Source: Bacteroidetes bacterium RIFCSPLOWO2_12_FULL_35_15
GTDB lineage: Bacteria; Bacteroidota; Bacteroidia; 2-12-FULL-35-15
Direction of reading: 5' to 3'
Assembly: GCA_001769385.1 (NCBI GenBank)
Contig: MEPB01000038.1
Location: 62,001-126,000 of the forward strand
DNA: 64,000 nt
Shown in pieces: positions 1-64,000 of the stretch; positions within the stretch are counted from its first letter, which is position 1, and each line of letters starts with the position of its first letter. Under the pieces are notes generated by a model that saw only the letters and a program-made list of their open reading frames with translations, made no database searches and had not been told where the DNA came from. A program made the position numbers and the translations under genes.

Positions 1-8
1 CAGCGCTG

Positions 9-34
9 TCATTTCGAGCGGAGTCGAGAAACGA
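9..34. repeat. Dispersed CATTTCGAG-type repeat, fragment
   Basis: The stretch TCATTTCGAGCGGAGTCGAG near the left edge resembles a short dispersed intergenic sequence that recurs in this window in degenerate form (3716-3755, 27585-27612, 31631-31660). It lies upstream of the first gene and does not code. The family is common between genes of many Bacteroidota; that is from general knowledge, not a search. Confidence 0.4.
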
Positions 35-112
35 GCGAGGCAATTTAAATTGGACTAGTTTATACTGGTAAATGGTATAATTAATAAAAAAACAATCAAC
101 CTTAATAATTTC

Positions 113-120
113 TATTTTTG
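113..120 (+). promoter_or_regulatory. -7 promoter element, TATTTTTG
   Basis: TATTTTTG matches the Bacteroidetes -7 consensus TAnnTTTG. It overlaps an upstream TTG that could be mistaken for a start codon, so the methyltransferase most likely starts at the GTG at 136. No clear -33 TTTG is visible. Confidence 0.45.
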
Positions 121-135
121 TACAAATCAAAAAAA

Positions 136-882
136 GTGTCAGAAAGTAAACATGTCAACTGGTTTGAAGATTGGTTCAACTCCGGCTATTATCATATTTT
201 ATACAAACACCGTAACTGTAATGAAGCGGAATTATTTATCGATAATCTGATGAACTTTTTGCAACCGGAAAAAGAGGCTCGGTTTCTTGATCTGGCTTGT
301 GGCAAAGGAAGACATGCAATTTATCTGAATCAAAAAGGATTTAATGTAACCGGAACAGATCTGGCCGATGAGAGTATAGCAGAGGCATCGAAATTTGAAA
401 ATGAAAAACTAAGTTTCTTTGTTCATGATATGCGCAAAGTTTTTCGAATAAACTATTTTGATTATGTGTTGAATTTATTCACCAGCTTCGGATATTTTGA
501 AAATGAAAAAGATGATTCTGATACAATAAATGCTATATATAAAGCATTAAAACCAAATGGCGTATTTGTTTTTGATTTTTTTAATGTGCAAAAAGTAATT
601 GCCAATCTGGTTGATACTGAAACAAAAACGATTGATAACATTGAATTTAAGATCACACGACATATTCAAAACAATTTTATTATCAAAAATATTTTAGTTA
701 CAGATAATGGCAAGCAATTTTCTTTTCAGGAACGAGTAAAAGCGCTTACATTAACCGATTTCGAGAAATACTTTGTCGCTAACAAACTTAAAATAGTACA
801 TTTGTTCGGCAATTATCAATTGGAAAAATACAATGAATACAGTTCCGACAGATTGATAATCATTGCTAAAAAAGAAGCATAA
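136..882 (+). CDS. Class I SAM-dependent methyltransferase
   Basis: This is a soluble methyltransferase of about 248 residues that transfers a methyl group from S-adenosylmethionine to an unknown small molecule. The SAM-binding motif I is visible as FLDLACGKGRHAIYL near residues 50-65. It is followed by an acidic GTDLAD (motif II) and by a motif IV-like region containing YVLNLFTSFGYF. The conserved N-terminus WFEDWF..YYHILYKHRN is typical of a Bacteroidetes family annotated only as class I methyltransferase. An in-frame TTG at 118 lies inside a TAnnTTTG promoter box, so I prefer the GTG at 136. The ZIP transporter starts 5 bases after the stop, so the two genes are probably co-transcribed. 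The substrate is unknown. Confidence 0.85.
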   Translation: MSESKHVNWFEDWFNSGYYHILYKHRNCNEAELFIDNLMNFLQPEKEARFLDLACGKGRHAIYLNQKGFNVTGTDLADESIAEASKFENEKLSFFVHDMRKVFRINYFDYVLNLFTSFGYFENEKDDSDTINAIYKALKPNGVFVFDFFNVQKVIANLVDTETKTIDNIEFKITRHIQNNFIIKNILVTDNGKQFSFQERVKALTLTDFEKYFVANKLKIVHLFGNYQLEKYNEYSSDRLIIIAKKEA

Positions 883-887
883 GAAAT

Positions 888-1607
888 ATGAATTTTTTAA
901 TGTACATAATCCTTTTTTTATCTGTTATCATTAGCGGAATAAGTGTTTTGTTTATTAATATCAGCAGCAGAAATTTAAAACTTATCCTTTCCTTTAGTGG
1001 TGCCTTTTTGTTCGCCATTTGTGTGTTACATCTTATTCCCGAAATTTATATTTCGGGAACTCCTAATATTGGTATATATATTCTGATAGGATTTTTTGCT
1101 CAGATCTTACTGGAGTTTTTTACCGAAGGTATCGAGCATGGTCACATTCATGTGCATAATCATAACGGACACAACCATCAGGCATTTCCATATGCGATGA
1201 TGATCGGACTCTCTATCCATTCTTTTTTAGAAGGGATGCCACTTTCCAATACAGGAACAGATACACACAACTCCTTGCTTACCGGAATAATCATGCACAA
1301 CATTCCTATTGCAATGGCTCTAATGACCATGCTTTTGCAATCGCACATCAGTAAAAAAACTGCCATTTTCTGGTTAATTGTATTTGCATTGATCACACCA
1401 CTAGGCAGCTTTACAAGCTATGCTATAGGTGAAAATATGATAGGGAATATCTCTATTTATTTTGATAGAATAATGGCTGTAGTAGTAGGGATTTTTCTGC
1501 ATATTTCCACTACCATTCTTTTCGAGTCGAGCGAAAATCACCGATTCAACCTCATTAAATTTATTGTGATTTTAATGGGTGCCGGGTTTGCGATTGTTAG
1601 TATGTAA
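888..1607 (+). CDS. ZIP family divalent metal transporter
   Basis: This is an inner-membrane transporter of the ZIP (ZupT-like) family, which imports zinc or related divalent cations. The 239-residue protein is almost entirely hydrophobic, with about seven or eight membrane spans. A histidine-rich cytoplasmic loop (HGHIHVHNHNGHNH, about residues 84-97) is the hallmark variable loop. The following helix carries HSFLEGMPL, equivalent to the conserved ZIP helix IV metal site (H-S-x-x-E-G), and a later helix has MHNIPIAMAL (H-N-x-P), the second half of the site. The start ATG is 5 bases after the methyltransferase stop, so an operon is likely. Metal specificity cannot be read from the sequence. 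Confidence 0.9.
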   Translation: MNFLMYIILFLSVIISGISVLFINISSRNLKLILSFSGAFLFAICVLHLIPEIYISGTPNIGIYILIGFFAQILLEFFTEGIEHGHIHVHNHNGHNHQAFPYAMMIGLSIHSFLEGMPLSNTGTDTHNSLLTGIIMHNIPIAMALMTMLLQSHISKKTAIFWLIVFALITPLGSFTSYAIGENMIGNISIYFDRIMAVVVGIFLHISTTILFESSENHRFNLIKFIVILMGAGFAIVSM

Positions 1608-1861
1608 AAGGATTTAATTTGCAATCCGAATCAATTAAATCGATCTAATTATTCTTCTTTAATCAGATAGTATATATGTTAAGTTTTTTACTAACGCTAA
1701 TCTGGTAATGATGCGATGTGTATTATGGGAACGCGGATCCTCGCGAGATTGATAAGATTAAAAATGATTGTTATAACGTAAGAAGTTAATATTATCCTTG
1801 TGATGAATATGATTAAATTCCATGAGTAATTTAAGATCATAAAAACTCAGCAAAATATCCA
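1608..1861. other. Gene-free interval with degenerate repeat
   Basis: No gene is visible. At about 1730-1770 the sequence (ACGCGGATCCTCGCGAG and following) resembles a degraded copy of the CGGAT/CAGATT-type intergenic repeats seen more clearly at 5017-5130. No promoter or terminator could be assigned. Confidence 0.35.
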
Positions 1862-2095
1862 TTAATTTTCAAATTTAATTTTGTTACCCAGACCAGGGTG
1901 TTGTTTTAATTCATTGGCAAACACTCGCTTTATTAATTGTGTAGCATAATACAAATGCTGCTCCGGACTTAATGATTTCAACCACAAGTAATTATCATTT
2001 TCCTGCTCCTCAAAAGATTTATGAAACTGTATGCGCCCTTCTCCATAAGATTGCATAAACGCTGTTGCATTTAAAACGTAGTTTATAGTATTCAA
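1862..2095 (-). CDS. Small hypothetical protein
   Basis: A 77-residue soluble protein I do not recognise. It has no signal peptide or membrane segment. The middle part (SLSPEQHLYYATQLIKRVFANELK) looks like an ordinary amphipathic helix pair, and the composition is normal for a coding gene. It stands alone, with gene-free sequence on both sides. An 8-bp inverted repeat (AACAGAGG at 2098-2105, CCTCTGTT at 2123-2130) sits immediately upstream of the start and could be an operator or the end of a neighbouring transcript. It could be a real orphan gene or a chance frame. Confidence 0.45.
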   Translation of the reverse strand: MNTINYVLNATAFMQSYGEGRIQFHKSFEEQENDNYLWLKSLSPEQHLYYATQLIKRVFANELKQHPGLGNKIKFEN

Positions 2096-2146
2096 TTAAC
2101 AGAGGATTAAAAAAAGCTAATACCTCTGTTCGATATTTATTTTGTG

Positions 2147-2227
2147 GCGTTTCCCTGCGGGTCGGGCTATCCGCTGCAATCTTTTGTTCGTTCCTCTCAA
2201 AAGGATTTCCGCTGCTATCCCTAACGC
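2147..2227. repeat. Structured conserved-looking intergenic element
   Basis: An 81-bp GC-richer island between genes. The ends GCGTT (2147) and AACGC (2223-2227) can pair. An inner hairpin pairs AATCTTTTG (2178-2186) with CAAAAGGATT (2198-2207). The sequences TATCCGCTGC and TTTCCGCTGC are repeated in direct orientation on either side of that hairpin. I recognise the general pattern as one found between genes in other Bacteroidota, but I cannot name a family. It could be a small RNA or a dispersed palindromic element. Confidence 0.45.
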
Positions 2228-2333
2228 ATGTCTGCTAAATCATAATCATTGATTGCTGCTAGAATCCATTCCAATATTTCAAAGAACAAGAAAAACTTCT
2301 GTGTACCGCATATATTAGCTATTTCTATGTCAA

Positions 2334-2366
2334 AAAAACAAAAAAAGCACCCTTACAGGTGCTTTC
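2334..2366 (-). terminator. Rho-independent terminator of the AhpE-like peroxiredoxin
   Basis: AAAGCACC (2344-2351) and GGTGCTTT (2358-2365) form an 8-bp stem with a 6-base loop. On the minus strand it is followed by a T-rich run. It lies 20 bases past the peroxiredoxin stop. Confidence 0.8.
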
Positions 2367-2386
2367 TACTTTATATTCAAAAATTA

Positions 2387-2857
2387 TTAATTCAATTTCG
2401 CCAAGACATCTTTGATTGCCATAAAATCCGGTTGTTGTCCTGCATCTTCCAGCACTTCAGCATAACGAACCACTCCCTCTTTATCAATTACAAATGCAGA
2501 GCGCTTTGAAACACCTTTCATTCCCAAAACAAACTCTTCATACAATGCTCCATAAGCTGCTGAAGCCTCTTTATTAAAATCCGATAATAAAGGGAAATTT
2601 AAATTTTGTTCCCCTTTGAATTTCCCTAATGTAAAAAGAGAATCTACAGAAATAGCAAGCACTTGTGCATTTGCAGTATTATAACTTGCAATATCATCGC
2701 GGGTAGCACATAATTCAGCAGTACACGTTCCGGTAAATGCTAAAGGGAAAAATAATACTACTACATTTTTGCCATTGAATTCTGCTACTGAAACAGCTTT
2801 TTTATCCGTATCATTTAGGGTAAATAATGGCGCTTTTTGGCCTACTTCTATTTTCAT
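2387..2857 (-). CDS. AhpE-type peroxiredoxin
   Basis: A cytoplasmic thiol peroxidase of 156 residues that reduces hydrogen peroxide or organic hydroperoxides. It has the AhpC/TSA thioredoxin fold. The active-site segment FPLAFTGTCTAELC puts the peroxidatic cysteine at C45 within the P-x3-T-x2-C motif, and a second cysteine at C50. The FPLAFTG form resembles AhpE-like 1-Cys peroxiredoxins rather than the classic VCPTE type. There is no signal peptide. It is divergent from a second, 2-Cys peroxiredoxin at 3010, and the shared 150-bp intergenic region holds one palindrome centred between the two promoters, so the two genes are probably co-regulated. The sequence does not show which electron donor it uses. 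Confidence 0.9.
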   Translation of the reverse strand: MKIEVGQKAPLFTLNDTDKKAVSVAEFNGKNVVVLFFPLAFTGTCTAELCATRDDIASYNTANAQVLAISVDSLFTLGKFKGEQNLNFPLLSDFNKEASAAYGALYEEFVLGMKGVSKRSAFVIDKEGVVRYAEVLEDAGQQPDFMAIKDVLAKLN

Positions 2858-2900
2858 GATTAATGTTTTAAGTGTTATTTGTATATTTAATTTTCGGGCG

Positions 2901-2908
2901 CAAAGGTA
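2901..2908 (-). promoter_or_regulatory. -7 promoter element (TACCTTTG) of AhpE-like gene
   Basis: Read on the minus strand this is TACCTTTG, a perfect TAnnTTTG. Its T lies 27.5 bases from the centre of the palindrome at 2928-2943. No good -33 TTTG is present, which fits an activator-dependent promoter. Confidence 0.55.
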
Positions 2909-2927
2909 AATATTGTTTGCGAAAAAA

Positions 2928-2943
2928 CATGATTAATATCATG
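2928..2943. promoter_or_regulatory. FNR/CRP-like palindrome between divergent peroxiredoxins
   Basis: CATGAT-TAAT-ATCATG is a 6-bp inverted repeat with a 4-base spacer. Its core ATGAT-N4-ATCAT resembles the FNR site TTGAT-N4-ATCAA. Its centre (2935.5) is exactly midway between the minus-strand -7 box (2908) and the plus-strand -7-like box (2963). That puts it near -40 for both start sites, the position used by class II activators. A similar site lies at 30586-30601. Confidence 0.5.
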
Positions 2944-2962
2944 ATATTATCCGCACTTTTTG

Positions 2963-2970
2963 TAACTTCG
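2963..2970 (+). promoter_or_regulatory. -7-like element (TAACTTCG) of AhpC-type gene
   Basis: TAACTTCG differs from TAnnTTTG at one base. It lies 40 bases upstream of the peroxiredoxin start and mirrors the box at 2901-2908 around the central palindrome. Confidence 0.45.
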
Positions 2971-3009
2971 TAACCTGAAAATTTTGTTAAACCAATAAAA
3001 CTTAAAAAT

Positions 3010-3639
3010 ATGTCACTAGTAGGAAAAAAAGCACCTTCATTTAAGGCGCAAGCAGTAGTAAACGGAGGAGAATTTGTAGAAAATTTTTCTCTTGATCAAT
3101 ACATTGGAAAAAAACATGTGATCATGTTTTTCTATCCTAAAGATTTCACATTTGTTTGTCCAACCGAATTACATGCATTTCAGGAGAAATTAGCCGAATT
3201 TGAAAAACGCAATGTTGCTGTTGTAGCTTGCTCTACAGATACAGAACAATCACACTGGGGATGGTTACAACAGCCAAAAAACCAAGGTGGAATTCAAGGA
3301 GTAAAATACCCGATTGTAGCAGATACAACAAAGATTATCTCCATGAATTTTGATGTTTTATTTGGCGAATATCAAGTGGATGAAACGGATACTTTGATTG
3401 CAAACGGACCAATGATCGCATACAGAGGGTTGTATCTAATTGATAAAAACGGAATTGTTCGTCATCAGTTGATTAACGACCTACCATTAGGACGAAGCGT
3501 AGATGAAGCATTACGCATGGTGGATGCTTTACAGTTTTTCGAAGAAAACGGTGAAGTATGTCCTGCAAACTGGCAAAAAGGTGATGCCGCCATGAAAGCT
3601 ACTCATGATGGTGTTGCAAATTATTTAGCTAAACACTAA
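3010..3639 (+). CDS. Typical 2-Cys peroxiredoxin (AhpC/Prx1 type)
   Basis: A 209-residue cytoplasmic peroxidase of the AhpC/Prx1 group. The peroxidatic cysteine is C50 in DFTFVCPTELHAF. The resolving cysteine is C184 in EVCPANW near the C-terminus, so both halves of the 2-Cys disulfide cycle are present. HWGW and GLYLIDKNGIVRH are further family landmarks. The length and VCP motifs fit the thioredoxin- or AhpF-dependent branch; no ahpF is adjacent. It is transcribed away from the AhpE-like peroxiredoxin across a shared regulatory palindrome. A strong hairpin at 3782-3813 lies downstream. Confidence 0.93.
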   Translation: MSLVGKKAPSFKAQAVVNGGEFVENFSLDQYIGKKHVIMFFYPKDFTFVCPTELHAFQEKLAEFEKRNVAVVACSTDTEQSHWGWLQQPKNQGGIQGVKYPIVADTTKIISMNFDVLFGEYQVDETDTLIANGPMIAYRGLYLIDKNGIVRHQLINDLPLGRSVDEALRMVDALQFFEENGEVCPANWQKGDAAMKATHDGVANYLAKH

Positions 3640-3715
3640 ATACTACGAATTACGAATGATCGAATTACGAATGATTCTTTTGCTTGTAGTTTTTCATTCA
3701 TATAATACAATGGTG

Positions 3716-3755
3716 TTATTTCGACCGGAGCAAAGCTGGTTAGTCGGAATGGCAT
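3716..3755. repeat. Dispersed TTATTTCGACCGGAG repeat copy
   Basis: TTATTTCGACCGGAGCAAAG followed by a degenerate GAATGGCATT half is a decayed palindromic intergenic repeat of the same type as the fragment at 9-34. Just upstream, at 3644-3675, the motif CGAATTACGAATGA is repeated in tandem. Confidence 0.35.
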
Positions 3756-3781
3756 TTTATTAACACTTTTTATCATTAAAA

Positions 3782-3813
3782 AAAAGCGCCTCGGTGAAAA
3801 CCAAGGCGCTTTT
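3782..3813. terminator. Hairpin terminator after 2-Cys peroxiredoxin
   Basis: AAAAGCGCCT (3782-3791) pairs with AGGCGCTTTT (3804-3813), and GGT/ACC extends the stem around a GAAA loop. It ends in a T run. An apparent in-frame start at 3794 for the next gene falls inside this hairpin and is not credible. Confidence 0.75.
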
Positions 3814-3817
3814 GATT

Positions 3818-3825
3818 TATATTTG
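3818..3825 (+). promoter_or_regulatory. -7 element TATATTTG for ompH-like gene
   Basis: TATATTTG fits TAnnTTTG and is 22 bases ahead of the ATG at 3848. No clear -33 TTTG is seen at the proper distance. Confidence 0.4.
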
Positions 3826-3847
3826 CTCATTATTAATAACTAAAACA

Positions 3848-4492
3848 ATGAACAAAAATTTTTCTTTACTCCTGAATGTTGTATTAATTATTGCTGTCGC
3901 AGTATTATATTACTTACACTTCTCCACCTGCAAACAAACCTGTGAATCAACAGTTCAACATGATTCAACTGCTGTCACCAAACCAATAGTGCTTAGTCCG
4001 AAAGAAATTAAAGCATCAAAAATTGTGTATGTAAACCTGGATGTATTAAATGAAAAATATGAATATATTAAAGATCTAAGTAAATCTGCAAAAGCCGAAC
4101 AACAAGCATTGGAAGCAACTTACCAGACAAAAGCAAAAAAATTACAGGAAGATTATTCCATGTTTCAACAAAAAGCACAGCAGGGATTATTGTCAGAAAA
4201 CCAAGCCAATACAGAGCAAGAAGCTTTAATGAAAAGAAAAGATGAACTGGATCAACTGGAAGCAAAATCGCAAGCGATGATGGAAAAAATTCAGGAGAAG
4301 ACCGATGAAATGAATTCGAACATGAAGGAATATATTAAAGAATATAATAAACAAGGTAATTATAATTATGTTTTTGCTTTCAGCGAAGGCCCGCTAAGTC
4401 CATTATTATTAGCCAACGACAGCCTTGATATTACCAATGATATCCTGGAAGGTTTAAATGCACAATACAAAGCGAAAAAAGGGAAGAAATAA
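3848..4492 (+). CDS. OmpH/Skp family periplasmic chaperone
   Basis: A 214-residue protein of the OmpH/Skp family, which holds unfolded outer-membrane proteins in the periplasm. An N-terminal hydrophobic segment (about residues 5-22, LLLNVVLIIAVAVLYYL) anchors or exports it. The mature part begins with KIVYVNLDVLNEKYEY, the usual first strand of the Skp body. About 100 residues of charged, glutamine-rich coiled coil follow (AEQQALEATYQTKAKKLQ). The C-terminal part (NYVFAFSEGPLSPLLLAN...DITNDILEGLN) closes the body domain. I chose the ATG at 3848 because the upstream in-frame GTG is inside a terminator hairpin. No bamA or lpxD neighbour is present, so this is probably a stand-alone paralogue. 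Confidence 0.85.
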   Translation: MNKNFSLLLNVVLIIAVAVLYYLHFSTCKQTCESTVQHDSTAVTKPIVLSPKEIKASKIVYVNLDVLNEKYEYIKDLSKSAKAEQQALEATYQTKAKKLQEDYSMFQQKAQQGLLSENQANTEQEALMKRKDELDQLEAKSQAMMEKIQEKTDEMNSNMKEYIKEYNKQGNYNYVFAFSEGPLSPLLLANDSLDITNDILEGLNAQYKAKKGKK

Positions 4493-4985
4493 TTTAGTGA
4501 TGTATTAAATTTCTCATCGTTTTCTTAGAACACATCTAAAAGTTTTTCGCACGTCCTGATCATTTTTCGAAAAAGAAAAACACTACCATTGACGTGTTTT
4601 ATAATTGGCTCTGTTTCAATTTAATTTCATCTCCCTGCCTCATTCTCCAAAGGAGTTCTTCGGACAAATGGGGACATAATCCTGCAAGTAATGAAATAGA
4701 CGTGATTTTATATTGCTTTTTTTGAAAAAAAATTACTACTCGAACTGACAACTCACAGTCACTTAGAGTTTGACCCCATACGTGTTCGAAACCTTCCACA
4801 AGCCTTTGTTTATAATAAAAGGATAAAGTGTGATTTGAAAACAGTTGTAGTTTTTAATAGGACTGTAGGACAAGTTATTAAGATTAATGACTGAAAATAC
4901 TTTTGATGAATTAGCAATAGAAACGAAGGTCGATTTTCAGTGTGGCGGTAATCCTAATAAAGCAAAACACTTATGGAACACTACT
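4493..4985. other. Gene-free interval
   Basis: No convincing gene. A 66-codon minus-strand frame (4599-4799) has no family resemblance I can name and no start-site signal. The interval contains the left arm (4782-4794, GTGTTCGAAACCT) of a 13-bp perfect inverted repeat whose other arm is at 5181-5193. Confidence 0.5.
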
Positions 4986-4991
4986 TAATTA

Positions 4992-5175
4992 GAGTCTGTT
5001 CATAATGTAAAAATTAGCCGCAGATTCGCAGATTAAAATTGAACTACTACGCACTTTTTTGCCACAGATCATGCTGATTTTCGCGGATTATCCGCCAAGC
5101 GGATTCCTTTTTAATCTGCGAATCTGCGGCTTCTATTTTTTTGTTTTAATTTAATCCCACTCTATGGACAGACAC
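4992..5175. mobile_element. MITE-like element with GAGTCTGTTCAT ends
   Basis: A 184-bp non-coding element. The left end GAGTCTGTTCATA and the inverted right end GTGTCTGTCCATA match at 11 of 13 bases, and TAATTA flanks both sides. Inside, a perfect 22-bp inverted repeat (5017-5038 and 5109-5130, containing CAGATTCGCAGATT) surrounds a spacer with a further CGCGGATTATCCG motif. The ends resemble those of the element at 31369-31569 (GAGCCTGTTTAAA). The terminal sequences suggest mobilisation by an IS5-type transposase supplied in trans; none is encoded here. Confidence 0.5.
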
Positions 5176-5180
5176 TAATT

Positions 5181-5193
5181 AGGTTTCGAACAC
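5181..5193. repeat. Right arm of 13-bp perfect inverted repeat
   Basis: AGGTTTCGAACAC is the exact reverse complement of 4782-4794. The two arms enclose about 390 bp including the MITE-like element. Confidence 0.5.
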
Positions 5194-5219
5194 TTATCGT
5201 TGAAAACCCGTGCCTGCAA

Positions 5220-7934
5220 TTAATTCAAATAACTCTTCGCTTTCTCCAATGCCTTTGAAATTCCTTGTGAGTTAGTTCCACCGGCAGTTGCATAAAATGC
5301 TGCACCACCACCGCCACCTTGTATTTCTTTTCCTAATTCACGAACAATAGTTCCGGCATTTAATTTTTTATCAGCTACTAAATTGTCGGAAATAATAATG
5401 GATAAACTTGGTTTCCCTTTTACTTCAGCAGCAAGCACCATAAATAAATTATCAATTTGATTGCGTAATTCAAACGACAGATCTTTTATTGCATCAGCAG
5501 AATCCAGGTCAATTTTTTCAGCAATAAAGTTAATGCCATTGACGATTTGTTTTTTTGCCAGTAATTCAATTTTTAATCCTTTTGCTTTCTCGCGAAGCAT
5601 TTGCTCTATTTGTTTTTGCAAAGCAGAATTATCTTCCAGTAAATTTTGTAAACTTTTCAAAACATCTTTTGGGTTTTTTAATAATGCTTTTACTTCATTT
5701 ACTAAATTACTTTGTTGATTGAAAAACGCTTCTGATTTCACAGAAGTAATTGCTTCGATACGTCTTATCCCGGCAGCAACAGCGCCTTCTGAGGTTATCT
5801 TAAATAACCCGATTTGTCCGGTTGCAGGCACATGCGTACCACCGCATAATTCAATCGAATAGTTTTTATCCCCGCCCGACTGAATGCCATCAGTAGTTCG
5901 GACGGGGAATTTCACAACACGTACCACATCGCCATATTTTTCGCCAAACAAAGCCATTGCACCGGCTTTTCGGGCATCATCAATTGGCATCTCTGTGATG
6001 TTGGTTGAAATATTTTCACGGATTTTATGATTTACGATCGCTTCAATTTCAGCAATTTCTTCATCTGTTACTTTCGAAAAATGTGAAAAATCGAAACGTA
6101 AATGTTCCTCATTTACCAGGGAGCCTTTTTGTTCTACATGCGTTCCTAAAACTTTGCGTAATGCTGCATGTAACAAATGTGTAGCACTGTGATTGTTCTC
6201 GGTTAATTGACGTTTTTCAAGATCTACTTTGGCAATAAAAGTATGCGTAAAATTTTCCGGTAATTTATCAGCAAAATGAATGATGATCCCATTTTCTTTT
6301 TTTGTATCACTGATAATTATTTTTTCATTGGCTGATTCTAATGTTCCTCTATCACCTACTTGTCCGCCACTCTCCGCATAGAACGGAGTTTTATCTAATA
6401 CGATTTGAAATTGCTCTTTGCCTTTTGCTTTTACTTTTCGGTATTGAATGATTTTACTTTCACATTCCAATTGTTTGTATCCAACAAATTCGGGCTCCTC
6501 ATTTTTAATCTTTGACTTTGAACTTTCAACTTCTACCCAATCTCCGGTGTCAATTGCTGTTGCAGCGCGTGAACGGTCTTTTTGTTTTTCTAATTCTATT
6601 TGAAATCCTTTTTCATCAATGCTCAAACCATTATCTCTTGCAATCAAGGAAGTTAAATCGAGCGGAAAACCGAAGGTGTCATATAATTCGAAAACAGTTG
6701 AACCATCAATTATTTTTTTGTTTTCTTTTATTAAACTGGTGCAAACATTTTCAATTCTTTTCAAGCCATTTTCAAGTGTTCTAAAAAAAGAAGTTTCTTC
6801 CTCCTTAATTACTTTTTCAATCAATGATCTTTGAGAGATCAATTCTGGGAATGCTTCACCCATTTGGTTTGCAAGAACATTTACCAATTGATACATAAAT
6901 GGTTCTTTCAAATTTAGTGATTGATATCCATAACGGATGGCACGTCTTAAAATTCTACGTATCACATATCCTGCACCTGTATTAGATGGTAATTGTCCAT
7001 CGGCAATGCTGAATGAAATAGCACGAATATGATCTGCAATAACACGCATCGCGATATTGATGGTTAATTGTTCTTTTGTAGTTTCAGCGTTTTCATTTTC
7101 CGATTTGTATTTTAATCCGGCTAATTCTTCAATTTTATTCAACAATGGAGTAAACACATCTGAATCGTAATTCGATTGTTTCTGTTGTAAAACCCGGACC
7201 AGTCGCTCAAATCCCATTCCTGTATCCACATGTTGAGCAGGTAGCTTTTCCAAACTTCCATCAGCCTTGCGATTGAATTCCATGAATACATTGTTCCATA
7301 CTTCAATCACTTGCGGGTCGTCATTATTTACTCTTTCTGCTCCACTAATTTTTGCTCTTTCTTCATCAGTTCTTCCATCATAATGGATTTCGGAGCAGGG
7401 TCCGCAAGGCCCCATATCACCCATTTCCCAAAAATTATCTTTTTTGTTCCCGCGTAAAATTCTGTCTTCGGGTACAAATTGTTTCCATAGATCGTATGCT
7501 TCCTGATCAAAGCCCAATCCATCATCAGCACTTCCTTCGAATACAGTTACATATAAGCGCGATTTGTCAATTTTATAAACTTCAGTAAGTAATTCCCATG
7601 CCCAGTTGATTGCATCTTTTTTAAAATAATCGCCAAAGCTCCAGTTACCAAGCATTTCGAACATGGTGTGATGGTAAGTATCAACCCCTACTTCTTCCAG
7701 GTCGTTATGTTTTCCGCTAACACGAAGGCATTTTTGAGTATCGGCAACACGCGGAAATTTGATGGGTGCATTTCCTAAAAACAAATCTTTGAAAGGTGCC
7801 ATGCCGCTATTGTTAAACATCAGGGTAGGGTCATTTTTTACCACCATTGGGGCAGAAGGCACAATGTGATGTCCTTTTGACTTAAAAAAATCTAAAAATG
7901 TTTGACGTACTTTGGTGCTGGTTAATTGGTGCAT
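5220..7934 (-). CDS. alaS: Alanyl-tRNA synthetase
   Basis: Charges tRNA-Ala with alanine and clears mischarged seryl- and glycyl-tRNA. The order is standard: a class II catalytic core at the N-terminus ([16 protein letters not shown], then [14 protein letters not shown] and [10 protein letters not shown]), a tRNA-recognition region, an editing domain with zinc ligands HSATH (about residue 580) and CGGTH (about residue 690), and the C-Ala/DHHA1 domain ending in [14 protein letters not shown]. At 904 residues it is slightly longer than usual. Residues near 468-481 ([14 protein letters not shown]) correspond to a low-complexity AGTTGAAAGTTCAAAG tract and may be an extra insertion. The leader contains an unusual G-poor CAATTAAC tract directly before the ATG. 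It is a single-copy essential gene. Confidence 0.97.
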
Positions 7935-7935
7935 T

Positions 7936-7977
7936 TTAATTGGTTGATTAAGTGATTTGTTAATTGGGTTAAATTAG
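7936..7977 (-). repeat. G-poor AACCAATTAAC-type tract before alaS
   Basis: On the coding strand the bases just before the alaS ATG read as repeats of CCAATTAAC / CAACCAATTAA with almost no G. The same kind of tract in the same orientation precedes folE (62189-62225) and overlaps the mqnD start (63556-63596). Confidence 0.4.
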
Positions 7978-8109
7978 TTTGTTTACATTAATGTTTGATG
8001 ATTCAAATACATTATCCTAAAATTCTAAAGATCCCAATTGGCACATTTGCAAATTTTCAAATTAACGAATTGACTTTTCACTATTGCCTATTCCCTGCAA
8101 AAGCGATTG

Positions 8110-8117
8110 CAAATTTA
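8110..8117 (-). promoter_or_regulatory. Possible -7 element for alaS
   Basis: TAAATTTG on the minus strand fits TAnnTTTG. The implied leader of about 170 bases would include the CAATTAAC tract. A weaker plus-strand box TAAATTCG (8129-8136) may serve the divergent M23 gene. Confidence 0.3.
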
Positions 8118-8158
8118 GTTTATTTGCGTAAATTCGCATTGCTTGAAATAAAAAATTA

Positions 8159-9130
8159 ATGAGCAAGATCCAATATAAATTTAATACCAAGTCATTAACC
8201 TACGAAAAAATCACTGTTTCTATCCGAAAAAGGGTATGGCAGTTTTTGTCGTATGTGGCTACCGGTACCGTTTTCGCGACTATTACAATTTTTATAGCCT
8301 ACAATTATTTTGATTCTCCTAAAGAAAAACAATTAAAACGGGAAATTGAAGAAACTAATCTACAATATGAACTTTTGAATAATCGTGTTGGTCAGATTAG
8401 TGAAGTATTGAGTGATATCCAGGAACGTGATAATAATGTATATCGGACCATTTTTGAAGCTGAGCCAATACCTGCGAGCATCCGTGAAGCCGGTTTTGGA
8501 GGAGTTGACCGGTATAAAGCATTGCTGGGTTATAATAATTCGGAGCTGATGATTGAAAGCACCAAACGTATTGACCAGATAAGTAAACAGCTTTATATTC
8601 AATCGAAATCATTTGATGAATTAGCGAAATTAGTAAAAAATAAAGAACAACTTTTGGCATGTATTCCAGCCATTCAGCCTATTTCTAATAAAAACTTGAA
8701 ACATGTTCCTTCCGGTTACGGCTGGCGCACCGATCCAATTTATAAAACAGCTGAATTTCATGCAGGATTGGATTTTACTGCTAATACAGGAACTGAAATT
8801 TATGCTACCGGGGATGGTATTGTAATTACTGCGGATGCTGCAGCTCAAGGTTATGGAAATCATGTGGTGATAAGTCATGGTTTTGGATATCAGACCTTGT
8901 ATGGTCATATGAGTAAAATTGCCGTAAAAATCGGTGCTAAAGTAAAACGTGGTGAACTTATAGGTTATGTTGGAAATACCGGGCGTTCAACCGGGCCACA
9001 TGTACATTATGAAGTTATAAAAAGCGGGGAAAAAATAAATCCGATCAACTTTTTCTTTAATGATCTTTCTCCTGCTGAATATCAGGAAATGATCACTTTA
9101 GCTTCCAGACCTTCTCAATCCTTCGATTAA
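8159..9130 (+). CDS. M23 family metallopeptidase, membrane anchored
   Basis: A cell-wall peptidase of the LytM/M23 family, probably a murein endopeptidase. It has 323 residues. A short basic cytoplasmic head is followed by one membrane span (about residues 33-50, FLSYVATGTVFATITIFIAY). A coiled-coil linker (about 55-105) leads to the C-terminal LytM domain (about 185-300). Zinc ligands are visible as H201 and D205 in FHAGLDF and H283 in HVHYE; H281 completes the HxH motif. All catalytic positions are present, so it is probably an active enzyme rather than an EnvC-like activator. It is divergent from alaS and is followed by a permease 19 bases later. Confidence 0.9.
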   Translation: MSKIQYKFNTKSLTYEKITVSIRKRVWQFLSYVATGTVFATITIFIAYNYFDSPKEKQLKREIEETNLQYELLNNRVGQISEVLSDIQERDNNVYRTIFEAEPIPASIREAGFGGVDRYKALLGYNNSELMIESTKRIDQISKQLYIQSKSFDELAKLVKNKEQLLACIPAIQPISNKNLKHVPSGYGWRTDPIYKTAEFHAGLDFTANTGTEIYATGDGIVITADAAAQGYGNHVVISHGFGYQTLYGHMSKIAVKIGAKVKRGELIGYVGNTGRSTGPHVHYEVIKSGEKINPINFFFNDLSPAEYQEMITLASRPSQSFD

Positions 9131-9149
9131 TGCTTTCCAAAGATTAATT

Positions 9150-10454
9150 ATGACTAAGAAAGCAATCGGCTTTTATACGGCAACTTCCATTGTTATTGCC
9201 AATATGATTGGGACAGGTGTTTTTACAAGCCTGGGGTATCAGGTTTTGGACATAAAAAATGGAAGCAGCATTCTGTTACTTTGGATAATTGGTGGAATTG
9301 TTTCCTTGCTGGGGGCATTGTGTTATGCCGAAATAGGAACCACATTTCCTCGTTCAGGTGGAGAATATAATTACTTGTCTAAAATATATCATCCTGCAAT
9401 TGGATTTATGTCGGGCTTTGTTTCGTCAACCGTTGCATTTGCAGCACCTGTTGCTGCGGCAGCATTAGCCCTGGGGAAATATTCGAACAATGTTTTTGCT
9501 GTTGATCCAAAAATTACAGCAAGTTTTGTTGTGATTGCTTTAACGATGCTTCATGCTTTTACGATACATATCGGAAGCAAATTTCAGACTGTTTTTACAG
9601 GCATAAAAGTTTTATTGATCATTTTATTTATTGGATGTGGATTTTTTTCGGGGCATACAGGTGATACCGGTTTTGTGTTAAATTCAGCAACATTAGGAGA
9701 TGTTTCTACTGCCGCATTTGCCATTGCTTTGTTTTTTGTTTCTTATTCTTATTCCGGATGGAATGCAGCATCCTATATAGCTGGCGAAATTGATGAACCA
9801 CAGCGTAACTTGCCTAAATCATTATTGTTTGGGACAGCAATTGTAACGGTACTTTATGTGTTATTAAATTATATCTTTTTATATACGGCTCCAATTGCTG
9901 AGTTGGCAGGAAAAGACGATGTAGGTTTTGTTTCGGCTAATTTTATTTTTGGAGATATTGGAGGTAAAATTATTTCTATTACCATTGCAATTTTACTTGT
10001 ATCATCCGTAAGCTCAATGATAATTGCCGGTCCGCGTGTTTCTCAAACAATGGGGAGTGACACAAAACTTCTTGCTTTCTTAGGAAAAAAATCAAAAAAT
10101 AATACCCCGTTTAATGCTACTGTTTTTCAATGTGTAATTTCTTTATTTTTTATTTTTACTGCTACATTTAGTCAGGTAATTACATACATTGGTTTTACTC
10201 TCCTGCTGTTTACTTTTTTAACAGTCTTTGGATTATTTATTATCAGGATAAAAAAAATGAATACTTCTGATTCTTTTAAAACGCCATTTTATCCGATAAC
10301 ACCTATTTTGTTTTTAGTATTTAATAGCTGGCTGCTTTATTATGGAATTACCAATAAACCCTATGAATCACTTATTGGTATCGCAACAGTATTAGTTGGA
10401 TTAGTATTTTATTATCTCAATCAAATTATCTATCATCAAAAAAATGAAAATTAA
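9150..10454 (+). CDS. APC family amino acid permease
   Basis: An inner-membrane secondary transporter of the amino acid-polyamine-organocation superfamily. The 434 residues form about twelve membrane spans. The first helix carries the substrate-binding signature IANMIGTGVFTSLGY (G-S/T-G motif), and helix VI contains FVSYSYSGWNAASYIAGE, another conserved unwound region. EIDEPQRNLPKSL in the following loop is a strong family landmark. The substrate cannot be assigned. The stop overlaps the start of the next lipoprotein gene by 11 bases, so the two are translationally coupled. Confidence 0.9.
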   Translation: MTKKAIGFYTATSIVIANMIGTGVFTSLGYQVLDIKNGSSILLLWIIGGIVSLLGALCYAEIGTTFPRSGGEYNYLSKIYHPAIGFMSGFVSSTVAFAAPVAAAALALGKYSNNVFAVDPKITASFVVIALTMLHAFTIHIGSKFQTVFTGIKVLLIILFIGCGFFSGHTGDTGFVLNSATLGDVSTAAFAIALFFVSYSYSGWNAASYIAGEIDEPQRNLPKSLLFGTAIVTVLYVLLNYIFLYTAPIAELAGKDDVGFVSANFIFGDIGGKIISITIAILLVSSVSSMIIAGPRVSQTMGSDTKLLAFLGKKSKNNTPFNATVFQCVISLFFIFTATFSQVITYIGFTLLLFTFLTVFGLFIIRIKKMNTSDSFKTPFYPITPILFLVFNSWLLYYGITNKPYESLIGIATVLVGLVFYYLNQIIYHQKNEN

Positions 10455-11634
10455 ATTAACAGTAGGGTTTTTGATCACACTTCTTTTTTTTATTAGTTGT
10501 GGACATAATACAAATACAAAGGCAGATAAAAATGTGGATAACATTCAAACTACTGATTCAGCCAAAATTAAAATCGGAAGGGAAGAAGTAAAAGTAATTC
10601 CTCCGATAAACCCTTTATACGATGATGTTGCAAAATACATTGCAGGAATGACAGTGCAATCTTCCAAGGTTATTGATACTGCACTTACAAACGATCCTAT
10701 TTGGAAAGAATATGCAACAAATTTCGATAAAAGCTGGAGGAAATTGGATACAACCAAAATTGTTAAAATGAAAAAGTGGAGAGATAAAGAATTAAAAGAG
10801 CTGAGCTATAAAACAGTTTTTTATCCTTTTTCAGGAGCTGATTTTTTAAATGGTTTTATTTTTTTTCCGACAGCAGATAAATACATTCTGGTTGGTCTGG
10901 AGCCGGTTGGTACTTTACCGGATTTTCAAAAGGGAATGCCGAAAGATTCATTGGCGGCCTATTTTCAAGAGGTAAACCGATCCCTGTATGCCATTATTAA
11001 TTTTAGTTTTTTTAGAACAAAAAGTATGAAAGCAGATTTTAAAAATAAAGATCTGAATGGCACCATTCATCTTATCCTTTTATTCATGGAAAGAACAGGC
11101 AATTCGATCGTGGATATAAAACCTGTTGATGTGAATGAAAACGGAGAAATAAGTCCAATACAAAATGGAACTACAGTTAGCAATAAAGGTGTTGAAATTG
11201 ACTTTGTGAATAGCGATAGTGTATTAAAAAAGGCGTATTATTTTTCTGTAAATCTGGATAACGAACATTTGAATAAAAACCAAAATTTCACAACATTTAT
11301 CAATCAGCAAAATGATGTGGTTACTTATATTAAATCAGCTTCATACCTGATGCATGCAAGTTATTTTTCTGCTATTCGTGATCTGATTTTAAATAAGAGC
11401 AAGTATGTTTTGGAAGATGATTCAGGAATTCCATATCGTTATTTTAAAACTGACGAATGGACACCAACTTTTTATGGAAAATATTCAGGAGCAATCTCTT
11501 TGTTCCCTAATAAATTTCAGAAAGATCTGGATAGTTGTTATAAAAACAATACATCTCCAAAACCTCTTGATTTTGGTATTGGTTACAAGTATAAAGTTGG
11601 AGAATCTAATCTGTTATTATTTAAGAAAAAATAA
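10444..11634 (+). CDS. Conserved lipoprotein of unknown function
   Basis: A 396-residue exported lipoprotein. The signal peptide LTVGFLITLLFFISCG ends in a lipobox with the lipidated cysteine near residue 19. The mature part has no transmembrane segment and no motif I recognise; it is rich in aromatic and charged residues (NPLYDDVAKYIAG, FYPFSGADFLNGFIFFP). It overlaps the upstream permease by 11 bases, suggesting a coupled operon and perhaps a periplasmic role related to it. Function unknown; the gene itself is well supported by length, lipobox and coupling. Confidence 0.8.
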   Translation: MKIKLTVGFLITLLFFISCGHNTNTKADKNVDNIQTTDSAKIKIGREEVKVIPPINPLYDDVAKYIAGMTVQSSKVIDTALTNDPIWKEYATNFDKSWRKLDTTKIVKMKKWRDKELKELSYKTVFYPFSGADFLNGFIFFPTADKYILVGLEPVGTLPDFQKGMPKDSLAAYFQEVNRSLYAIINFSFFRTKSMKADFKNKDLNGTIHLILLFMERTGNSIVDIKPVDVNENGEISPIQNGTTVSNKGVEIDFVNSDSVLKKAYYFSVNLDNEHLNKNQNFTTFINQQNDVVTYIKSASYLMHASYFSAIRDLILNKSKYVLEDDSGIPYRYFKTDEWTPTFYGKYSGAISLFPNKFQKDLDSCYKNNTSPKPLDFGIGYKYKVGESNLLLFKKK

Positions 11635-11871
11635 AAACCAGCCTGCTGTTTGAATTTGATAAATACGGAGAAACTAAATTGCGTGGTCAATTGGTTGCGA
11701 CTAAAAGGAGCGTATCGATAAGCGAAGGGGTAAAACAATCAGCCCAAACACATTGTCGATAGACCTACCTTCCTGAAAAAGAAAGGTTAATCGAACTGAC
11801 AACCGAATTATGAATAAATGATTTGAACCCAATAAAAACCGGTTCTAACTAATTTTTTAATTTGCTAAGTT

Positions 11872-13164
11872 TTGAAAACAAATAATCATATCTCCAATTT
11901 TTTTCTTTTCACAATTGTTTGCCTACTAGCGAATACATTGGTCTTTAGCCAAACCCAAAAAAAGATTGCGACTAAAATTGTTGAAGATAATTTTATCGAA
12001 AATTTTCTGAAACAATATCCTGAAAAATTTAATACGATACTTAAATATCCTGACAAGTATGAAGTACAGATCATCTATACTCAAATAAACAGGGATGAAA
12101 AGAATATTCCTTCCTTCCGGCAATATACCTATCGGCTGGACCCCGAAAATTATTTTTATGCTGCAAGTCTTGTAAAACTACCCTGTTCAGCTTTAGCACT
12201 TGAAAAAATAAATAATTTGAATATTCCTGAACTAAATAAAAACATACGAATGCAGACCGATAGTGCTGCTGTTTGTCAAAAAAAAGTTATTTATGATGCA
12301 ACCGCTTTCAAAAATGATCCGACTGTGGCACATTACATTAAACGCATGTTGCTTATAAGTGATAATGATGCTTACGGACGTATCTACGAATTTTTGGGTC
12401 AGCAATATATGAATGAAGAGTTATGGAAAAAAGGGTATCCTGATATTCGTATCACTCATCGTTTTGATGCAGCATGTAACACGGCACAAAATAGGAGTAC
12501 TAATCCTGTTTCTTTTTATAATGATCAGGGGAAATGTGTTTACAGCCAAACAAAACAAACCAACCAAACCGAATTAAGTAATCCTTTTGGTACTGTAAAA
12601 AAAGGAATTGGATACATCGATAAGAAGGGCAAACTGCAAATGCAGCCAAAGGACTATACGTATATGAATAACATGTCTTTACAAGACATTACCGAGGTAT
12701 TGAAATCACTTATGTTTCCTAATTCAGTGGAGGAAAAAAAACGTTTTAATTTAACCAAAGAGGATTATGATTTTTTATATAAATACCTTTCCATGTATCC
12801 TCGTGAATCGGATGATCCGAAATACAAGATGAAAGATTTTGAGGACAGTTATAAAAAATATTTTATTTATGGGACCCATCATAAAAAAATTGAAAATGAT
12901 ACCATCAGAATTTTCAATATTGTGGGACAATCATACGGCTATTTGAGTGATTGCGCATACATTGTAAATACAGACAGGAAAATTGAATTTATGTTATCAG
13001 CAGTTATTTATGTAAATGAAGATGGAATAATCAATGATGGAAAATATGAATATAAAACAATTGGATTTCCTTTTTTGGCTGATTTGGGAAATTCTTTTTA
13101 TATTTATGAATTGAAAAGAAAAAAAGAACACTTGCCCGATTTAAGTAATTTTAAAGTTCGATAA
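11872..13164 (+). CDS. Secreted serine hydrolase, class A beta-lactamase fold
   Basis: A 430-residue exported protein with a signal peptide (about residues 8-26, ending LVFSQ). It carries the two N-terminal motifs of class A serine beta-lactamase-like enzymes. S99-x-x-K102 sits in AASLVKLP, and S163-D164-N165 sits in LLISDNDAYG. The 64-residue spacing is typical of the fold. I see no clear KTG motif; the equivalent strand may be IVGQSYGYLSDCAYI near residue 355. It may therefore be a non-lactamase hydrolase acting on peptidoglycan or another ester or amide. The start is TTG. A MerR regulator starts 13 bases after it. Confidence 0.75.
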   Translation: MKTNNHISNFFLFTIVCLLANTLVFSQTQKKIATKIVEDNFIENFLKQYPEKFNTILKYPDKYEVQIIYTQINRDEKNIPSFRQYTYRLDPENYFYAASLVKLPCSALALEKINNLNIPELNKNIRMQTDSAAVCQKKVIYDATAFKNDPTVAHYIKRMLLISDNDAYGRIYEFLGQQYMNEELWKKGYPDIRITHRFDAACNTAQNRSTNPVSFYNDQGKCVYSQTKQTNQTELSNPFGTVKKGIGYIDKKGKLQMQPKDYTYMNNMSLQDITEVLKSLMFPNSVEEKKRFNLTKEDYDFLYKYLSMYPRESDDPKYKMKDFEDSYKKYFIYGTHHKKIENDTIRIFNIVGQSYGYLSDCAYIVNTDRKIEFMLSAVIYVNEDGIINDGKYEYKTIGFPFLADLGNSFYIYELKRKKEHLPDLSNFKVR

Positions 13165-13177
13165 TAAATTAGATCAA

Positions 13178-13537
13178 TTGCCTTACAAAGAAACTGATAC
13201 TATTAAATTATACTACACTATTGGTGAAGTAGCTGAAATGTTTCATGTAAACACGTCTCTGATACGCTTTTGGGAAAAAGAATTTGATGTTATCAAACCC
13301 AAAAAAAATAAAAAAGGAAATCGTTTATTTACTCCGGAAGACATTGATAATTTCAAAGTGATATACAATCTTGTGAAAGAACAAGGTTTAACCTTAGAAG
13401 GAGCAAAAAAATATTTGAAGGATAACCGAAAATCTGTGAAGCATGAATTAAAATCTGAAAAAAGCCATTTTAATATAATTGAAAGCAAATTACATTTAAT
13501 TAAAAACACGCTATTGGATCTTCGAAACCGATTATAA
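13178..13537 (+). CDS. MerR family transcriptional regulator
   Basis: A 119-residue DNA-binding protein. The winged helix-turn-helix is complete: YYTIGEVAEMFHVNTSLIRFWEKEF followed by the wing and GNRLFTPEDIDNFKVIYNLVKEQG, then a short C-terminal helix. This is the short MerR form widely conserved in Bacteroidota, with no effector-binding domain. The start codon appears to be TTG at 13178, since MPYKE is the usual N-terminus of this family. It follows the serine hydrolase by 13 bases and may be co-transcribed with it. Targets are unknown. Confidence 0.88.
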   Translation: MPYKETDTIKLYYTIGEVAEMFHVNTSLIRFWEKEFDVIKPKKNKKGNRLFTPEDIDNFKVIYNLVKEQGLTLEGAKKYLKDNRKSVKHELKSEKSHFNIIESKLHLIKNTLLDLRNRL

Positions 13538-13657
13538 TTTTAATGCTTTTCTTCAAAAAATTAATCGATTTCAAATTTTAGCACCGTTTTAAATTTCTAT
13601 TTTTTACTACGGCATTTCATCTTCTTGTTGAAAATCAAACCTTTAGCTGTTTTTTTG

Positions 13658-13719
13658 TCTATTAAATCATTTTAAAATAGATTTGAAAAAAATACTGTTG
13701 AATTGTTTGATTTAATAGA
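13658..13719. promoter_or_regulatory. 12-bp inverted repeat overlapping a promoter
   Basis: TCTATTAAATCA (13658-13669) and its exact complement TGATTTAATAGA (13708-13719) are separated by 38 bases. The right arm overlaps the -33 TTTG at 13706-13709. It may be a looped operator or an unusual hairpin for the lipoprotein gene downstream. Confidence 0.4.
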
Positions 13720-13735
13720 TAAAGTATTATTTTTG
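13706..13735 (+). promoter_or_regulatory. Promoter TTTG-N18-TATTTTTG
   Basis: A -33 TTTG (13706-13709) and a -7 TATTTTTG (13728-13735) with 18-base spacing form one of the best Bacteroidetes-type promoters in the window. It lies about 65 bases upstream of the lipoprotein start at 13802. Confidence 0.65.
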
Positions 13736-13801
13736 AGCTTTCTTTAAATTTCTATTACATTTAGACCATATTATAAAAACATCATAAAAACACAAGAGGA
13801 A

Positions 13802-14698
13802 ATGAGATTGAAACTTTTCACATTCAGAGGAACATTTATACTGTTATCCGCGTCTGCTTTAATAATGAGTAGCTGCGGCAATGAAACCACCAAAGAAACT
13901 GATGAACTTCCTCCGGTTGACAGCACGCAAAGTACTATTTTGAATGTAAGTGGTGAAATTTTTAGTATTCCTTCACCAATACAAACAGCTTTTTTAATTA
14001 AGAATAGCGGTGCGGCTTATAGCAAAGAAGTAATAAATGCTCCAAGCAAATCAGCTCAATATTCTACTAATTTCTCTAAGGCAATGAATTTAGGTATTTA
14101 TGGTGCCGATTTAGGTTATGTAACTATTTTTGATCAAACTCAGGATGCAATCGGATACTTGAATGCTGCAAAAAGATTAGCAGATGAATTGGGTGTTGCG
14201 GGAGCCTTTGATGCTCAAACAATAGAACGTTTTACAAAAAATCTTGGTAATAAAGATTCGATGCTCGTATTAACCGGTGTTGCTTACCGTTCAAGCGATG
14301 CCTATCTGAAAAATAACGACCGCAATGATGTTTCCGGATTAATACTTGCCGGTGGTTGGTTGGAGAGTTTGTTTTTTGCAACTAATGTGTATAAAATTAA
14401 GCCCAGTGAAGAAGTAAAACGCAGAATTGCTGAACAAAAAACTTCATTACAAAGTTTAATAAAATTATTAACTCAATACTATAGTCAACCTGAATATACT
14501 GAATTTGTTGACAATTTAAACGATCTTTCCTCAGTTTTTGATGGTGTTGAATTTACCTATTCCTATGAGAAACCAACTACTGATGCAGAAAAGAAGGTTA
14601 CAACAATTAATAGCAAAACAGAAGTGAAAATAACTCCTGAACAAATTGAGTCAATTACACAAAAAACAAAAGCCATTAGAAACCAAATTGTAGAATAA
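13802..14698 (+). CDS. Conserved lipoprotein upstream of ABC transporter
   Basis: A 298-residue lipoprotein. The signal peptide FILLSASALIMSSCG ends in a lipobox with cysteine near residue 25. The mature protein is soluble and mostly helical, with no motif I recognise (segments AMNLGIYGADLGYVTIFDQTQDAIGYLNAAKRLADELG). It has its own strong promoter and is followed after 56 bases by a second secreted protein and then by the large ABC transporter, all on one strand. A functional link with the transporter is an inference from position only. Confidence 0.8.
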   Translation: MRLKLFTFRGTFILLSASALIMSSCGNETTKETDELPPVDSTQSTILNVSGEIFSIPSPIQTAFLIKNSGAAYSKEVINAPSKSAQYSTNFSKAMNLGIYGADLGYVTIFDQTQDAIGYLNAAKRLADELGVAGAFDAQTIERFTKNLGNKDSMLVLTGVAYRSSDAYLKNNDRNDVSGLILAGGWLESLFFATNVYKIKPSEEVKRRIAEQKTSLQSLIKLLTQYYSQPEYTEFVDNLNDLSSVFDGVEFTYSYEKPTTDAEKKVTTINSKTEVKITPEQIESITQKTKAIRNQIVE

Positions 14699-14754
14699 TA
14701 CAATAGCTACTTAAGCAAACTCAATCATTGGACATAATAAAATTATACTAGAAT

Positions 14755-15189
14755 ATGAAAAAAGGAATTTTTAAAATGATGTTAGTAATTTGTGGATTAA
14801 TTATAGTAAACACAGCATCAGCACAAATTTCAGATACAGTTTCAAATATCTGTGCCAGACATCTGGAAAGCCAATTTATTTCTGATGGACAACAGTATAA
14901 AGCATTATTGATGAATTCGGATGAAACAGCCGAATTCCATACCACTTTATATGGCGGTACAGTATATCGAATTGCAGCTTGCAGCGGATTAAATGATGGA
15001 AATCTTATTTTTTCGGTTTATGATACAGAAAGAAATTTATTATTTACCAATAGCGAATTTAAAAATGCTCCATATTGGGATTTTAAAATCAAAAATTCCC
15101 TTGATTGTGTAATTGAAGCAAAACTTAACGGTAGTGCTGCCGGCTCAGGAAGGGCAGTTGTATTAATCGGATTTAAACAACAAAAATAA
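14755..15189 (+). CDS. Small secreted protein of unknown function
   Basis: A 144-residue exported protein with a clear signal peptide (residues 1-23, MLVICGLIIVNTASAQ with a cleavable AxA site). The mature part looks like a small all-beta domain: FHTTLYGGTVYRIAACSG, then LIFSVYDTERNLLFTNSEF and a C-terminal VVLIGFKQQK. This resembles the pattern of pre-peptidase or jelly-roll domains but I cannot assign it. It sits between a lipoprotein and an ABC transporter and starts 84 bases before the latter. Confidence 0.75.
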   Translation: MKKGIFKMMLVICGLIIVNTASAQISDTVSNICARHLESQFISDGQQYKALLMNSDETAEFHTTLYGGTVYRIAACSGLNDGNLIFSVYDTERNLLFTNSEFKNAPYWDFKIKNSLDCVIEAKLNGSAAGSGRAVVLIGFKQQK

Positions 15190-15273
15190 ATTATACTACT
15201 AAATCAACTAAGAGGCATTAACTACTGCGGTATTAATGTCTTTTTTTTTCTAAAGATTATTAATTTTTAAGAA

Positions 15274-18200
15274 ATGAGCGAAAGAATATTAAAAGCCTTA
15301 ATGCAAATGTTTGCAATTATTGCAAGAGTGGATGGTATAAATAATACCGGACGCTTAATAGTGCAATCATTCTTAAAACAACAATTAAATCAAGAATTGG
15401 TGGATCAATACCTTGCCATTTTTGATGATTTTTTAGAGGCACATCATTCGGTTACGAAAAAGAAAGATGGTTCAGCAAAACGTACATCGCTTAATTCTGT
15501 AAAAGTTTTAAAGATCTGTACTCAAATTAACGCGGAACTTACTCAAGTTCAAAAAGAGGTAGTGTTAATTCGTTTGATTGAATTTATTAATTCAAATCAG
15601 GATATTAATGATCAGGAATTAGAATTTGTTTCTACTGTTGCTGAAACTTTTAATATAAAAGACGAAGAGTTTAAAAGAGGTTTAAACTTTATTCAGGCAA
15701 AAGAAGAATCCATTCCGGATTCCAATCAAATTCTTGTTATTGACAATAAACTGGAGCATAACTTTGAAAATACAAAACATATTTATGCCGAAGGAATTAC
15801 AGGACAAGCCCGTATTTTATGGATTTCCAGCGTAAATATTTATGCATTACTCTATTTTGGTAAAAGTGACCTATATCTTAACGGACAAATTTTAACTCAA
15901 GGCAAGGTGTTTATTTTAACTCCTGGTTCATCTTTAAGAAGCTCAAAAGTTAAACCTGTTTATTACTCAGATATTCTTAGTGCTTTTATGAGTGATACCA
16001 CAAAAGCAAAAGTATCTTTTGTTGTCCAAAATTTAGAATACAAATTTACAGGAGGAAAACTCGGCTTACGTGATATTAATTTTAGTGAAGACTCCGGAAA
16101 ACTAATTGGTATCATGGGTGGTTCAGGTGCCGGAAAATCAACATTGTTAAATGTTTTAAATAGCAATGAAGTTCCAAGTGCAGGTTCTGTAAAAATAAAT
16201 GGAATTAATATCCACACCGAAAAAGATAAAATTGAAGGTGTAATAGGTATGATTTCTCAGGATGACCTGCTGATTGAAGAATTAACTGTTTTTCAAAATC
16301 TTTTTTACAATGCCAAACTTTGTTTTGGTAATAAAAAAGACAAAGAGATCTCAGAAATGGTTGTGGAGGTTTTAACAAACCTTGGTTTGATTGAAACACG
16401 CGATCTAAAAGTTGGTAGTCCTTTGGAAAAAACAATTTCAGGCGGGCAGCGTAAACGTTTAAATATTGCATTGGAATTGATTCGTGAGCCTTCCGTTATG
16501 TTTGTTGATGAACCAACATCTGGTCTCTCTTCGCGCGACTCAGAAAATATTATGGACTTACTGAAAGAGCTTGCTCTAAAAGGTAAATTGGTATTTGTTG
16601 TTATTCATCAGCCATCTTCCGATATTTTTAAAATGTTTGATAAGCTGATGATCCTTGATGTAGGTGGGTATCCGATTTATTATGGTAATCCTGTGGATTC
16701 AGTAATTTATTTTAAAACTGTTGTTAATCATGTGAACAGCAATGAAAGTGAATGTATTGAATGTGGTAATGTGAATCCCGAACAGGTATTTAATATTATT
16801 GAATCAAAGGTGTTGGATGAGTATGGTAACATCACTCACCATCGGAAAGTTTCGCCAGCTGAATGGAACAAATACTATAAGGAGAAGTTGGAGAAAAAAA
16901 TTGACAATGTTGATCATTTAACCGAAATTCCTGAAAGCACTTTTAAAATTCCGAATAAACTTAAACAGTTTAAAGTATTTATTACCCGCGATGTTTTGTC
17001 AAAGCTGACAAACAAGCAATATTTATTGATCAACTTATTGGAAGCCCCGGTATTGGCTTTTATCCTGGCATACCTCGTTAAGTATTATAATACGGATCTG
17101 TCAAATAAAATAGGATACAAATTCCGTGAAAACGAAAATTTACCGGCTTATATATTTATGGCAGTTGTTGTAGCCCTGTTCATTGGACTTACTGTTAGCG
17201 CTGAAGAAATTATCCGTGACCGGAAAATCCAAAAACGCGAATCATTTTTGAATTTGAGTAAAGGAAGTTACATTTGGTCAAAGATCATTATCATGTTTGT
17301 TTTATCAGCCATACAAACAATATTATTTGTGATGGTTGGCAATTATGTATTGGAATTACACGGAATGACCGGGGCTTATTGGATGGTATTATTCACCACT
17401 TCTTGTTTTGCTAACATGCTTGGATTAAATATTTCAGCAAGTTTTAATTCAGCAGTTACTATTTACATTTTAATTCCATTCTTAATCATTCCACAATTAT
17501 TATTGAGTGGTGTGATTGTAAAATTTGATAAACTCAATCCTAGTATTACATCGCAAAGTATGGTGCCTTTTACTGGTGAAATAATGACATCGCGTTGGGC
17601 TTTTGAAGCATTGGCTGTAAAACAGTTTAAGGATAATGAGTACAATAAAAATCTTTACAAATACGATAAACAGAAAAATATCGCAACTTATAAAAAGGAT
17701 TATTGGTTGCCGGCAATATCAACGAAATTAGAGTATTGCGAAAATAACTTCAAAAAACCTGAAAATAAGGCTGAAGTAATTGATGCCTTAAATATGATCA
17801 GTAATGAAATTCGTAAAGAATTAAAAGCTCCCGGAAACGAAAAATTAAAATGTCCCGGCTTAGATAAGTTGAACATCGGATCTTTTAGTCAAACAGTTGC
17901 CGCTGAAATTCATAATTTCTTTAATAATACTCTTCGAAATGTTTTTTTAAATAAATTTAAACAAGCCAGTGAATTAAAAGATAAAGCTATCGGGGAGCTG
18001 ACTAAAGATAGTATATCCACTGCAGCTTTCAGAAACAATCAAGACATGTTTGAAAATGAAAGTTTAAACGACTTGGTAACGAATAAAAATACATTTAATA
18101 AAATTTTAGATTTGAATGGTGCTTTCATACAAAAAATGGATCCGATTTATCTTGATCCTGTTGATTCAAATTTTGGTCGTGCTCACTTCTTTGCACCACA

Positions 18201-18363
18201 CAAAAAGTTTTTTGGCAGATATTATAACACTTTTTGGTTTAATCTTTTTGTGATCTGGAGTATGTCTTTTGGATTAGCTATTACCCTTTACTTTGATCTT
18301 TTAAAGAAATTTATAAATCTTCTTGAATTTATATTCAGTAAGTTTGGTAGCAAAAAACAATAA
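15274..18363 (+). CDS. ABCG-type ABC transporter with TerB-like N-terminus
   Basis: A 1029-residue half-transporter. Residues 1-130 form a helical domain reminiscent of TerB/DjlA-like domains (LKALMQMFAIIARVDG...). About 130-260 is a linker of unknown fold. The ATPase follows: Walker A GGSGAGKST with K288, signature SGGQRKRL from S389, Walker B FVDEP with D412-E413, and an H-loop in VVIHQPSS. The ATPase-before-membrane order and these motifs match the ABCG/White family. The membrane domain has about five spans at 585-760. A long soluble insertion (about 770-985) precedes a last span near 1000-1018. Substrate unknown. It is the last gene of a three-gene set with two exported proteins and has a strong terminator. 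Confidence 0.88.
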   Translation: MSERILKALMQMFAIIARVDGINNTGRLIVQSFLKQQLNQELVDQYLAIFDDFLEAHHSVTKKKDGSAKRTSLNSVKVLKICTQINAELTQVQKEVVLIRLIEFINSNQDINDQELEFVSTVAETFNIKDEEFKRGLNFIQAKEESIPDSNQILVIDNKLEHNFENTKHIYAEGITGQARILWISSVNIYALLYFGKSDLYLNGQILTQGKVFILTPGSSLRSSKVKPVYYSDILSAFMSDTTKAKVSFVVQNLEYKFTGGKLGLRDINFSEDSGKLIGIMGGSGAGKSTLLNVLNSNEVPSAGSVKINGINIHTEKDKIEGVIGMISQDDLLIEELTVFQNLFYNAKLCFGNKKDKEISEMVVEVLTNLGLIETRDLKVGSPLEKTISGGQRKRLNIALELIREPSVMFVDEPTSGLSSRDSENIMDLLKELALKGKLVFVVIHQPSSDIFKMFDKLMILDVGGYPIYYGNPVDSVIYFKTVVNHVNSNESECIECGNVNPEQVFNIIESKVLDEYGNITHHRKVSPAEWNKYYKEKLEKKIDNVDHLTEIPESTFKIPNKLKQFKVFITRDVLSKLTNKQYLLINLLEAPVLAFILAYLVKYYNTDLSNKIGYKFRENENLPAYIFMAVVVALFIGLTVSAEEIIRDRKIQKRESFLNLSKGSYIWSKIIIMFVLSAIQTILFVMVGNYVLELHGMTGAYWMVLFTTSCFANMLGLNISASFNSAVTIYILIPFLIIPQLLLSGVIVKFDKLNPSITSQSMVPFTGEIMTSRWAFEALAVKQFKDNEYNKNLYKYDKQKNIATYKKDYWLPAISTKLEYCENNFKKPENKAEVIDALNMISNEIRKELKAPGNEKLKCPGLDKLNIGSFSQTVAAEIHNFFNNTLRNVFLNKFKQASELKDKAIGELTKDSISTAAFRNNQDMFENESLNDLVTNKNTFNKILDLNGAFIQKMDPIYLDPVDSNFGRAHFFAPHKKFFGRYYNTFWFNLFVIWSMSFGLAITLYFDLLKKFINLLEFIFSKFGSKKQ

Positions 18364-18375
18364 ATTTTGATAATC

Positions 18376-18417
18376 AAAAACGGGCTAAGTTTTTTATAAA
18401 ACTTAGCCCGTTTTTTT
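18376..18417 (+). terminator. Rho-independent terminator after ABC transporter
   Basis: CGGGCTAAGTTTT (18381-18393) pairs perfectly with AAAACTTAGCCCG (18398-18410), followed by seven T residues. Confidence 0.9.
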
Positions 18418-18473
18418 GTATAATAAATTAGCTTATATAAAATAGTTTTTTGCTTTTATGCAATTTCAACTAA

Positions 18474-18580
18474 TACCAATTGAAATAGAAAATAGGAGTC
18501 CAATCACCCTCTCCTTTTTTCAAGGAGAGGGGATTGGGTGAGGTTAAAAAAGGGACTCTCATTTTATATTCCAATTGGTA
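18474..18580. repeat. Palindromic element with TACCAATTG ends
   Basis: A 107-bp element whose 28-base ends match as inverted repeats at 24 of 28 positions (TACCAATTG at 18474, CAATTGGTA at 18572; GAGTCC and GGACTC inside). At its centre is an inner palindrome, CCCTCTCC facing GGAGAGGG, followed by GATTGGGTGAGG. The inner motif recurs in hutU (49867-49905) and after mqnB (63510-63534). It is non-coding and looks like a small non-autonomous mobile palindrome. The remaining 290 bases before the next gene hold only a promoter. Confidence 0.55.
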
Positions 18581-18790
18581 TAATTCGAAAAATCATGTAC
18601 TATCAGATGGCTTTTTTTTGAGATTTTTTCCTTTGGTTAAAATGTTTCATATAAATCATGGCATATTCCATATTAAATTGCAGTTATTGGTCAGGCTTAG
18701 GTTATTAGAACCCAAAACCACATATTAAGACGCAATTTGTTTTTTTATGTCAAAAAAAAATAGAATTGAGCCGAAATGTGAATTACTTTT

Positions 18791-18822
18791 TTTGCTCCAA
18801 AAGCAGTTTTAAACTATATTCG
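18791..18822 (+). promoter_or_regulatory. Promoter TTTG-N20-TATATTCG
   Basis: A -33 TTTG (18791-18794) and a -7-like TATATTCG (18815-18822, one mismatch to TAnnTTTG) lie 49 bases ahead of the giant surface protein gene. Confidence 0.5.
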
Positions 18823-18871
18823 CAGTCCCAAATATTAAATAATAGAGTTCAAATTAAATAATTTATTCAAA

Positions 18872-21800
18872 ATGAATAGAAACTACAAATTTAAAACACA
18901 ACTGACTATAATGTTAACGTGTTTTTTAATGGCTTTTACAGGTCTGACTGTTCAAGCTCAGATAGCTGTTACAGTTGATGTTCCAACTAATACAACACCT
19001 AATTTAGCTGCAAGTTATACAACACTTGCACTTGCTTTGTCAGATTTAAATGCTGTTTCTGCAATGTCAGGACCGGTAACTTTAACATTAGCTGCCGGTA
19101 GTGAAACTGCTCCTGCAACAGGTCTGGCGATTGGAAGTGCTACTTTGAACCCCGTTCTGAGTGCTACAAATACCGTGACTTTGCTTGCGCAAGGCCTAGT
19201 TGTTTTGAATGCAGGTGTTGGAACTTCTACCCCAGGAACTGCTGCTCCGGATGGTATTTTTAAAATTACCGGAGCCGACTGGATTACCATTGATGGAATA
19301 ACTTTCACCGATGGTAATGTTACAAATCCCGCTACTATGGAGTTTGGGCTTGCTTTATTCAAACTTAGCTTGTCGGATGGTGCACAAAACAATACTATAA
19401 AGAATTGTATATTTAATATGCAACGGATCAATAATGCTTCCGGTTCGGCTCCAATGATTGAAGGTGCTGTGAGTATTTTGATGATCAATTCAATATCAAC
19501 TGCTGCTACAACCGCATTGGCACCGACAACAGCTGCCGGTTCCAATTCTAATAACAAATTCTATTCAAATATAACGAATGGTGGTAACTACGGGATGGGC
19601 CTGATAGGGTATGCAGGAGCAAGTCCTTTTACAGCTTGTGATTTTAATAATGATATTGGTGGAACCTCATTAGCCACAGGAAACAACATATTAAATTATG
19701 GTGGAGGTGCGGCAGCGAATCCTGCAGCAGCTATCCGCACGTTAGCTCAATATGGAATAAACATTTCTTACAATACCGTAAATAACAATAATGGCAGTGG
19801 TGTTAATCATGCTACTACTTTACGGGGCATTTATTTGAATACTGCTGTGAGCGCCTCTGCTACCATAAGCAATAATACAGTAACAGTCCTGTCCGGTGCA
19901 ATAACATCAGCTTTAACAGCTATTGAAAATGCTTCGGGTTCAACAGCTGCTTCGAATACTATTACAATAAATAATAACACCATAACAGGTTGTTCCTACT
20001 TAACAGCAACTACCGGAACGTTTACCGGTGTGTTGAATACTGCCTCACCTGCCACTTCAGCTATTTCAGGAAATACGGTTACAGGAACTATAATGGGAAC
20101 TTCCGGAGTCGCTTCTGTTTGCATTTTCCAAGGATTATACCAATCCGGAGGTGCTGTAAATACAACAATTAATAACAACACCATATCTGGAAATGTAATA
20201 TACAACCAGGGTGGAACCATGTATTGTTTACGGGCCGGAACAACAATGTTGAACATTTTCGGTAATATTATTTATGCCAATACAATTCCTTTGAACGCTG
20301 GAACTCTTGCAGGTATTGTTCATGGTATTTATGATTTGTCATCACCTACCCTTGAAACAATAACTAATAACACAATTTACAATCAGTCTGTAACCGGAAG
20401 TACCACCAGCACAACTTCAATTATTTCCGGAATATATTTAAATACAACTGCTTCTTCAGTAAAAAGTTGGAGTGGAAACACCATATATGGTTTTTCTTAT
20501 TCTAATAGTTCAACCGGTGCTGCATCTGTTTATGGTATCTATAGTGCATCCGGAGCTACTATAAATATATTAAAAAACAAAATAGTTGATTTAAGTGCAG
20601 CCGGAGCAGGTTCAATTGTTTCAGGGATTTATATCAGTTCCGGAACAACAGTAAATGTTTACAACAATCTTATTAGTGACCTTCGAACACCTTCTGCCAA
20701 TGCTGCAAATCCTTTAAATGGTATCAACGTTATCGGAGGAACAACGGTAAATGCATTTTATAATACCGTTATGTTAAGTGGAAGCAGTACCGGAGCGCTG
20801 TTTGGTTCAAGTGCAATTTCAGCATCAACAACCCCGACACTTACTTTGCGAAATAATATTTTTATTAATAACTCAGGTTTTATGGGAGCAGGATTAGCAG
20901 TTGCATATAGAAGATCAACTGCTACATTAACTTCTTATGCTGCCGCTTCAAATAATAATTTATTCTATGCAGGAACCCCTTCCGCATCTAATTTAATATT
21001 TACTGACGGAACAACTCCTCAACAAACAATTGCCGGTTACAAAGCAGCCGTTACACCAAGAGACGCAAATAGCTTTACCGGAGAAGTTGCATTTACTTAT
21101 GGTACTCCCGGTTCTTTCTTTATCAGTTTAACCGGTTCCAGTTCTGATTTCTTACGCCCTGTGGCCGGTATTACAACTCAGGTTGAAAGTGGTGGAAGTA
21201 ATATTTCAAGTCCTTTAATAACTGATGATTATTCTGGCCTGACTCGTGCCGGAAATGCCGGGTATATTGGTACTGGAACAAATCCGGATCTTGGTGCGTA
21301 TGAATTCGAAGGGATTTCCCCTGCACCAATTATTGTATTTACTTCAGCCACACCAACTCTTGCCCCTTCTCTTTGCACAAAAGCAGACAGAGCAATTGTG
21401 GTTGATATCACTACTTCTACAGGAACTATCACTGGAGCAATATTGAATTATTTTCATAATGGGGTCGCTCAAACCCCTATTACAATGACAAATACTGCTG
21501 GTAGTTCATGGACAGGTACAATGTTAGCCCCGACAATTGGGAATGACAATGTTGCCTGGTCAGTTACAGCAACAAATTCACTGGGTTTGAATACAACATA
21601 TACAGGCACAATTTATTCCGATGAGCCAACTACAGGTGTTACAGCAAGTGCAAGTGCTTCTTTAACTACAGTTTGTAACGGAAGTCCGACTGTGTTAAGC
21701 GTTTTGTTTTCTTCTACAGCAACTCCAGCTTACACGACACCACCTGCAGTATCTAATCCAACAACTGATGAAGATTTAGGAAATATCACGATCACTAAAG

Positions 21801-24800
21801 GTGCTGCTACAATTTTAAATAATTCATCTGTAATTAATTCATTAACAGGAACAATTGGACTTGCAACAGGGACAGCAGGTAGTTATTCAGACTTTTCATC
21901 TTTCGGTCCTTATAATATTAATGCAGGTCAAACCTATAATTTCTCAATTTCTACTTTACAGGCAGCAACTGCTTATGGTAATGCGGTTGGTATTTATATT
22001 GACTATAATAGAAATGGCTTATTTACTGATGCCGGTGAGGCTGTTTATGTTTCTTCAACAACTACTTTAGGTGCTCATACAGAAACAGGTTCATTTATTG
22101 TTCCTGCGACAGCAAGTATTGGAAGCACTCGAATGAGAATTGTTGTTAATGAGGATCCTGTTACAGGACCAAACATGGCAGTTAGTTGGGGTGAGTATGA
22201 AGAATACACATTATCTATTCAACCAAGTGCAACTTATTCATGGAGTGATGGGACTTCAACTGTTGGTATTACTAATCCATTAACAGTAAGTCCAACCACT
22301 AATACTACATACACTGCAACTGCAATTTTATCAGGTTGCCCTATTGTTTCAAATTCTGTTGCAATATCTGTTTTGCCTTTACCAACTGCACCAACAGCAA
22401 CCAACAGTATTCAATGTGGAACACAAATACCTTTAGCTTCTGTTGCTTCTGCTGCAGGTGTTGATGGAACAGGAACATTTAACTGGTACGCAAATGCTAC
22501 CGGGGGACTTGCTTTACAATCAAGTACTGCCACTACATATGGTTCCTCAATTGCCGCCACAACTACTTTGTATGTTTCTGAATCCGGAGTAAACACATGT
22601 GAAAGTGCAAGAACACCCGTTACAATAACAGTAGGGTCGCCACCTGCGTTAACATTAAGTTCAGCAACTATATCAATATGTACGGGAGCAACATCTTCTG
22701 TAATAACTGTCACTTCTACTGTCGCTGATTTTGATTCATACGTTTGGGCTCCTGCAACAGATGTTAGCGGAACTGAAATCTCAGGCTGGACATTTAACCC
22801 AAGTGCAACAACAACTTATACATTAACAGCCGGTAATTCCGGTACCGGTTGCGCAAACACCACAACCATTATTGTTACAGTTAATGAGTTGCCACTTATT
22901 ACTTCAGTTACCACATCAGTGGAACCACTTTGTGCAGGAGATTCAACTACCTTAACTGCAGTTAGCATTCCTGCTGTAAGTGGAACTGCAACAATTGGTG
23001 CAGGTGTTTCAAGCGCAACTACTTATGATAATCCTTTCTTCAGTAATTGGTCACACACGCAGGAGCAAATTTTAGTGAAAGGAAGTGAATTGGCTGCTGC
23101 AGGTTTAGTTGCAGGGAATCTTACTTCTTTAGGGATTGTAGTAACTGCCGGAACTACGAATATGCCTGATTTTGCTTTAGGTATTCAAAATACAGCTTTA
23201 AATGCATTGAGTACTTTAACAACATCCGGATTTACCACTGTATATACAAATGTAAGTGGTGTAACACCAATAATAGATACTAATACCATTACTTTCAGCA
23301 CACCATTTAATTGGGATGGTTCTTCTAACATATTACTTAAATTTTGTTGGGGAAATAGTGGTACAACTGCCACTCAATCAAATACTGTAAAAGCAGATGT
23401 AACAAGTTACGTAAGTAGCCTTAATGCCCACAATACCACAGCAACATCGGGGTCATCTATTTGTTCAGGCAGTACACTTTATTTATCTTATTCAAAAAGA
23501 CCTCAGTTTATTTTTGGTGGCCAGGTTGGCGCCAATTTAACCTCAACATTAAACTGGTTATGGTCACCATCAACCGGATTGAGCGGAACAACAACTAACG
23601 TTGTGACTGCTGGCCCAACATCAACATTACTTTATACTGTTACTGCTACAAATCCATCAACAACCTGTAGTTCAAGTCAAACAGTTAATGTTACTGTAAA
23701 TCCAAAACCAACAGCACCTGTAAGTGGAAACATAACGCAATGTGGTACTTCAACTCCTATTCCTGCTGTAAATTATGTAACGGAATTAAACGGCTATACT
23801 ACACCAACCTTTAATTGGTATAGTGCTGCGACAGGTGGAACAACAGTATTAAGCACAACAGACAAAACAGTATCACCAACTTTAGTTTTGGGTGTAAATA
23901 CTTTTTATGTAACTGTTACAAATCCAACTACAGGTTGCGAAAGTGATAGAACACCAGTTACTATTACAGTAAATACTCCTCCTGTATTTTCATTAAGTAG
24001 TGCAAGCACTTCTATTTGTTCCGGACTTAGTTCTTCCGCAATAACCATTGCTTCAGGAGCTCTTGATTATGATACATATAGTTGGTCACCATCAGCAAAT
24101 GTATCCGGAAATTCAACTTCAGGCTGGATCTTTAACCCAACAACAACTTTAACATATACATTAACTGCTTTTAACAGTGTTAGTGGTTGTATAAATACCG
24201 TCACTGTTGTAGTAACGGTAAATCCTCTGCCTTCTGCAGTTACAATAGCACCAGCAGGTCCAATGAGTATTTGTAATAATGCAATCCAGAATTTAACTGC
24301 TTCAGGAGGTTCATTTAATAATGTTTCCATTTTGAATGAAAACTTTAATGGAGCCACCAATACCTGGACAACAATTAATAATTCAACAGGTGGTACTCCT
24401 GCAAGTGCAGCATGGACCTTAACTGCGGATGGCTATGTTTATACAACTTATGGTACCTGGCATTCGAATGATAATTCACAATTCTATTTAACAAATAGTG
24501 ATGCTCAGGGTTCAGCCGGTACAACATCTACCTTGTTAGAATCTCCATCATTTAGTACCGTTGGATTTTCATCAGCCAATTTAAATTTTTATCATTTCCT
24601 ATATAATCCTTCTTTGGCAAATGTTGAATATACTGTTAATGGAACAACCTGGACAATCATTCAGGCTTATACAACCACGCAAGGTACATCTGGAGCATTT
24701 GTTCAGGCAAGTTTGGTTTTACCGGCAGGAGCATTAAATCAAGCCAGTGTAAAAATCAGATTTAAATTCGAGGATTCATGGGGATATTTCTGGGGAATAG

Positions 24801-26302
24801 ATAATGTTTCTATCTCCGGAACTATGCAACAGGCAATAACCTGGTCTCCGGTAACAAATCTATATTCAGATGCCGCAGCCACAACTGCATATACAGGAGC
24901 TGCTTCTCCAACTGTTTATTTTAAATCAAACACGTCTGGAGGTCCGGTAACTTACACAGCTACTTCTACATCAGCTTTAACATGTACATCAGCTGCAACT
25001 GTTAACTTAACCGTATTGCCTGCTTCAACAAAAACGCAGTCAATAACAGTTTGTGCAGGTGATTCGGTAACGGTAGGAGGTAATACTTATACAACAACCG
25101 GTACTTTTATTGATGTAATAACTGCTGGTGCAGCAACTGGTTGTGATAGTACCGTAACTACTAACTTAACGGTAAGTCCGGCTGTAACAAGTACGCAAAC
25201 ATTAATAGTTTGTGCAGGAGTTACAGTAACAGTAGGAGGTAATTCTCATTCTGCTACCGGAACATATGTTGATGTAATAATTGCAGGTTCAGCAAGCGGT
25301 TGCGATAGTACAGTAACCACTGATCTAACGGTAAGACCGGCTGTAACAGGAGCACAAACATTAACTGTTTGCGCAGGAGTTTCAGTAACAGTTGGAGCTA
25401 ATACTCATACAACAACCGGAATATATACAGATGTTGTACTGGGAGGTTCATATACAGGTTGCGATAGTACAGTTACTACTGACTTAACTGTAAGACCGGC
25501 TGTAACAAGTTCACAAACATTAACTTTATGTTCCGGAGGTTCAATTACAGTAGGAGGTAACACTCATACCTCAACCGGAATATATACAGATGTGGTAACC
25601 GGTGGTGCATCAACCGGGTGTGATAGTACAGTAACTTCTGACTTAACAATATTACCCGCTGCAACAAGCTCCACAAGCATTACAGTATGTGCAGGAGGTT
25701 CAGTAACAATAGCAGGTAACACTCATAACACCACAGGAGTTTTTACAGATGTGATACCTTTTGGCGCGGTGAATGGCTGCGATAGTACGGTAGTCACCAA
25801 CTTAACTGTTGTTTCACCAATTGATGTTTCTACTTCTGTTGTTGGAAATATTATTACTGCAAATTCAGCAACTGCAACTTATCAATGGCTTGATTGTGAT
25901 AATGGAAATGCAATTATTGCAGGCGAAACCGGTCAATCATTTACAGCACTTGTAAGTGGAAATTATGCGGTGATTATAACAGAAGCAGGTATTTGTTCTG
26001 ATACATCAACCTGTGTAAATATTATTGTTACCGGTATCTCATCAAACGGATCCCAATTTATCACTATTTCTCCAAATCCAACAAGCGGATTGTTTACATT
26101 AACTATTGAAAATGCAAACAGTGACGAGGTGGTAATAACAATTGTAGATATACAGGGAAAAGTTGTTTATAACGAATTGGATAAAAATATTTCTGCTACA
26201 TACACTAAACAAATAAACTTAACGGATCTATCAAAAGGGATTTATTTTGTGAAATTGAATGTTGGTTCAGATTTAAAAGTTGAAAAATTGATCGTACAAT
26301 AA
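18872..26302 (+). CDS. Giant T9SS cell-surface protein (beta-helix, GEVED, Ig-like, tandem repeats)
   Basis: A 2476-residue secreted protein. A signal peptide (about residues 12-30, ending VQAQ) is followed by about 750 residues of parallel beta-helix rich in NNTI/GNT turns. A GEVED domain lies at about 1000-1118 (IYIDYNRNGLFTDAGEAVY, ending WGEYEEYTL). Two Ig-like modules begin PTAPTATNSIQCGT and PTAPVSGNITQCGT, with MAM/lectin-like regions between. Five tandem repeats of 52 residues run from about 2052 to 2313, each with TVCxG, GNTHTTTG and GCDSTVTT. A C-terminal type A T9SS sorting domain (about 2394-2476, ISPNPTSGLFTL ... GIYFVKL) completes it. Composition is Thr/Ser/Ala-rich with few charges, as in adhesins. 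It probably works outside the cell in attachment or glycan contact. It is monocistronic with its own promoter and terminator. Confidence 0.92.
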   Translation: MNRNYKFKTQLTIMLTCFLMAFTGLTVQAQIAVTVDVPTNTTPNLAASYTTLALALSDLNAVSAMSGPVTLTLAAGSETAPATGLAIGSATLNPVLSATNTVTLLAQGLVVLNAGVGTSTPGTAAPDGIFKITGADWITIDGITFTDGNVTNPATMEFGLALFKLSLSDGAQNNTIKNCIFNMQRINNASGSAPMIEGAVSILMINSISTAATTALAPTTAAGSNSNNKFYSNITNGGNYGMGLIGYAGASPFTACDFNNDIGGTSLATGNNILNYGGGAAANPAAAIRTLAQYGINISYNTVNNNNGSGVNHATTLRGIYLNTAVSASATISNNTVTVLSGAITSALTAIENASGSTAASNTITINNNTITGCSYLTATTGTFTGVLNTASPATSAISGNTVTGTIMGTSGVASVCIFQGLYQSGGAVNTTINNNTISGNVIYNQGGTMYCLRAGTTMLNIFGNIIYANTIPLNAGTLAGIVHGIYDLSSPTLETITNNTIYNQSVTGSTTSTTSIISGIYLNTTASSVKSWSGNTIYGFSYSNSSTGAASVYGIYSASGATINILKNKIVDLSAAGAGSIVSGIYISSGTTVNVYNNLISDLRTPSANAANPLNGINVIGGTTVNAFYNTVMLSGSSTGALFGSSAISASTTPTLTLRNNIFINNSGFMGAGLAVAYRRSTATLTSYAAASNNNLFYAGTPSASNLIFTDGTTPQQTIAGYKAAVTPRDANSFTGEVAFTYGTPGSFFISLTGSSSDFLRPVAGITTQVESGGSNISSPLITDDYSGLTRAGNAGYIGTGTNPDLGAYEFEGISPAPIIVFTSATPTLAPSLCTKADRAIVVDITTSTGTITGAILNYFHNGVAQTPITMTNTAGSSWTGTMLAPTIGNDNVAWSVTATNSLGLNTTYTGTIYSDEPTTGVTASASASLTTVCNGSPTVLSVLFSSTATPAYTTPPAVSNPTTDEDLGNITITKGAATILNNSSVINSLTGTIGLATGTAGSYSDFSSFGPYNINAGQTYNFSISTLQAATAYGNAVGIYIDYNRNGLFTDAGEAVYVSSTTTLGAHTETGSFIVPATASIGSTRMRIVVNEDPVTGPNMAVSWGEYEEYTLSIQPSATYSWSDGTSTVGITNPLTVSPTTNTTYTATAILSGCPIVSNSVAISVLPLPTAPTATNSIQCGTQIPLASVASAAGVDGTGTFNWYANATGGLALQSSTATTYGSSIAATTTLYVSESGVNTCESARTPVTITVGSPPALTLSSATISICTGATSSVITVTSTVADFDSYVWAPATDVSGTEISGWTFNPSATTTYTLTAGNSGTGCANTTTIIVTVNELPLITSVTTSVEPLCAGDSTTLTAVSIPAVSGTATIGAGVSSATTYDNPFFSNWSHTQEQILVKGSELAAAGLVAGNLTSLGIVVTAGTTNMPDFALGIQNTALNALSTLTTSGFTTVYTNVSGVTPIIDTNTITFSTPFNWDGSSNILLKFCWGNSGTTATQSNTVKADVTSYVSSLNAHNTTATSGSSICSGSTLYLSYSKRPQFIFGGQVGANLTSTLNWLWSPSTGLSGTTTNVVTAGPTSTLLYTVTATNPSTTCSSSQTVNVTVNPKPTAPVSGNITQCGTSTPIPAVNYVTELNGYTTPTFNWYSAATGGTTVLSTTDKTVSPTLVLGVNTFYVTVTNPTTGCESDRTPVTITVNTPPVFSLSSASTSICSGLSSSAITIASGALDYDTYSWSPSANVSGNSTSGWIFNPTTTLTYTLTAFNSVSGCINTVTVVVTVNPLPSAVTIAPAGPMSICNNAIQNLTASGGSFNNVSILNENFNGATNTWTTINNSTGGTPASAAWTLTADGYVYTTYGTWHSNDNSQFYLTNSDAQGSAGTTSTLLESPSFSTVGFSSANLNFYHFLYNPSLANVEYTVNGTTWTIIQAYTTTQGTSGAFVQASLVLPAGALNQASVKIRFKFEDSWGYFWGIDNVSISGTMQQAITWSPVTNLYSDAAATTAYTGAASPTVYFKSNTSGGPVTYTATSTSALTCTSAATVNLTVLPASTKTQSITVCAGDSVTVGGNTYTTTGTFIDVITAGAATGCDSTVTTNLTVSPAVTSTQTLIVCAGVTVTVGGNSHSATGTYVDVIIAGSASGCDSTVTTDLTVRPAVTGAQTLTVCAGVSVTVGANTHTTTGIYTDVVLGGSYTGCDSTVTTDLTVRPAVTSSQTLTLCSGGSITVGGNTHTSTGIYTDVVTGGASTGCDSTVTSDLTILPAATSSTSITVCAGGSVTIAGNTHNTTGVFTDVIPFGAVNGCDSTVVTNLTVVSPIDVSTSVVGNIITANSATATYQWLDCDNGNAIIAGETGQSFTALVSGNYAVIITEAGICSDTSTCVNIIVTGISSNGSQFITISPNPTSGLFTLTIENANSDEVVITIVDIQGKVVYNELDKNISATYTKQINLTDLSKGIYFVKLNVGSDLKVEKLIVQ
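25024..25812 (+). repeat. Five tandem 156-bp repeats inside the giant surface gene
   Basis: Five copies of a 156-bp (52-codon) unit follow each other, each containing ACTGTTTGTGCAGG-like and TGTGATAGTACAGTAAC-like segments. Copies are similar but clearly diverged, so this is an old expansion; slippage in copy number is possible. Confidence 0.8.
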
Positions 26303-26321
26303 AAAAAAAAATAAATTATAT

Positions 26322-26356
26322 AAGGCTCCAAACATAATAGTTTGGAGCTTTTTTAT
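26322..26356 (+). terminator. Rho-independent terminator after giant surface gene
   Basis: GCTCCAAAC (26325-26333) pairs with GTTTGGAGC (26340-26348) around ATAATA, followed by a run of T. Confidence 0.85.
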
Positions 26357-26450
26357 TTTAAACAATGGTATTAATATTTATTGCAACTGGAAAACAAAAA
26401 TTTGCTAATCATAAGATCAATCCCTGTAATTTTGGAATTGGAGCTTAAAA

Positions 26451-27272
26451 TTATTTCTTTAAAATAGTGATCTCCACACGCCTGTTCGCTCTCGCATTGG
26501 TTTCATTGTTATCATCTTCAAATATTGGCTTGTTCCGGCTATATCCTTTGTATCCCATGCGTTTTTCGTTAATACCTTTTTTAACTAAATAAGTATAGAC
26601 GGTTTTCGCTCGTAATACAGATAGGGGCATATCATTTGCACAACAAACATGCCCGGCAATTTCAATTTCCAAGGTTGGATTTTCTATCATTGTTCTCAGT
26701 AATAATTCCAATGAAGGTTTAGCTTCAGGTAATAATATAGCGGTACCCCCTTCAAAATTAAGATTTTTAAGGATGAGTGTTTTCCCCACTTCCAGGTCAT
26801 TTAAAGTGTTTGAATTTTTAAGCTCTTCTGTTTTATATACTATATCCGGAGGAGCTGAACTTGCCTGTATAGAAATTGGCTCATTTATAGTTACACTGAT
26901 TTCTGCTCTGCGGTTTTTTGCTTTCCCGTTTTCATTATCATTGTTTGCAACCGGCAATGTTTCACCAAAGCCTTTTTTAATCATGAATTGTGAACCAATA
27001 TTTTTATTTTCTAAATAATTAAAAACGGCATCTGCCCTCATTTCTGAGAGTGATTGATTTTGCTGGTCACTTCCCGCATTATCGCAATGGGCATTAATTA
27101 GTACTTGAAAACTTTTCGTTTTTTCTACCACATTCACCAATGAATCAAGCAAATGTTTCGAATCTTTTTTTAATTCACTTTTATTGGAATCAAAATAAAT
27201 AATGAATTTACTTTGTGCATGTGCAAAATAGATGATTATAAAAAATGCAGCGGATAAAATTATTTTTTTCAT
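26451..27272 (-). CDS. Double OmpA-domain protein
   Basis: A 273-residue exported protein. A signal peptide (about residues 1-19, ending AHAQ) is followed by two OmpA C-terminal-like peptidoglycan-binding domains. The first (about 22-130) shows IYFDSNKSEL, INAHCDNAGS, LSEMRADAVFNYL and NRRAEISV. The second (about 160-273) shows LNFEGGTAILLPEAKPSLELL, IEIAGHVCC, LSVLRAKTVYTYLV and RANRRVEITI. The usual D and R residues that hold diaminopimelate are present in at least the first copy; in the second the D of the NGHTD-type loop is replaced by a VCCAND stretch. There is no beta-barrel, so it probably tethers the outer membrane or another partner to the cell wall. Confidence 0.88.
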   Translation of the reverse strand: MKKIILSAAFFIIIYFAHAQSKFIIYFDSNKSELKKDSKHLLDSLVNVVEKTKSFQVLINAHCDNAGSDQQNQSLSEMRADAVFNYLENKNIGSQFMIKKGFGETLPVANNDNENGKAKNRRAEISVTINEPISIQASSAPPDIVYKTEELKNSNTLNDLEVGKTLILKNLNFEGGTAILLPEAKPSLELLLRTMIENPTLEIEIAGHVCCANDMPLSVLRAKTVYTYLVKKGINEKRMGYKGYSRNKPIFEDDNNETNARANRRVEITILKK

Positions 27273-27850
27273 AAAAAGATTTTATGATATAACGCAAAAA
27301 TGGTAAAAAGATATATTGTCATCCTAAAATTACCTAATTTCCTTTCATGCTGAGCGATGTGGGTCTGATTAATTAATCTTTTTTAAAATTTCTGCTCAGG
27401 TAGGAGCTTTGTTTTATATGGATTCAGAAATAAAAATAACAGGATTTGTTCAAAAGAAAAATTAGGATTTCTGATTTTCTTCCAATGCACCATTTTATAA
27501 TTTGCAAATGGGCAGCATATATAATAACCTGAGCTCGATTAATAATTGATTTTAAAAATAGGGAGGACTTTATTTACAAGCACCTTCATTTTGAGCCCTT
27601 CGGCTGCGCTCAGGATAAACCTTGCGAATTTTTTTTTTATTGGCAAGATGCTTCATTCCATTCAGCATGACAAAACAACAAACACCTAATTTCATAAATA
27701 GCTCTGTTTGTTGATATTTTCGAGACATTATTAATCGACTGAGGTTAATAAATAGAAGTGTGGACGGCAAAAAAGTAGAAAAAATAAACAAAAATTCTTT
27801 TTACAGAAGAAGGGTTATTATTTTGCAATTTTTTTCTTGGATATCTTTTC
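27273..27850. other. Gene-free interval with dispersed repeats
   Basis: No gene is supported. At 27585-27612 the sequence TTTTGAGCCCTTCGGCTGCG followed by CTCAGG is a palindromic dispersed repeat. CATGCTGAGCG (27346-27356) and TTCAGCATGAC (27662-27672) look like two decayed halves of the same kind of element. A 73-codon minus-strand frame across 27570-27791 owes its second half to this repeat and is not a gene. Confidence 0.5.
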
Positions 27851-28306
27851 TTAAGGATGCAAGGGAGAATTGTAAAATTTCCAAACCTCAATTGCAAAAT
27901 ACCATGCTGAGATCAACGTGCCAAAGGCCAGCAATGCAGTAAATATCATTAGTCCGCGTGACGATTTTCTTAAATCATTTTCAACAGTTTGAATACGAAG
28001 GTTTTCGGAATTGAGACGAAGATCTCTTTGAGTATATCCTCCATTGTTTCTAAATACTAAGCCGCCTAATGAAATTGATATAGGTTCAATACTTTTAATA
28101 TTATTATCTATTAATAAATTTTGATAGAGCAAATTTATTTCCCAATCTTTTAATCCGAATTTATCAGCTACTTTTTGGCTTATTTCTTCTTTTATTGTTT
28201 TGTGACTATCTTCTGCATAGAAGTTAACCCCTCTGAATTGATTTTCATAGGCTACAATAAGTTCTTCGAGAACAAAGTCCAGTTCGGTATTATAATTTTT
28301 TTCCAA
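27851..28306 (-). CDS. Kai-locus tail-anchored protein of unknown function
   Basis: A 151-residue protein. Residues 1-115 are soluble and include a possible winged-helix-like stretch (EISQKVADKFGLKDWEINLLYQNLLIDNNIKSI). One membrane span follows at about 122-143 (LMIFTALLAFGTLISAWYFAIEVW) with only a few residues after it, so it is probably tail-anchored with the bulk in the cytoplasm. It lies 94 bases downstream of kaiB on the same strand and is the third gene of a likely kaiC-kaiB transcript. I do not recognise the family. A membrane partner or output of KaiB/KaiC is only an inference from position. Confidence 0.7.
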   Translation of the reverse strand: MEKNYNTELDFVLEELIVAYENQFRGVNFYAEDSHKTIKEEISQKVADKFGLKDWEINLLYQNLLIDNNIKSIEPISISLGGLVFRNNGGYTQRDLRLNSENLRIQTVENDLRKSSRGLMIFTALLAFGTLISAWYFAIEVWKFYNSPLHP

Positions 28307-28400
28307 GTTTGTTATTATTTTCCGGTTTTTTTATTTTTTTTAAATTGAAGGGGAATCAGCTCTTTCTTGGTTGTTTTTTTTCAGGTTATGCCATTATTTA

Positions 28401-28727
28401 TTAAATAAGGTACAATCCCTTAAGTACTTTTTCCGGATTTGACAAATCTCCGATCACCCTTTCTTCGGGTAATGGAAATTTTTTTATCAATACCGGTATT
28501 GCGATAATTTTTTCTTCATAAGCCAAAGTAGGTTGCTCATAAATATCAATTATCTTTAATTCACACTTGCCTTTTAAATAGTTTTCACAAATTGCTTTTA
28601 TATTTACAATTGCCTTGGCGGAGCTTGACGATTTTCCGGCAACAAATAAATGGAAAACATTTTTTTCGCTTGCTACACCATTGTGTTTTTGCTTAATATT
28701 TGTGGTTTTTTTTACATTTTCTAACAT
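28401..28727 (-). CDS. kaiB: KaiB-family clock protein
   Basis: A 108-residue thioredoxin-like KaiB homologue. After a variable 22-residue N-terminus, the conserved body starts FHLFVAGKSSSSAKAIVNIKAI, matching the KaiB strand-helix that begins LFVAG. It continues with CELKIIDIYEQPTLAYEEKIIAIPVLIKKFPLPEERVIGDLSN..VLKGL, including the IPVL cis-proline region and the GDLS motif. In cyanobacteria KaiB switches fold and docks on phosphorylated KaiC. It is 97 bases downstream of kaiC. No kaiA is present. Bacteroidota KaiB proteins have not, to my knowledge, been shown to oscillate. Confidence 0.9.
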   Translation of the reverse strand: MLENVKKTTNIKQKHNGVASEKNVFHLFVAGKSSSSAKAIVNIKAICENYLKGKCELKIIDIYEQPTLAYEEKIIAIPVLIKKFPLPEERVIGDLSNPEKVLKGLYLI

Positions 28728-28824
28728 TGGCGTATGTTTTTACTTTAAATAATAGGAGCCTTTTTTAATTTCAATCAAGATGTTCCTTTGTTATTTTTTT
28801 ATCAAAAAAATTGTTTTTCTTTAG

Positions 28825-30393
28825 TCAGCTTTGTTTAATTCTAACAAGCCCATTCGATTTTTTTTTAGCAGATATATTTTCGTTCTCCATCCCACTTTTT
28901 GAATATCCATTCAAGGATCCATTTTGGTTTATTACCATTTGTTGATGGGGGGCTAATTTTATTCCTTCAGGTGTTATAAAAAACTCAACTTCTTCTTTGG
29001 AATTATTAATGCCCCTCGATTTCATGATATACAAACTTCTTTGATGATTGCCCTCTGACCATTTTTCTTCAACCATTACACAAGTATCAACCATAGATGA
29101 AATACCTTCATCGCTCGGATTTAATTCTATTGAACCTTTTGTTATTGCCGCAACAAACATGATTGTTATTTGCTCTTTCTTTAAATGATCAACAAACCTT
29201 GAGAACATACTCCTTACATCATTTCCAGCATCATGGGGCACTAAATTCGTGATTGGGTCAAGAATAACAACAGCAGGTTTTGTTTCTTTTATAATTTTCT
29301 TTATAGCAATAAAGTGCAATTCAAGATTCTGTAAAGTAGGTCTTGAATAATAAAACTGGAGGTTTCCTGATTTTACAAAAGGATCTAAAAGAAGTCCTAT
29401 GGAACTCATATTTCTTATTATCTGATTTGGAACTTCTTCAAATGTGCAGTAGAGGCAGAGTCCATTATTTTTGCAAACAGTAGATGCAAAGCTGGAAGCG
29501 ATGCTGGTTTTACCTGTGCCGGCTAATCCTGATACAAGTATGCTGCTTCCAACGTAAAAGCCTTTTTTTTCAAGCATTTCATCTAATTGATTAATGCCTG
29601 AAGAGATTCTTTCATAACTCACTTTCTGCTGAAGCTTTTCATTTTTTAAAGGAAAAACAGTAACTCCTTTTTGATCAATTACAAAAGGATATTCATTGTT
29701 ACCATGGTAGGAGCCTCTGTATTTGACGACTCTTAATCGCCTGGTTGCAATTTGATCAGTAACCCGATTATTCAACTCTATTACGCAGTCAGCTAAAGTA
29801 TCCTCCAATCCTATACGGGTAAGATAGGTCTCTCCAATTTCTGAAGTAATTATCGCAGTAACTTTTTTTTCTTTTAGCCAGGAAAAGAGTCTTTTAAATT
29901 CGGAACGGAGTATATTCGGATCGAGGCCCGAAAAAAGTGTATCCAGCGAATCAAGTACCACGCGTTTTGCATTTACTTTGTCAATTGCTTGCCTAAGTCT
30001 TAAAAATAATCCTTCAATATTAAACCTGACTGTCCCCTGAATTTCATTTTGATCAATGTGTAAGTGTTCCAGATATAATTTGTTTTCCGCAATAAGTGTA
30101 CTCAGGTCATAGTTTAAAGTTGCAAGATTTATCAGCAGCTCATTTGTTTTTTCTTCAAATGTCATGAATACTCCCGGTTCCTTAAACATAATAATTCCAT
30201 TTACAATGTATTCCATTGCAATCACTGTTTTTCCTGACCCAATGGTACCAACTAAAAGCGTTGTTCGGTTTTCGGGAATTCCACCATAAGTAATTTCATC
30301 TAAACCTTGAATACCGGTTTGGGATTTAATAAGTTTAAATTCGGATGTTTTCGATTTATCAGCTCCTTCGGATGTATTTAATTTATTTGTCAT
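28825..30393 (-). CDS. kaiC: KaiC-family double RecA ATPase
   Basis: A 522-residue protein with two RecA-like domains, close to the 519 residues of cyanobacterial KaiC. CI (about 20-250) has Walker A GTIGSGKT (49-56), catalytic glutamates E80-E81 in TFEEK, and Walker B VVLDSLD. CII (about 258-480) has Walker A GLAGTGKT (289-296), glutamates E319-E320 in CTFEEVP, and AVVILDP. The stretch SDEGISSMVDT aligns with the KaiC phosphorylation loop, giving S427, S432 and S433 where the clock protein has T426, S431 and T432. MKSRG (457-461) replaces the KMRG motif. The residues after 480 form a non-conserved basic tail. It heads a kaiC-kaiB-membrane protein set, divergent from a two-component system. 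Autokinase activity is plausible but unproven. Confidence 0.92.
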   Translation of the reverse strand: MTNKLNTSEGADKSKTSEFKLIKSQTGIQGLDEITYGGIPENRTTLLVGTIGSGKTVIAMEYIVNGIIMFKEPGVFMTFEEKTNELLINLATLNYDLSTLIAENKLYLEHLHIDQNEIQGTVRFNIEGLFLRLRQAIDKVNAKRVVLDSLDTLFSGLDPNILRSEFKRLFSWLKEKKVTAIITSEIGETYLTRIGLEDTLADCVIELNNRVTDQIATRRLRVVKYRGSYHGNNEYPFVIDQKGVTVFPLKNEKLQQKVSYERISSGINQLDEMLEKKGFYVGSSILVSGLAGTGKTSIASSFASTVCKNNGLCLYCTFEEVPNQIIRNMSSIGLLLDPFVKSGNLQFYYSRPTLQNLELHFIAIKKIIKETKPAVVILDPITNLVPHDAGNDVRSMFSRFVDHLKKEQITIMFVAAITKGSIELNPSDEGISSMVDTCVMVEEKWSEGNHQRSLYIMKSRGINNSKEEVEFFITPEGIKLAPHQQMVINQNGSLNGYSKSGMENENISAKKKSNGLVRIKQS

Positions 30394-30426
30394 ATAAATT
30401 TCTTACGATTAATTCTCCATTAAAGA

Positions 30427-30438
30427 TTAGCTAGCTAA
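30427..30438. promoter_or_regulatory. 12-bp palindrome upstream of kaiC
   Basis: TTAGCTAGCTAA is self-complementary over all 12 bases and lies 34 bases before the kaiC start. It may be an operator in the kaiC leader or promoter. No regulator can be named. Confidence 0.35.
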
Positions 30439-30585
30439 CAGTTTTTTTTAATATCTATTCGAAGTACAAGAATACATAATGGGATTAAAGAAGGTAATGA
30501 TTTAAGACAAGAATAATAGAGATTTTAATCATAAATAAATCTGGGTTAACCTTGTTAATTGTGGTATTCAATGTTTTTTACTTTC

Positions 30586-30601
30586 GATGATATTAATCAT
30601 C
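30586..30601. promoter_or_regulatory. FNR/CRP-like palindrome upstream of the response regulator
   Basis: GATGAT-ATTA-ATCATC shares the core ATGAT-N4-ATCAT with the site at 2928-2943. Its centre is 26.5 bases from the first T of the -7-like box TATTTATG (30620-30627), almost the same spacing as at the peroxiredoxin promoters. Confidence 0.45.
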
Positions 30602-30704
30602 AGTATGTCTGACCTTGATTATTTATGGGAGAAGATTAATTAAGCAACTTTGTTATTAATCCTACAAAAATTATTTAATAATATAAAGCTAAAAAACAGT
30701 AAAA

Positions 30705-31313
30705 ATGGAAACAAAAAATAAAATATTAGTTTTTTTAGTGGATGACAATGAGGTGTTTTTAAAAACATTAGCACTTTCCCTGAATGAAAATTTTAAATCG
30801 GAGATACGAATTGAATCTTTTGTAACAGGTGAAGATTGTGTCATAAAAATCCAGCAAAATCCTGATATAGTACCGGATATGGTGATATTGGATTATCATT
30901 TAAATACTGAATATAAAAATGCAATGAATGGCATTGATGTTCTGAAAAAAATTAAAGAAATTAACTCCAAAATTATTGTGGTCATGTTATCTTCTGAAGA
31001 TAAGCTTAAAATAGCTACTGAAAGCATTGCTTCCGGGGCTTATGAATATGTTGTAAAAAGCGAAACTGCATTAATTCGCATTCAGAATATTTTTAAAAAC
31101 AGCATGGAAAAAGAACTTAGCTCGAAAATTTTGAAAATTACAATGGAGATAATGGAAAAGTATCCGGAGCTATATAAAAATATAGAAGAGATGCAGGAGA
31201 CAATTCCATATGAAAAAGATTTGGGAATAACCCTGAAAAACTTAATAGAATATTATGATTCTCTTGAAGCAATGTTGAACAAATCTAAATCAGAACAAAA
31301 CCAATACGCTTAA
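30705..31313 (+). CDS. Response regulator with C-terminal helical extension
   Basis: A 202-residue protein. Residues 6-130 are a receiver domain with all key residues: D13/D14 acidic pocket in FLVDDNEVF, phospho-acceptor D63 in VILDYHL, the S/T switch at S96-S97 in VMLSS, and K118 in YVVKSE. The remaining 70 residues are charged helix (KILKITMEIMEKYPELYKNIEEMQ...) with no DNA-binding domain that I recognise, so the output may be by protein contact. It is divergent from kaiC and precedes the hybrid kinase on the same strand, separated by a 201-bp MITE-like element. It is the natural acceptor for the HPt protein downstream. Confidence 0.87.
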   Translation: METKNKILVFLVDDNEVFLKTLALSLNENFKSEIRIESFVTGEDCVIKIQQNPDIVPDMVILDYHLNTEYKNAMNGIDVLKKIKEINSKIIVVMLSSEDKLKIATESIASGAYEYVVKSETALIRIQNIFKNSMEKELSSKILKITMEIMEKYPELYKNIEEMQETIPYEKDLGITLKNLIEYYDSLEAMLNKSKSEQNQYA

Positions 31314-31368
31314 TTATATACATCTTATGGAAACCAATTTGGTTGAACTGATACTAAATTTTAAATAA

Positions 31369-31569
31369 GAGCCTGTTTAAATTTATTTTATGTGTTGTCC
31401 CATACGGGAAATATCTTAATACGAATCTGATTTTCTACCAATATCTCGTCCCTCCGGGACTATTTTTTGCTCCGTTAGGAGCTATATATTGGTAGTAATG
31501 ACAAAAAAGAACATCAAAAACCCCTTTAGGGGTGATATAAATTATTAGAAATTAAATTTAAACAGGCTC
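31369..31569. mobile_element. MITE-like element with GAGCCTGTTTAAATTTA ends
   Basis: A 201-bp non-coding element. The 17-bp ends GAGCCTGTTTAAATTTA (31369-31385) and their exact complement (31553-31569) are perfect inverted repeats. TAA directly flanks both sides (31366-31368 and 31570-31572), consistent with the 3-bp TNA duplication made by IS5/IS1031-group transposases. Inside, CTACCAATAT (31435-31444) pairs with ATATTGGTAG (31486-31495), and there are three small hairpins: GTCCCTCCGGGAC, GCTCCGTTAGGAGC and CCCCTTTAGGGG. It sits between the response regulator and the hybrid kinase and may split or end their transcription. Confidence 0.7.
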
Positions 31570-31743
31570 TAAAAATTAAAAATAGATTTAAAATTTAGTA
31601 CAAGAAATCAGTTTCAGTTTTTCAAAACACGATCATTTCGACTGAGTTTAAAGGTGAAATATGGCGTATATTTTCAAAAAGGAATATTTTTTTGAGTAAT
31701 ATATTAAAAGGTACGAATTCATAATTCCGAAAACACTTACAGC
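31570..31743. other. Upstream region of hybrid kinase with repeat fragment
   Basis: Holds a CATTTCGACTGAG...GGTGAAATATGG fragment (31634-31665) of the dispersed repeat seen at 9-34 and 3716-3755. I see no strong promoter here. Confidence 0.35.
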
Positions 31744-34700
31744 ATGCGGAAGTTTTCAATTACAAAATGGTTTCGTGATTTATCCATTATAAAAAAACTC
31801 TATTTTATTGTGGCTGTTATTGCATTTATGACCATCACAGAGATTTTGGTGTTTATGGTTCCATTAAATACCCTTTCTTCAATAAGAGCTTTTACACGTA
31901 CGGAAGGCCTTTGGTCAAAATCTCAGAAAAATGCTATTTATAACCTGGAGCTATATGGAACGAAACATGCTAAACAAAACTATTATGATGAACAACACTA
32001 TGCAGCTTTTCTGAATTATTTAAAAGTACCCTTGGGCGACCATAAAGCACTTATAGAAATCACAAAAAAAAATCCGGATTTCGAAATTGCCCGACAAGGC
32101 TTTTTAGAAGGCCGTAATCAGCCCGAAGACATTGATGGGATGATCAAATTATTTACCCGGTTTCCTAATATTTCTTTCATAAATAAAGCACGGATAATAT
32201 GGGCAGAAGCTGATTCAGTATTAGCCGAACTTATAATTGTCGGAGAAAAACTCCATGCAGAAATAATTTCAGAATCTTCATCAACAGAAAAAATTGACAG
32301 TATTGTTTCTGAAATATATCCCCTCAATCTGAAACTTACCCGGCTGGAAGATGAATTTTCAGATACATTAGGAGAAGGTTCACGCTGGGTGTCAAGGCTG
32401 ATCTTACTAATAATTTTAAGTATTACATTTTTATTTGGACTGAGTGTGTTGATTTTTACCATGTCCCTGAATCACGAAATAAAAAAAGAATTGAATGAAT
32501 TAAATAGAGCTGCCATTACTGTTACCAAAGGTGATTATGGTGCAAGGGCAAAAATTTATTCGCAAAACGAAATTGGTGTTGTGGCAAGTGCTATTAACAG
32601 GATGACTGATCAGTTAGAGAAGCAGATAATATTAGTAAAAAAATCGGAAGAGATTGCCAGGAAAAGCGAAGCACAATTCAAATATCTCTTTGAAAACACC
32701 TCTGAATTGATTCAAAGTATAAATACCCTGGATGGGAAATTTTTATATGTAAACCCTGCCTGGCTCAAAACACTTGAATATACTGAAGAAGAAGTAAAAA
32801 AACTTTTTGTCACAAATGTTATTCATCCCGATAGCATGGAAGATTATAAAATTGTTTCTCAAAAAATAAGTAAAGGAGAACAGGTTGATAACTTACATGG
32901 AGCTTTCATAAGTAAAACAGGAAAAAAAATTTATATAGAAGGATCCATCGTCTGTTATTTTAAAGAAGGGGTTCCATATTCCACATTAGGAATGTTCAGA
33001 AATGTTACCCAGAGAAAAATTGCGGATGAAAAACAAGCGATACTTGCTACTATTGTTAATTACTCTGACGATGCTATTATAAGTATAACGTTTGATGGAA
33101 CGGTTAAAAGTTGGAATCGCGGAGCAGAAAAACTTTTTGGTTATTCAAGCGAAGAGATTATTGGTAAGTCTGTTTTTATAATGAGTCCTCCGCACCTTGC
33201 CAATGAAGATCAACAGCGCTTAGAAAAAATAAAAAGTGGAATTTTTAGTGAGCACTATGAAACAGAACGCCTGAAAAAAGACGGCAACATTATCCCTGTT
33301 GACGTTTCTTTATCTCCTATAAAAGATAGATCGAGAAATATAATAGGTGTTTCAAAAATAGTTCATGATATAACCAAACGAAAAAAGACAGAAGATGAAC
33401 TAAAACAAAAAAATTATTTTTTAAATGCTATTCTTGAAAATATCCCGGCTATGATCTTTATGAAAAATGCGAAAGATCTTAGGTATATTTTTTTAAGTAA
33501 AGCAGTTGAAGAATCACTTGGACACAAAAAAGAGGACTTGATCGGGAAGAATGCGTATGATCTTTTTCCAAAAGAGCAAGCTGATTCTTTTACTTTTCAA
33601 GATAGAGATGTACTCAAACAGAAAGAAATTTTTGAGATTCCGGAAGAATTAGTTGATACTAAAAATGGTAAACGTTGGCTGCATACAAGAAAAATCGCAA
33701 TTTATGATGAATCAGTTGATCCCCTTTATTTATTGGGAGTTTCAATGGATATTACAGAACGGAAAAAGTCTGAAGATAAATTTAAAGGATTATTGGAATC
33801 TACACCGGATGGTATTTTAATAGTGGATTCAAAGGGAATCATACAATTAGTGAATTCACAGACCGGAAATATTTTTGGTTATAAGAAAGACGAAATAGTT
33901 GGAAAAGATCTGGAAATACTTATCCCTTCTCGTTTTAAAGGTCCACACGGGCAACATTTTAAAGCATTTTTTTCTCATCCTCGAATTCGATTAATGGGAG
34001 ATAGGAGTGGAGTGGATTTATTTGGGTTACGTAAAGATGGAACAGAGTTCCCGATAGAAATTAGTCTGGGGCCAATAGAAACATCTGAAGGGATATTAGT
34101 TTCTGCTGTTATTCGTGATATTACCGAACAAAAAAAAGCATCTGCCCTGGCACTTAGTTTAGTTGAAGAAAAAACCAAAGCGGAACTGGAGGCGAAAAAA
34201 GCCAAAGAGGCAAATCAATTTAAGGATCGTTTTCTTGCCAATATGAGTCACGAAATTCGTACACCGATGAATGCTATCATCGGCTTTTCAGATATTCTGT
34301 CAAACAAAAATTTGGGCGCTGTGGAAAAGGAATATGTTGCATCTATAAAAATGGCTGGTGAAAATCTGCTGAATATAATCAATGATATACTTGACATATC
34401 AAAGATCGAAGCAGGCATGATGAGTTTTGAAGAGCATCCTTTTTATCTGAAAGATATTTTAAAATCGCTTCATGCAATGCTGAAGATAAAAGCGAAAGAA
34501 AAAAATCTGGAATTAATATTTATTTATGATGATGATGTTCCCGATAATTTAGTAGGAGATTCCAAACGTCTCAGTCAAATTATCATCAATATTGTAAGCA
34601 ATGCAATTAAGTTCACAAACAAAGGGAAAGTACAGGTGAATGTTAATGCTCATGATCTGGATGAGGAAAATACGGTAATAGAATTTTATGTGAAAGATAC

Positions 34701-35397
34701 CGGCATTGGAATACAAAAAGATAAATTGGAACATGTTTTTGAAAGATTCTGGCAAGCAGACTCAAATATCACCAGAAAATATGGCGGTACAGGACTAGGT
34801 TTGAATATTGCAAAACAATTGGTGGATCTACAGGGTGGTGCTATGTTCGTTAATAGCGAATTTAATGTGGGTTCTGTTTTTTCATTTTGGATTCCTTATA
34901 AAAAATCAAAGCAAATGCTGTCAGCGCCTATGTTTGCAAAGGAGAAATTTAAAATGGAGGATTTAAGAAACCTGAATATTCTGCTTGTTGAAGATAATTT
35001 GTTGAATGTAAAACTTATTTCCAGTTTGTTTTCTGAAAATAAGTTAAAGCTGCAGGTTGCGGAAAACGGAAAAGCATGTGTTGACAAACTGAAAGAAAAT
35101 CAGAACCCGGCAAATGTTAGGAATGAAGATGAAACTAAATTAGGAGGTTTTGATATTATCCTCATGGATATTGAAATGCCAATAATGAATGGATATGAAA
35201 CGGCAATGTATATCCGCAACGAAATGAAAAGCAATATTCCAATCATTGCAATGACAGCTAATGCAATGGCAGGAGAAAGAGAAAAGTCTTTAAGAATGGG
35301 CATGAACGATTATATTTCAAAACCAGTCAATGCCAACCTTCTTTTTGAAAAAATTTACGATAATACCCATATTTATGAGTTAACTATTAATTCCTGA
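31744..35397 (+). CDS. Multi-PAS hybrid sensor histidine kinase
   Basis: A 1217-residue membrane sensor. TM1 is at about 19-41 and TM2 at about 215-240, enclosing a 175-residue periplasmic domain of unknown ligand. A HAMP-like linker follows (to about 300), then four PAS domains starting near 308, 432, 556 and 679. A coiled coil leads to the HisKA domain, with H836 in NMSHEIRTPMN. The ATPase domain has SNAIKFTNKG, DTGIGI and GGTGLGLNIAKQ. A receiver domain at the C-terminus has E1083/D1084 and phospho-acceptor D1142 in LMDIEMP. All catalytic residues are present. The HPt gene follows after 4 bases, so a His-Asp-His-Asp relay to the nearby response regulator is likely. It is part of the kai neighbourhood. 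Confidence 0.93.
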   Translation: MRKFSITKWFRDLSIIKKLYFIVAVIAFMTITEILVFMVPLNTLSSIRAFTRTEGLWSKSQKNAIYNLELYGTKHAKQNYYDEQHYAAFLNYLKVPLGDHKALIEITKKNPDFEIARQGFLEGRNQPEDIDGMIKLFTRFPNISFINKARIIWAEADSVLAELIIVGEKLHAEIISESSSTEKIDSIVSEIYPLNLKLTRLEDEFSDTLGEGSRWVSRLILLIILSITFLFGLSVLIFTMSLNHEIKKELNELNRAAITVTKGDYGARAKIYSQNEIGVVASAINRMTDQLEKQIILVKKSEEIARKSEAQFKYLFENTSELIQSINTLDGKFLYVNPAWLKTLEYTEEEVKKLFVTNVIHPDSMEDYKIVSQKISKGEQVDNLHGAFISKTGKKIYIEGSIVCYFKEGVPYSTLGMFRNVTQRKIADEKQAILATIVNYSDDAIISITFDGTVKSWNRGAEKLFGYSSEEIIGKSVFIMSPPHLANEDQQRLEKIKSGIFSEHYETERLKKDGNIIPVDVSLSPIKDRSRNIIGVSKIVHDITKRKKTEDELKQKNYFLNAILENIPAMIFMKNAKDLRYIFLSKAVEESLGHKKEDLIGKNAYDLFPKEQADSFTFQDRDVLKQKEIFEIPEELVDTKNGKRWLHTRKIAIYDESVDPLYLLGVSMDITERKKSEDKFKGLLESTPDGILIVDSKGIIQLVNSQTGNIFGYKKDEIVGKDLEILIPSRFKGPHGQHFKAFFSHPRIRLMGDRSGVDLFGLRKDGTEFPIEISLGPIETSEGILVSAVIRDITEQKKASALALSLVEEKTKAELEAKKAKEANQFKDRFLANMSHEIRTPMNAIIGFSDILSNKNLGAVEKEYVASIKMAGENLLNIINDILDISKIEAGMMSFEEHPFYLKDILKSLHAMLKIKAKEKNLELIFIYDDDVPDNLVGDSKRLSQIIINIVSNAIKFTNKGKVQVNVNAHDLDEENTVIEFYVKDTGIGIQKDKLEHVFERFWQADSNITRKYGGTGLGLNIAKQLVDLQGGAMFVNSEFNVGSVFSFWIPYKKSKQMLSAPMFAKEKFKMEDLRNLNILLVEDNLLNVKLISSLFSENKLKLQVAENGKACVDKLKENQNPANVRNEDETKLGGFDIILMDIEMPIMNGYETAMYIRNEMKSNIPIIAMTANAMAGEREKSLRMGMNDYISKPVNANLLFEKIYDNTHIYELTINS

Positions 35398-35401
35398 AAC
35401 A

Positions 35402-35791
35402 ATGATAAAAACCGAATCCCCGATAAGCATTCAAAAAGAAAGCATTGGAGAAAATGTATGCAATTTTAATTATCTCACAGAAATGGTGAATGGGAAAAAA
35501 AATTTGATAACAGAAATAATGGATACATTTCTTAAACAAATACCCGAAGATCTTAAATCAATTAATGATGCAGTAGTAAAAAAAGACTATCAGCATATAA
35601 GGAGCCTTGCTCATAAGATGAAATCCTCTGTTTCCATAATGGGGATTTCATCACTTACTCCTGTTTTGCAGGAGATGATGGATTTGGGAGAAAAGGAAAG
35701 TGATATTGAAAAAATAAAAGAGCTGAATCAGAAACTAAATTTGATTTGTAAAAAGGCAATCGAAGAGATTGAAAAAGAGAAAGTCAAATAG
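35402..35791 (+). CDS. HPt (histidine phosphotransfer) protein
   Basis: A 129-residue four-helix HPt protein. The phospho-accepting histidine is H71 in RSLAHKMKSSVSIMG, the classic HPt signature (A-H-x-x-K-x-x-x). Upstream, FNYLTEMVNGKKNLITEIMDTFLKQIPEDL is the usual first helix pair. It starts 4 bases after the hybrid kinase stop, so the two are co-translated. It should shuttle phosphate from the kinase's receiver (D1142) to a final receiver, most simply the response regulator at 30705. No extra domain is present. Confidence 0.92.
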   Translation: MIKTESPISIQKESIGENVCNFNYLTEMVNGKKNLITEIMDTFLKQIPEDLKSINDAVVKKDYQHIRSLAHKMKSSVSIMGISSLTPVLQEMMDLGEKESDIEKIKELNQKLNLICKKAIEEIEKEKVK

Positions 35792-35963
35792 GGTTGAAAG
35801 GTAAAAAAATCTCAGGTGCAAAAAACGGTGTGGTGTTTTTTTACATTACAACAGCTTGTCCAATGAGGATATTGAAATTAATGTAAAGGGAATTTTTTTT
35901 GTCTGTTTTTATAAAGGCGCATTTTTAGGAGGGGACAGTGTGGCTTGCAAATGTTTATGACTG

Positions 35964-38900
35964 TTAGCGTTGGTCATTTTGTATGTTATTAATTTCATTT
36001 GTCAATAGTTCCCAATACTTTGGATTAACCGTTCTAATTTCGCCAAGACAACCATTTAAATTTTCCTCACTGTCGATTTCAACCGCCTTTAAAGAAAGAA
36101 TTTTGATGTCTAACTTTTCTATAAGTTCAAAGGCGTATATTTTGTCAATGGAACTTAGATTGATAAAAGAAATTGAAATCTGTCTGAGGCGAAAGTGTTT
36201 ATAATTCGCTATTAAATGCGATTCAAATGTTTTAACAATTGAAGAGTCATTTGTTAAAACTAAATTCTTTTTCAATAATTTCAATCCGTCTGAAAAAGTT
36301 GAAATCTCCTCGTTTTTTAATTGTTCAGGGGTTATATCTTGAATTTTTTCAATAAATTTCTCATTTGACTTTTCACTGTCAATGGCTAGAAAATTAGCAA
36401 AAGTGTGTATTAGGTCTGACTTTGATAAATCATTGATTTTTTTATCGAAGTCCGAATCATTAAATAGTACATTAACAATCCGCTTAAGTTTGTCTGGTTT
36501 TACAAAATTGAGGGATTTCAGAGATTGAGAAACTTTTCTTGCGCTTACTTGGAACTCAATTGACTTTGAAATTAAAACCTTATCTGGGATACAATCCAAA
36601 ATTTCTTTTGCTTTATCAGGGCTAACTTTGTTTAGTTGAGAAAAAGTAGATTCATAATGTGTTATTCTGAATTGCTTATGCAAAGTTTTTCCTGCAAAAA
36701 TTTTGGAGGGGATCGAGTTAAATATTTGAATGCCCAATTCTCGGTAACCTTCGGTAGTGAAAATATTATAAATAAAAACGGATAATTGTTCAAAAGAGGA
36801 TTTTTCAATTAAATTTTTGATTTTATCAAACGTAAGTTTTGAAACAAATAAAATAGCTGATTTTGGTTGAACTTTATTTAAGTCTGCGATTGCCTTACCA
36901 ACTTGACCTGAACTATCTTCAAAAGAAAGTTTACTTAATAGTAATTCTTGAAATTTTGTATTTGTCGTTAATCCAGAAATTTTCTCATTGTTAATGTCGT
37001 ATAATTCTGATAGTATTCTTCCAATATTGGAGAGATTATAGTTTTCGAACTCTTGTATTAATACATCACCATTTTTCTTGCCAAGGATAGACTTGAGTTC
37101 TGCTTTTTTATATGGAAATAATTCTTGCAAGCACTTGCTTATTTTCCCTAGCGGTTGATTAATAATTTTTTCAGATAAAAATTGTTCTGTAATAGAATTA
37201 GCTATTTTCTTTGCAACTCCTTCATTAATTTCACTTAGCTCTTTAATAAGCTTAGTTATGTTTTCGATGGGTTCGCGTTTAGAACTATTAATAATTTTAT
37301 CAGTGTCTACTTGGCTCAATATATGGCTGGCAAACTCCCTATTCTTTAACTGTTTTAGTTCTATAGTTGAATTCGATATCGTAGATACAGATGCCTGATT
37401 AAATAATGAAATCCACTCATTAGTTGTAATATCTGAAATCAGGAGTTCAGCAAATGGTTTATCAAAATCAGAGATATACCTCACGGTATAAGTAATATCA
37501 TTTAGCCTTGATGCGAGAATCATTTTCTTTATTTCTTCCTTCGGTAGATTTTGAATAGCATCTTTATATCTGGCGTATGATTTGTCTCGAAGAATAAACA
37601 GGAGGGTCTTAAATTCTTTTATGTTTTTTGGAGTTGCGTTAAGCAACTGATTTAGTTTAGTGCTGTCAACAATATTGGCGTAGTAGTAGTTGTATTGGTT
37701 ACTACAACTTATGGCAATGTTTCTAAAGAACAAAGAATATTGTTCAGGGTCATTTACCGACTTAAAGTACTTTACAATCTGTTTTTTAATTTCTTCATCA
37801 CGTACTAAAAACTTAAATAGATCAAACCCATGGTTTGCTAAAACTTTGTTTAATATAAAAGCGATTTTGTAAGGGTACTTATCTGGATTAATGTTAGTGA
37901 GTAATTTTAGATATTCTTTAAATGCTGACGTTTCAAATTCTTTAATGCCATTAGGATACTTTAGGGTAAATTTAGAATCCTCAGAGATTAACGATAGTAG
38001 CAACAGATTGGCAAAAGATGAATGAAAGAATTCAAACTCTTGCTCATCATTTGTATTAACAAGTGCATCTTCTAATAATTGACTTTCAAGTTTTGAATTG
38101 TCAAGAATTCTAAATGGTATTTCAAATTTATTTATTGCTGTATAGATTTTTAAATAGTCCTGTTCTTCTTTTTCATATCGTGTATTTAAGAACCTTTTGT
38201 AAAGTAAGCGGTTTAGTTTGCTGTCATTTATTTTATCTAATATTTCAGTTGGCTCTTTTTCCCACTCATCTAGTAGGAGAGAAAGCTTGAGCAGGTTTTT
38301 ATCAATAAATTTGTAAATAGTCTCGCGATTTCCAACTGACGCATTAATGTTTTTAGTTTCAAGAATTATTTTTCTTCGATTTTCTATTAAGGCGGCAATT
38401 TTTTCGTTCTGATTTGCGAAAGGGTCAATGCTAAAGATTTGAGAGACCGTATCTTCAAAAAGATTGTAACCACTCTCCGAAACTCTTGACACATCAGCAA
38501 TTTCTCTGTAAAGAAAAATCAATGTTATATTCAAATGATTGGAACACTCATAATAAATTTCGCAAGCCAAATCATTATTAAGGTGGCTATCATCAAGGTA
38601 AACAACCGATTGAAAGTTCTTAATATACTTTAAGTCCTTTCTAATTGAATCAAGACTATGTTCTTCGTTTAGACTTAAATAGAAATGTGTAAATGTACTT
38701 GGTAATTCATTTGCTATTTTTAGCATTAAAGTGGTTTTACCTGACGAAGGCGGGCCAATTAGAATGTAAGATTGGGGTTGCTCTAGTTCAGTTCCCTTAT
38801 GTATAATATCAATTAAAGACAAGTCGACCTTGCTAAAAAAGAAATTGTTAATGTTTTCAATTGATGGAGAAAAAATACTCTTTCGTTTAAATTTTTCTTG

Positions 38901-39353
38901 TAGTATTCCGAAACAATGATTTCCGGTAATTAAATTTAGTATTGATTTTATTTCTGCAAGTTCTTTCTCGATTGATAAAGAAAATTCATTTGAAATTAAA
39001 TCCGCTTTAGTTTCGTCAAGTTCTTGAAAATCTTTTATTGGAGCCCTTTTATTATGGTTTTGTTTTAATGAAACTAAATAATTTGTGTCGTATAATTCTT
39101 CATTACTTTTTAGGTCAATAGTTTTATGGCAATTTGAACAAAGAACAATTAAATTTTCATAATTATTTTCCTTTTTTTCCTTTTTCAAGAATTTATTAAA
39201 CCTATTTCCACCTGGTGAATATGCATCAATGTGGCAAATTTCTCCAACCAAGTCCCCATTAGGAAACAGATCAGTGTCACACTTTGCACAAATACCTTTG
39301 CTGTCTGCAAAAAGTCTTTTAATTGTGGAATTGTCAACGTAACGTGTCGCCAT
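35964..39353 (-). CDS. HNH nuclease - P-loop NTPase - helical repeat protein (STAND-like, putative defence)
   Basis: An unusual 1129-residue protein. The N-terminal 80 residues are an HNH nuclease module: zinc-type C22-x-x-C25, H41 in EICHIDAYSPGGNR, N67, and C72-x-x-C75-H76 in LCSNCHKTID. A P-loop NTPase follows: Walker A GPPSSGKT (200-207) and Walker B VVYLDD (D254-D255), with a later LIFLYRE sensor-like strand. From about residue 400 to the end is a helical solenoid built of loosely repeated units of about 35-40 residues (patterns like LSELYDIN, IADLNKVQPKSA, FSQLNKVSPDKA, LKSLNFVKPDKL). An effector, NTPase and sensor-solenoid order is that of STAND/Avs-type antiphage proteins. It has no operon partner. 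Function is inference; the domains are seen. Confidence 0.8.
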   Translation of the reverse strand: MATRYVDNSTIKRLFADSKGICAKCDTDLFPNGDLVGEICHIDAYSPGGNRFNKFLKKEKKENNYENLIVLCSNCHKTIDLKSNEELYDTNYLVSLKQNHNKRAPIKDFQELDETKADLISNEFSLSIEKELAEIKSILNLITGNHCFGILQEKFKRKSIFSPSIENINNFFFSKVDLSLIDIIHKGTELEQPQSYILIGPPSSGKTTLMLKIANELPSTFTHFYLSLNEEHSLDSIRKDLKYIKNFQSVVYLDDSHLNNDLACEIYYECSNHLNITLIFLYREIADVSRVSESGYNLFEDTVSQIFSIDPFANQNEKIAALIENRRKIILETKNINASVGNRETIYKFIDKNLLKLSLLLDEWEKEPTEILDKINDSKLNRLLYKRFLNTRYEKEEQDYLKIYTAINKFEIPFRILDNSKLESQLLEDALVNTNDEQEFEFFHSSFANLLLLSLISEDSKFTLKYPNGIKEFETSAFKEYLKLLTNINPDKYPYKIAFILNKVLANHGFDLFKFLVRDEEIKKQIVKYFKSVNDPEQYSLFFRNIAISCSNQYNYYYANIVDSTKLNQLLNATPKNIKEFKTLLFILRDKSYARYKDAIQNLPKEEIKKMILASRLNDITYTVRYISDFDKPFAELLISDITTNEWISLFNQASVSTISNSTIELKQLKNREFASHILSQVDTDKIINSSKREPIENITKLIKELSEINEGVAKKIANSITEQFLSEKIINQPLGKISKCLQELFPYKKAELKSILGKKNGDVLIQEFENYNLSNIGRILSELYDINNEKISGLTTNTKFQELLLSKLSFEDSSGQVGKAIADLNKVQPKSAILFVSKLTFDKIKNLIEKSSFEQLSVFIYNIFTTEGYRELGIQIFNSIPSKIFAGKTLHKQFRITHYESTFSQLNKVSPDKAKEILDCIPDKVLISKSIEFQVSARKVSQSLKSLNFVKPDKLKRIVNVLFNDSDFDKKINDLSKSDLIHTFANFLAIDSEKSNEKFIEKIQDITPEQLKNEEISTFSDGLKLLKKNLVLTNDSSIVKTFESHLIANYKHFRLRQISISFINLSSIDKIYAFELIEKLDIKILSLKAVEIDSEENLNGCLGEIRTVNPKYWELLTNEINNIQNDQR

Positions 39354-39674
39354 ATTTTAAAAATTGTGGGCGGAAAAATTCAGGCTCTTTTGGCTGCGAA
39401 GCGGTCGCCCGTGTGTTGGGCAGCCAAATGTTCCTAAATGTGTGTTGGGCGTTTTGTCCTTATGTTGATTCGTATTCAATATTGTCTGTCTTTTAGCATT
39501 GGCTATAACATTTATATTATAACAACTCATTGCGCTTATTATTTTAGCAATAATAAACTAAATCTTCCTACAAAACCAAACTAAGACGCTTCTTTTATTA
39601 AATGGTTGAAAATATTATTTAATCCTGCAATCTTTTAGTAAAACAAAAGCAGAAACTAAGTTGATGTCATTTCT
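39354..39674. other. Repeat-bearing leader of the HNH-NTPase gene
   Basis: This 321-bp region has no gene. It contains two direct copies of GTGTGTTGGGC (39411-39421 and 39440-39450) and a 9-bp hairpin TTTGGCTGC (39389-39397) / GCAGCCAAA (39420-39428). It is visibly richer in G and C than its surroundings between 39360 and 39450. GTTGGGC fits the integron core GTTRRRY, but both copies are in direct orientation and the palindromic partner box is missing. Confidence 0.5.
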
Positions 39675-40901
39675 CTAATAATTTGGTTTGCTTTTTTTAA
39701 TGAAAAAGTAGAGAACAAAAAATACAGATGCTAAGATAGAAATAGTGCTCAAAGAAATTACCAATACTGCATTTGAACCTAATATGCCAATTTTCCCTGT
39801 CAGAAAAGATCCAAAATAAGAAACCAGTGTGCTAATTGCTAAAAATAATCCAATTAGTGTGGAATTAAATTTTGTAGATCCGTATTTACAAATAATCGAC
39901 AAGGCTATTGGAGAAATAAATACTTCTGAAATGCCTTGAAGAAATAGAGCAAAAAATACAAAAAATAAAAAACTGTTAGAAATTTCTAATTGATAATAAA
40001 AATTAAGAAGAGCACTTGACGTAGCGTAAATAATAAATCCAATTAATATTTTAAGGAATGACGATAATTTTACAAATGAAAAAATGATTGCAAGTATAAT
40101 TCCTACAAAAAATATTGTAATGGGCCCTATTGCAGAAAAAATGGATCTGAAATAATTAAACGATTCTGAAATTTTATCCATACGTTCATAAAGAGGTTCG
40201 ATATCCAATTGGTAAATAATCCAAAAAACAGGAATTAATAAAGTAATGGCAATAATTATAATTGCCCTATATCCGGGCGTTGTCTCTCTTTTTTCTTCCT
40301 CTAAATAAATATTAGGAGAGGTTGGGGCTTCTTTTAATAAGTTATTTAAAAACAGAAGTAATAGTTGTGCAAGTATCAGAATCGTACCTGAAATAATAAA
40401 TCCTGTTTTGTAGCCAAATAAATCAGCAATAACTCCTATAAATAATGGACCGAAAAGGGCTCCAACATGAATACATGAATAAAAAATAAGCATGGCAGCA
40501 TCTAATTTTTGTAACCTTTTTGAATAGATCGATCCAAGTAAAGAAATGATATTTGGATTATAAAATCCTGTACCAAGAGCAATAAAAAATAACCCTAAAT
40601 AAACAGCAAATTCAGAAGGGATTACTAGTGTAAAACAACCAAGCGCTTGAATAAAACCTCCAATAATTGCAGTTCTTTTTGTGCCAATAAGTAAATCCGC
40701 AATTAGTCCGCCAATTATTGGTATAACTACTGATAGCCCTGTAAAATATCCATAAATGAGGGCTGATTTTTCATTTGTAAAGCCTAAATCTTTTAATAAA
40801 AATAAAACCAAAATACTTCGCATTCCATAATAGCCTAATCGTTCCAGTAATTTTGAGAACGAAACAGGAATTATTCCTAATGAATGTGATTGGTTTTGCA
40901 T
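39675..40901 (-). CDS. POT/PTR family peptide transporter-like MFS protein
   Basis: A 408-residue inner-membrane transporter of the major facilitator superfamily. The N-terminal motif FSKLLERLGYYGMRSILVLFLL (E20-R21) is the ExxER-like start of proton-coupled oligopeptide transporters, and GGLIADLLIGTKRTAIIGG is the MFS loop 2-3 motif. FYNPNIISLLGSIYS corresponds to the PTR signature region. At 408 residues it is shorter than the usual 450-500, so it lacks the extra helices of many bacterial POT members, but about 12 spans fit. The probable substrate is di- or tripeptides. It lies downstream of citrate synthase but after a strong terminator, so it is transcribed separately or by readthrough. 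Confidence 0.8.
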   Translation of the reverse strand: MQNQSHSLGIIPVSFSKLLERLGYYGMRSILVLFLLKDLGFTNEKSALIYGYFTGLSVVIPIIGGLIADLLIGTKRTAIIGGFIQALGCFTLVIPSEFAVYLGLFFIALGTGFYNPNIISLLGSIYSKRLQKLDAAMLIFYSCIHVGALFGPLFIGVIADLFGYKTGFIISGTILILAQLLLLFLNNLLKEAPTSPNIYLEEEKRETTPGYRAIIIIAITLLIPVFWIIYQLDIEPLYERMDKISESFNYFRSIFSAIGPITIFFVGIILAIIFSFVKLSSFLKILIGFIIYATSSALLNFYYQLEISNSFLFFVFFALFLQGISEVFISPIALSIICKYGSTKFNSTLIGLFLAISTLVSYFGSFLTGKIGILGSNAVLVISLSTISILASVFFVLYFFIKKSKPNY

Positions 40902-40928
40902 GGTTAAGGTTTAGGATGGAAATTTAAT

Positions 40929-40960
40929 TAAAAAGCCCCGATTTAAATTCGGGGCTTTCT
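40929..40960 (-). terminator. Rho-independent terminator of citrate synthase
   Basis: AAAGCCCCGA (40932-40941) and TCGGGGCTTT (40949-40958) form a near-complete palindrome with a T-rich tail on the minus strand, directly after the citrate synthase stop. Confidence 0.88.
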
Positions 40961-40961
40961 T

Positions 40962-42299
40962 TTATTTTACTTTTGAAGCTTCGGCAGCCGCAATTTTCTT
41001 TTTGATGCCTTCTGTGGTTATTGAACCCGGGCGCTCCAATGGATGACCCAAAGCGCGGTCCCAGATCAAGGAAGCCAATACACCCAATGCACGTGAGACA
41101 CCAAATAATACGGTGTAAAAATCATGCTCCACCATTCCAAAATGTGTTAACAATACACCAGAATGTGCATCAACATTTGGCCAGGGGTTTTTAATTTTTC
41201 CTGTGCTTTCCAAAATTGGAGGGGCTACTTTATAGATCATTTGTACTATTTCGCACAAATCATCTTTACCATTTGGTTTGATATAACGGGTATAAAAATC
41301 CTGTTGAGCAGAAAAACGTGGATCAGTTTTACGTAATACTGCATGTCCGTATCCCGGAACAACTTTTCCGTCAGCAAGTGTTTTATGAATATAATCTTCA
41401 ATTTGCTTTTCAGTTGGTAATCCACCACCTAATTCTTCACGTAAATTTAAGATCCAACTCAATACTTCCTGATTGGCTAAACCATGCAATGGTCCTGCAA
41501 GTCCGGTCATACCGGCTGCAAAAGCTAAATAAGGGTCACTTAATGCAGAACCTACTAAGTGGGTAGTATGTGCAGAAACGTTTCCTCCTTCATGATCAAC
41601 GTGAATGGTCATGTACATCCGCATTAAACGTTTCATATCAAAATCTTCGTAACCCAGCATGTGAGCCAGGTTTGCAGCCCAATCTAATTTTGGATCAGGT
41701 TCAATATGAACATTATCTTTATATTTTCTACGATAAATGTATGCTGCCACGCGTGGTAAACGAGCAATCAGATTCATTGAATCTTCATACACATAATCCC
41801 AATAATCCTTTTTATTGATTCCTTTTTTGTATGCTGCAGCAAACAATGATTCAGTTTGCATGGCTGTGATAGCAATTACAAATTGTGTCATAGGGTGAGT
41901 TGATGCGGGCAATTTATCCAATACATCAAAAACATGCTTCGGAACATTTGACCTGCGTGCCCAATTGTTACCAATATCAATTACCTCGGCTTGAGTAGGA
42001 AGCTCTCCCAAAAGCATTAAGTAAAAAATACCTTCGGGCAATGGCTCTGTACCATGGTTGGGAGACTTTGGAAGTTTTTCACGTAACTCAGGAATGGTAT
42101 AACCTCTGAAACGAATTCCTTCTTCAGGATCCAGTTTTGAAGTTTCGGTTACTAAACCGATCATTCCTTTCATACCATGATACACTTGTTCTACAGTATA
42201 TTCACCTAATTTAAAATCACCTTTTTCTTTGATGAGTGCTTTTACTTCTGCTGCCACAGGCCCTGCCTTTGCAGCGAATTTTTCTTTTAATGAATCCAT
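40962..42299 (-). CDS. gltA: Citrate synthase, eukaryotic (mitochondrial) type
   Basis: Condenses acetyl-CoA with oxaloacetate to citrate, the entry step of the TCA cycle. The 445 residues carry the catalytic triad: H272 in GLAGPLHGLANQ, H319 in VPGYGHAVLRKTDPRF and D377 in NVDAHSGVL. The sequence around these sites and the N-terminal IRFRGYTIPE match the mitochondrial-type synthase rather than the hexameric NADH-inhibited bacterial form. It sits 84 bases downstream of enolase on the same strand, so central carbon genes are grouped here. A strong terminator follows. The gene symbol is by function. Confidence 0.93.
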   Translation of the reverse strand: MDSLKEKFAAKAGPVAAEVKALIKEKGDFKLGEYTVEQVYHGMKGMIGLVTETSKLDPEEGIRFRGYTIPELREKLPKSPNHGTEPLPEGIFYLMLLGELPTQAEVIDIGNNWARRSNVPKHVFDVLDKLPASTHPMTQFVIAITAMQTESLFAAAYKKGINKKDYWDYVYEDSMNLIARLPRVAAYIYRRKYKDNVHIEPDPKLDWAANLAHMLGYEDFDMKRLMRMYMTIHVDHEGGNVSAHTTHLVGSALSDPYLAFAAGMTGLAGPLHGLANQEVLSWILNLREELGGGLPTEKQIEDYIHKTLADGKVVPGYGHAVLRKTDPRFSAQQDFYTRYIKPNGKDDLCEIVQMIYKVAPPILESTGKIKNPWPNVDAHSGVLLTHFGMVEHDFYTVLFGVSRALGVLASLIWDRALGHPLERPGSITTEGIKKKIAAAEASKVK

Positions 42300-42383
42300 T
42301 TTATTTTATATGAATTATGTGTTTTTCAAATTTTTTGTGAAAGATAGAATCTTTTGTCTAATTAAAAAATGATGTAGATAAGT

Positions 42384-43697
<1,314 letters not shown>

Positions 43698-43719
43698 TTA
43701 TAATTAGAAATTATCGTTT

Positions 43720-43747
43720 CAAAAGTAAAAATAATACCCAAGCCAAA
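43720..43747 (-). promoter_or_regulatory. Enolase promoter (TTTG-N16-TACTTTTG)
   Basis: On the minus strand a TTTG (43747-43744) is followed after 16 bases by TACTTTTG (43727-43720), a perfect TAnnTTTG, 41 bases before the eno ATG. Confidence 0.6.
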
Positions 43748-43872
43748 CGCTGATTTTTATCAGCAATTTTTGTATAATTTGGCAACTATTATGCTGATTA
43801 ATTTTCAAATTTCATTTAATGTTTTTGTATATTGCTGCGAATAAATAGATAGCATAAAAATAGAACCTTTCT

Positions 43873-45108
43873 ATGATTTTAAACTATATCTGGATCGCAT
43901 TTTTTGTTATAGCCTTTATTGTTGCTATTCTAAAATTGATCTTTACCGGTGATACCGAAGTATTTAAAACTATAATAGAAGCAACATTCGATTCGTCAAA
44001 AATGGCGGTAATGGATATTTCATTGCCATTGGCAGGTGTAATGACCTTGTGGCTGGGGCTAATGAATATTGGCGAAAAAGCAGGCGCAATTAATTTTTTA
44101 TCCCGAATTGTTGGTCCGTTTTTCAATAAGTTATTTCCGGAGATCCCTAAGACTCATCCTGCAAACGGACAAATAATGATGAACTTTTCTGCTAACATGC
44201 TGGGCCTTGATAATGCTGCAACACCGCTTGGTTTAAAAGCGATGAACAGTATGCAGGAACTCAATCCGGAAAAAGATACAGCTTCCAATGCGCAAATTAT
44301 GTTTTTGGTTTTGAATACTTCCGGACTAACTATTATTCCGGTTACAATTATGGCTCAGCGTGCAATTATGGGTGCTGCAAACCCTTCTGATGTATTTATT
44401 CCAATTTTAATTGCAACCTATTTCTCAACAATGATAGGACTTCTTACGGTTTCTCTTTGGCAAAAAATAAATTTATTAAATGGAATTGTACTAAGTTGGC
44501 TGCTGGGAATAAGCGCCATTATCTTTGGAATTATATGGTATTTCAGCACCTTGGACGCAGCTCAGATCTCAAAAATATCCACATTAAGTGCTAATTTAAT
44601 TTTACTTACCATCATAGTTTCGTTCATCCTTGGTGCATTACGAAAAAAAGTAAATGTGTATGAAGCATTTATAGAAGGAGCTAAAAGCGGTTTTGAAACT
44701 GCCATAAAAGTGATTCCTTATTTAGTGGCAATGTTAGTTGGTATTGCCGTATTCCGTGCTTCCGGGGCAATGGATTACCTGATAAATGGAATTGGTTATT
44801 TGGTTAGTGCCATGGGATTTAATACAGATTTTGTGCCCGCATTACCCACCGCATTTATGAAACCACTAAGCGGTAGCGGTGCAAAAGCAATGATGCTGGA
44901 GGCAATGAAAACTAATGGTCCGGATTCTTTTGTTGGAAGACTATCCTGTGTTTTTCAGGGAGCAGCTGACACTACCTTTTATATTGTTGCATTGTATTTT
45001 GGTTCGGTCGGAATAAAAAACACTCGTTATGCAGTTACTGCGGGTTTAATTGCTGATCTGGCGGGAGTGATTGCGGCAATTTATATTTCCTATTTATTTT
45101 TTCATTAA
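43873..45108 (+). CDS. SpmA-SpmB fusion (nucleoside recognition/gate domain) membrane protein
   Basis: A 411-residue inner-membrane protein with about ten spans. It contains two gate domains in tandem, corresponding to the separate spore maturation proteins SpmA and SpmB of Firmicutes. The first half has LPLAGVMTLWLGLMNIGEKAG and GLDNAATPLGLKAMNSMQELNP, typical of SpmA. The second half has FIEGAKSGFETAIKVIPYLVAMLVGIAVFRASGAMD and ALPTAFMKPLSGSGAKAMM, typical of SpmB. Such fusions are common in non-sporulating Bacteroidota, where the transported compound is not established. It is divergent from enolase and stands alone. Confidence 0.9.
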   Translation: MILNYIWIAFFVIAFIVAILKLIFTGDTEVFKTIIEATFDSSKMAVMDISLPLAGVMTLWLGLMNIGEKAGAINFLSRIVGPFFNKLFPEIPKTHPANGQIMMNFSANMLGLDNAATPLGLKAMNSMQELNPEKDTASNAQIMFLVLNTSGLTIIPVTIMAQRAIMGAANPSDVFIPILIATYFSTMIGLLTVSLWQKINLLNGIVLSWLLGISAIIFGIIWYFSTLDAAQISKISTLSANLILLTIIVSFILGALRKKVNVYEAFIEGAKSGFETAIKVIPYLVAMLVGIAVFRASGAMDYLINGIGYLVSAMGFNTDFVPALPTAFMKPLSGSGAKAMMLEAMKTNGPDSFVGRLSCVFQGAADTTFYIVALYFGSVGIKNTRYAVTAGLIADLAGVIAAIYISYLFFH

Positions 45109-45473
45109 CAACACCACCGAGACAAAGAGAACAATTAGTTTCAAGAGATTAAATTTAAAACCAGCAGATAATTTTTTAAAATATTAATTACTATTTGCAG
45201 ATTAACCTAAATTGTCTCATTTTGTTAATCCGTGAATCTGTGGCAATTTTATAAATAAACACGTTATTTTTTCAACAATCCCTTCCGTGTTTCTCTATGT
45301 TCTCCGTGTCTCCCGTTTAAACCCCAGCATATAAAATTTTAATAAATAAATTTTAAAATTAGTTATTATGATTTGCAGATTAACCTCAATAGAACCATTT
45401 TATTAATCTGTGAATCTGTGGCAATTTTATTAAATAAACACGTTGTTTTTTCAACAATACTCTCTGTGTTTCT
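45109..45473. repeat. Tandem duplication of a dispersed repeat, about 176-bp period
   Basis: Two copies (about 45171-45350 and 45351-45500) share the segments GCAGATTAACCT, TGAATCTGTGGCAATTTTAT, AATAAACACGTT, TTTTTTCAACAAT and TGTTTCTCTA..TTCTCCGTGTCTC. No gene is present. The second copy runs into the 3' end of the glycosyltransferase gene on the opposite strand, providing its last codons. The TGAATCTGYGGC core is also found in the MITE-like element at 5109-5130. Confidence 0.65.
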
Positions 45474-46853
45474 CTACGTTCTCCGTGTCTCTGTGGTTTT
45501 CTGTGCTCGTAGCTCTAATCTTTTTCTGAATTTTTCTTTCAAAAAATAAATCCCACTTGCACTAAGTATCGCAATGTAAGGAACAACCGGAACCCGAAAT
45601 CTGGATTCGGTAACTTCGGGTAAGGTTAAATTTGCAAAACAAAAAATTAATAGTCCGATTAATAACAGATATAATATTTGTTTGTTTTTATTGAAATAAA
45701 ACATTCCGAAAATCAATGAAATATATAGTATCAATAATATTCCTAATTGAAAAATTACCAAGGTGATTGTTAGTTTGCTGGTATGTTTAAATAAATAATC
45801 AACAATTGAAACATTTTTAGGGATCATATTAAACCCTTTACCCCAGTTACCAAGTTGCAGATCAAGATAAGAACGACAAGGTTTTAAGAAAAAATGTACA
45901 AATTGAACCGCCTGATGTTTTATCAACATGCCGGGATGTTGGAAGACAATTTTCATGGCTTCACTTTCAATGTGTTTTGCATATTCGTAAGGCTGTTTAT
46001 GCGCATCTCCTTTAAATTCTTTAAAAGTTTTCCAACGTAAAATACTTTGCGACTCGGCTAGCGAACGATTATTCAGTTCTGCATAAATTGCCGCAGCCTG
46101 ATAATTCTGCATATCATGTTCCCGAATAACACTTAAAAAATAATGGTTGAATGTAATTTTATTCCGAATTAACCAGGGCGAAATGCTTAGCAATACTAAT
46201 GAGAAAAGAATGCCAGTTTTAAACAATCCGGTAGTAATTTTTTTTCGAAAATGATAAATAATAAAAAACGATAAAAAGAGCGGTAGAAAGAAACCTATTG
46301 GCCGACATAAAATGGTTGCGCCACATAAAATGGAGGCAATAATTAATGTTTGCATTCTTTCAGTTTTTAAATACCGGATGAAGGAATAAATACATGTGAT
46401 CAATAAAAAAGTAAATAAGGTTTCAGTCAAAACCAAATTACTCATAACTATGGAGGGAATGTCAATTGCAACAATAATTGCAGCAATGCAGGAAATGAAA
46501 TTTGAATGTGTAATTTCTTTTGCAATTCGATATGTAAAATAGCAAGTAAGAACAGAAAGAATAATTTGGAAAAATATAATTGAAAAACCTTCCGGCCCAA
46601 GTACCTCCGATAAAAAAATAAAAATGGGATAGATGGGGGTGCGATAATAATCTGGTTCTAAAGGAATGTTTGCACTTTGACTAAATACTCCGTATTGTCT
46701 TAAATTGTATGCAATGTTCCAGTATCCATTTGAATCGTAAACATAAATGCCTGCAGGGTTTCGTATAATGATTGCCAGAAAATAAATTATCCTTATTGCA
46801 AACGCAGAAAGCAGAATAAATAAAAGAGGTTTCTTTTTAAGTAAACTTAGCAT
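45474..46853 (-). CDS. Membrane glycosyltransferase (GT39/ArnT/PMT-like)
   Basis: A 459-residue polytopic membrane protein with about ten to eleven spans and a GT-C fold outline. The first luminal loop has YVYDSNGYWNIAYNLRQYGVF and then PDYYRTPIYPIF, matching the D/E-x and RTPIYP loops of the dolichyl/undecaprenyl-phosphate sugar mannosyltransferase superfamily. It would transfer a sugar from a polyprenyl-phosphate donor to a cell-surface glycan or protein. The last ten residues (QKTTETRRT) are read through a dispersed GTCTCTGTGG / ACACGGAGAA repeat, so the native C-terminus has probably been replaced by repeat sequence. Acceptor unknown. Confidence 0.82.
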   Translation of the reverse strand: MLSLLKKKPLLFILLSAFAIRIIYFLAIIIRNPAGIYVYDSNGYWNIAYNLRQYGVFSQSANIPLEPDYYRTPIYPIFIFLSEVLGPEGFSIIFFQIILSVLTCYFTYRIAKEITHSNFISCIAAIIVAIDIPSIVMSNLVLTETLFTFLLITCIYSFIRYLKTERMQTLIIASILCGATILCRPIGFFLPLFLSFFIIYHFRKKITTGLFKTGILFSLVLLSISPWLIRNKITFNHYFLSVIREHDMQNYQAAAIYAELNNRSLAESQSILRWKTFKEFKGDAHKQPYEYAKHIESEAMKIVFQHPGMLIKHQAVQFVHFFLKPCRSYLDLQLGNWGKGFNMIPKNVSIVDYLFKHTSKLTITLVIFQLGILLILYISLIFGMFYFNKNKQILYLLLIGLLIFCFANLTLPEVTESRFRVPVVPYIAILSASGIYFLKEKFRKRLELRAQKTTETRRT

Positions 46854-46944
46854 AGGTTATGTATAACCAAATTCCGCAAATTATTTTTTTTATTTGTGCA
46901 ATTCGTGTCAGGTTTTATTTTGAAAGGTAACAAATTAAAAAAAA

Positions 46945-47919
46945 CTAAAAAGAATCAGTAGGCTTGGATTTTCTCAGGTAAAGTGTTTCTCCGGTTTTCG
47001 GTTCTTCTCCTGACTTCATATTATTTTTTTTGTACAGCGTTTTTAATTTTATGCCTTCCAATTGTGAGATCGATCTCATTGTTTCTCCTTTTTTTACCAA
47101 ATGAAAAGGCTCTTTCGCTTTGTTACGCTTTGGTTGGAGATATAATTTTTGTCCTGCAATCAATTTGTCATTTGCACGAAGTTCGTTAAATTTATATAGC
47201 TGCCAAAGGTCTTTATCTGTATCGGTTGCAATTTTTTCAAAAGTATCATTGGGCTTAATGATAATATATTTTATAATTCCATCGCGTAAAATTTCGCGTG
47301 CTGTAATTGTTTCTTTTTTGCTGCTTTTTTTTTCGGATACTGTATTTTGTTTTTTTTCTGTTTGTTTAATGGTATTGTTTTTACTGATTGGATCTGTTTT
47401 TTCAACAATGTCATACTTGTATAATTTGTAAGATTCAATAAGTTCAAGCAGTTGTTTTTCATACCTGGGATCGGTTGCATAACCTGCTGCTTTCAATCCT
47501 TTTGCCCAACCTTTATAATCTGTATGATTTAAATCGAACAAAGAGGAGTAACGTGATCGGGATTTTAAAAACATAGAATGGTCAGTATATGAATCCAAAA
47601 CGGATTCATATTTCCGAAAGCATTCATCTTTCTGATCATCATCTTTTATAAAAACCGGGCCTTCCCATTCTTTATGACATTTTATCCCAAAATGATTATT
47701 GGCAAATTTAGCAAGATCACTTGTTCCAAAACTGCTTTCAAGCATTCCTTGAGCAAGTGTAATGCTTGCAGGAATAGTGTATATCATCATTTCCTTTATA
47801 GCATCATCTTTAAAGTTTTGAATATAGTTTTCAGCCAATAATGCACGTTCATTATTTGAAGCTTCAACAGATAGTTGAAAACTTAAAAATAATAATATGG
47901 AAAAAAATATGTTTTGCAT
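46945..47919 (-). CDS. Glucosaminidase (GH73-like) with two LysM domains
   Basis: A 324-residue exported murein hydrolase. The signal peptide spans about residues 1-20. A glucosaminidase domain follows (about 25-170: IPASITLAQGMLESSFGTSDLA with the catalytic E, NNHFGIKCHKEW, YESVLDSYTDHSMFLKSR, YKGWAKGLKAAGYATDPRYE). A low-complexity Lys/Thr/Ser linker (about 178-210) leads to two LysM modules (about 215-262 and 273-316) that bind peptidoglycan. It cleaves GlcNAc-MurNAc bonds during growth or separation. The neighbouring GT39 and PLP genes on the same strand have no obvious functional connection. Confidence 0.9.
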   Translation of the reverse strand: MQNIFFSILLFLSFQLSVEASNNERALLAENYIQNFKDDAIKEMMIYTIPASITLAQGMLESSFGTSDLAKFANNHFGIKCHKEWEGPVFIKDDDQKDECFRKYESVLDSYTDHSMFLKSRSRYSSLFDLNHTDYKGWAKGLKAAGYATDPRYEKQLLELIESYKLYKYDIVEKTDPISKNNTIKQTEKKQNTVSEKKSSKKETITAREILRDGIIKYIIIKPNDTFEKIATDTDKDLWQLYKFNELRANDKLIAGQKLYLQPKRNKAKEPFHLVKKGETMRSISQLEGIKLKTLYKKNNMKSGEEPKTGETLYLRKSKPTDSF

Positions 47920-47993
47920 TTATTCAAAAGTAACATTATTTGAAAAGCATGTAATTTTTAATTGGAAAATTTTTAACAATTGGGTGTTGAATT

Positions 47994-48896
47994 TTATATT
48001 TTGGATAAAAACCCTGCATTCCCCTGCAAGCCACCCGTATGAATAGCAATTATTATTTGTCCTTTTTTGAAAAAACCTTTTTTTATCAAATCGTAAATTC
48101 CAAACATCATTTTTCCGGTATATACATAATCAAGCGGAATAATATTTTCCTTCTCAAAATGGTTTATAAAATTGCTGAGTGCAGGGTTTATTTTCCCATA
48201 TTTTCCGAAATGATAATTCTCATCAATATGCCAGTTTGCAGTTAAAGGAAGATCAAAGTATTCAAACCATTTTTCTACTTCTGATTGTATATAATTTTCT
48301 GCTTTTAGGATCTGAAACCCTATTGCTTTTTGATTTTCTTTTAAAGAAAACGTAATCCCTGAAATGGTAGCTCCTGTGCCACATGCACAACAGATATAAT
48401 CAAAATTAATTGGAATATGTGGTGTGATTTCTTTACAGCCGATAACACCAAGTTCATTAGAGCCTCCTTCCGGAATAAAATAAATATTTTCCTCCGGAAA
48501 AGTTTCAGTTGCATACTTGTTCAGCTCCGCTTTGTTCCTGAATAATGTACGTGAAACATACTGTAACTGCATACCGCATTCACTTGCGAATAGTAAGGTT
48601 GGATTTAATTGCGGGTATTCTTCTCCCCGGATAAGTCCAATTGTTTTAAATCCATATTCTTTACCGGCAGCAGCAGTTGCTGCAATGTGATTGGAGAACG
48701 CACCACCAAATGTGAGAATTGTCTTTTTATTTTGTTTTTTTGCTTCTAATAAATTGTATTTCATTTTATACAATTTGTTTCCACTAATATGCGGATGGTT
48801 TAGATCAGTACGCAATACAAATAAATTAACTCCATACGGCTTTAGCAATTCATCATTTACAGGCTGTAATAGTGGAATTACGGTTTCGATTTGCAT
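47994..48896 (-). CDS. PLP-dependent enzyme, D-cysteine desulfhydrase / ACC deaminase family
   Basis: A 300-residue fold-type II pyridoxal-phosphate enzyme. The PLP-binding lysine is K41 in SGNKLYKMKYNL, and TFGGAFSNHIAATAAAGKEYG carries the SNH and cofactor-contact residues. CCACGTGATISG is the phosphate-binding loop. The C-terminal ITAIHTGGLQG-like stretch (IAIHTGGLQGNAGF) is typical. The family includes 1-aminocyclopropane-1-carboxylate deaminase and D-cysteine desulfhydrase; in bacteria the latter activity is the more common default. It uses a divergent promoter region shared with the small DUF5522 gene. Confidence 0.85.
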   Translation of the reverse strand: MQIETVIPLLQPVNDELLKPYGVNLFVLRTDLNHPHISGNKLYKMKYNLLEAKKQNKKTILTFGGAFSNHIAATAAAGKEYGFKTIGLIRGEEYPQLNPTLLFASECGMQLQYVSRTLFRNKAELNKYATETFPEENIYFIPEGGSNELGVIGCKEITPHIPINFDYICCACGTGATISGITFSLKENQKAIGFQILKAENYIQSEVEKWFEYFDLPLTANWHIDENYHFGKYGKINPALSNFINHFEKENIIPLDYVYTGKMMFGIYDLIKKGFFKKGQIIIAIHTGGLQGNAGFLSKI

Positions 48897-48918
48897 AACA
48901 TAAAAATACTTATTTTTG
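48890..48918 (+). promoter_or_regulatory. Promoter TTTG-N17-TATTTTTG of DUF5522 gene
   Basis: TTTG at 48890-48893 and TATTTTTG at 48911-48918 are 17 bases apart. The ATG at 48924 is only 5 bases after the -7 element, so the transcript is probably leaderless. An earlier in-frame start would lie inside the promoter. Confidence 0.6.
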
Positions 48919-48923
48919 TGAGA

Positions 48924-49106
48924 ATGGAAGAGTTTTCAAAACATAAAGATCTGCAGCCGGACGAATTTTATTATAGTAAAGAAGGGTACATTGTGTTTAC
49001 CGAAAAATATTTATTAAAACGGGGATATTGCTGCCAGAATGGATGCAAACATTGTCCTTATGGTTTCGATAAAACGAAAGGGAGAATTGAAAAGAAAAAA
49101 GAATAA
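48924..49106 (+). CDS. DUF5522 small zinc-finger-like protein
   Basis: A 60-residue protein with the DUF5522 signature: EFYYSKEGYIVFTEKYLLKRGYCC followed by QNGCKHCPYGF. The four cysteines (CCxxxCxxC) and a histidine could bind zinc or a cluster. The family is widespread and usually annotated as unknown. I start it at the ATG at 48924 because upstream in-frame codons overlap the promoter box. It precedes urocanate hydratase by 49 bases. Confidence 0.82.
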   Translation: MEEFSKHKDLQPDEFYYSKEGYIVFTEKYLLKRGYCCQNGCKHCPYGFDKTKGRIEKKKE

Positions 49107-49155
49107 ATGAATTTAAAAATGTGACAATCTGAAAAATGTCAACAAAACAATAGAT

Positions 49156-51177
49156 ATGAATACCGAATTTCAACAACAAATTTCACAAGGCATCCCAAAT
49201 GAATTGCCTGCTATCAAAAGCTTTGATGCTTCCTTAAATCATGCTCCGAAACGAAAAGATATTTTAAATCCGGAAGAAAAAAAATTAGCAATCCGGAATG
49301 CCTTGCGTTATTTCGATAAAAAGCACCATTCTGTTTTAGCAAAAGAATTTGCTAATGAGTTAAAAACGTATGGTAGAATTTATATGTATCGTTTTCGCCC
49401 AGATTATAAAATCTATGCACGACCTATTAATGATTATCCGCATAGATCAAAGCAAGCGGCAGCCATCATGTTAATGTTGCAAAATAATTTGGATTATGCC
49501 GTGGCACAACATCCGCATGAATTAATTACTTATGGAGGAAATGGATCGGTTTTTCAGAATTGGGCCCAGTACCTTATTACGATGAAATATTTGTCGGAAA
49601 TGACCGATGAACAAACATTGGCAATGTATTCCGGACACCCGATGGGCTTGTTTCCCTCACATAAAGATGCTCCTCGTGTGGTGATTACCAATGGTATGAT
49701 GATCCCGAATTATAGCAAACCCGATGATTGGGAAAAATTTAATGCCTTGGGTGTAACACAATATGGACAAATGACAGCCGGATCGTTTATGTATATCGGT
49801 CCGCAAGGAATTGTACACGGAACAACCATTACTGTGATGAATGCGGCACGTAAAATTTCCAAAAATCCATCTCCCTCCATTGCGGGGAGGGTTGGGGAGG
49901 GGTTACTCTTTGTTACTTGCGGATTAGGAGGAATGAGTGGTGCACAGCCTAAAGCAGGAAAAATATCCGGGCTGGTTACTGTTGTGGCGGAAATTAATCC
50001 GAAGGCTGTAAAAACCCGTCATTCGCAAGGATGGGTTGATGAAGTGTTCGAAGATCTCAACAAATTGATCGAACGGATAAAAATAGCAAGATCCTCAAAA
50101 GAAGCGGTCTCCATTGCTTATCAGGGTAATGTAGTTGATTTGTGGGAATATTTGGTTTCCGAAAAAATGAATGTTGATATTGGAACAGACCAAACTTCAT
50201 TACATAATCCATGGGCAGGGGGCTATTATCCTGCAGGGTTATCCTATGAACAATCAAATGAATTGATGGCTACTGATCCTGCTCAGTTTAAAACGGAAGT
50301 TCAAAAAACATTGATACGTCACGCAAATGCAGTAAATACATTAGCTGCAAAAGGAATGTATTTCTTTGATTATGGCAATGCCTTTTTATTGGAAGCTTCT
50401 CGTGCCGGGGCCGACATTGTGAATAAAGACGGAACTTTTAAATATAAATCCTATGTGCAGGATATTCTCGGGCCTATGTGTTTTGATTATGGGTTTGGTC
50501 CGTTCCGTTGGGTTTGTACCTCGTGTGATCCTAAAGATTTAGCTACAACAGATAAATTAGCGCTTGTTGTGCTTGAAGAAATGATTAAAACTGCTCCAAA
50601 AGAGATCAAACAACAGTTGAATGATAATATCGTTTGGATAAAGGATGCCATGAAAAACAACTTGGTTGTTGGCTCTCAGGCTCGTATTTTATATGCTGAT
50701 TCTGAAGCGAGAATAAAAATTGCCGAATCATTCAACAAAGCAATTAAGTCGGGCGAACTTTCTGCTCCTGTTGTTTTAGGCAGAGATCATCATGATGTAT
50801 CAGGAACCGACTCTCCTTATCGTGAAACATCGAATATTTATGATGGCTCTAGTTTTACTGCTGATATGGCAGTTCAGAATTTTGTAGGTGACGGGTTTCG
50901 TGGTGCCACCTGGATCTCATTACACAATGGAGGCGGAGTAGGTTGGGGGGAAGTGATCAATGGTGGATTTGGGATGGTATTGGATGGATCAGAGGATAGC
51001 GATAGAAGATTAAAATCAATGTTATTTTGGGATGTCAATAACGGAATAGCGCGCAGAAGTTGGGCCAGAAATGAAGAAGCATTGTTTGCCATCAAACGGG
51101 AAATGGAGCGCTCACCCAATTTAAAAGTAACGTTGCCTAATATCGTTGATGATAATTTACTGAATGATTTATTTTAA
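49156..51177 (+). CDS. hutU: Urocanate hydratase
   Basis: Hydrates urocanate to imidazolone propionate using tightly bound NAD, the second step of histidine breakdown. The 673 residues include the early YRFRPDYKIYARPINDYPHRS, YGGNGSVFQNWAQY, the nucleotide-binding CGLGGMSGAQP, and the catalytic cysteine region FGPFRWVCTSCDPKDL, with GGVGWGEVINGGFGMVLDGS near the end. Between RKISK and LFVTCGLGG, about residues 237-250 (NPSPSIAGRVGEGL) are encoded by a CCCTCC/GGAGGG dispersed palindrome that has been inserted in frame. No hutH, hutI or hutG is adjacent. The enzyme is probably still functional since the insert sits in a surface loop before a strand; that is inference. Confidence 0.95.
   Translation: MNTEFQQQISQGIPNELPAIKSFDASLNHAPKRKDILNPEEKKLAIRNALRYFDKKHHSVLAKEFANELKTYGRIYMYRFRPDYKIYARPINDYPHRSKQAAAIMLMLQNNLDYAVAQHPHELITYGGNGSVFQNWAQYLITMKYLSEMTDEQTLAMYSGHPMGLFPSHKDAPRVVITNGMMIPNYSKPDDWEKFNALGVTQYGQMTAGSFMYIGPQGIVHGTTITVMNAARKISKNPSPSIAGRVGEGLLFVTCGLGGMSGAQPKAGKISGLVTVVAEINPKAVKTRHSQGWVDEVFEDLNKLIERIKIARSSKEAVSIAYQGNVVDLWEYLVSEKMNVDIGTDQTSLHNPWAGGYYPAGLSYEQSNELMATDPAQFKTEVQKTLIRHANAVNTLAAKGMYFFDYGNAFLLEASRAGADIVNKDGTFKYKSYVQDILGPMCFDYGFGPFRWVCTSCDPKDLATTDKLALVVLEEMIKTAPKEIKQQLNDNIVWIKDAMKNNLVVGSQARILYADSEARIKIAESFNKAIKSGELSAPVVLGRDHHDVSGTDSPYRETSNIYDGSSFTADMAVQNFVGDGFRGATWISLHNGGGVGWGEVINGGFGMVLDGSEDSDRRLKSMLFWDVNNGIARRSWARNEEALFAIKREMERSPNLKVTLPNIVDDNLLNDLF
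49867..49905. repeat. Dispersed palindrome inserted in frame in hutU
   Basis: CCATCTCCCTCCATTGCGGG then GAGGGTTGGGGAGGGG is a GC-rich palindromic repeat unlike the surrounding AT-rich gene. It shares its design (CCCTCTCC-type arm, GGAGAGGG-type arm, then TTGGGGTGAGG-like tail) with 18500-18544 and 63510-63534. It keeps the reading frame. Confidence 0.6.
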
Positions 51178-51271
51178 TTTTTGTCTTGATAAAAGATTTG
51201 GAATGATTTTGGCAAAGAAGCTTAAACCTTTAAAGGTTTTTTAGGTCAATAATTCAAATAAATTATATATC

Positions 51272-52414
51272 ATGAAAAAACTAGCCTTTCTGCTTTTAGT
51301 ATTTACGATCAGTTTAACTAAAAGTTCTTTTTCTCAGCAAATTGAAAAAGCCGATTCACTTGGACTCCCGGGTGATAATTTAAATTTAGTTGCAGTTTTA
51401 GATTTATTTCAAAAATCAGAAACATTTGAAGTGTTTGAGAAAAAATTGAACACAGAAGATTCAAAAGTTAATAACCTCGATTTAAATAATGACGGCAAGA
51501 TCGATTATATAAAAGTTATTGATCATCAAACTGGCGAATCACATGCTGTTGTGTTGCAGGTTCCAATCAATGAAAAAGAAACCCAGGACGTTGCTGTGAT
51601 AGAAATCGATAAGGACAAAACCGGAAAAATACTGGTACAGATCATAGGAGACGAGGAGTTATATGGTAAGGATTATATAGTTGAACCTACCGAGAATGAT
51701 CCCACTGCAAAAACAAAAGCACCTGTTTCAGGAAATGAAAAAACAGTAATTAATAATACAACAAATAATTATTATAATAACGGTTCCGGTAATTCTCCCG
51801 ATACATATGTTGTAGTTAACCAATGGCCTATTGTTCATTATGTATATGCTCCTGCTTATGTAGTCTATGTTTCTCCCTGGCACTGGTATTCTTATCCCAC
51901 ATGGTGGAGTTCATGGTCACCATGGTATTGGCATAACTATTATTGGCATCATTATAACCACCACCATTATGGTCATTATGGATATTATCATCGAACAAAT
52001 TATTATCGCGCTCCTATTGCTCATGGTTATTATGGTCCGCGTAAGTCGGTTTCAGTAACAGTTAAACAAAACAGGACCACCAATGTTTATCATAAAACAT
52101 ATACTTCAAAAGATCGTGCCGGTGATGGAAAAATTAAACCCGGAACTTCAAATCCCGGTTTTAAAAACAAACCGGTGAATAAAGTTTCACCTGCTGATAA
52201 CAGACAGAAACCGAATAATCAAATGAATAAACCCGCATCTAAACCAAATAGAAATCCTCCGGCAGGGAAAATTGAAAACAAACCATCACCTAATGCAAAT
52301 AAACCGGCTTCCCGCCCTGGCAATAAACCGGCTATTAAACCTTCCAACAAGCCTGCTCAAAAACAAGGTGGTTCGAAACCGGAAAAAAAGAGTGGAGGAG
52401 GAAAAGGACGCTAA
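51272..52414 (+). CDS. Secreted protein with Trp/Tyr/His-rich region and basic tail
   Basis: A 380-residue exported protein of unknown function. A signal peptide (about residues 1-21, ending SFSQ) is followed by an N-terminal domain (about 30-145) with an EF-hand-like NLDLNNDGKIDYIKV and VVLQVPI strands. Next come a linker (NNTTNNYYNNGSG) and a striking aromatic/His stretch (about 185-255: HWYSYPTWWSSWSPWYWH, then HHYNHHHYGHYGYYH). The last 110 residues are Lys/Pro/Asn-rich repeats (NKPASKPNRNP, GNKPAIKPSNKPAQK), a disordered basic tail. Similar proteins are common in Bacteroidota and are not characterised. Confidence 0.8.
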   Translation: MKKLAFLLLVFTISLTKSSFSQQIEKADSLGLPGDNLNLVAVLDLFQKSETFEVFEKKLNTEDSKVNNLDLNNDGKIDYIKVIDHQTGESHAVVLQVPINEKETQDVAVIEIDKDKTGKILVQIIGDEELYGKDYIVEPTENDPTAKTKAPVSGNEKTVINNTTNNYYNNGSGNSPDTYVVVNQWPIVHYVYAPAYVVYVSPWHWYSYPTWWSSWSPWYWHNYYWHHYNHHHYGHYGYYHRTNYYRAPIAHGYYGPRKSVSVTVKQNRTTNVYHKTYTSKDRAGDGKIKPGTSNPGFKNKPVNKVSPADNRQKPNNQMNKPASKPNRNPPAGKIENKPSPNANKPASRPGNKPAIKPSNKPAQKQGGSKPEKKSGGGKGR

Positions 52415-52449
52415 TAATTTGTTTAAAAATTCAGTAAAAAACGATGATC

Positions 52450-52866
52450 ATGAAAAAATTAATTTCGATTTCTTTAGCAGCTATACTTTTGGGAGTTTTA
52501 TTTTTTTCCTCTTGCGCCAAGGAAGATCCTGCAACACCAAATGATCCATCAGATCCTCGTGCAAAATTTCATGGACATTGGTATGTGACAGAAAATAGTC
52601 AGGATTTTGGGGCATCTACTTATTATAGCGATATAACCGATTCTACTAATGCTTCATTTATTTTGTTGTCAGGATTATATGGTTACAATGTTAAAACACA
52701 TGCAACTGTCAGTGGAAGTAATTTTTCAATTCCCAGTCAGGCATTCCCTGCAGGAACTATTTCAGGAAATGGGGTGTATACAAATTCTACGTTGATCAAT
52801 TTAACTTATTATGTTAGGACTACCACAACACATTATGATACCATTACTGCAAGTTTGACAAAATAA
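52450..52866 (+). CDS. Small lipoprotein of unknown function
   Basis: A 138-residue lipoprotein (an alternative ATG lies 6 bases earlier). The signal peptide ISLAAILLGVLFFSSC ends in a lipobox near residue 19. After a Pro/Asp linker (ATPNDPSDP) comes a small beta-rich domain beginning KFHGHWYVTE, similar in outline to the lipocalin-like lipoproteins of Bacteroidota, though I cannot confirm this. It starts 35 bases after the preceding secreted protein and may share its transcript. Confidence 0.78.
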   Translation: MKKLISISLAAILLGVLFFSSCAKEDPATPNDPSDPRAKFHGHWYVTENSQDFGASTYYSDITDSTNASFILLSGLYGYNVKTHATVSGSNFSIPSQAFPAGTISGNGVYTNSTLINLTYYVRTTTTHYDTITASLTK

Positions 52867-53486
52867 ACGGTGTTTAAATTTCAAAATATACCCAACCTAA
52901 CTAAAGGCTCATAAGTCCTTATTTCACGGGCTGCTTGGTAATTGTTGATTTCTGCTTGATTAGGTAAAATTAGGCTTTTTTTAGCAATTTTTGTTACCCG
53001 ATTGTTACCCAAAAAACGCCCAAAGACTTACACGATAGTTCATGAACCCAAGAAAAGTGTTTTCCATTTGAGAACATTGCACTCTGGGATTTATATCCCT
53101 CCAGATTCAACCTTTTGTTCTCTAAACCGCTGCTTGCAATGTGTTTAATAATTTCCTGATAAGCCTCTTTGATGCAATCCTTGAAAACAATGATTTTTAG
53201 ATATTCTGAAAAAGCGTTATTCAGGATAGAGTCTTTTATCCCTTTCCGGGCAACCTTTGGTGGAAACATACCCACCACTTTAACTTCCTATAGTTTACTT
53301 TGGAATTAAATGAAAATTGAGTTTGAGTTTTAACTAATTTCTAATGACATTAATCAAAGAATGAAGTGATTTTTTTCATTTGCGTTTTTTTGTTGTTGGT
53401 ATATTTTTGTTGAAAAATTTAAATAAGTAAAATTGTTTAAAATCTCGACAAAATAAATAAAATACCCCCTAAAAAAATAAAAAATT
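52867..53486. other. Mostly gene-free interval
   Basis: Contains only a doubtful 94-codon minus-strand frame (52994-53278) described separately. The direct repeat TTGTTACCCGATTGTTACCC lies at about 52989-53008. No promoter is obvious ahead of the yciE-like gene at 53487. Confidence 0.45.
52994..53278 (-). CDS. Doubtful hypothetical protein or gene remnant
   Basis: A 94-residue frame (starts MVGMFPPKVARKG, ends KSLGVFWVTIG). It has no signal peptide and no motif I recognise. Codon content is plausible for a gene, but both ends fall in repeat-like sequence, including a TTGTTACCC direct repeat at the 3' end. It may be the remnant of a decayed accessory gene. Confidence 0.25.
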   Translation of the reverse strand: MVGMFPPKVARKGIKDSILNNAFSEYLKIIVFKDCIKEAYQEIIKHIASSGLENKRLNLEGYKSQSAMFSNGKHFSWVHELSCKSLGVFWVTIG

Positions 53487-54095
53487 ATGAAAGACATGAA
53501 AAATACCGTAACAAAGTCAAAATCTAAAAATGACACAACGCAGGGTTTACGTAATTTATTTGTAGCGCAGTTAAAAGATATATACTGGGCTGAAAAAGCA
53601 TTGACAAAAGCAATTCCGAAAATGATTAAGAATGTTACTTCTGCAGAATTAAATAAAGCTCTTACAAGCCACCTAAAACAAACAGAAGAACAGGTAACAC
53701 GTTTGGAAGATTTATTTTCTACCATTGGAAAAAAAGCAATTGAGAAAAAAAGTGATGCAATGGCAGGTTTAATCAAAGAAGCTAAGAGAATAATCAAAGA
53801 AAACAAGAGAGGAATTGTTCGTGATGCAGGAATTATTTTAGCAGGTCAAAAAGTTGAACATTATGAAATTGCTACCTATGGTACTCTTCTTTCCTTTGCA
53901 AAAACATTAGGCGAAAATGAAGCTGTAGCTTTATTGGAAAAATCATTAAATGAAGAAAAATCCTCAAATGAAAAATTATCGCAAATCGCTGTAGCTTCGA
54001 TTAACAAAGACGCAACAGAAGAAAATAAAAAGGCAGACGAATTTCAACCAGAAAGAAAAGAAAAAAGAAAAGAATTAAGCGAGATAGAATATTAA
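53487..54095 (+). CDS. YciE/YciF-type ferritin-like protein (DUF892)
   Basis: A 202-residue helical protein of the DUF892 family. The bundle has LRNLFVAQLKDIYWAEKALTKAIPKMI, then HLKQTEEQVTRLEDLF, GLIKEAKRII and VEHYEIATYGTLLSFAKTLGENEAVALLEKSLNEEKS. The spaced E/H residues (D-x3-AE, E-xx-Q, E-xx-H) fit a ferritin-like dimetal site. Family members are induced by osmotic and oxidative stress in other bacteria. The tail after residue 170 is highly charged and probably disordered. It starts a row of stress-type genes running to 57.7 kb. Confidence 0.85.
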   Translation: MKDMKNTVTKSKSKNDTTQGLRNLFVAQLKDIYWAEKALTKAIPKMIKNVTSAELNKALTSHLKQTEEQVTRLEDLFSTIGKKAIEKKSDAMAGLIKEAKRIIKENKRGIVRDAGIILAGQKVEHYEIATYGTLLSFAKTLGENEAVALLEKSLNEEKSSNEKLSQIAVASINKDATEENKKADEFQPERKEKRKELSEIEY

Positions 54096-54154
54096 TATAA
54101 ATATCCAAAACGAATTTTTTTTAACTCAATAAAATAATAAAAATTAAAAACAAA

Positions 54155-54378
54155 ATAAAAAAATTTACTATCGTATGCTTAATGTCGGCCATTTATATGG
54201 GTTCCTTCGCACAAACAGATTCCACCAATAATAAAAGAGATTAGAATATTGTAATAAAAATGAAAACATGCAGAACAAACAAAATCAAAAAGATGGCAAG
54301 GAAAATAAAGATTGTGCTTACATCATGGAGAATGGAAAAGTGATGAAAGTTGTAAATGGGAAAAAAGAAGTTATGTGA
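54155..54378 (+). pseudogene. Decayed DUF6799-like exported protein
   Basis: A broken short gene. From 54155 the frame reads ATA-AAA-AAA-TTT..., giving a good signal peptide (KKFTIVCLMSAIYMGSFAQTD) but with ATA where ATG is expected, and it stops at TAG 54242-54244. From 54268 a shifted frame reads to TGA at 54378 and gives DCAYIMENGKVMKVVNGKKE, which matches the repeat style of DUF6799 proteins (cysteine, then short MxxGKxMxVxxGK units). A lost start, an early stop and a frameshift mark it as a pseudogene. The next 370 bases show only short broken frames. Confidence 0.55.
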
Positions 54379-54756
54379 AAAAGCTATTAAAAATATACCT
54401 TCCGAATCCACTATTTACAAAATAATTAGCAAACAATATGCTTTATTAAGAGCCGATCATGACAAGATACAAAATCTTCAGAGTTCTTCACTAAGTGTAA
54501 AAGTATAATTGAAACATGCAAGTAAGCAATTCTAAAGAATGATTAATAAATTGATAAATTACAATCTGAAAGCAGCATGGAAGAAAGTCATGTAAGAGGT
54601 GTATCTTCAAAAGAAAGCCACCAAAAAGTCACCAAAAAACAACATAAGTAATTTATTAAAATTAATGAGGGTGAACTAATTATTTTATTCATCCTGTAAA
54701 GAGAACAGCCAAAAAAAATATAAATAAATCAATTTAACCTTAAAACCTTAAAAAAA
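54379..54756. other. Degenerate coding remnants, no intact gene
   Basis: AT-rich sequence with several short stop-riddled frames; one 24-codon stretch at about 54577-54651 (MEESHVRGVSSKES...) looks like the end of a lost gene. Nothing intact can be supported. Confidence 0.4.
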
Positions 54757-55071
54757 ATGGAAACAACACTTAAAATCACTGGAAACTGGAACGAACTAAA
54801 AACAAAATTAAAACAAAAATATCCGAACTTAACTGATACGGATTTAAATTTTACACCCGGTAAAGAAGATGCATTATTGGCAACTCTGTCGAAAAAACTT
54901 GGGAAAACACAAGAAGAAATAAGCGATGAGATTGACAATTTGCAATCAAAAAGAAAAGAAACCAGCGGTACTGAAAAAGAAAACCAAATGGAAGGTAGCA
55001 GAAAAACTGGACGCCAGGAGGAAGGCAAGACAGAAGGTTCCAAAGAGAAAGAAACCTCAAAAAAATATTAA
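54757..55071 (+). CDS. CsbD-like general stress protein with charged tail
   Basis: A 104-residue hydrophilic protein. The first 65 residues match the CsbD pattern: LKITGNWNELKTKLKQKYPNLTDTDLNFTPGKEDALLATLSKKLGKTQEEI. The last 40 residues are a Gly/Glu/Lys/Ser-rich tail and probably disordered. CsbD proteins accumulate in general stress responses; their exact role is unknown. It lies between decayed sequence and a coiled-coil lipoprotein, within the stress island, and a hairpin terminator follows. Confidence 0.82.
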   Translation: METTLKITGNWNELKTKLKQKYPNLTDTDLNFTPGKEDALLATLSKKLGKTQEEISDEIDNLQSKRKETSGTEKENQMEGSRKTGRQEEGKTEGSKEKETSKKY

Positions 55072-55108
55072 TGAATAAGTTAATTTTTGGTCTGTGGAAT
55101 TAACTTAA

Positions 55109-55150
55109 TAAAAGGGGAGTTATTACTATTTAGTATATAATCCCTTTTTT
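55109..55150 (+). terminator. Hairpin terminator after csbD-like gene
   Basis: AAAAGGGGA and TCCCTTTT arms, with TTATTACTA / TAGTATATAA pairing inside, form an imperfect long stem followed by eight T residues. Confidence 0.6.
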
Positions 55151-55194
55151 TTATTATTCTTTAAAAAATTTATTAATCATTTAAAGAAAAAAAC

Positions 55195-55635
55195 TTGAAA
55201 ATAAAATTCTTAAAATTTATGTTGTTTGGGTTTATTACCGGAACAGTGTTATCCTGCCAATCCCCTGAGAAAAAAGTTGATAATGCCAAAGAACAAGTAA
55301 ATGAAGCGCAACAGGATCTGAAAAAAGCGCAGGAAGAATTCAATACAGATTATCAAAAATTTAAATTGGAAACCGAAAATAAAATTCTTGATAACGAAAA
55401 AAAAATAATTGAACTGAAAGAAAAAAGGATGAACGTAAAAAAAGACAATAGGGAAAAATATGATGAAAAAATAAATGAGCTTGTCAAAAAAAATGATGAA
55501 TTAAGATCAAAAATAGATCGTTATCAGTTCGAAAGTAGAGACAAATGGGAATCATTTAAAACAGAGTTTAATCACGACATGGATGAGCTTGGCCAGTCAA
55601 TTAAAGACTTGTTCAAAGATAATGTAAGGGATTAA
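55195..55635 (+). CDS. Coiled-coil lipoprotein
   Basis: A 146-residue lipoprotein starting at TTG. The signal peptide (FMLFGFITGTVLSC) ends in a lipobox at about C20. Almost all of the mature part is charged coiled coil (KKVDNAKEQVNEAQQDLKKAQEEF, then KIIELKEKRMNVKKD), ending with FNHDMDELGQSIKDLFKDN. It resembles periplasmic structural lipoproteins of stress islands in Bacteroidota. Located 123 bases after the CsbD-like gene but past a terminator. Confidence 0.78.
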   Translation: MKIKFLKFMLFGFITGTVLSCQSPEKKVDNAKEQVNEAQQDLKKAQEEFNTDYQKFKLETENKILDNEKKIIELKEKRMNVKKDNREKYDEKINELVKKNDELRSKIDRYQFESRDKWESFKTEFNHDMDELGQSIKDLFKDNVRD

Positions 55636-55723
55636 AAAGTTTTGAAAGATGAATCCTATAAAATGTTTCAAAACTCTTAAAGGCAATTGATTAAACTCAA
55701 TTAAATAGGAAAAAGTTATTATT

Positions 55724-56344
55724 GTGAAAAAAATTAATTATCTCATTCTTTTAGCTGTTATTGCAAGCAACATTTTTACTTCCTGTAGGGAAACTCTACC
55801 TTTCTCCGTGACCAAACGGCATTATAGAAATGGTTATAATGTTGAAATTGCAGCAAAAAAACCAAAATCTGAGGTCATTCAATCTGTAATTGTTGCAGGA
55901 GAAAATGAAAAAATTGTAAAAAGCAATAACACACTCTTAAAAACAACAGAAGATAATAAAAATCAAAATTCTATTTCCTTGGTAAAAAATTCGTCTTCCA
56001 TAAAGGAAAACAGAAATGAAAAAGAAAAAACATCTGCAACTAATAAAGGCGGGGTTTATTTTAAAAAGAAGGCAGCCAAAACATTTTCCAAAATGAGGTC
56101 AGTAGTCAACCTAGTTTCTAAGGTTGCTCTTCCTTCCAAACAAATAATTCCTATAAATAAAATAAAAAATCATGAGAGAGCAGAACATCCTCTTGGAGGG
56201 ATAATATGGACTCTTATTTGTGTGTTTTTTGTTTTGTGGCTTATTTCTTTACTAACTGGAGGGTGGGGATTAGGCGCTTTTCTACACTTGTTTCTCGTTG
56301 TCGCATTAGTATTAATTCTTTTAAGACTATTATGGGTAATATAA
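55724..56344 (+). CDS. Lipoprotein with C-terminal DUF5670-like double membrane hairpin
   Basis: A 206-residue protein starting at GTG. A lipobox signal (LILLAVIASNIFTSC) precedes about 130 residues of low-complexity basic and polar sequence. The C-terminus (about 157-206) holds two hydrophobic helices, GGIIWTLICVFFVLWLISLLTGGWG and LHLFLVVALVLILLRLLWV, which match the tiny lmo0937/DUF5670 membrane proteins. Fusion of that module to a lipoprotein is unusual. The SDR gene begins 9 bases after the stop, indicating an operon. Function unknown. Confidence 0.75.
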   Translation: MKKINYLILLAVIASNIFTSCRETLPFSVTKRHYRNGYNVEIAAKKPKSEVIQSVIVAGENEKIVKSNNTLLKTTEDNKNQNSISLVKNSSSIKENRNEKEKTSATNKGGVYFKKKAAKTFSKMRSVVNLVSKVALPSKQIIPINKIKNHERAEHPLGGIIWTLICVFFVLWLISLLTGGWGLGAFLHLFLVVALVLILLRLLWVI

Positions 56345-56353
56345 ATTCCATGA

Positions 56354-57223
56354 ATGAAAAAGTTCAGTTCAAAACAAAAGGTTAAAATAGAGCAATCTCA
56401 AGCTCCTCCGGGAAAGGAATACAAAATGATTCCAACTCCCGTATTTGATGATAAAAAAATAAAAGGAAGTGGCAAACTTAAAAACAAGGTTGCTTTTATA
56501 ACCGGTGGTGATAGTGGCATTGGAAAAGCCACAGCCATCCTCTTTGCCAAAGAAGGAGCCACTATAGTAATCGTTTACCTGAATGAACATAAAGATGCGA
56601 AGGATACAAAAAAAATTATTGAGGAAGAGTACGGGCAAAATTGTTTGTTGATTTCAGGAGATATAGGTAAAGAAAAATTCTGTTTACAAGCGATTTCAGA
56701 AACTATTAAGAAATATAAAAAGATTGATATTCTTGTAAATAATGCTGGCATTCAGTATGAGCAAAAAAAACTTGGAGCAATATCTTCTAAACAGTTGCAA
56801 AAAACATTTGAGACAAATTTATATGCTCAATTCTGGCTCAGCCGAGAAGCCTTAAAATATATTCCAAAAGGTGGAGCAATCATCAATACCACTTCTATAA
56901 CAGCTTACCGGGGTAGTTATCATTTAATGGACTACGCGGCTACCAAAGGCGCTATCGTTTCTTTTACCAGGAGCTTATCTGCAAATCTTGCCGATAAAGG
57001 AATCCGAGTAAATGCGGTTGCACCAGGTCCCATTTGGACACCCTTGATAGTTTCAAGTTTTGATCCTAAAAAAGTTTCTGAATTTGGAAAAAATACACCA
57101 ATGAAACGTGCTGGCCAGCCTTTAGAGGTCGCTACCTGCTTTTTATTTCTTGCCTGTGATGACTCTTCCTATATGACGGGACAAGTCTTGCATCCCAATG
57201 GTGGAGAAATCATTAATGGCTAA
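56354..57223 (+). CDS. SDR-family oxidoreductase (general stress type)
   Basis: A 289-residue short-chain dehydrogenase. The cofactor motif TGGDSGIGKA is at about residues 50-59, NNAG at 129-132, and the catalytic triad is S181, Y194 and K198 in YAATKGA. The 45-residue N-terminal extension with SQAPPGKEYKMIPTP is typical of the YhdF/general stress protein 39 subgroup, found in many soil and stress-tolerant bacteria. It uses NAD(P)H on an unknown carbonyl substrate. It is coupled to the upstream lipoprotein and its stop overlaps the start of a broken DUF748 gene. Confidence 0.92.
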   Translation: MKKFSSKQKVKIEQSQAPPGKEYKMIPTPVFDDKKIKGSGKLKNKVAFITGGDSGIGKATAILFAKEGATIVIVYLNEHKDAKDTKKIIEEEYGQNCLLISGDIGKEKFCLQAISETIKKYKKIDILVNNAGIQYEQKKLGAISSKQLQKTFETNLYAQFWLSREALKYIPKGGAIINTTSITAYRGSYHLMDYAATKGAIVSFTRSLSANLADKGIRVNAVAPGPIWTPLIVSSFDPKKVSEFGKNTPMKRAGQPLEVATCFLFLACDDSSYMTGQVLHPNGGEIING

Positions 57224-57743
57224 AAATTCTTTTACAAATAATTTTTTTTTTCATTCCATAAACCCATACATTGATTATGCGGCCTTCTTCAGATCAATCA
57301 TCACATCCCGGTTCAAAAAAAAACGAAAAAGAAGAAAAATTATTTTAATTATTCTTGCAGTAATAATTCTATTCAGGATTTTTTTGCCCTTTATTGTACT
57401 GAAATAGGTTAACAATAAGCTTGCTAATCTGAGCGAATATTATGGACATATGGAGGACATTGATTTAGCATTATTCCGTTGAGCCTATATAATCAGGGGT
57501 ATGAAAATTGTTAAAGTTGAGTCTGAACAAAATAAAAAAGATACAATTCCATTTTTCATCAGCCCTGTGATTGATCTGTCAATTGAATGGCGGGTGGTTT
57601 TCAGGGGTGCTTTTGTAGGAGAAATTTATGTTGAAGACCCCAAACTTAATTTTGTTAATGGTGCGCATAAAGCTGAAAATATAAGAGGCGATACAGCAGA
57701 TTTTCGCCAGCTTACCAAAGACCTGATGCCCCTTACAACCTGA
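57216..57743 (+). pseudogene. DUF748 (AsmA-like) gene broken by two in-frame stops
   Basis: Read in a single frame from ATG 57216 this gives a basic cytoplasmic N-terminus, one membrane span (IILIILAVIILFRIFLPFIVL), and then a DUF748-type start: VNNKLANLSEYYGHMEDIDLALFR, ...AYIIRGMKIVKVE, IDLSIEWRVVFRGAFVGEI and PKLNFV. Two stops interrupt it: TAG at 57405-57407 (where a tyrosine codon is expected after LK) and TGA at 57480-57482 (where glycine is expected in RGAY). It then ends at a TGA after LMPLTT, far short of the usual length. Absence of a frameshift shows point mutation plus 3' loss. It overlaps the SDR stop by 8 bases, so it was once coupled to it. Confidence 0.72.
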
Positions 57744-57912
57744 TAACATCACATTCATTTCATCAATTCTACATCATAAACCCTATTGCTGGTGACTTAC
57801 TCTCCAGCAGAGCTCACGTCCTCTTTGGACTTACATTACAAATGTAAAAATAAATAGTTAAAAAAATGTCCTAAAATTTGGATTACAACATAGAAGGCTC
57901 TAAGGATTTTTT

Positions 57913-58554
57913 TTATTCTGTATAGGTTGGAGTATTGCAACTTTCTTTTCTTCCCGCAAATTCATATTTCAACCCTATACGTAATTCGAAGTTTTTATTA
58001 TTAATTTTCAGGGCAGATGTTTTATATGCCGGCATCACATCAGGATTGTAAAACGCTTCCACAAAAAATTTAAAATTGGTGTAACTTACCAACTCTACTC
58101 CTCCGCCAACAGCAGCGCTTACATGCAAGGGAAGAAATTTTCCGGTAACAGCAGGAGAAGATGTACTTTGTATTAAGTTGTATTCTAACTTCGGACCCAC
58201 CAAAACATATGGAATGATGCTGTACATTTCGTAGCGTAACTTCAAATAATTATTCCAGCAAATGTTTTGTAATTTGTTAGGATAATTTCCATCAGGTTGT
58301 TTATCAATAGAGCCTTTTTGGTCATATTGAATCTCAGTAACCCAACGGGCATAATCGTGACTAAAACATTCTAAAAATACACTGGCATTGAATCCAAACC
58401 CATATTTTTTTCGGGAAATACTTGTCGGATCATTAAAATAAAATTTTTGATTCCCGGCACTTACACCTGCGGTAATGCCAATGCTATTCAGAAATTGAGC
58501 TTTGCTTTGAAGGGCGATCAAGACAATAAACGTAATTAATATTATTTTTTTCAT
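57913..58554 (-). CDS. Outer-membrane beta-barrel protein (porin family type)
   Basis: A 213-residue exported protein (ATG at 58554; a TTG 12 bases upstream is less likely). A signal peptide (about residues 1-19, ending QSKAQ) is followed by alternating beta strands: SIGITAGVSAGNQKFYF, GFGFNASVFLECF, WVTEIQYDQKGS, NYLKLRYEMYSIIPYVLVGPKLEYN, AAVGGGVELVSYTNFKFFVEAFYNPDV and a final FELRIGLKYEF. This is the eight-strand barrel outline of the outer-membrane protein beta-barrel family (PorT/OmpW-like) in Bacteroidota. Function unknown. Confidence 0.8.
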   Translation of the reverse strand: MKKIILITFIVLIALQSKAQFLNSIGITAGVSAGNQKFYFNDPTSISRKKYGFGFNASVFLECFSHDYARWVTEIQYDQKGSIDKQPDGNYPNKLQNICWNNYLKLRYEMYSIIPYVLVGPKLEYNLIQSTSSPAVTGKFLPLHVSAAVGGGVELVSYTNFKFFVEAFYNPDVMPAYKTSALKINNKNFELRIGLKYEFAGRKESCNTPTYTE

Positions 58555-58615
58555 TATATTTTTCAAATAAAAACGTCAAAATGCAGCAATTAGTACAATT
58601 TAGTTTTCAAAATTA

Positions 58616-59500
58616 CTAGGCACTTATTGCTTCAACAGCTGGATTCACTTTTTTTACGAGTCCTTGCAGTACTTTTCCCGGTCCAACTTCTGTAAATGAT
58701 GTTGCTCCATCAGCTATCATTTGTTGCACTGTTTGTGTCCATTTTACAGGAGCAGTCAATTGAGAAATTAAATTTGCTTGAATTTCAGATGGATTTGAAA
58801 CAGCACTTGCTGTAACGTTTTGGTAGATAGGACAAATAGGCTGATGGAATGTTGTTGCTTTGATTGCAGCTGCCAGTTCAAGTGCAGCAGGTTGCATTAG
58901 TGGAGAATGAAAAGCTCCACCAACAGGTAAAATTAATGCTCGTTTTGCTCCTGCAGCTTTTAACTTTTCACAGGCAAGATTGATTCCACTTATGCTTCCG
59001 GATATAACCAACTGACCGGGACAGTTATAATTTGCAGGAACAACAATATCTCCTGTTTGAGATATTTCAGCACAAATTGTTTCAATTATCTTATCATCTA
59101 AATTCGTAATAGCAGCCATTGTTGAAGGTGTTAACTCACACGCTTTTTGCATCGCCATAGCTCGTTTCGAAACCAATACCAAGGCATCTTCAAACGACAA
59201 TGTTTTGTTTGCAACCAATGCTGAGAATTCACCAAGACTATGGCCCGCCACCATATCCGGTTTTAAATTGTCACCTAATGTTTTTGCTAAAATTACCGAA
59301 TGTAAAAAGATCGCAGGTTGTGTAACTTTGGTTTGCTTCAATTCTTCATCTGTGCCACCGAACATAATGTCGGTAATTCTGAATCCGAGAATATCATTCG
59401 CTTTTTCAAATAATTCTTTTGCTAATGCAGAGGTTTCGTATAATTCTTTTCCCATTCCTACAAATTGGGAACCCTGTCCCGGAAATACGTATGCTTTCAT
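58616..59500 (-). CDS. fabD: Malonyl-CoA:ACP transacylase
   Basis: Loads malonyl groups from CoA onto acyl carrier protein for fatty acid synthesis. The 294-residue protein has the N-terminal FPGQGSQFVGMG, the nucleophile S88 in GHSLGEFSAL, the catalytic histidine H198 in GGAFHSPLM, and QLTAPVKWTQTV plus EVGPGKVLQGLVKK near the end. Length is normal. No other fab gene is adjacent, which is unusual for some phyla but common in Bacteroidota. It is transcribed on the minus strand between an outer-membrane protein and a T9SS protein. Confidence 0.95.
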   Translation of the reverse strand: MKAYVFPGQGSQFVGMGKELYETSALAKELFEKANDILGFRITDIMFGGTDEELKQTKVTQPAIFLHSVILAKTLGDNLKPDMVAGHSLGEFSALVANKTLSFEDALVLVSKRAMAMQKACELTPSTMAAITNLDDKIIETICAEISQTGDIVVPANYNCPGQLVISGSISGINLACEKLKAAGAKRALILPVGGAFHSPLMQPAALELAAAIKATTFHQPICPIYQNVTASAVSNPSEIQANLISQLTAPVKWTQTVQQMIADGATSFTEVGPGKVLQGLVKKVNPAVEAISA

Positions 59501-59544
59501 TCTTTAATGTTTTATGATTAATAGAATTCAATATTAGTTAAAAT

Positions 59545-59577
59545 AAAAAGGGGGAAACTGTTTTGCTGCCCCTTTTT
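59545..59577 (-). terminator. Hairpin terminator of T9SS protein gene
   Basis: AAAAAGGGG and CCCCTTTTT arms (59545-59553, 59569-59577) lie just past the stop of the T9SS protein. On the minus strand the stem is followed by T residues. Confidence 0.65.
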
Positions 59578-59601
59578 ATTCACAATATAGTGTGTAATGT
59601 T

Positions 59602-60573
59602 TTATTTGATAATTATTTTACCACTTTGCGAATTACCTTTTTTATTAGTGACTTCATAAAAATAGATGCCAGCTATTAACTCTTTCGTTTTAAGAATATA
59701 TTGATTGTTTTTATCCAATTCAGACGAAATAATAATTTGCCCTGCCGGATTATAAATTTTTAATGTAAAATTTTTCTCATTGTTTTTGGAAACAACTTGA
59801 AAAATACCTTGTTCGTTTGCCGGGTTTGGAAAAAATTTAACATCAAAAATTCTCATTGTATTTTCAGGTGCGCTGCCAATCAGATCTTTTATACCTATGC
59901 TCAAATTATCAATGATCCATCCTGCTTTATTGGTTTGAATAAGATCGCTTTTAAAATTAAACCGCAACATCACTTTTTGAGTCACAATAGCCTTTTTTTT
60001 GTATTTAGGACCTTGAGATGGTGAAACAGGTAAGATCCATTGTAAAAACAGTTCCGAATATTCCCAATTACTTTGTTCCCCGCTAAATGCAGGAATACCT
60101 CCTTGTATTGTATCAAGAGGCGTATAAAAATTAATAGACTCGTAAATGCTCATTCCTTCGGCTGAATTAGGAAAAACAACATTGCTCCATGTTGCCCCGC
60201 TATCTAAAGAGATTTCCAAATAACCACCGTCTTTAAGAGAATCCGTTTGAAATTTATGCCAGAATCCGATAAATACATCGGGAATATATCCTGCTACTGT
60301 TGGTTGTATAGAAACTGTAAAAGATGATAAATTATTTATTGGATAGCTATTCCTCTGATCAGTCATTATTGCGAAAGGCAATGAATAAGCCTTTATAAAA
60401 AATTCTTTCCGTGGCATACCTATTTGCCATATATTTTTTTTTGCCGAGATGTCTAAATGTACCAATGAGGCATTTGATTCGAAATTGGTACTATCAACTT
60501 CTAATAGAGCATTAAATTGGGCATTACAAAACGTAACCAGCATCAAAGCAAATATGGTAGCTATCTTTTTCAT
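59602..60573 (-). CDS. T9SS type A sorting-domain protein
   Basis: A 323-residue secreted protein. The signal peptide is residues 1-18 (ending FCNAQ). The middle part (about 90-240) looks like a beta-sandwich of the MAM/lectin-like type: VFIGFWHKFQTDSLKDGGYLEISLDSGATWSNVVFPN, then KVMLRFNFKSDLIQTNKAGWIIDNLSIG. The last 80 residues are a type A sorting domain (FFPNPANEQGIFQV, LKIYNPAGQIIIS, ELIAGIYFYEVT), directing type IX export. Role at the cell surface unknown. Confidence 0.9.
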   Translation of the reverse strand: MKKIATIFALMLVTFCNAQFNALLEVDSTNFESNASLVHLDISAKKNIWQIGMPRKEFFIKAYSLPFAIMTDQRNSYPINNLSSFTVSIQPTVAGYIPDVFIGFWHKFQTDSLKDGGYLEISLDSGATWSNVVFPNSAEGMSIYESINFYTPLDTIQGGIPAFSGEQSNWEYSELFLQWILPVSPSQGPKYKKKAIVTQKVMLRFNFKSDLIQTNKAGWIIDNLSIGIKDLIGSAPENTMRIFDVKFFPNPANEQGIFQVVSKNNEKNFTLKIYNPAGQIIISSELDKNNQYILKTKELIAGIYFYEVTNKKGNSQSGKIIIK

Positions 60574-60604
60574 AATTTCTGATAATTTGTAATCAAAAAT
60601 AATT

Positions 60605-60636
60605 CAAAAAAAAAGGAAGTCATATCGACTTCCTCA
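60605..60636 (-). terminator. Second terminator downstream of BI-1 gene
   Basis: AGGAAGTC (60614-60621) pairs with GACTTCCT (60627-60634). On the minus strand it is followed by ten T residues. It lies about 70 bases beyond another terminator, leaving a short transcript-like stretch between. Confidence 0.65.
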
Positions 60637-60700
60637 CTATTTGTGATGATTAATGTTATTATTTTCTGCTGCCGGAAAGAAGGGGTACAATTAGTAATAA
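60637..60700 (-). other. Possible remnant of a second BI-1 tail
   Basis: On the minus strand, the bases before a stop at about 60661 translate to CFLFFILLLIVPLLSGSRK, similar in style to the end of the adjacent BI-1 protein (NLFLFLLRLFGDRK). It sits between two terminators and may be the relic of a tandem duplicate. Confidence 0.25.
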
Positions 60701-60705
60701 AATAA

Positions 60706-60738
60706 AAAAGAGGAAGCAATTGATTTGCTTCCTCTTCC
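60706..60738 (-). terminator. Terminator of BI-1 family gene
   Basis: AAGAGGAAGCAA (60708-60719) and TTGCTTCCTCTT (60725-60736) are perfect complements with a TGATT loop, followed by T-rich sequence on the minus strand. Confidence 0.85.
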
Positions 60739-60757
60739 ACAACATAAAAAATTGTGA

Positions 60758-61477
60758 TTATTTTCTATCGCCAAATAGGCGTAACAAGAATAAAAATAAA
60801 TTAAGGAAATCCATATATAAACTTAATGCACCCATAATTACTAATTTGCTTGCCACTTCCGTTCCATATTCAATGCCAGCACCAATACGTTTCAGTTTTT
60901 GAACATCATAAGCAATTAATCCGGTAAAAACCAATACCCCAACAAAACTGATGATATAATCTAATCCTGAACTTTGTAAAAAAAAGTTAATCACGGTTGC
61001 AATAATAATTCCGACTAATCCCATCATCATGATTGAACCAAATTTAGTTAAATCGGTTTTTGTAGTATAACCTACAACTGCCATTAATCCAAACATTCCG
61101 GAAGTAGCAGCAAAAGTTCCATAAATAGAACCGGCTGTGTATTGATGAAAAATAAAACTTAAACTCATTCCCATTACAGCAGAAAATAAAAGGAATAAAA
61201 ACAAAAGGATTGGATATGCGATACGGTTAAATCCAAATGAAATAACTAGAATAAATGCAAAAGGAGAAAACATTACAACATAACCAAATGTAGTTAATCG
61301 GCCTAATTCATTTGTAAGTAAAGCTGTTAGTTCAGCATTATTTCCAAAATAATAGGCTACTAATGATGTAATTGCTAATGCAGCGAACATCCAGGAAAAA
61401 ACACTTGCCATAAATGTTTTTGACAAGGAAGCTGATTCTTCTTGTGATTGAACGTAATTGAAATTGTTTGTTTCCAT
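60758..61477 (-). CDS. Bax inhibitor-1/YccA family membrane protein
   Basis: A 239-residue protein with seven spans. After a polar N-terminus (TNNFNYVQSQEESASLSKTFMASVFSWMF) come the core helices, including FGYVVMFSPFAFILVISF, AVMGMSLSFIFHQYTAGSIYGTFAATSGMFGLMAVVGYTTKTDL and GLIAYDVQKLKRIG. The helix 6 motif IAYDVQ is the BI-1 aspartate site. Bacterial members act as pH-sensitive calcium leak channels or protease modulators. It has a good promoter (61500-61531) and is terminated by two hairpins. Confidence 0.92.
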   Translation of the reverse strand: METNNFNYVQSQEESASLSKTFMASVFSWMFAALAITSLVAYYFGNNAELTALLTNELGRLTTFGYVVMFSPFAFILVISFGFNRIAYPILLFLFLLFSAVMGMSLSFIFHQYTAGSIYGTFAATSGMFGLMAVVGYTTKTDLTKFGSIMMMGLVGIIIATVINFFLQSSGLDYIISFVGVLVFTGLIAYDVQKLKRIGAGIEYGTEVASKLVIMGALSLYMDFLNLFLFLLRLFGDRK

Positions 61478-61499
61478 TTTTTTTATTTGTTTTAAGATA

Positions 61500-61531
61500 C
61501 AAAGATAATACGGTTTAGGTGCTTATCCAAA
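61500..61531 (-). promoter_or_regulatory. Promoter TTTG-N20-TATCTTTG of BI-1 gene
   Basis: Minus-strand TTTG (61531-61528) and TATCTTTG (61507-61500) are 20 bases apart, 23 bases ahead of the ATG. Confidence 0.65.
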
Positions 61532-61562
61532 CATGTGAGTGCTGTTTAACAAATTTTTGCAA

Positions 61563-62186
61563 TTAATGTAATTTAGAACTGATCAAACTAATGAATTCTT
61601 TTCGGGTGGTATCTCTTAAAAATGCTCCTGTAAAGGCTGAAGTTGTTGTAACGGAGTTTTGTTTTTGGATCCCACGCATTTGCATACATAAATGTGAACA
61701 TTCGATAACTACTGCAACACCCATCGGATTTAATGTTTCCTGAATACAATCTCTTATTTCAGTGGTTAAGCGTTCCTGAACCTGCAATCTGCGTGCAAAA
61801 GCATCAACTACACGAGGAATCTTACTTAATCCAACAATATGCCCGTTTGGAATATATGCTACATGAGCTTTGCCAAAAAATGGCAATAAATGATGTTCGC
61901 ACATGGAGTAAACTTCAATGTCTTTTACAATCACCATTTGCTGGTAATCATCTTTAAATAAAGCAGATCGAATAATTTCTTGTGGATCAAGATCATAACC
62001 GTGGGTAAGATATTGCATCGCTTTAGCAACACGTTCGGGAGTTTTTAACAGTCCTTCACGTTCTGAATTTTCACCTAAATCACCTAAAATTGTTTTATAT
62101 TTTGATGCAATGTTATCAATCAATTTTAAATTGTATCTGTCAATCTTTTTGTATCCTGTTATATCGTCAAATTCATCGTGTCCCAT
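61563..62186 (-). CDS. folE: GTP cyclohydrolase I
   Basis: Converts GTP to dihydroneopterin triphosphate, the first step of folate, tetrahydrobiopterin and queuosine pathways. The 207-residue protein has zinc ligands C96 and H99 in [12 protein letters not shown] and C167 in [37 protein letters not shown] is the conserved core, and RTPERVAKA-like ([10 protein letters not shown]) lies near residue 50. A 6-pyruvoyl-tetrahydropterin synthase homologue is encoded 84 bases upstream on the same strand, which fits a shared pterin or 7-deazaguanine role. The leader carries a G-poor AACCAATTAAC tract. Confidence 0.96.
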
Positions 62187-62188
62187 AT

Positions 62189-62225
62189 GTTAGTTCATTA
62201 GTTAATTGGTTAACTGGTTATCGGT
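62189..62225 (-). repeat. G-poor AACCAATTAAC-type tract before folE
   Basis: On the coding strand the bases before the folE ATG read AACCAGTTAACCAATTAAC then TAATGAACTAAC. The same kind of tract precedes alaS (7936-7977) and mqnD (63556-63596) in the same orientation. Confidence 0.45.
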
Positions 62226-62270
62226 TGACTCCTTTAGTTTGTAAATTTGTAAAAATTAGTATTTCGTAGA

Positions 62271-62681
62271 TTACCCGTAATACTCAACGAAATTGTTTTC
62301 TGTTTCATATACTTTTATACAATGTAATTGGCATCCCAGCGTATTTATTGGCATTTCCAATTGTTTCCATATCTCCATCGCTAAATTCTCTGTAGAAGCC
62401 ATTATGTTTTTCATAAAATCGACATCCAGATTCAAATTTTTATGATCAATTTTATCGATAACATGTTTTCGGACAATTGCACTGATATCCTTTAAATTAG
62501 CAGCATATCCGGTCGAAGGATTGATCTCTCCTTTAACAGTAACAAACAACTCATAATTATGTCCGTGCCAGTTCGGATTGGAGCATTTCCCGAATACTTC
62601 CAGATTTTTTTCATCTGTCCAGTTCGGGTTATGCAGCTTATGTGCTGCGTTAAAATGCTCCTTACGGGTAATGTATATCAT
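62271..62681 (-). CDS. 6-pyruvoyl-tetrahydropterin synthase / QueD homologue
   Basis: A 136-residue enzyme of the PTPS/QueD family acting on dihydroneopterin triphosphate. Zinc ligands are H14 in FNAAHKLH, and H39 and H41 in WHGHNYEL; the catalytic cysteine is C33 in FGKCSNPNWHG. DHKNLN near residue 79 and the glutamate in YETENNFVEYYG complete the site. With folE next to it, the product is either 6-carboxy-tetrahydropterin (toward preQ0/queuosine) or 6-pyruvoyl-tetrahydropterin. The sequence does not decide between QueD and PTPS. It has a TTTG-N21-TATATTTG promoter. Confidence 0.9.
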   Translation of the reverse strand: MIYITRKEHFNAAHKLHNPNWTDEKNLEVFGKCSNPNWHGHNYELFVTVKGEINPSTGYAANLKDISAIVRKHVIDKIDHKNLNLDVDFMKNIMASTENLAMEIWKQLEMPINTLGCQLHCIKVYETENNFVEYYG

Positions 62682-62698
62682 TTTCTTAAAATAGTATA

Positions 62699-62731
62699 CA
62701 AATATAAGAGGATTTGTTACACCGAAACAAA
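62699..62731 (-). promoter_or_regulatory. Promoter TTTG-N21-TATATTTG of PTPS gene
   Basis: Minus-strand TTTG (62731-62728) and TATATTTG (62706-62699), 21 bases apart. The -7 box ends 18 bases before the ATG. Confidence 0.6.
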
Positions 62732-62837
62732 ATTGGGTTTTGGAAAACTAACCTCTGCGGTACATTCTTTAATAAAAAGCCGCAAATTGTCAACGATAAA
62801 TAAAACACCTTTGGTGTAAGAAATTTTAAAATTTAGA

Positions 62838-62845
62838 TACCTTTG
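62838..62845 (+). promoter_or_regulatory. -7 element TACCTTTG of mqnB
   Basis: A perfect TAnnTTTG whose end is 6 bases before the ATG at 62852, indicating a leaderless or nearly leaderless mRNA. A TTTG at 62810-62813 is 24 bases upstream, slightly long for a -33 element. Confidence 0.5.
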
Positions 62846-62851
62846 TACTCT

Positions 62852-63508
62852 ATGAAAATTCTGATCGTAGCCGCTACAAAATTCGAAATTGAGCCATTGA
62901 TTCATCAAATGGAAAATACACAGCATTTGAACGAGAAATTAATTTCATGTGCCTACAAAAAACTAGAGATCGATTTTTTGATCCCCGGTGTCGGAATGGT
63001 TGCAACAGCATATTATTGCGGAAAAATAATAAACGATTCTTATGATCTTGCTTTGAATGTTGGAATTTGCGGAAGCTTTAATACTAATCTCGAAATAGGT
63101 GCTGTTGTGAACATTATACAAGATCATTTTTCGGAATTAGGTGTAGAAGATGGGCAGCAGTTTTTAACTTCTAAGGAAATTGGTTTGGATGCGAAAATTG
63201 AAATGTACAATGAAACTATTATTAGCAATAATAAATTGGATGAGATTCCCAAAGTTTGCGGAATAACTGTTAATACGGTTCATGGAAATGAAAAAAGTAT
63301 TGAAAAAGTGTTCGGTAAATTTCATCCGAATACCGAAAGTATGGAAGGTGCTGCTTTTATGTTTGTTTGTGAAAACGAAGGAATCCCTTATGCCCAAATA
63401 CGCGGAGTTTCAAATTTTGTTGAAAAAAGAAATAAAGAAAATTGGAATATTCCTTTGGCAATTGAAAATGTGAGTAAAAAAGTTTTTGAAATTTTAAATG
63501 AGTTTTAA
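62852..63508 (+). CDS. mqnB: Futalosine hydrolase
   Basis: Removes adenine (or hypoxanthine) from aminofutalosine/futalosine in the futalosine route to menaquinone. The 218-residue protein has the nucleoside phosphorylase-like fold: KILIVAATKFEIEPL, GVGMVATAYYCGKII, LALNVGICGSFN and the C-terminal ESMEGAAFMFVCENEGIPYAQIRGVSNFVEKRN, with the family glutamates in MEGAA. I start it at the ATG at 62852 because upstream codons lie in the promoter. mqnD follows on the same strand, supporting this assignment over a general MTA/SAH nucleosidase. Confidence 0.9.
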   Translation: MKILIVAATKFEIEPLIHQMENTQHLNEKLISCAYKKLEIDFLIPGVGMVATAYYCGKIINDSYDLALNVGICGSFNTNLEIGAVVNIIQDHFSELGVEDGQQFLTSKEIGLDAKIEMYNETIISNNKLDEIPKVCGITVNTVHGNEKSIEKVFGKFHPNTESMEGAAFMFVCENEGIPYAQIRGVSNFVEKRNKENWNIPLAIENVSKKVFEILNEF

Positions 63509-63509
63509 C

Positions 63510-63534
63510 CACCCTCTCCGAATGAGATGGAGAA
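63510..63534. repeat. CCACCCTCTCC-type dispersed repeat fragment
   Basis: CCACCCTCTCCGAATGAGAT then GGAGA follows the mqnB stop directly. It is a degenerate copy of the palindrome also found at 18500-18544 and inside hutU. Confidence 0.45.
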
Positions 63535-63555
63535 ATTAATGGGTCGCAAGAACAA

Positions 63556-63596
63556 CAAATAAACTAATGAACCAATTAACTAATAAACTAACAATA
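63556..63596 (+). repeat. G-poor AACCAATTAAC-type tract at mqnD start
   Basis: AAACTAATGAACCAATTAAC then TAATAAACTAAC overlaps the ATG at 63567 and supplies the first residues (NQLTNK) of MqnD. Same class of tract as before alaS and folE. Confidence 0.45.
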
Positions 63597-64000
63597 GGTT
63601 TCAGCCCGTGTCCGAACGATTGTTTTATTTTTGATGCACTCATTCATAATAAAATTGACACCGAAGGGTTGCAGTTTGAAGTAGTGATGGAAGATGTGGA
63701 AGCATTGAATCAAAAAGCTTTTCGAGGCGAATTGGATATTACAAAATTGAGTTATCATGGCTATGCCTATTTAACTAAACTATATCAGTTATTAGATGCT
63801 GGCAGCGCTTTAGGTAATAATTGCGGACCTTTATTGATTTCGAAAAGCAACGACATCCCATATCTCACAACTCACATCTCAGATCTCAAGATTGCAATTC
63901 CCGGGAAATACACAACTGCAAATTTTCTTTTGTCATTGGCGTTTCCGGAAGCAAAAAATAAAATTGAACATTTGTTTTCTGATATTGAAGAGGCTGTATT
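63567..64000 (+). CDS. mqnD: 1,4-dihydroxy-6-naphthoate synthase, 5' part (cut by window end)
   Basis: The final futalosine-branch enzyme that converts cyclic dehypoxanthine futalosine to 1,4-dihydroxy-6-naphthoate. Only about 144 residues are inside the window. The N-terminus has LTIGFSPCPNDCFIFDALIHNKID, then MEDVEALNQKAFRGELDITKLSYHGYAYL and IAIPGKYTTANFLLSLAFPEA, all strong landmarks of MqnD. The active-site histidine region lies in KLSYHGYAY. Residues about 97-108 (PYLTTHISDLK) come from a TCTCACAACTCACATCTCAG low-complexity tract that looks inserted. It follows mqnB after 58 bases. The reading frame is open to the edge. Confidence 0.9.
   Translation, partial: MNQLTNKLTIGFSPCPNDCFIFDALIHNKIDTEGLQFEVVMEDVEALNQKAFRGELDITKLSYHGYAYLTKLYQLLDAGSALGNNCGPLLISKSNDIPYLTTHISDLKIAIPGKYTTANFLLSLAFPEAKNKIEHLFSDIEEAV

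Follow-up and report, generated by a model that had tools for sequence, protein, structure and literature searches.

The window, by which we mean the whole 64-kb stretch of DNA analysed, contains two divergently transcribed peroxiredoxin genes, and the features on which our analysis rests are as follows.

2387–2857, minus strand: peroxiredoxin of 156 aa, AhpC/TSA-Redoxin fold (Pfam AhpC-TSA 1.4e-35, Redoxin 1e-25)
2901–2908, minus strand: -7 box TACCTTTG of the 156-aa peroxiredoxin promoter, from sequence; predicted start 2896
2912–2951, no strand: block conserved with the nearest relative compared (genome G023), 39/40 identical against 73/115 (63%) in the other intergenic columns, its limits set after the alignment had been viewed
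2929–2942, no strand: FNR-type palindrome ATGAT-TAAT-ATCAT, centre 2935.5, sequence ATGATTAATATCAT
2934–2949, no strand: overlapping perfect 16-bp palindrome TAATATCATGATATTA, found as overlapping arms; a rival site
2963–2970, plus strand: -7 box TAACTTCG of the 209-aa peroxiredoxin promoter, from sequence; predicted start 2975
3010–3639, plus strand: typical 2-Cys peroxiredoxin (AhpC-like) of 209 aa (Pfam AhpC-TSA 1.3e-30, 1-cysPrx_C 1.2e-12)
30587–30600, no strand: the 14-mer of 2929–2942 again, as its reverse complement, with flanking genes for a KaiC-like ATPase and a response regulator

The 156-aa protein presumably belongs to the Bcp/PrxQ- or AhpE-like subclass, and the 209-aa protein is matched in relatives at 82–96% identity. 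The divergent arrangement is widespread in the phylum, being found at 40 of the 80 distinct loci that were left from 107 once ten without a recognised start had been removed and duplicates merged. By eye we also noticed TTGTTAAACC at 2984–2993, in the leader of the 209-aa peroxiredoxin, which recurs in the leaders of most relatives, sometimes shortened to AAACC or AACC, and is a possible conserved leader element.

With a TGA-N6-TCA core, 5-bp arms and a 4-bp spacer, ATGATTAATATCAT has the layout of an FNR-type operator. A first-pass annotation had placed ATGAT-N4-ATCAT, centred at 2935.5, exactly midway between the two -7 boxes, and this proved correct: the upstream edges of the boxes lie at 2908 and 2963, their midpoint is 2935.5, and each box begins 27.5 bp from the palindrome centre. 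Its estimate of about -40 from each start also held, with the centre falling at -39.5 for both, where the starts are predictions calculated from the boxes and the boxes are placed at -12 to -5, as given for the mapped -7 box of Flavobacterium psychrophilum in the accessible portion of the source (PMC9723704). The plus-strand box TAACTTCG differs from TAnnTTTG by one base. As had likewise been claimed, neither peroxiredoxin promoter has a TTTG at the position expected for a -33 element relative to the -7 box, a spacing taken from general knowledge, and an alignment-anchored search of the 40 divergent loci, in which the automatic choice of -7 box was wrong in several rows, found no clear -33 box common to them. 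The overlapping 16-bp palindrome was absent from the earlier annotation.

A chance palindrome would be in keeping with the AT-rich spacer and with the lack of the site in most relatives, yet the window has two matches to ATGAT-N4-ATCAT where shuffles give 0.22 each, and the 5.39-Mb genome has 33, compared with four for the reversed palindrome. A mechanical gene call puts 24 of the 33 genome sites between genes; a first-order model built on window composition expected 1.96 there and 17.7 in coding sequence, so all of the excess is intergenic (binomial 2e-14, with ~14% of the window intergenic). The exact 14-mer ATGATTAATATCAT, spacer included, makes up six of the 33, and in a matrix built from the 24 intergenic sites, itself included, the palindrome at 2929–2942 scores 21.9 bits, the highest in the window, with the runner-up at 13.5. 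Across 16 genomes of the genus the pattern outnumbers its reversed control in 15 and ties with it in G035. The local conservation (39/40 against 63%) likewise tells against chance, which we rate the least probable of the explanations weighed here; the palindrome is embedded in an evident regulon. At the second copy, 30587–30600, neither gene-facing side has a TAnnTT[T/C]G box within 75 bp.

Using Pfam we scanned 39 proteins flanking the genome sites, plus the two peroxiredoxins. The site-adjacent genes include complex I targets (a fused 24K/51K protein and two chain-3 NADH dehydrogenase subunits), a 4Fe-4S ferredoxin with two pyruvate/2-oxoacid ferredoxin oxidoreductases, a transketolase-type E1 component and a dehydrogenase E1 component, a glycine cleavage P protein and a 3-hydroxyacyl-CoA dehydrogenase. 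Also site-adjacent are a cytochrome c with a COX2 domain, COX1 and a multihaem-type cytochrome c, PAS proteins including a histidine kinase, a flavin-ferredoxin reductase, a disulphide isomerase of the bacilliredoxin kind, a DUF2249/ScdA_N/hemerythrin protein and, at site L062, the Crp/Fnr protein L066. Neighbours without a Pfam match or without an evident redox role include those at L002, L015 and L048. The genome scan upstream of stress genes that the first-pass annotation had proposed thus returned a coherent intergenic set, but its targets are mostly genes of respiration and central carbon metabolism, not general stress genes.

Two further arrangements were observed in this genome. A site at 1501–1514 of L009 overlaps the 3' end of the upstream gene, and so stands outside the 24 intergenic sites, and lies 30.5 bp ahead of a perfect -7 box of the DUF2249/ScdA_N/hemerythrin gene, a kind of gene connected with the repair of nitric-oxide damage. 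On contig C52, a receiver-Crp fusion (L063) is encoded close to the PAS histidine kinase, with the L052 site between the kinase and the cytochrome c/COX2 gene; many genomes of the genus have matches with open frames of ~350–370 aa, the size of receiver-Crp fusions.

We counted 11 Crp HTH genes in the genome (PF13545 matches) and one Fur-family gene; three Crp/Fnr-family genes lie within ~2.5 kb at C26:26479-28994. There were no matches to the LysR substrate domain PF03466 in the genome, which is given as 99.4% complete, with 10 of 14 control genomes positive, and an OxyR-like regulator was dropped as a candidate because no LysR-type protein was found in the assembly. The candidate regulators L066 and L065 both combine a cyclic-nucleotide-type sensor domain with a Crp HTH (by Pfam for L066 and by PF13545 matches), and FNR structures are among their best sequence matches. 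The [4Fe-4S] cysteines of FNR are C20, C23, C29 and C122; L066 aligns three of the four, the equivalent of C29 being missing, and L065 has four cysteines, C-x2-C-x8-C plus an equivalent of C122, with altered spacing.

Palindromes were also found ahead of the regulator genes themselves: L066 has ATGATTTATATCAT 105 bp upstream of its start, and ATGAGTAATATCAT and ATGATTCATGTCAT lie upstream of L065 and L073, respectively. RTGA-N6-TCAY is present within 300 bp upstream of 5/11 Crp/Fnr genes in this genome and within 260 bp upstream of 12/14 FNR-like genes of the genus (the 15 higher-similarity loci of 30, own gene and paralogues counted, minus L156 at a contig edge), where 0.31 were expected and the maximum in 500 simulated sets was three. 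To judge from these upstream sequences, this looks like self-regulation, which would tie the motif to the FNR-like clade. Among 36 genomes, motif density showed a weak trend with presence of an L066-like gene (p 0.02), with G032 and G022 as exceptions.

The peroxiredoxin of G023 is 96% identical to that of the window, and 25/80 fourfold sites differ between the two genes. G023 has 24 ATGAT-N4-ATCAT sites, and when all of these were compared, 12 of our 24 intergenic sites had the exact pattern in G023 no more than 38 bp away from the syntenic position, several with changed spacers (L004, L006, L008, L010, L011, L012, L049, L050, L051, L058, L060 and L062). To these can be added, as a thirteenth, the peroxiredoxin site, where one arm has a substitution, ATCAT to GTCAT. 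The G023 counterpart of the minus-strand -7 box is TAACTTTG, which is also found at the aligned place of the plus-strand box, and in both genomes the two boxes are equidistant from the palindrome, the alignment being gap-free between the boxes and gapped in the flanks.

This substitution bears on whether a different regulator, of Fur/PerR type or another dimer, might instead occupy the 16-bp palindrome at 2934–2949. That palindrome is perfect, the genome has its one Fur-family gene, and the conserved block 2912–2951 is broader than the 14-bp site, but the change in G023 disrupts the 16-bp palindrome and leaves an RTGAY-N4-RTCAY site. The 14-mer, moreover, is part of a genome-wide family (the genome-wide count having been made for the 14-mer pattern), and OxyR-like proteins are ruled out to the extent that the assembly covers the genome; we consider a regulator of this kind very unlikely.

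Elsewhere in the phylum the palindrome is rare at this locus. It was present in 2/40 divergent peroxiredoxin loci when a stricter motif was used, and in 2/78 upstream regions (the 107 minus 12 without a recognised start, with duplicates merged and those with <100 bp upstream left out), in each case only in the window and G023, and it is missing at this locus in G015, G033, G024 and G028, which retain a closer L066-like gene. Conservation of the site in relatives, whose absence the first-pass annotation had named as one refuting outcome, is seen in G023, with exact spacing, but not in the 38/40 divergent loci without it, which points to a recent gain and not to a general feature of the peroxiredoxin pair. 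From this comparison the gene pair appears to be old and the site a recent arrival, constrained in both of the genomes that bear it. By eye, several relatives without the palindrome (L035, L022, L026, L025, L033 and L038) have the -7 box of the small peroxiredoxin within an inverted repeat, AAACAAT-N10/11-ATTGTTT, with long perfect arms in L035; the window retains only the ATTGTTT arm, at 2912–2918.

Across the genome, TAnnTT[T/C]G boxes on the gene-facing sides of our own intergenic sites were found at 9/374 positions 22–33 bp from the site centre against 6/1850 elsewhere (Fisher 2e-4), in a distance window picked after a first look at the data and with two of the nine cases coming from the peroxiredoxin site itself. 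The most frequent distance from box to centre was 29.5 bp, corresponding to -41.5; in Escherichia coli, 19/23 FNR-activated promoters with known starts carry the site at -41.5 ± 4, according to the accessible text of PMC3688515. The same test in G023, covering 21 of its 24 sites with three near contig edges left out, was not significant (2/198 vs 7/1000, p 0.45). Some other genome sites lie 13–17 bp from a -7 box, a distance that would be compatible with repression.

These distances raise the alternative that the FNR-type site serves one promoter only, or represses one or both, with the exact midpoint being partly accidental. At 13.5–16.5 bp from the -7 boxes, as at those other sites of the same genome, a bound dimer would hinder polymerase, and two polymerases could hardly occupy both peroxiredoxin promoters together. 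Control of both promoters is, besides, something that we infer solely from geometry. That geometry includes, however, two boxes equidistant from the palindrome in two genomes, gap-free between them while the flanks are gapped, and the absence of a -33 element from both promoters, so that we judge service of a single promoter, or repression, to be unlikely.

We consider it probable that the palindrome is an operator for an FNR-type Crp/Fnr dimer, located at about -39.5 of both promoters in a class II position and placing both peroxidases in a larger FNR-like regulon, and class II activation is the likely mode of action. The earlier proposal that one FNR/CRP-like regulator controls both peroxidases is supported in part: the FNR/CRP type is backed by the genome scan and the spacing in G023, and the geometry alone speaks for joint control. 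One FNR-type dimer would sit on 2929–2942, at about -39.5 of each divergent promoter, and would substitute for the missing -33 contacts, recruiting RNA polymerase in either direction. To judge from polymerase footprints, both promoters could hardly be occupied simultaneously; the polymerases would compete for this stretch, and transcription may then switch between one peroxidase and the other. The regulon would take in complex I, ferredoxin-linked 2-oxoacid oxidoreductases, a pyruvate-dehydrogenase-type E1, a terminal oxidase, cytochromes, the bacilliredoxin-like protein and the regulator itself. Judging solely from these associated genes, the regulator probably responds to low oxygen, redox state or nitric oxide, and readiness for re-aeration is one conceivable benefit of having peroxidases raised by a low-oxygen regulator.

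In kind the arrangement is ordinary, being a probable FNR-type site in a predicted class II position, and what is unusual is the exact two-way placement and the recent origin. El-Robh and Busby in 2002 reportedly had a single CRP dimer activate two divergent promoters in E. coli, which is alike in having one site for two opposite promoters; that system was engineered and used CRP, whereas the peroxiredoxin arrangement is natural and predicted only. The tpx gene of E. coli, encoding a thiol peroxidase under Fnr/ArcA control, is a comparable link between a thiol peroxidase and oxygen regulators, although the peroxidase, the phylum and the site layout all differ. The E. coli FNR regulon shares with ours the 5-bp arms, 4-bp spacer and TGA/TCA cores, a position near -41.5, predicted in our case, and targets in respiration and central carbon metabolism. 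It differs in its consensus, given as TTGAT-N4-ATCAA in the accessible text of PMC3688515, against ATGAT-N4-ATCAT here, and our system has Bacteroidota -7 boxes, one site predicted to serve two promoters, and peroxiredoxin genes as putative targets. The canonical TTGAT arm is not found in the palindrome, and the FNR-like genes of the genus likewise have ATGA-type arms upstream, so we describe this as a predicted FNR-like site and not as an FNR site of the E. coli consensus. Within the Bacteroidota, Porphyromonas gingivalis has the superfamily members HcpR, PgRsp and CrpPg, of which PgRsp is linked to redox sensing and HcpR responds to nitrosative stress, and the accessible text of the paper names no TTGAT-like motif and describes no peroxiredoxin link (PMC12040651). 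For Bacteroidota, the literature that we searched, with subscription papers mostly beyond reach, yielded no description of the ATGAT-N4-ATCAT motif or of peroxiredoxins controlled in this way, and the literal string ATGATNNNNATCAT did not occur in the literature text searched.

More tentatively, and with rather more doubt than confidence, we suggest that an old divergent gene pair may have come under an FNR-like regulon by way of one new, perfectly centred class II site, at which the dimer would act as a two-way, mutually exclusive switch coupling peroxide defence to respiratory state in place of OxyR. The analysis supplies a testable FNR-like regulon, comprising a motif, targets and candidate regulators, for a genus of Bacteroidota in which the named relatives found are metagenome assemblies, and it concerns a phylum for which we found little in the literature on how activators are positioned at TAnnTTTG promoters. 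In a genome where no LysR-type regulator was found, the peroxiredoxin site would be one short operator able to rewire two conserved antioxidant genes together.
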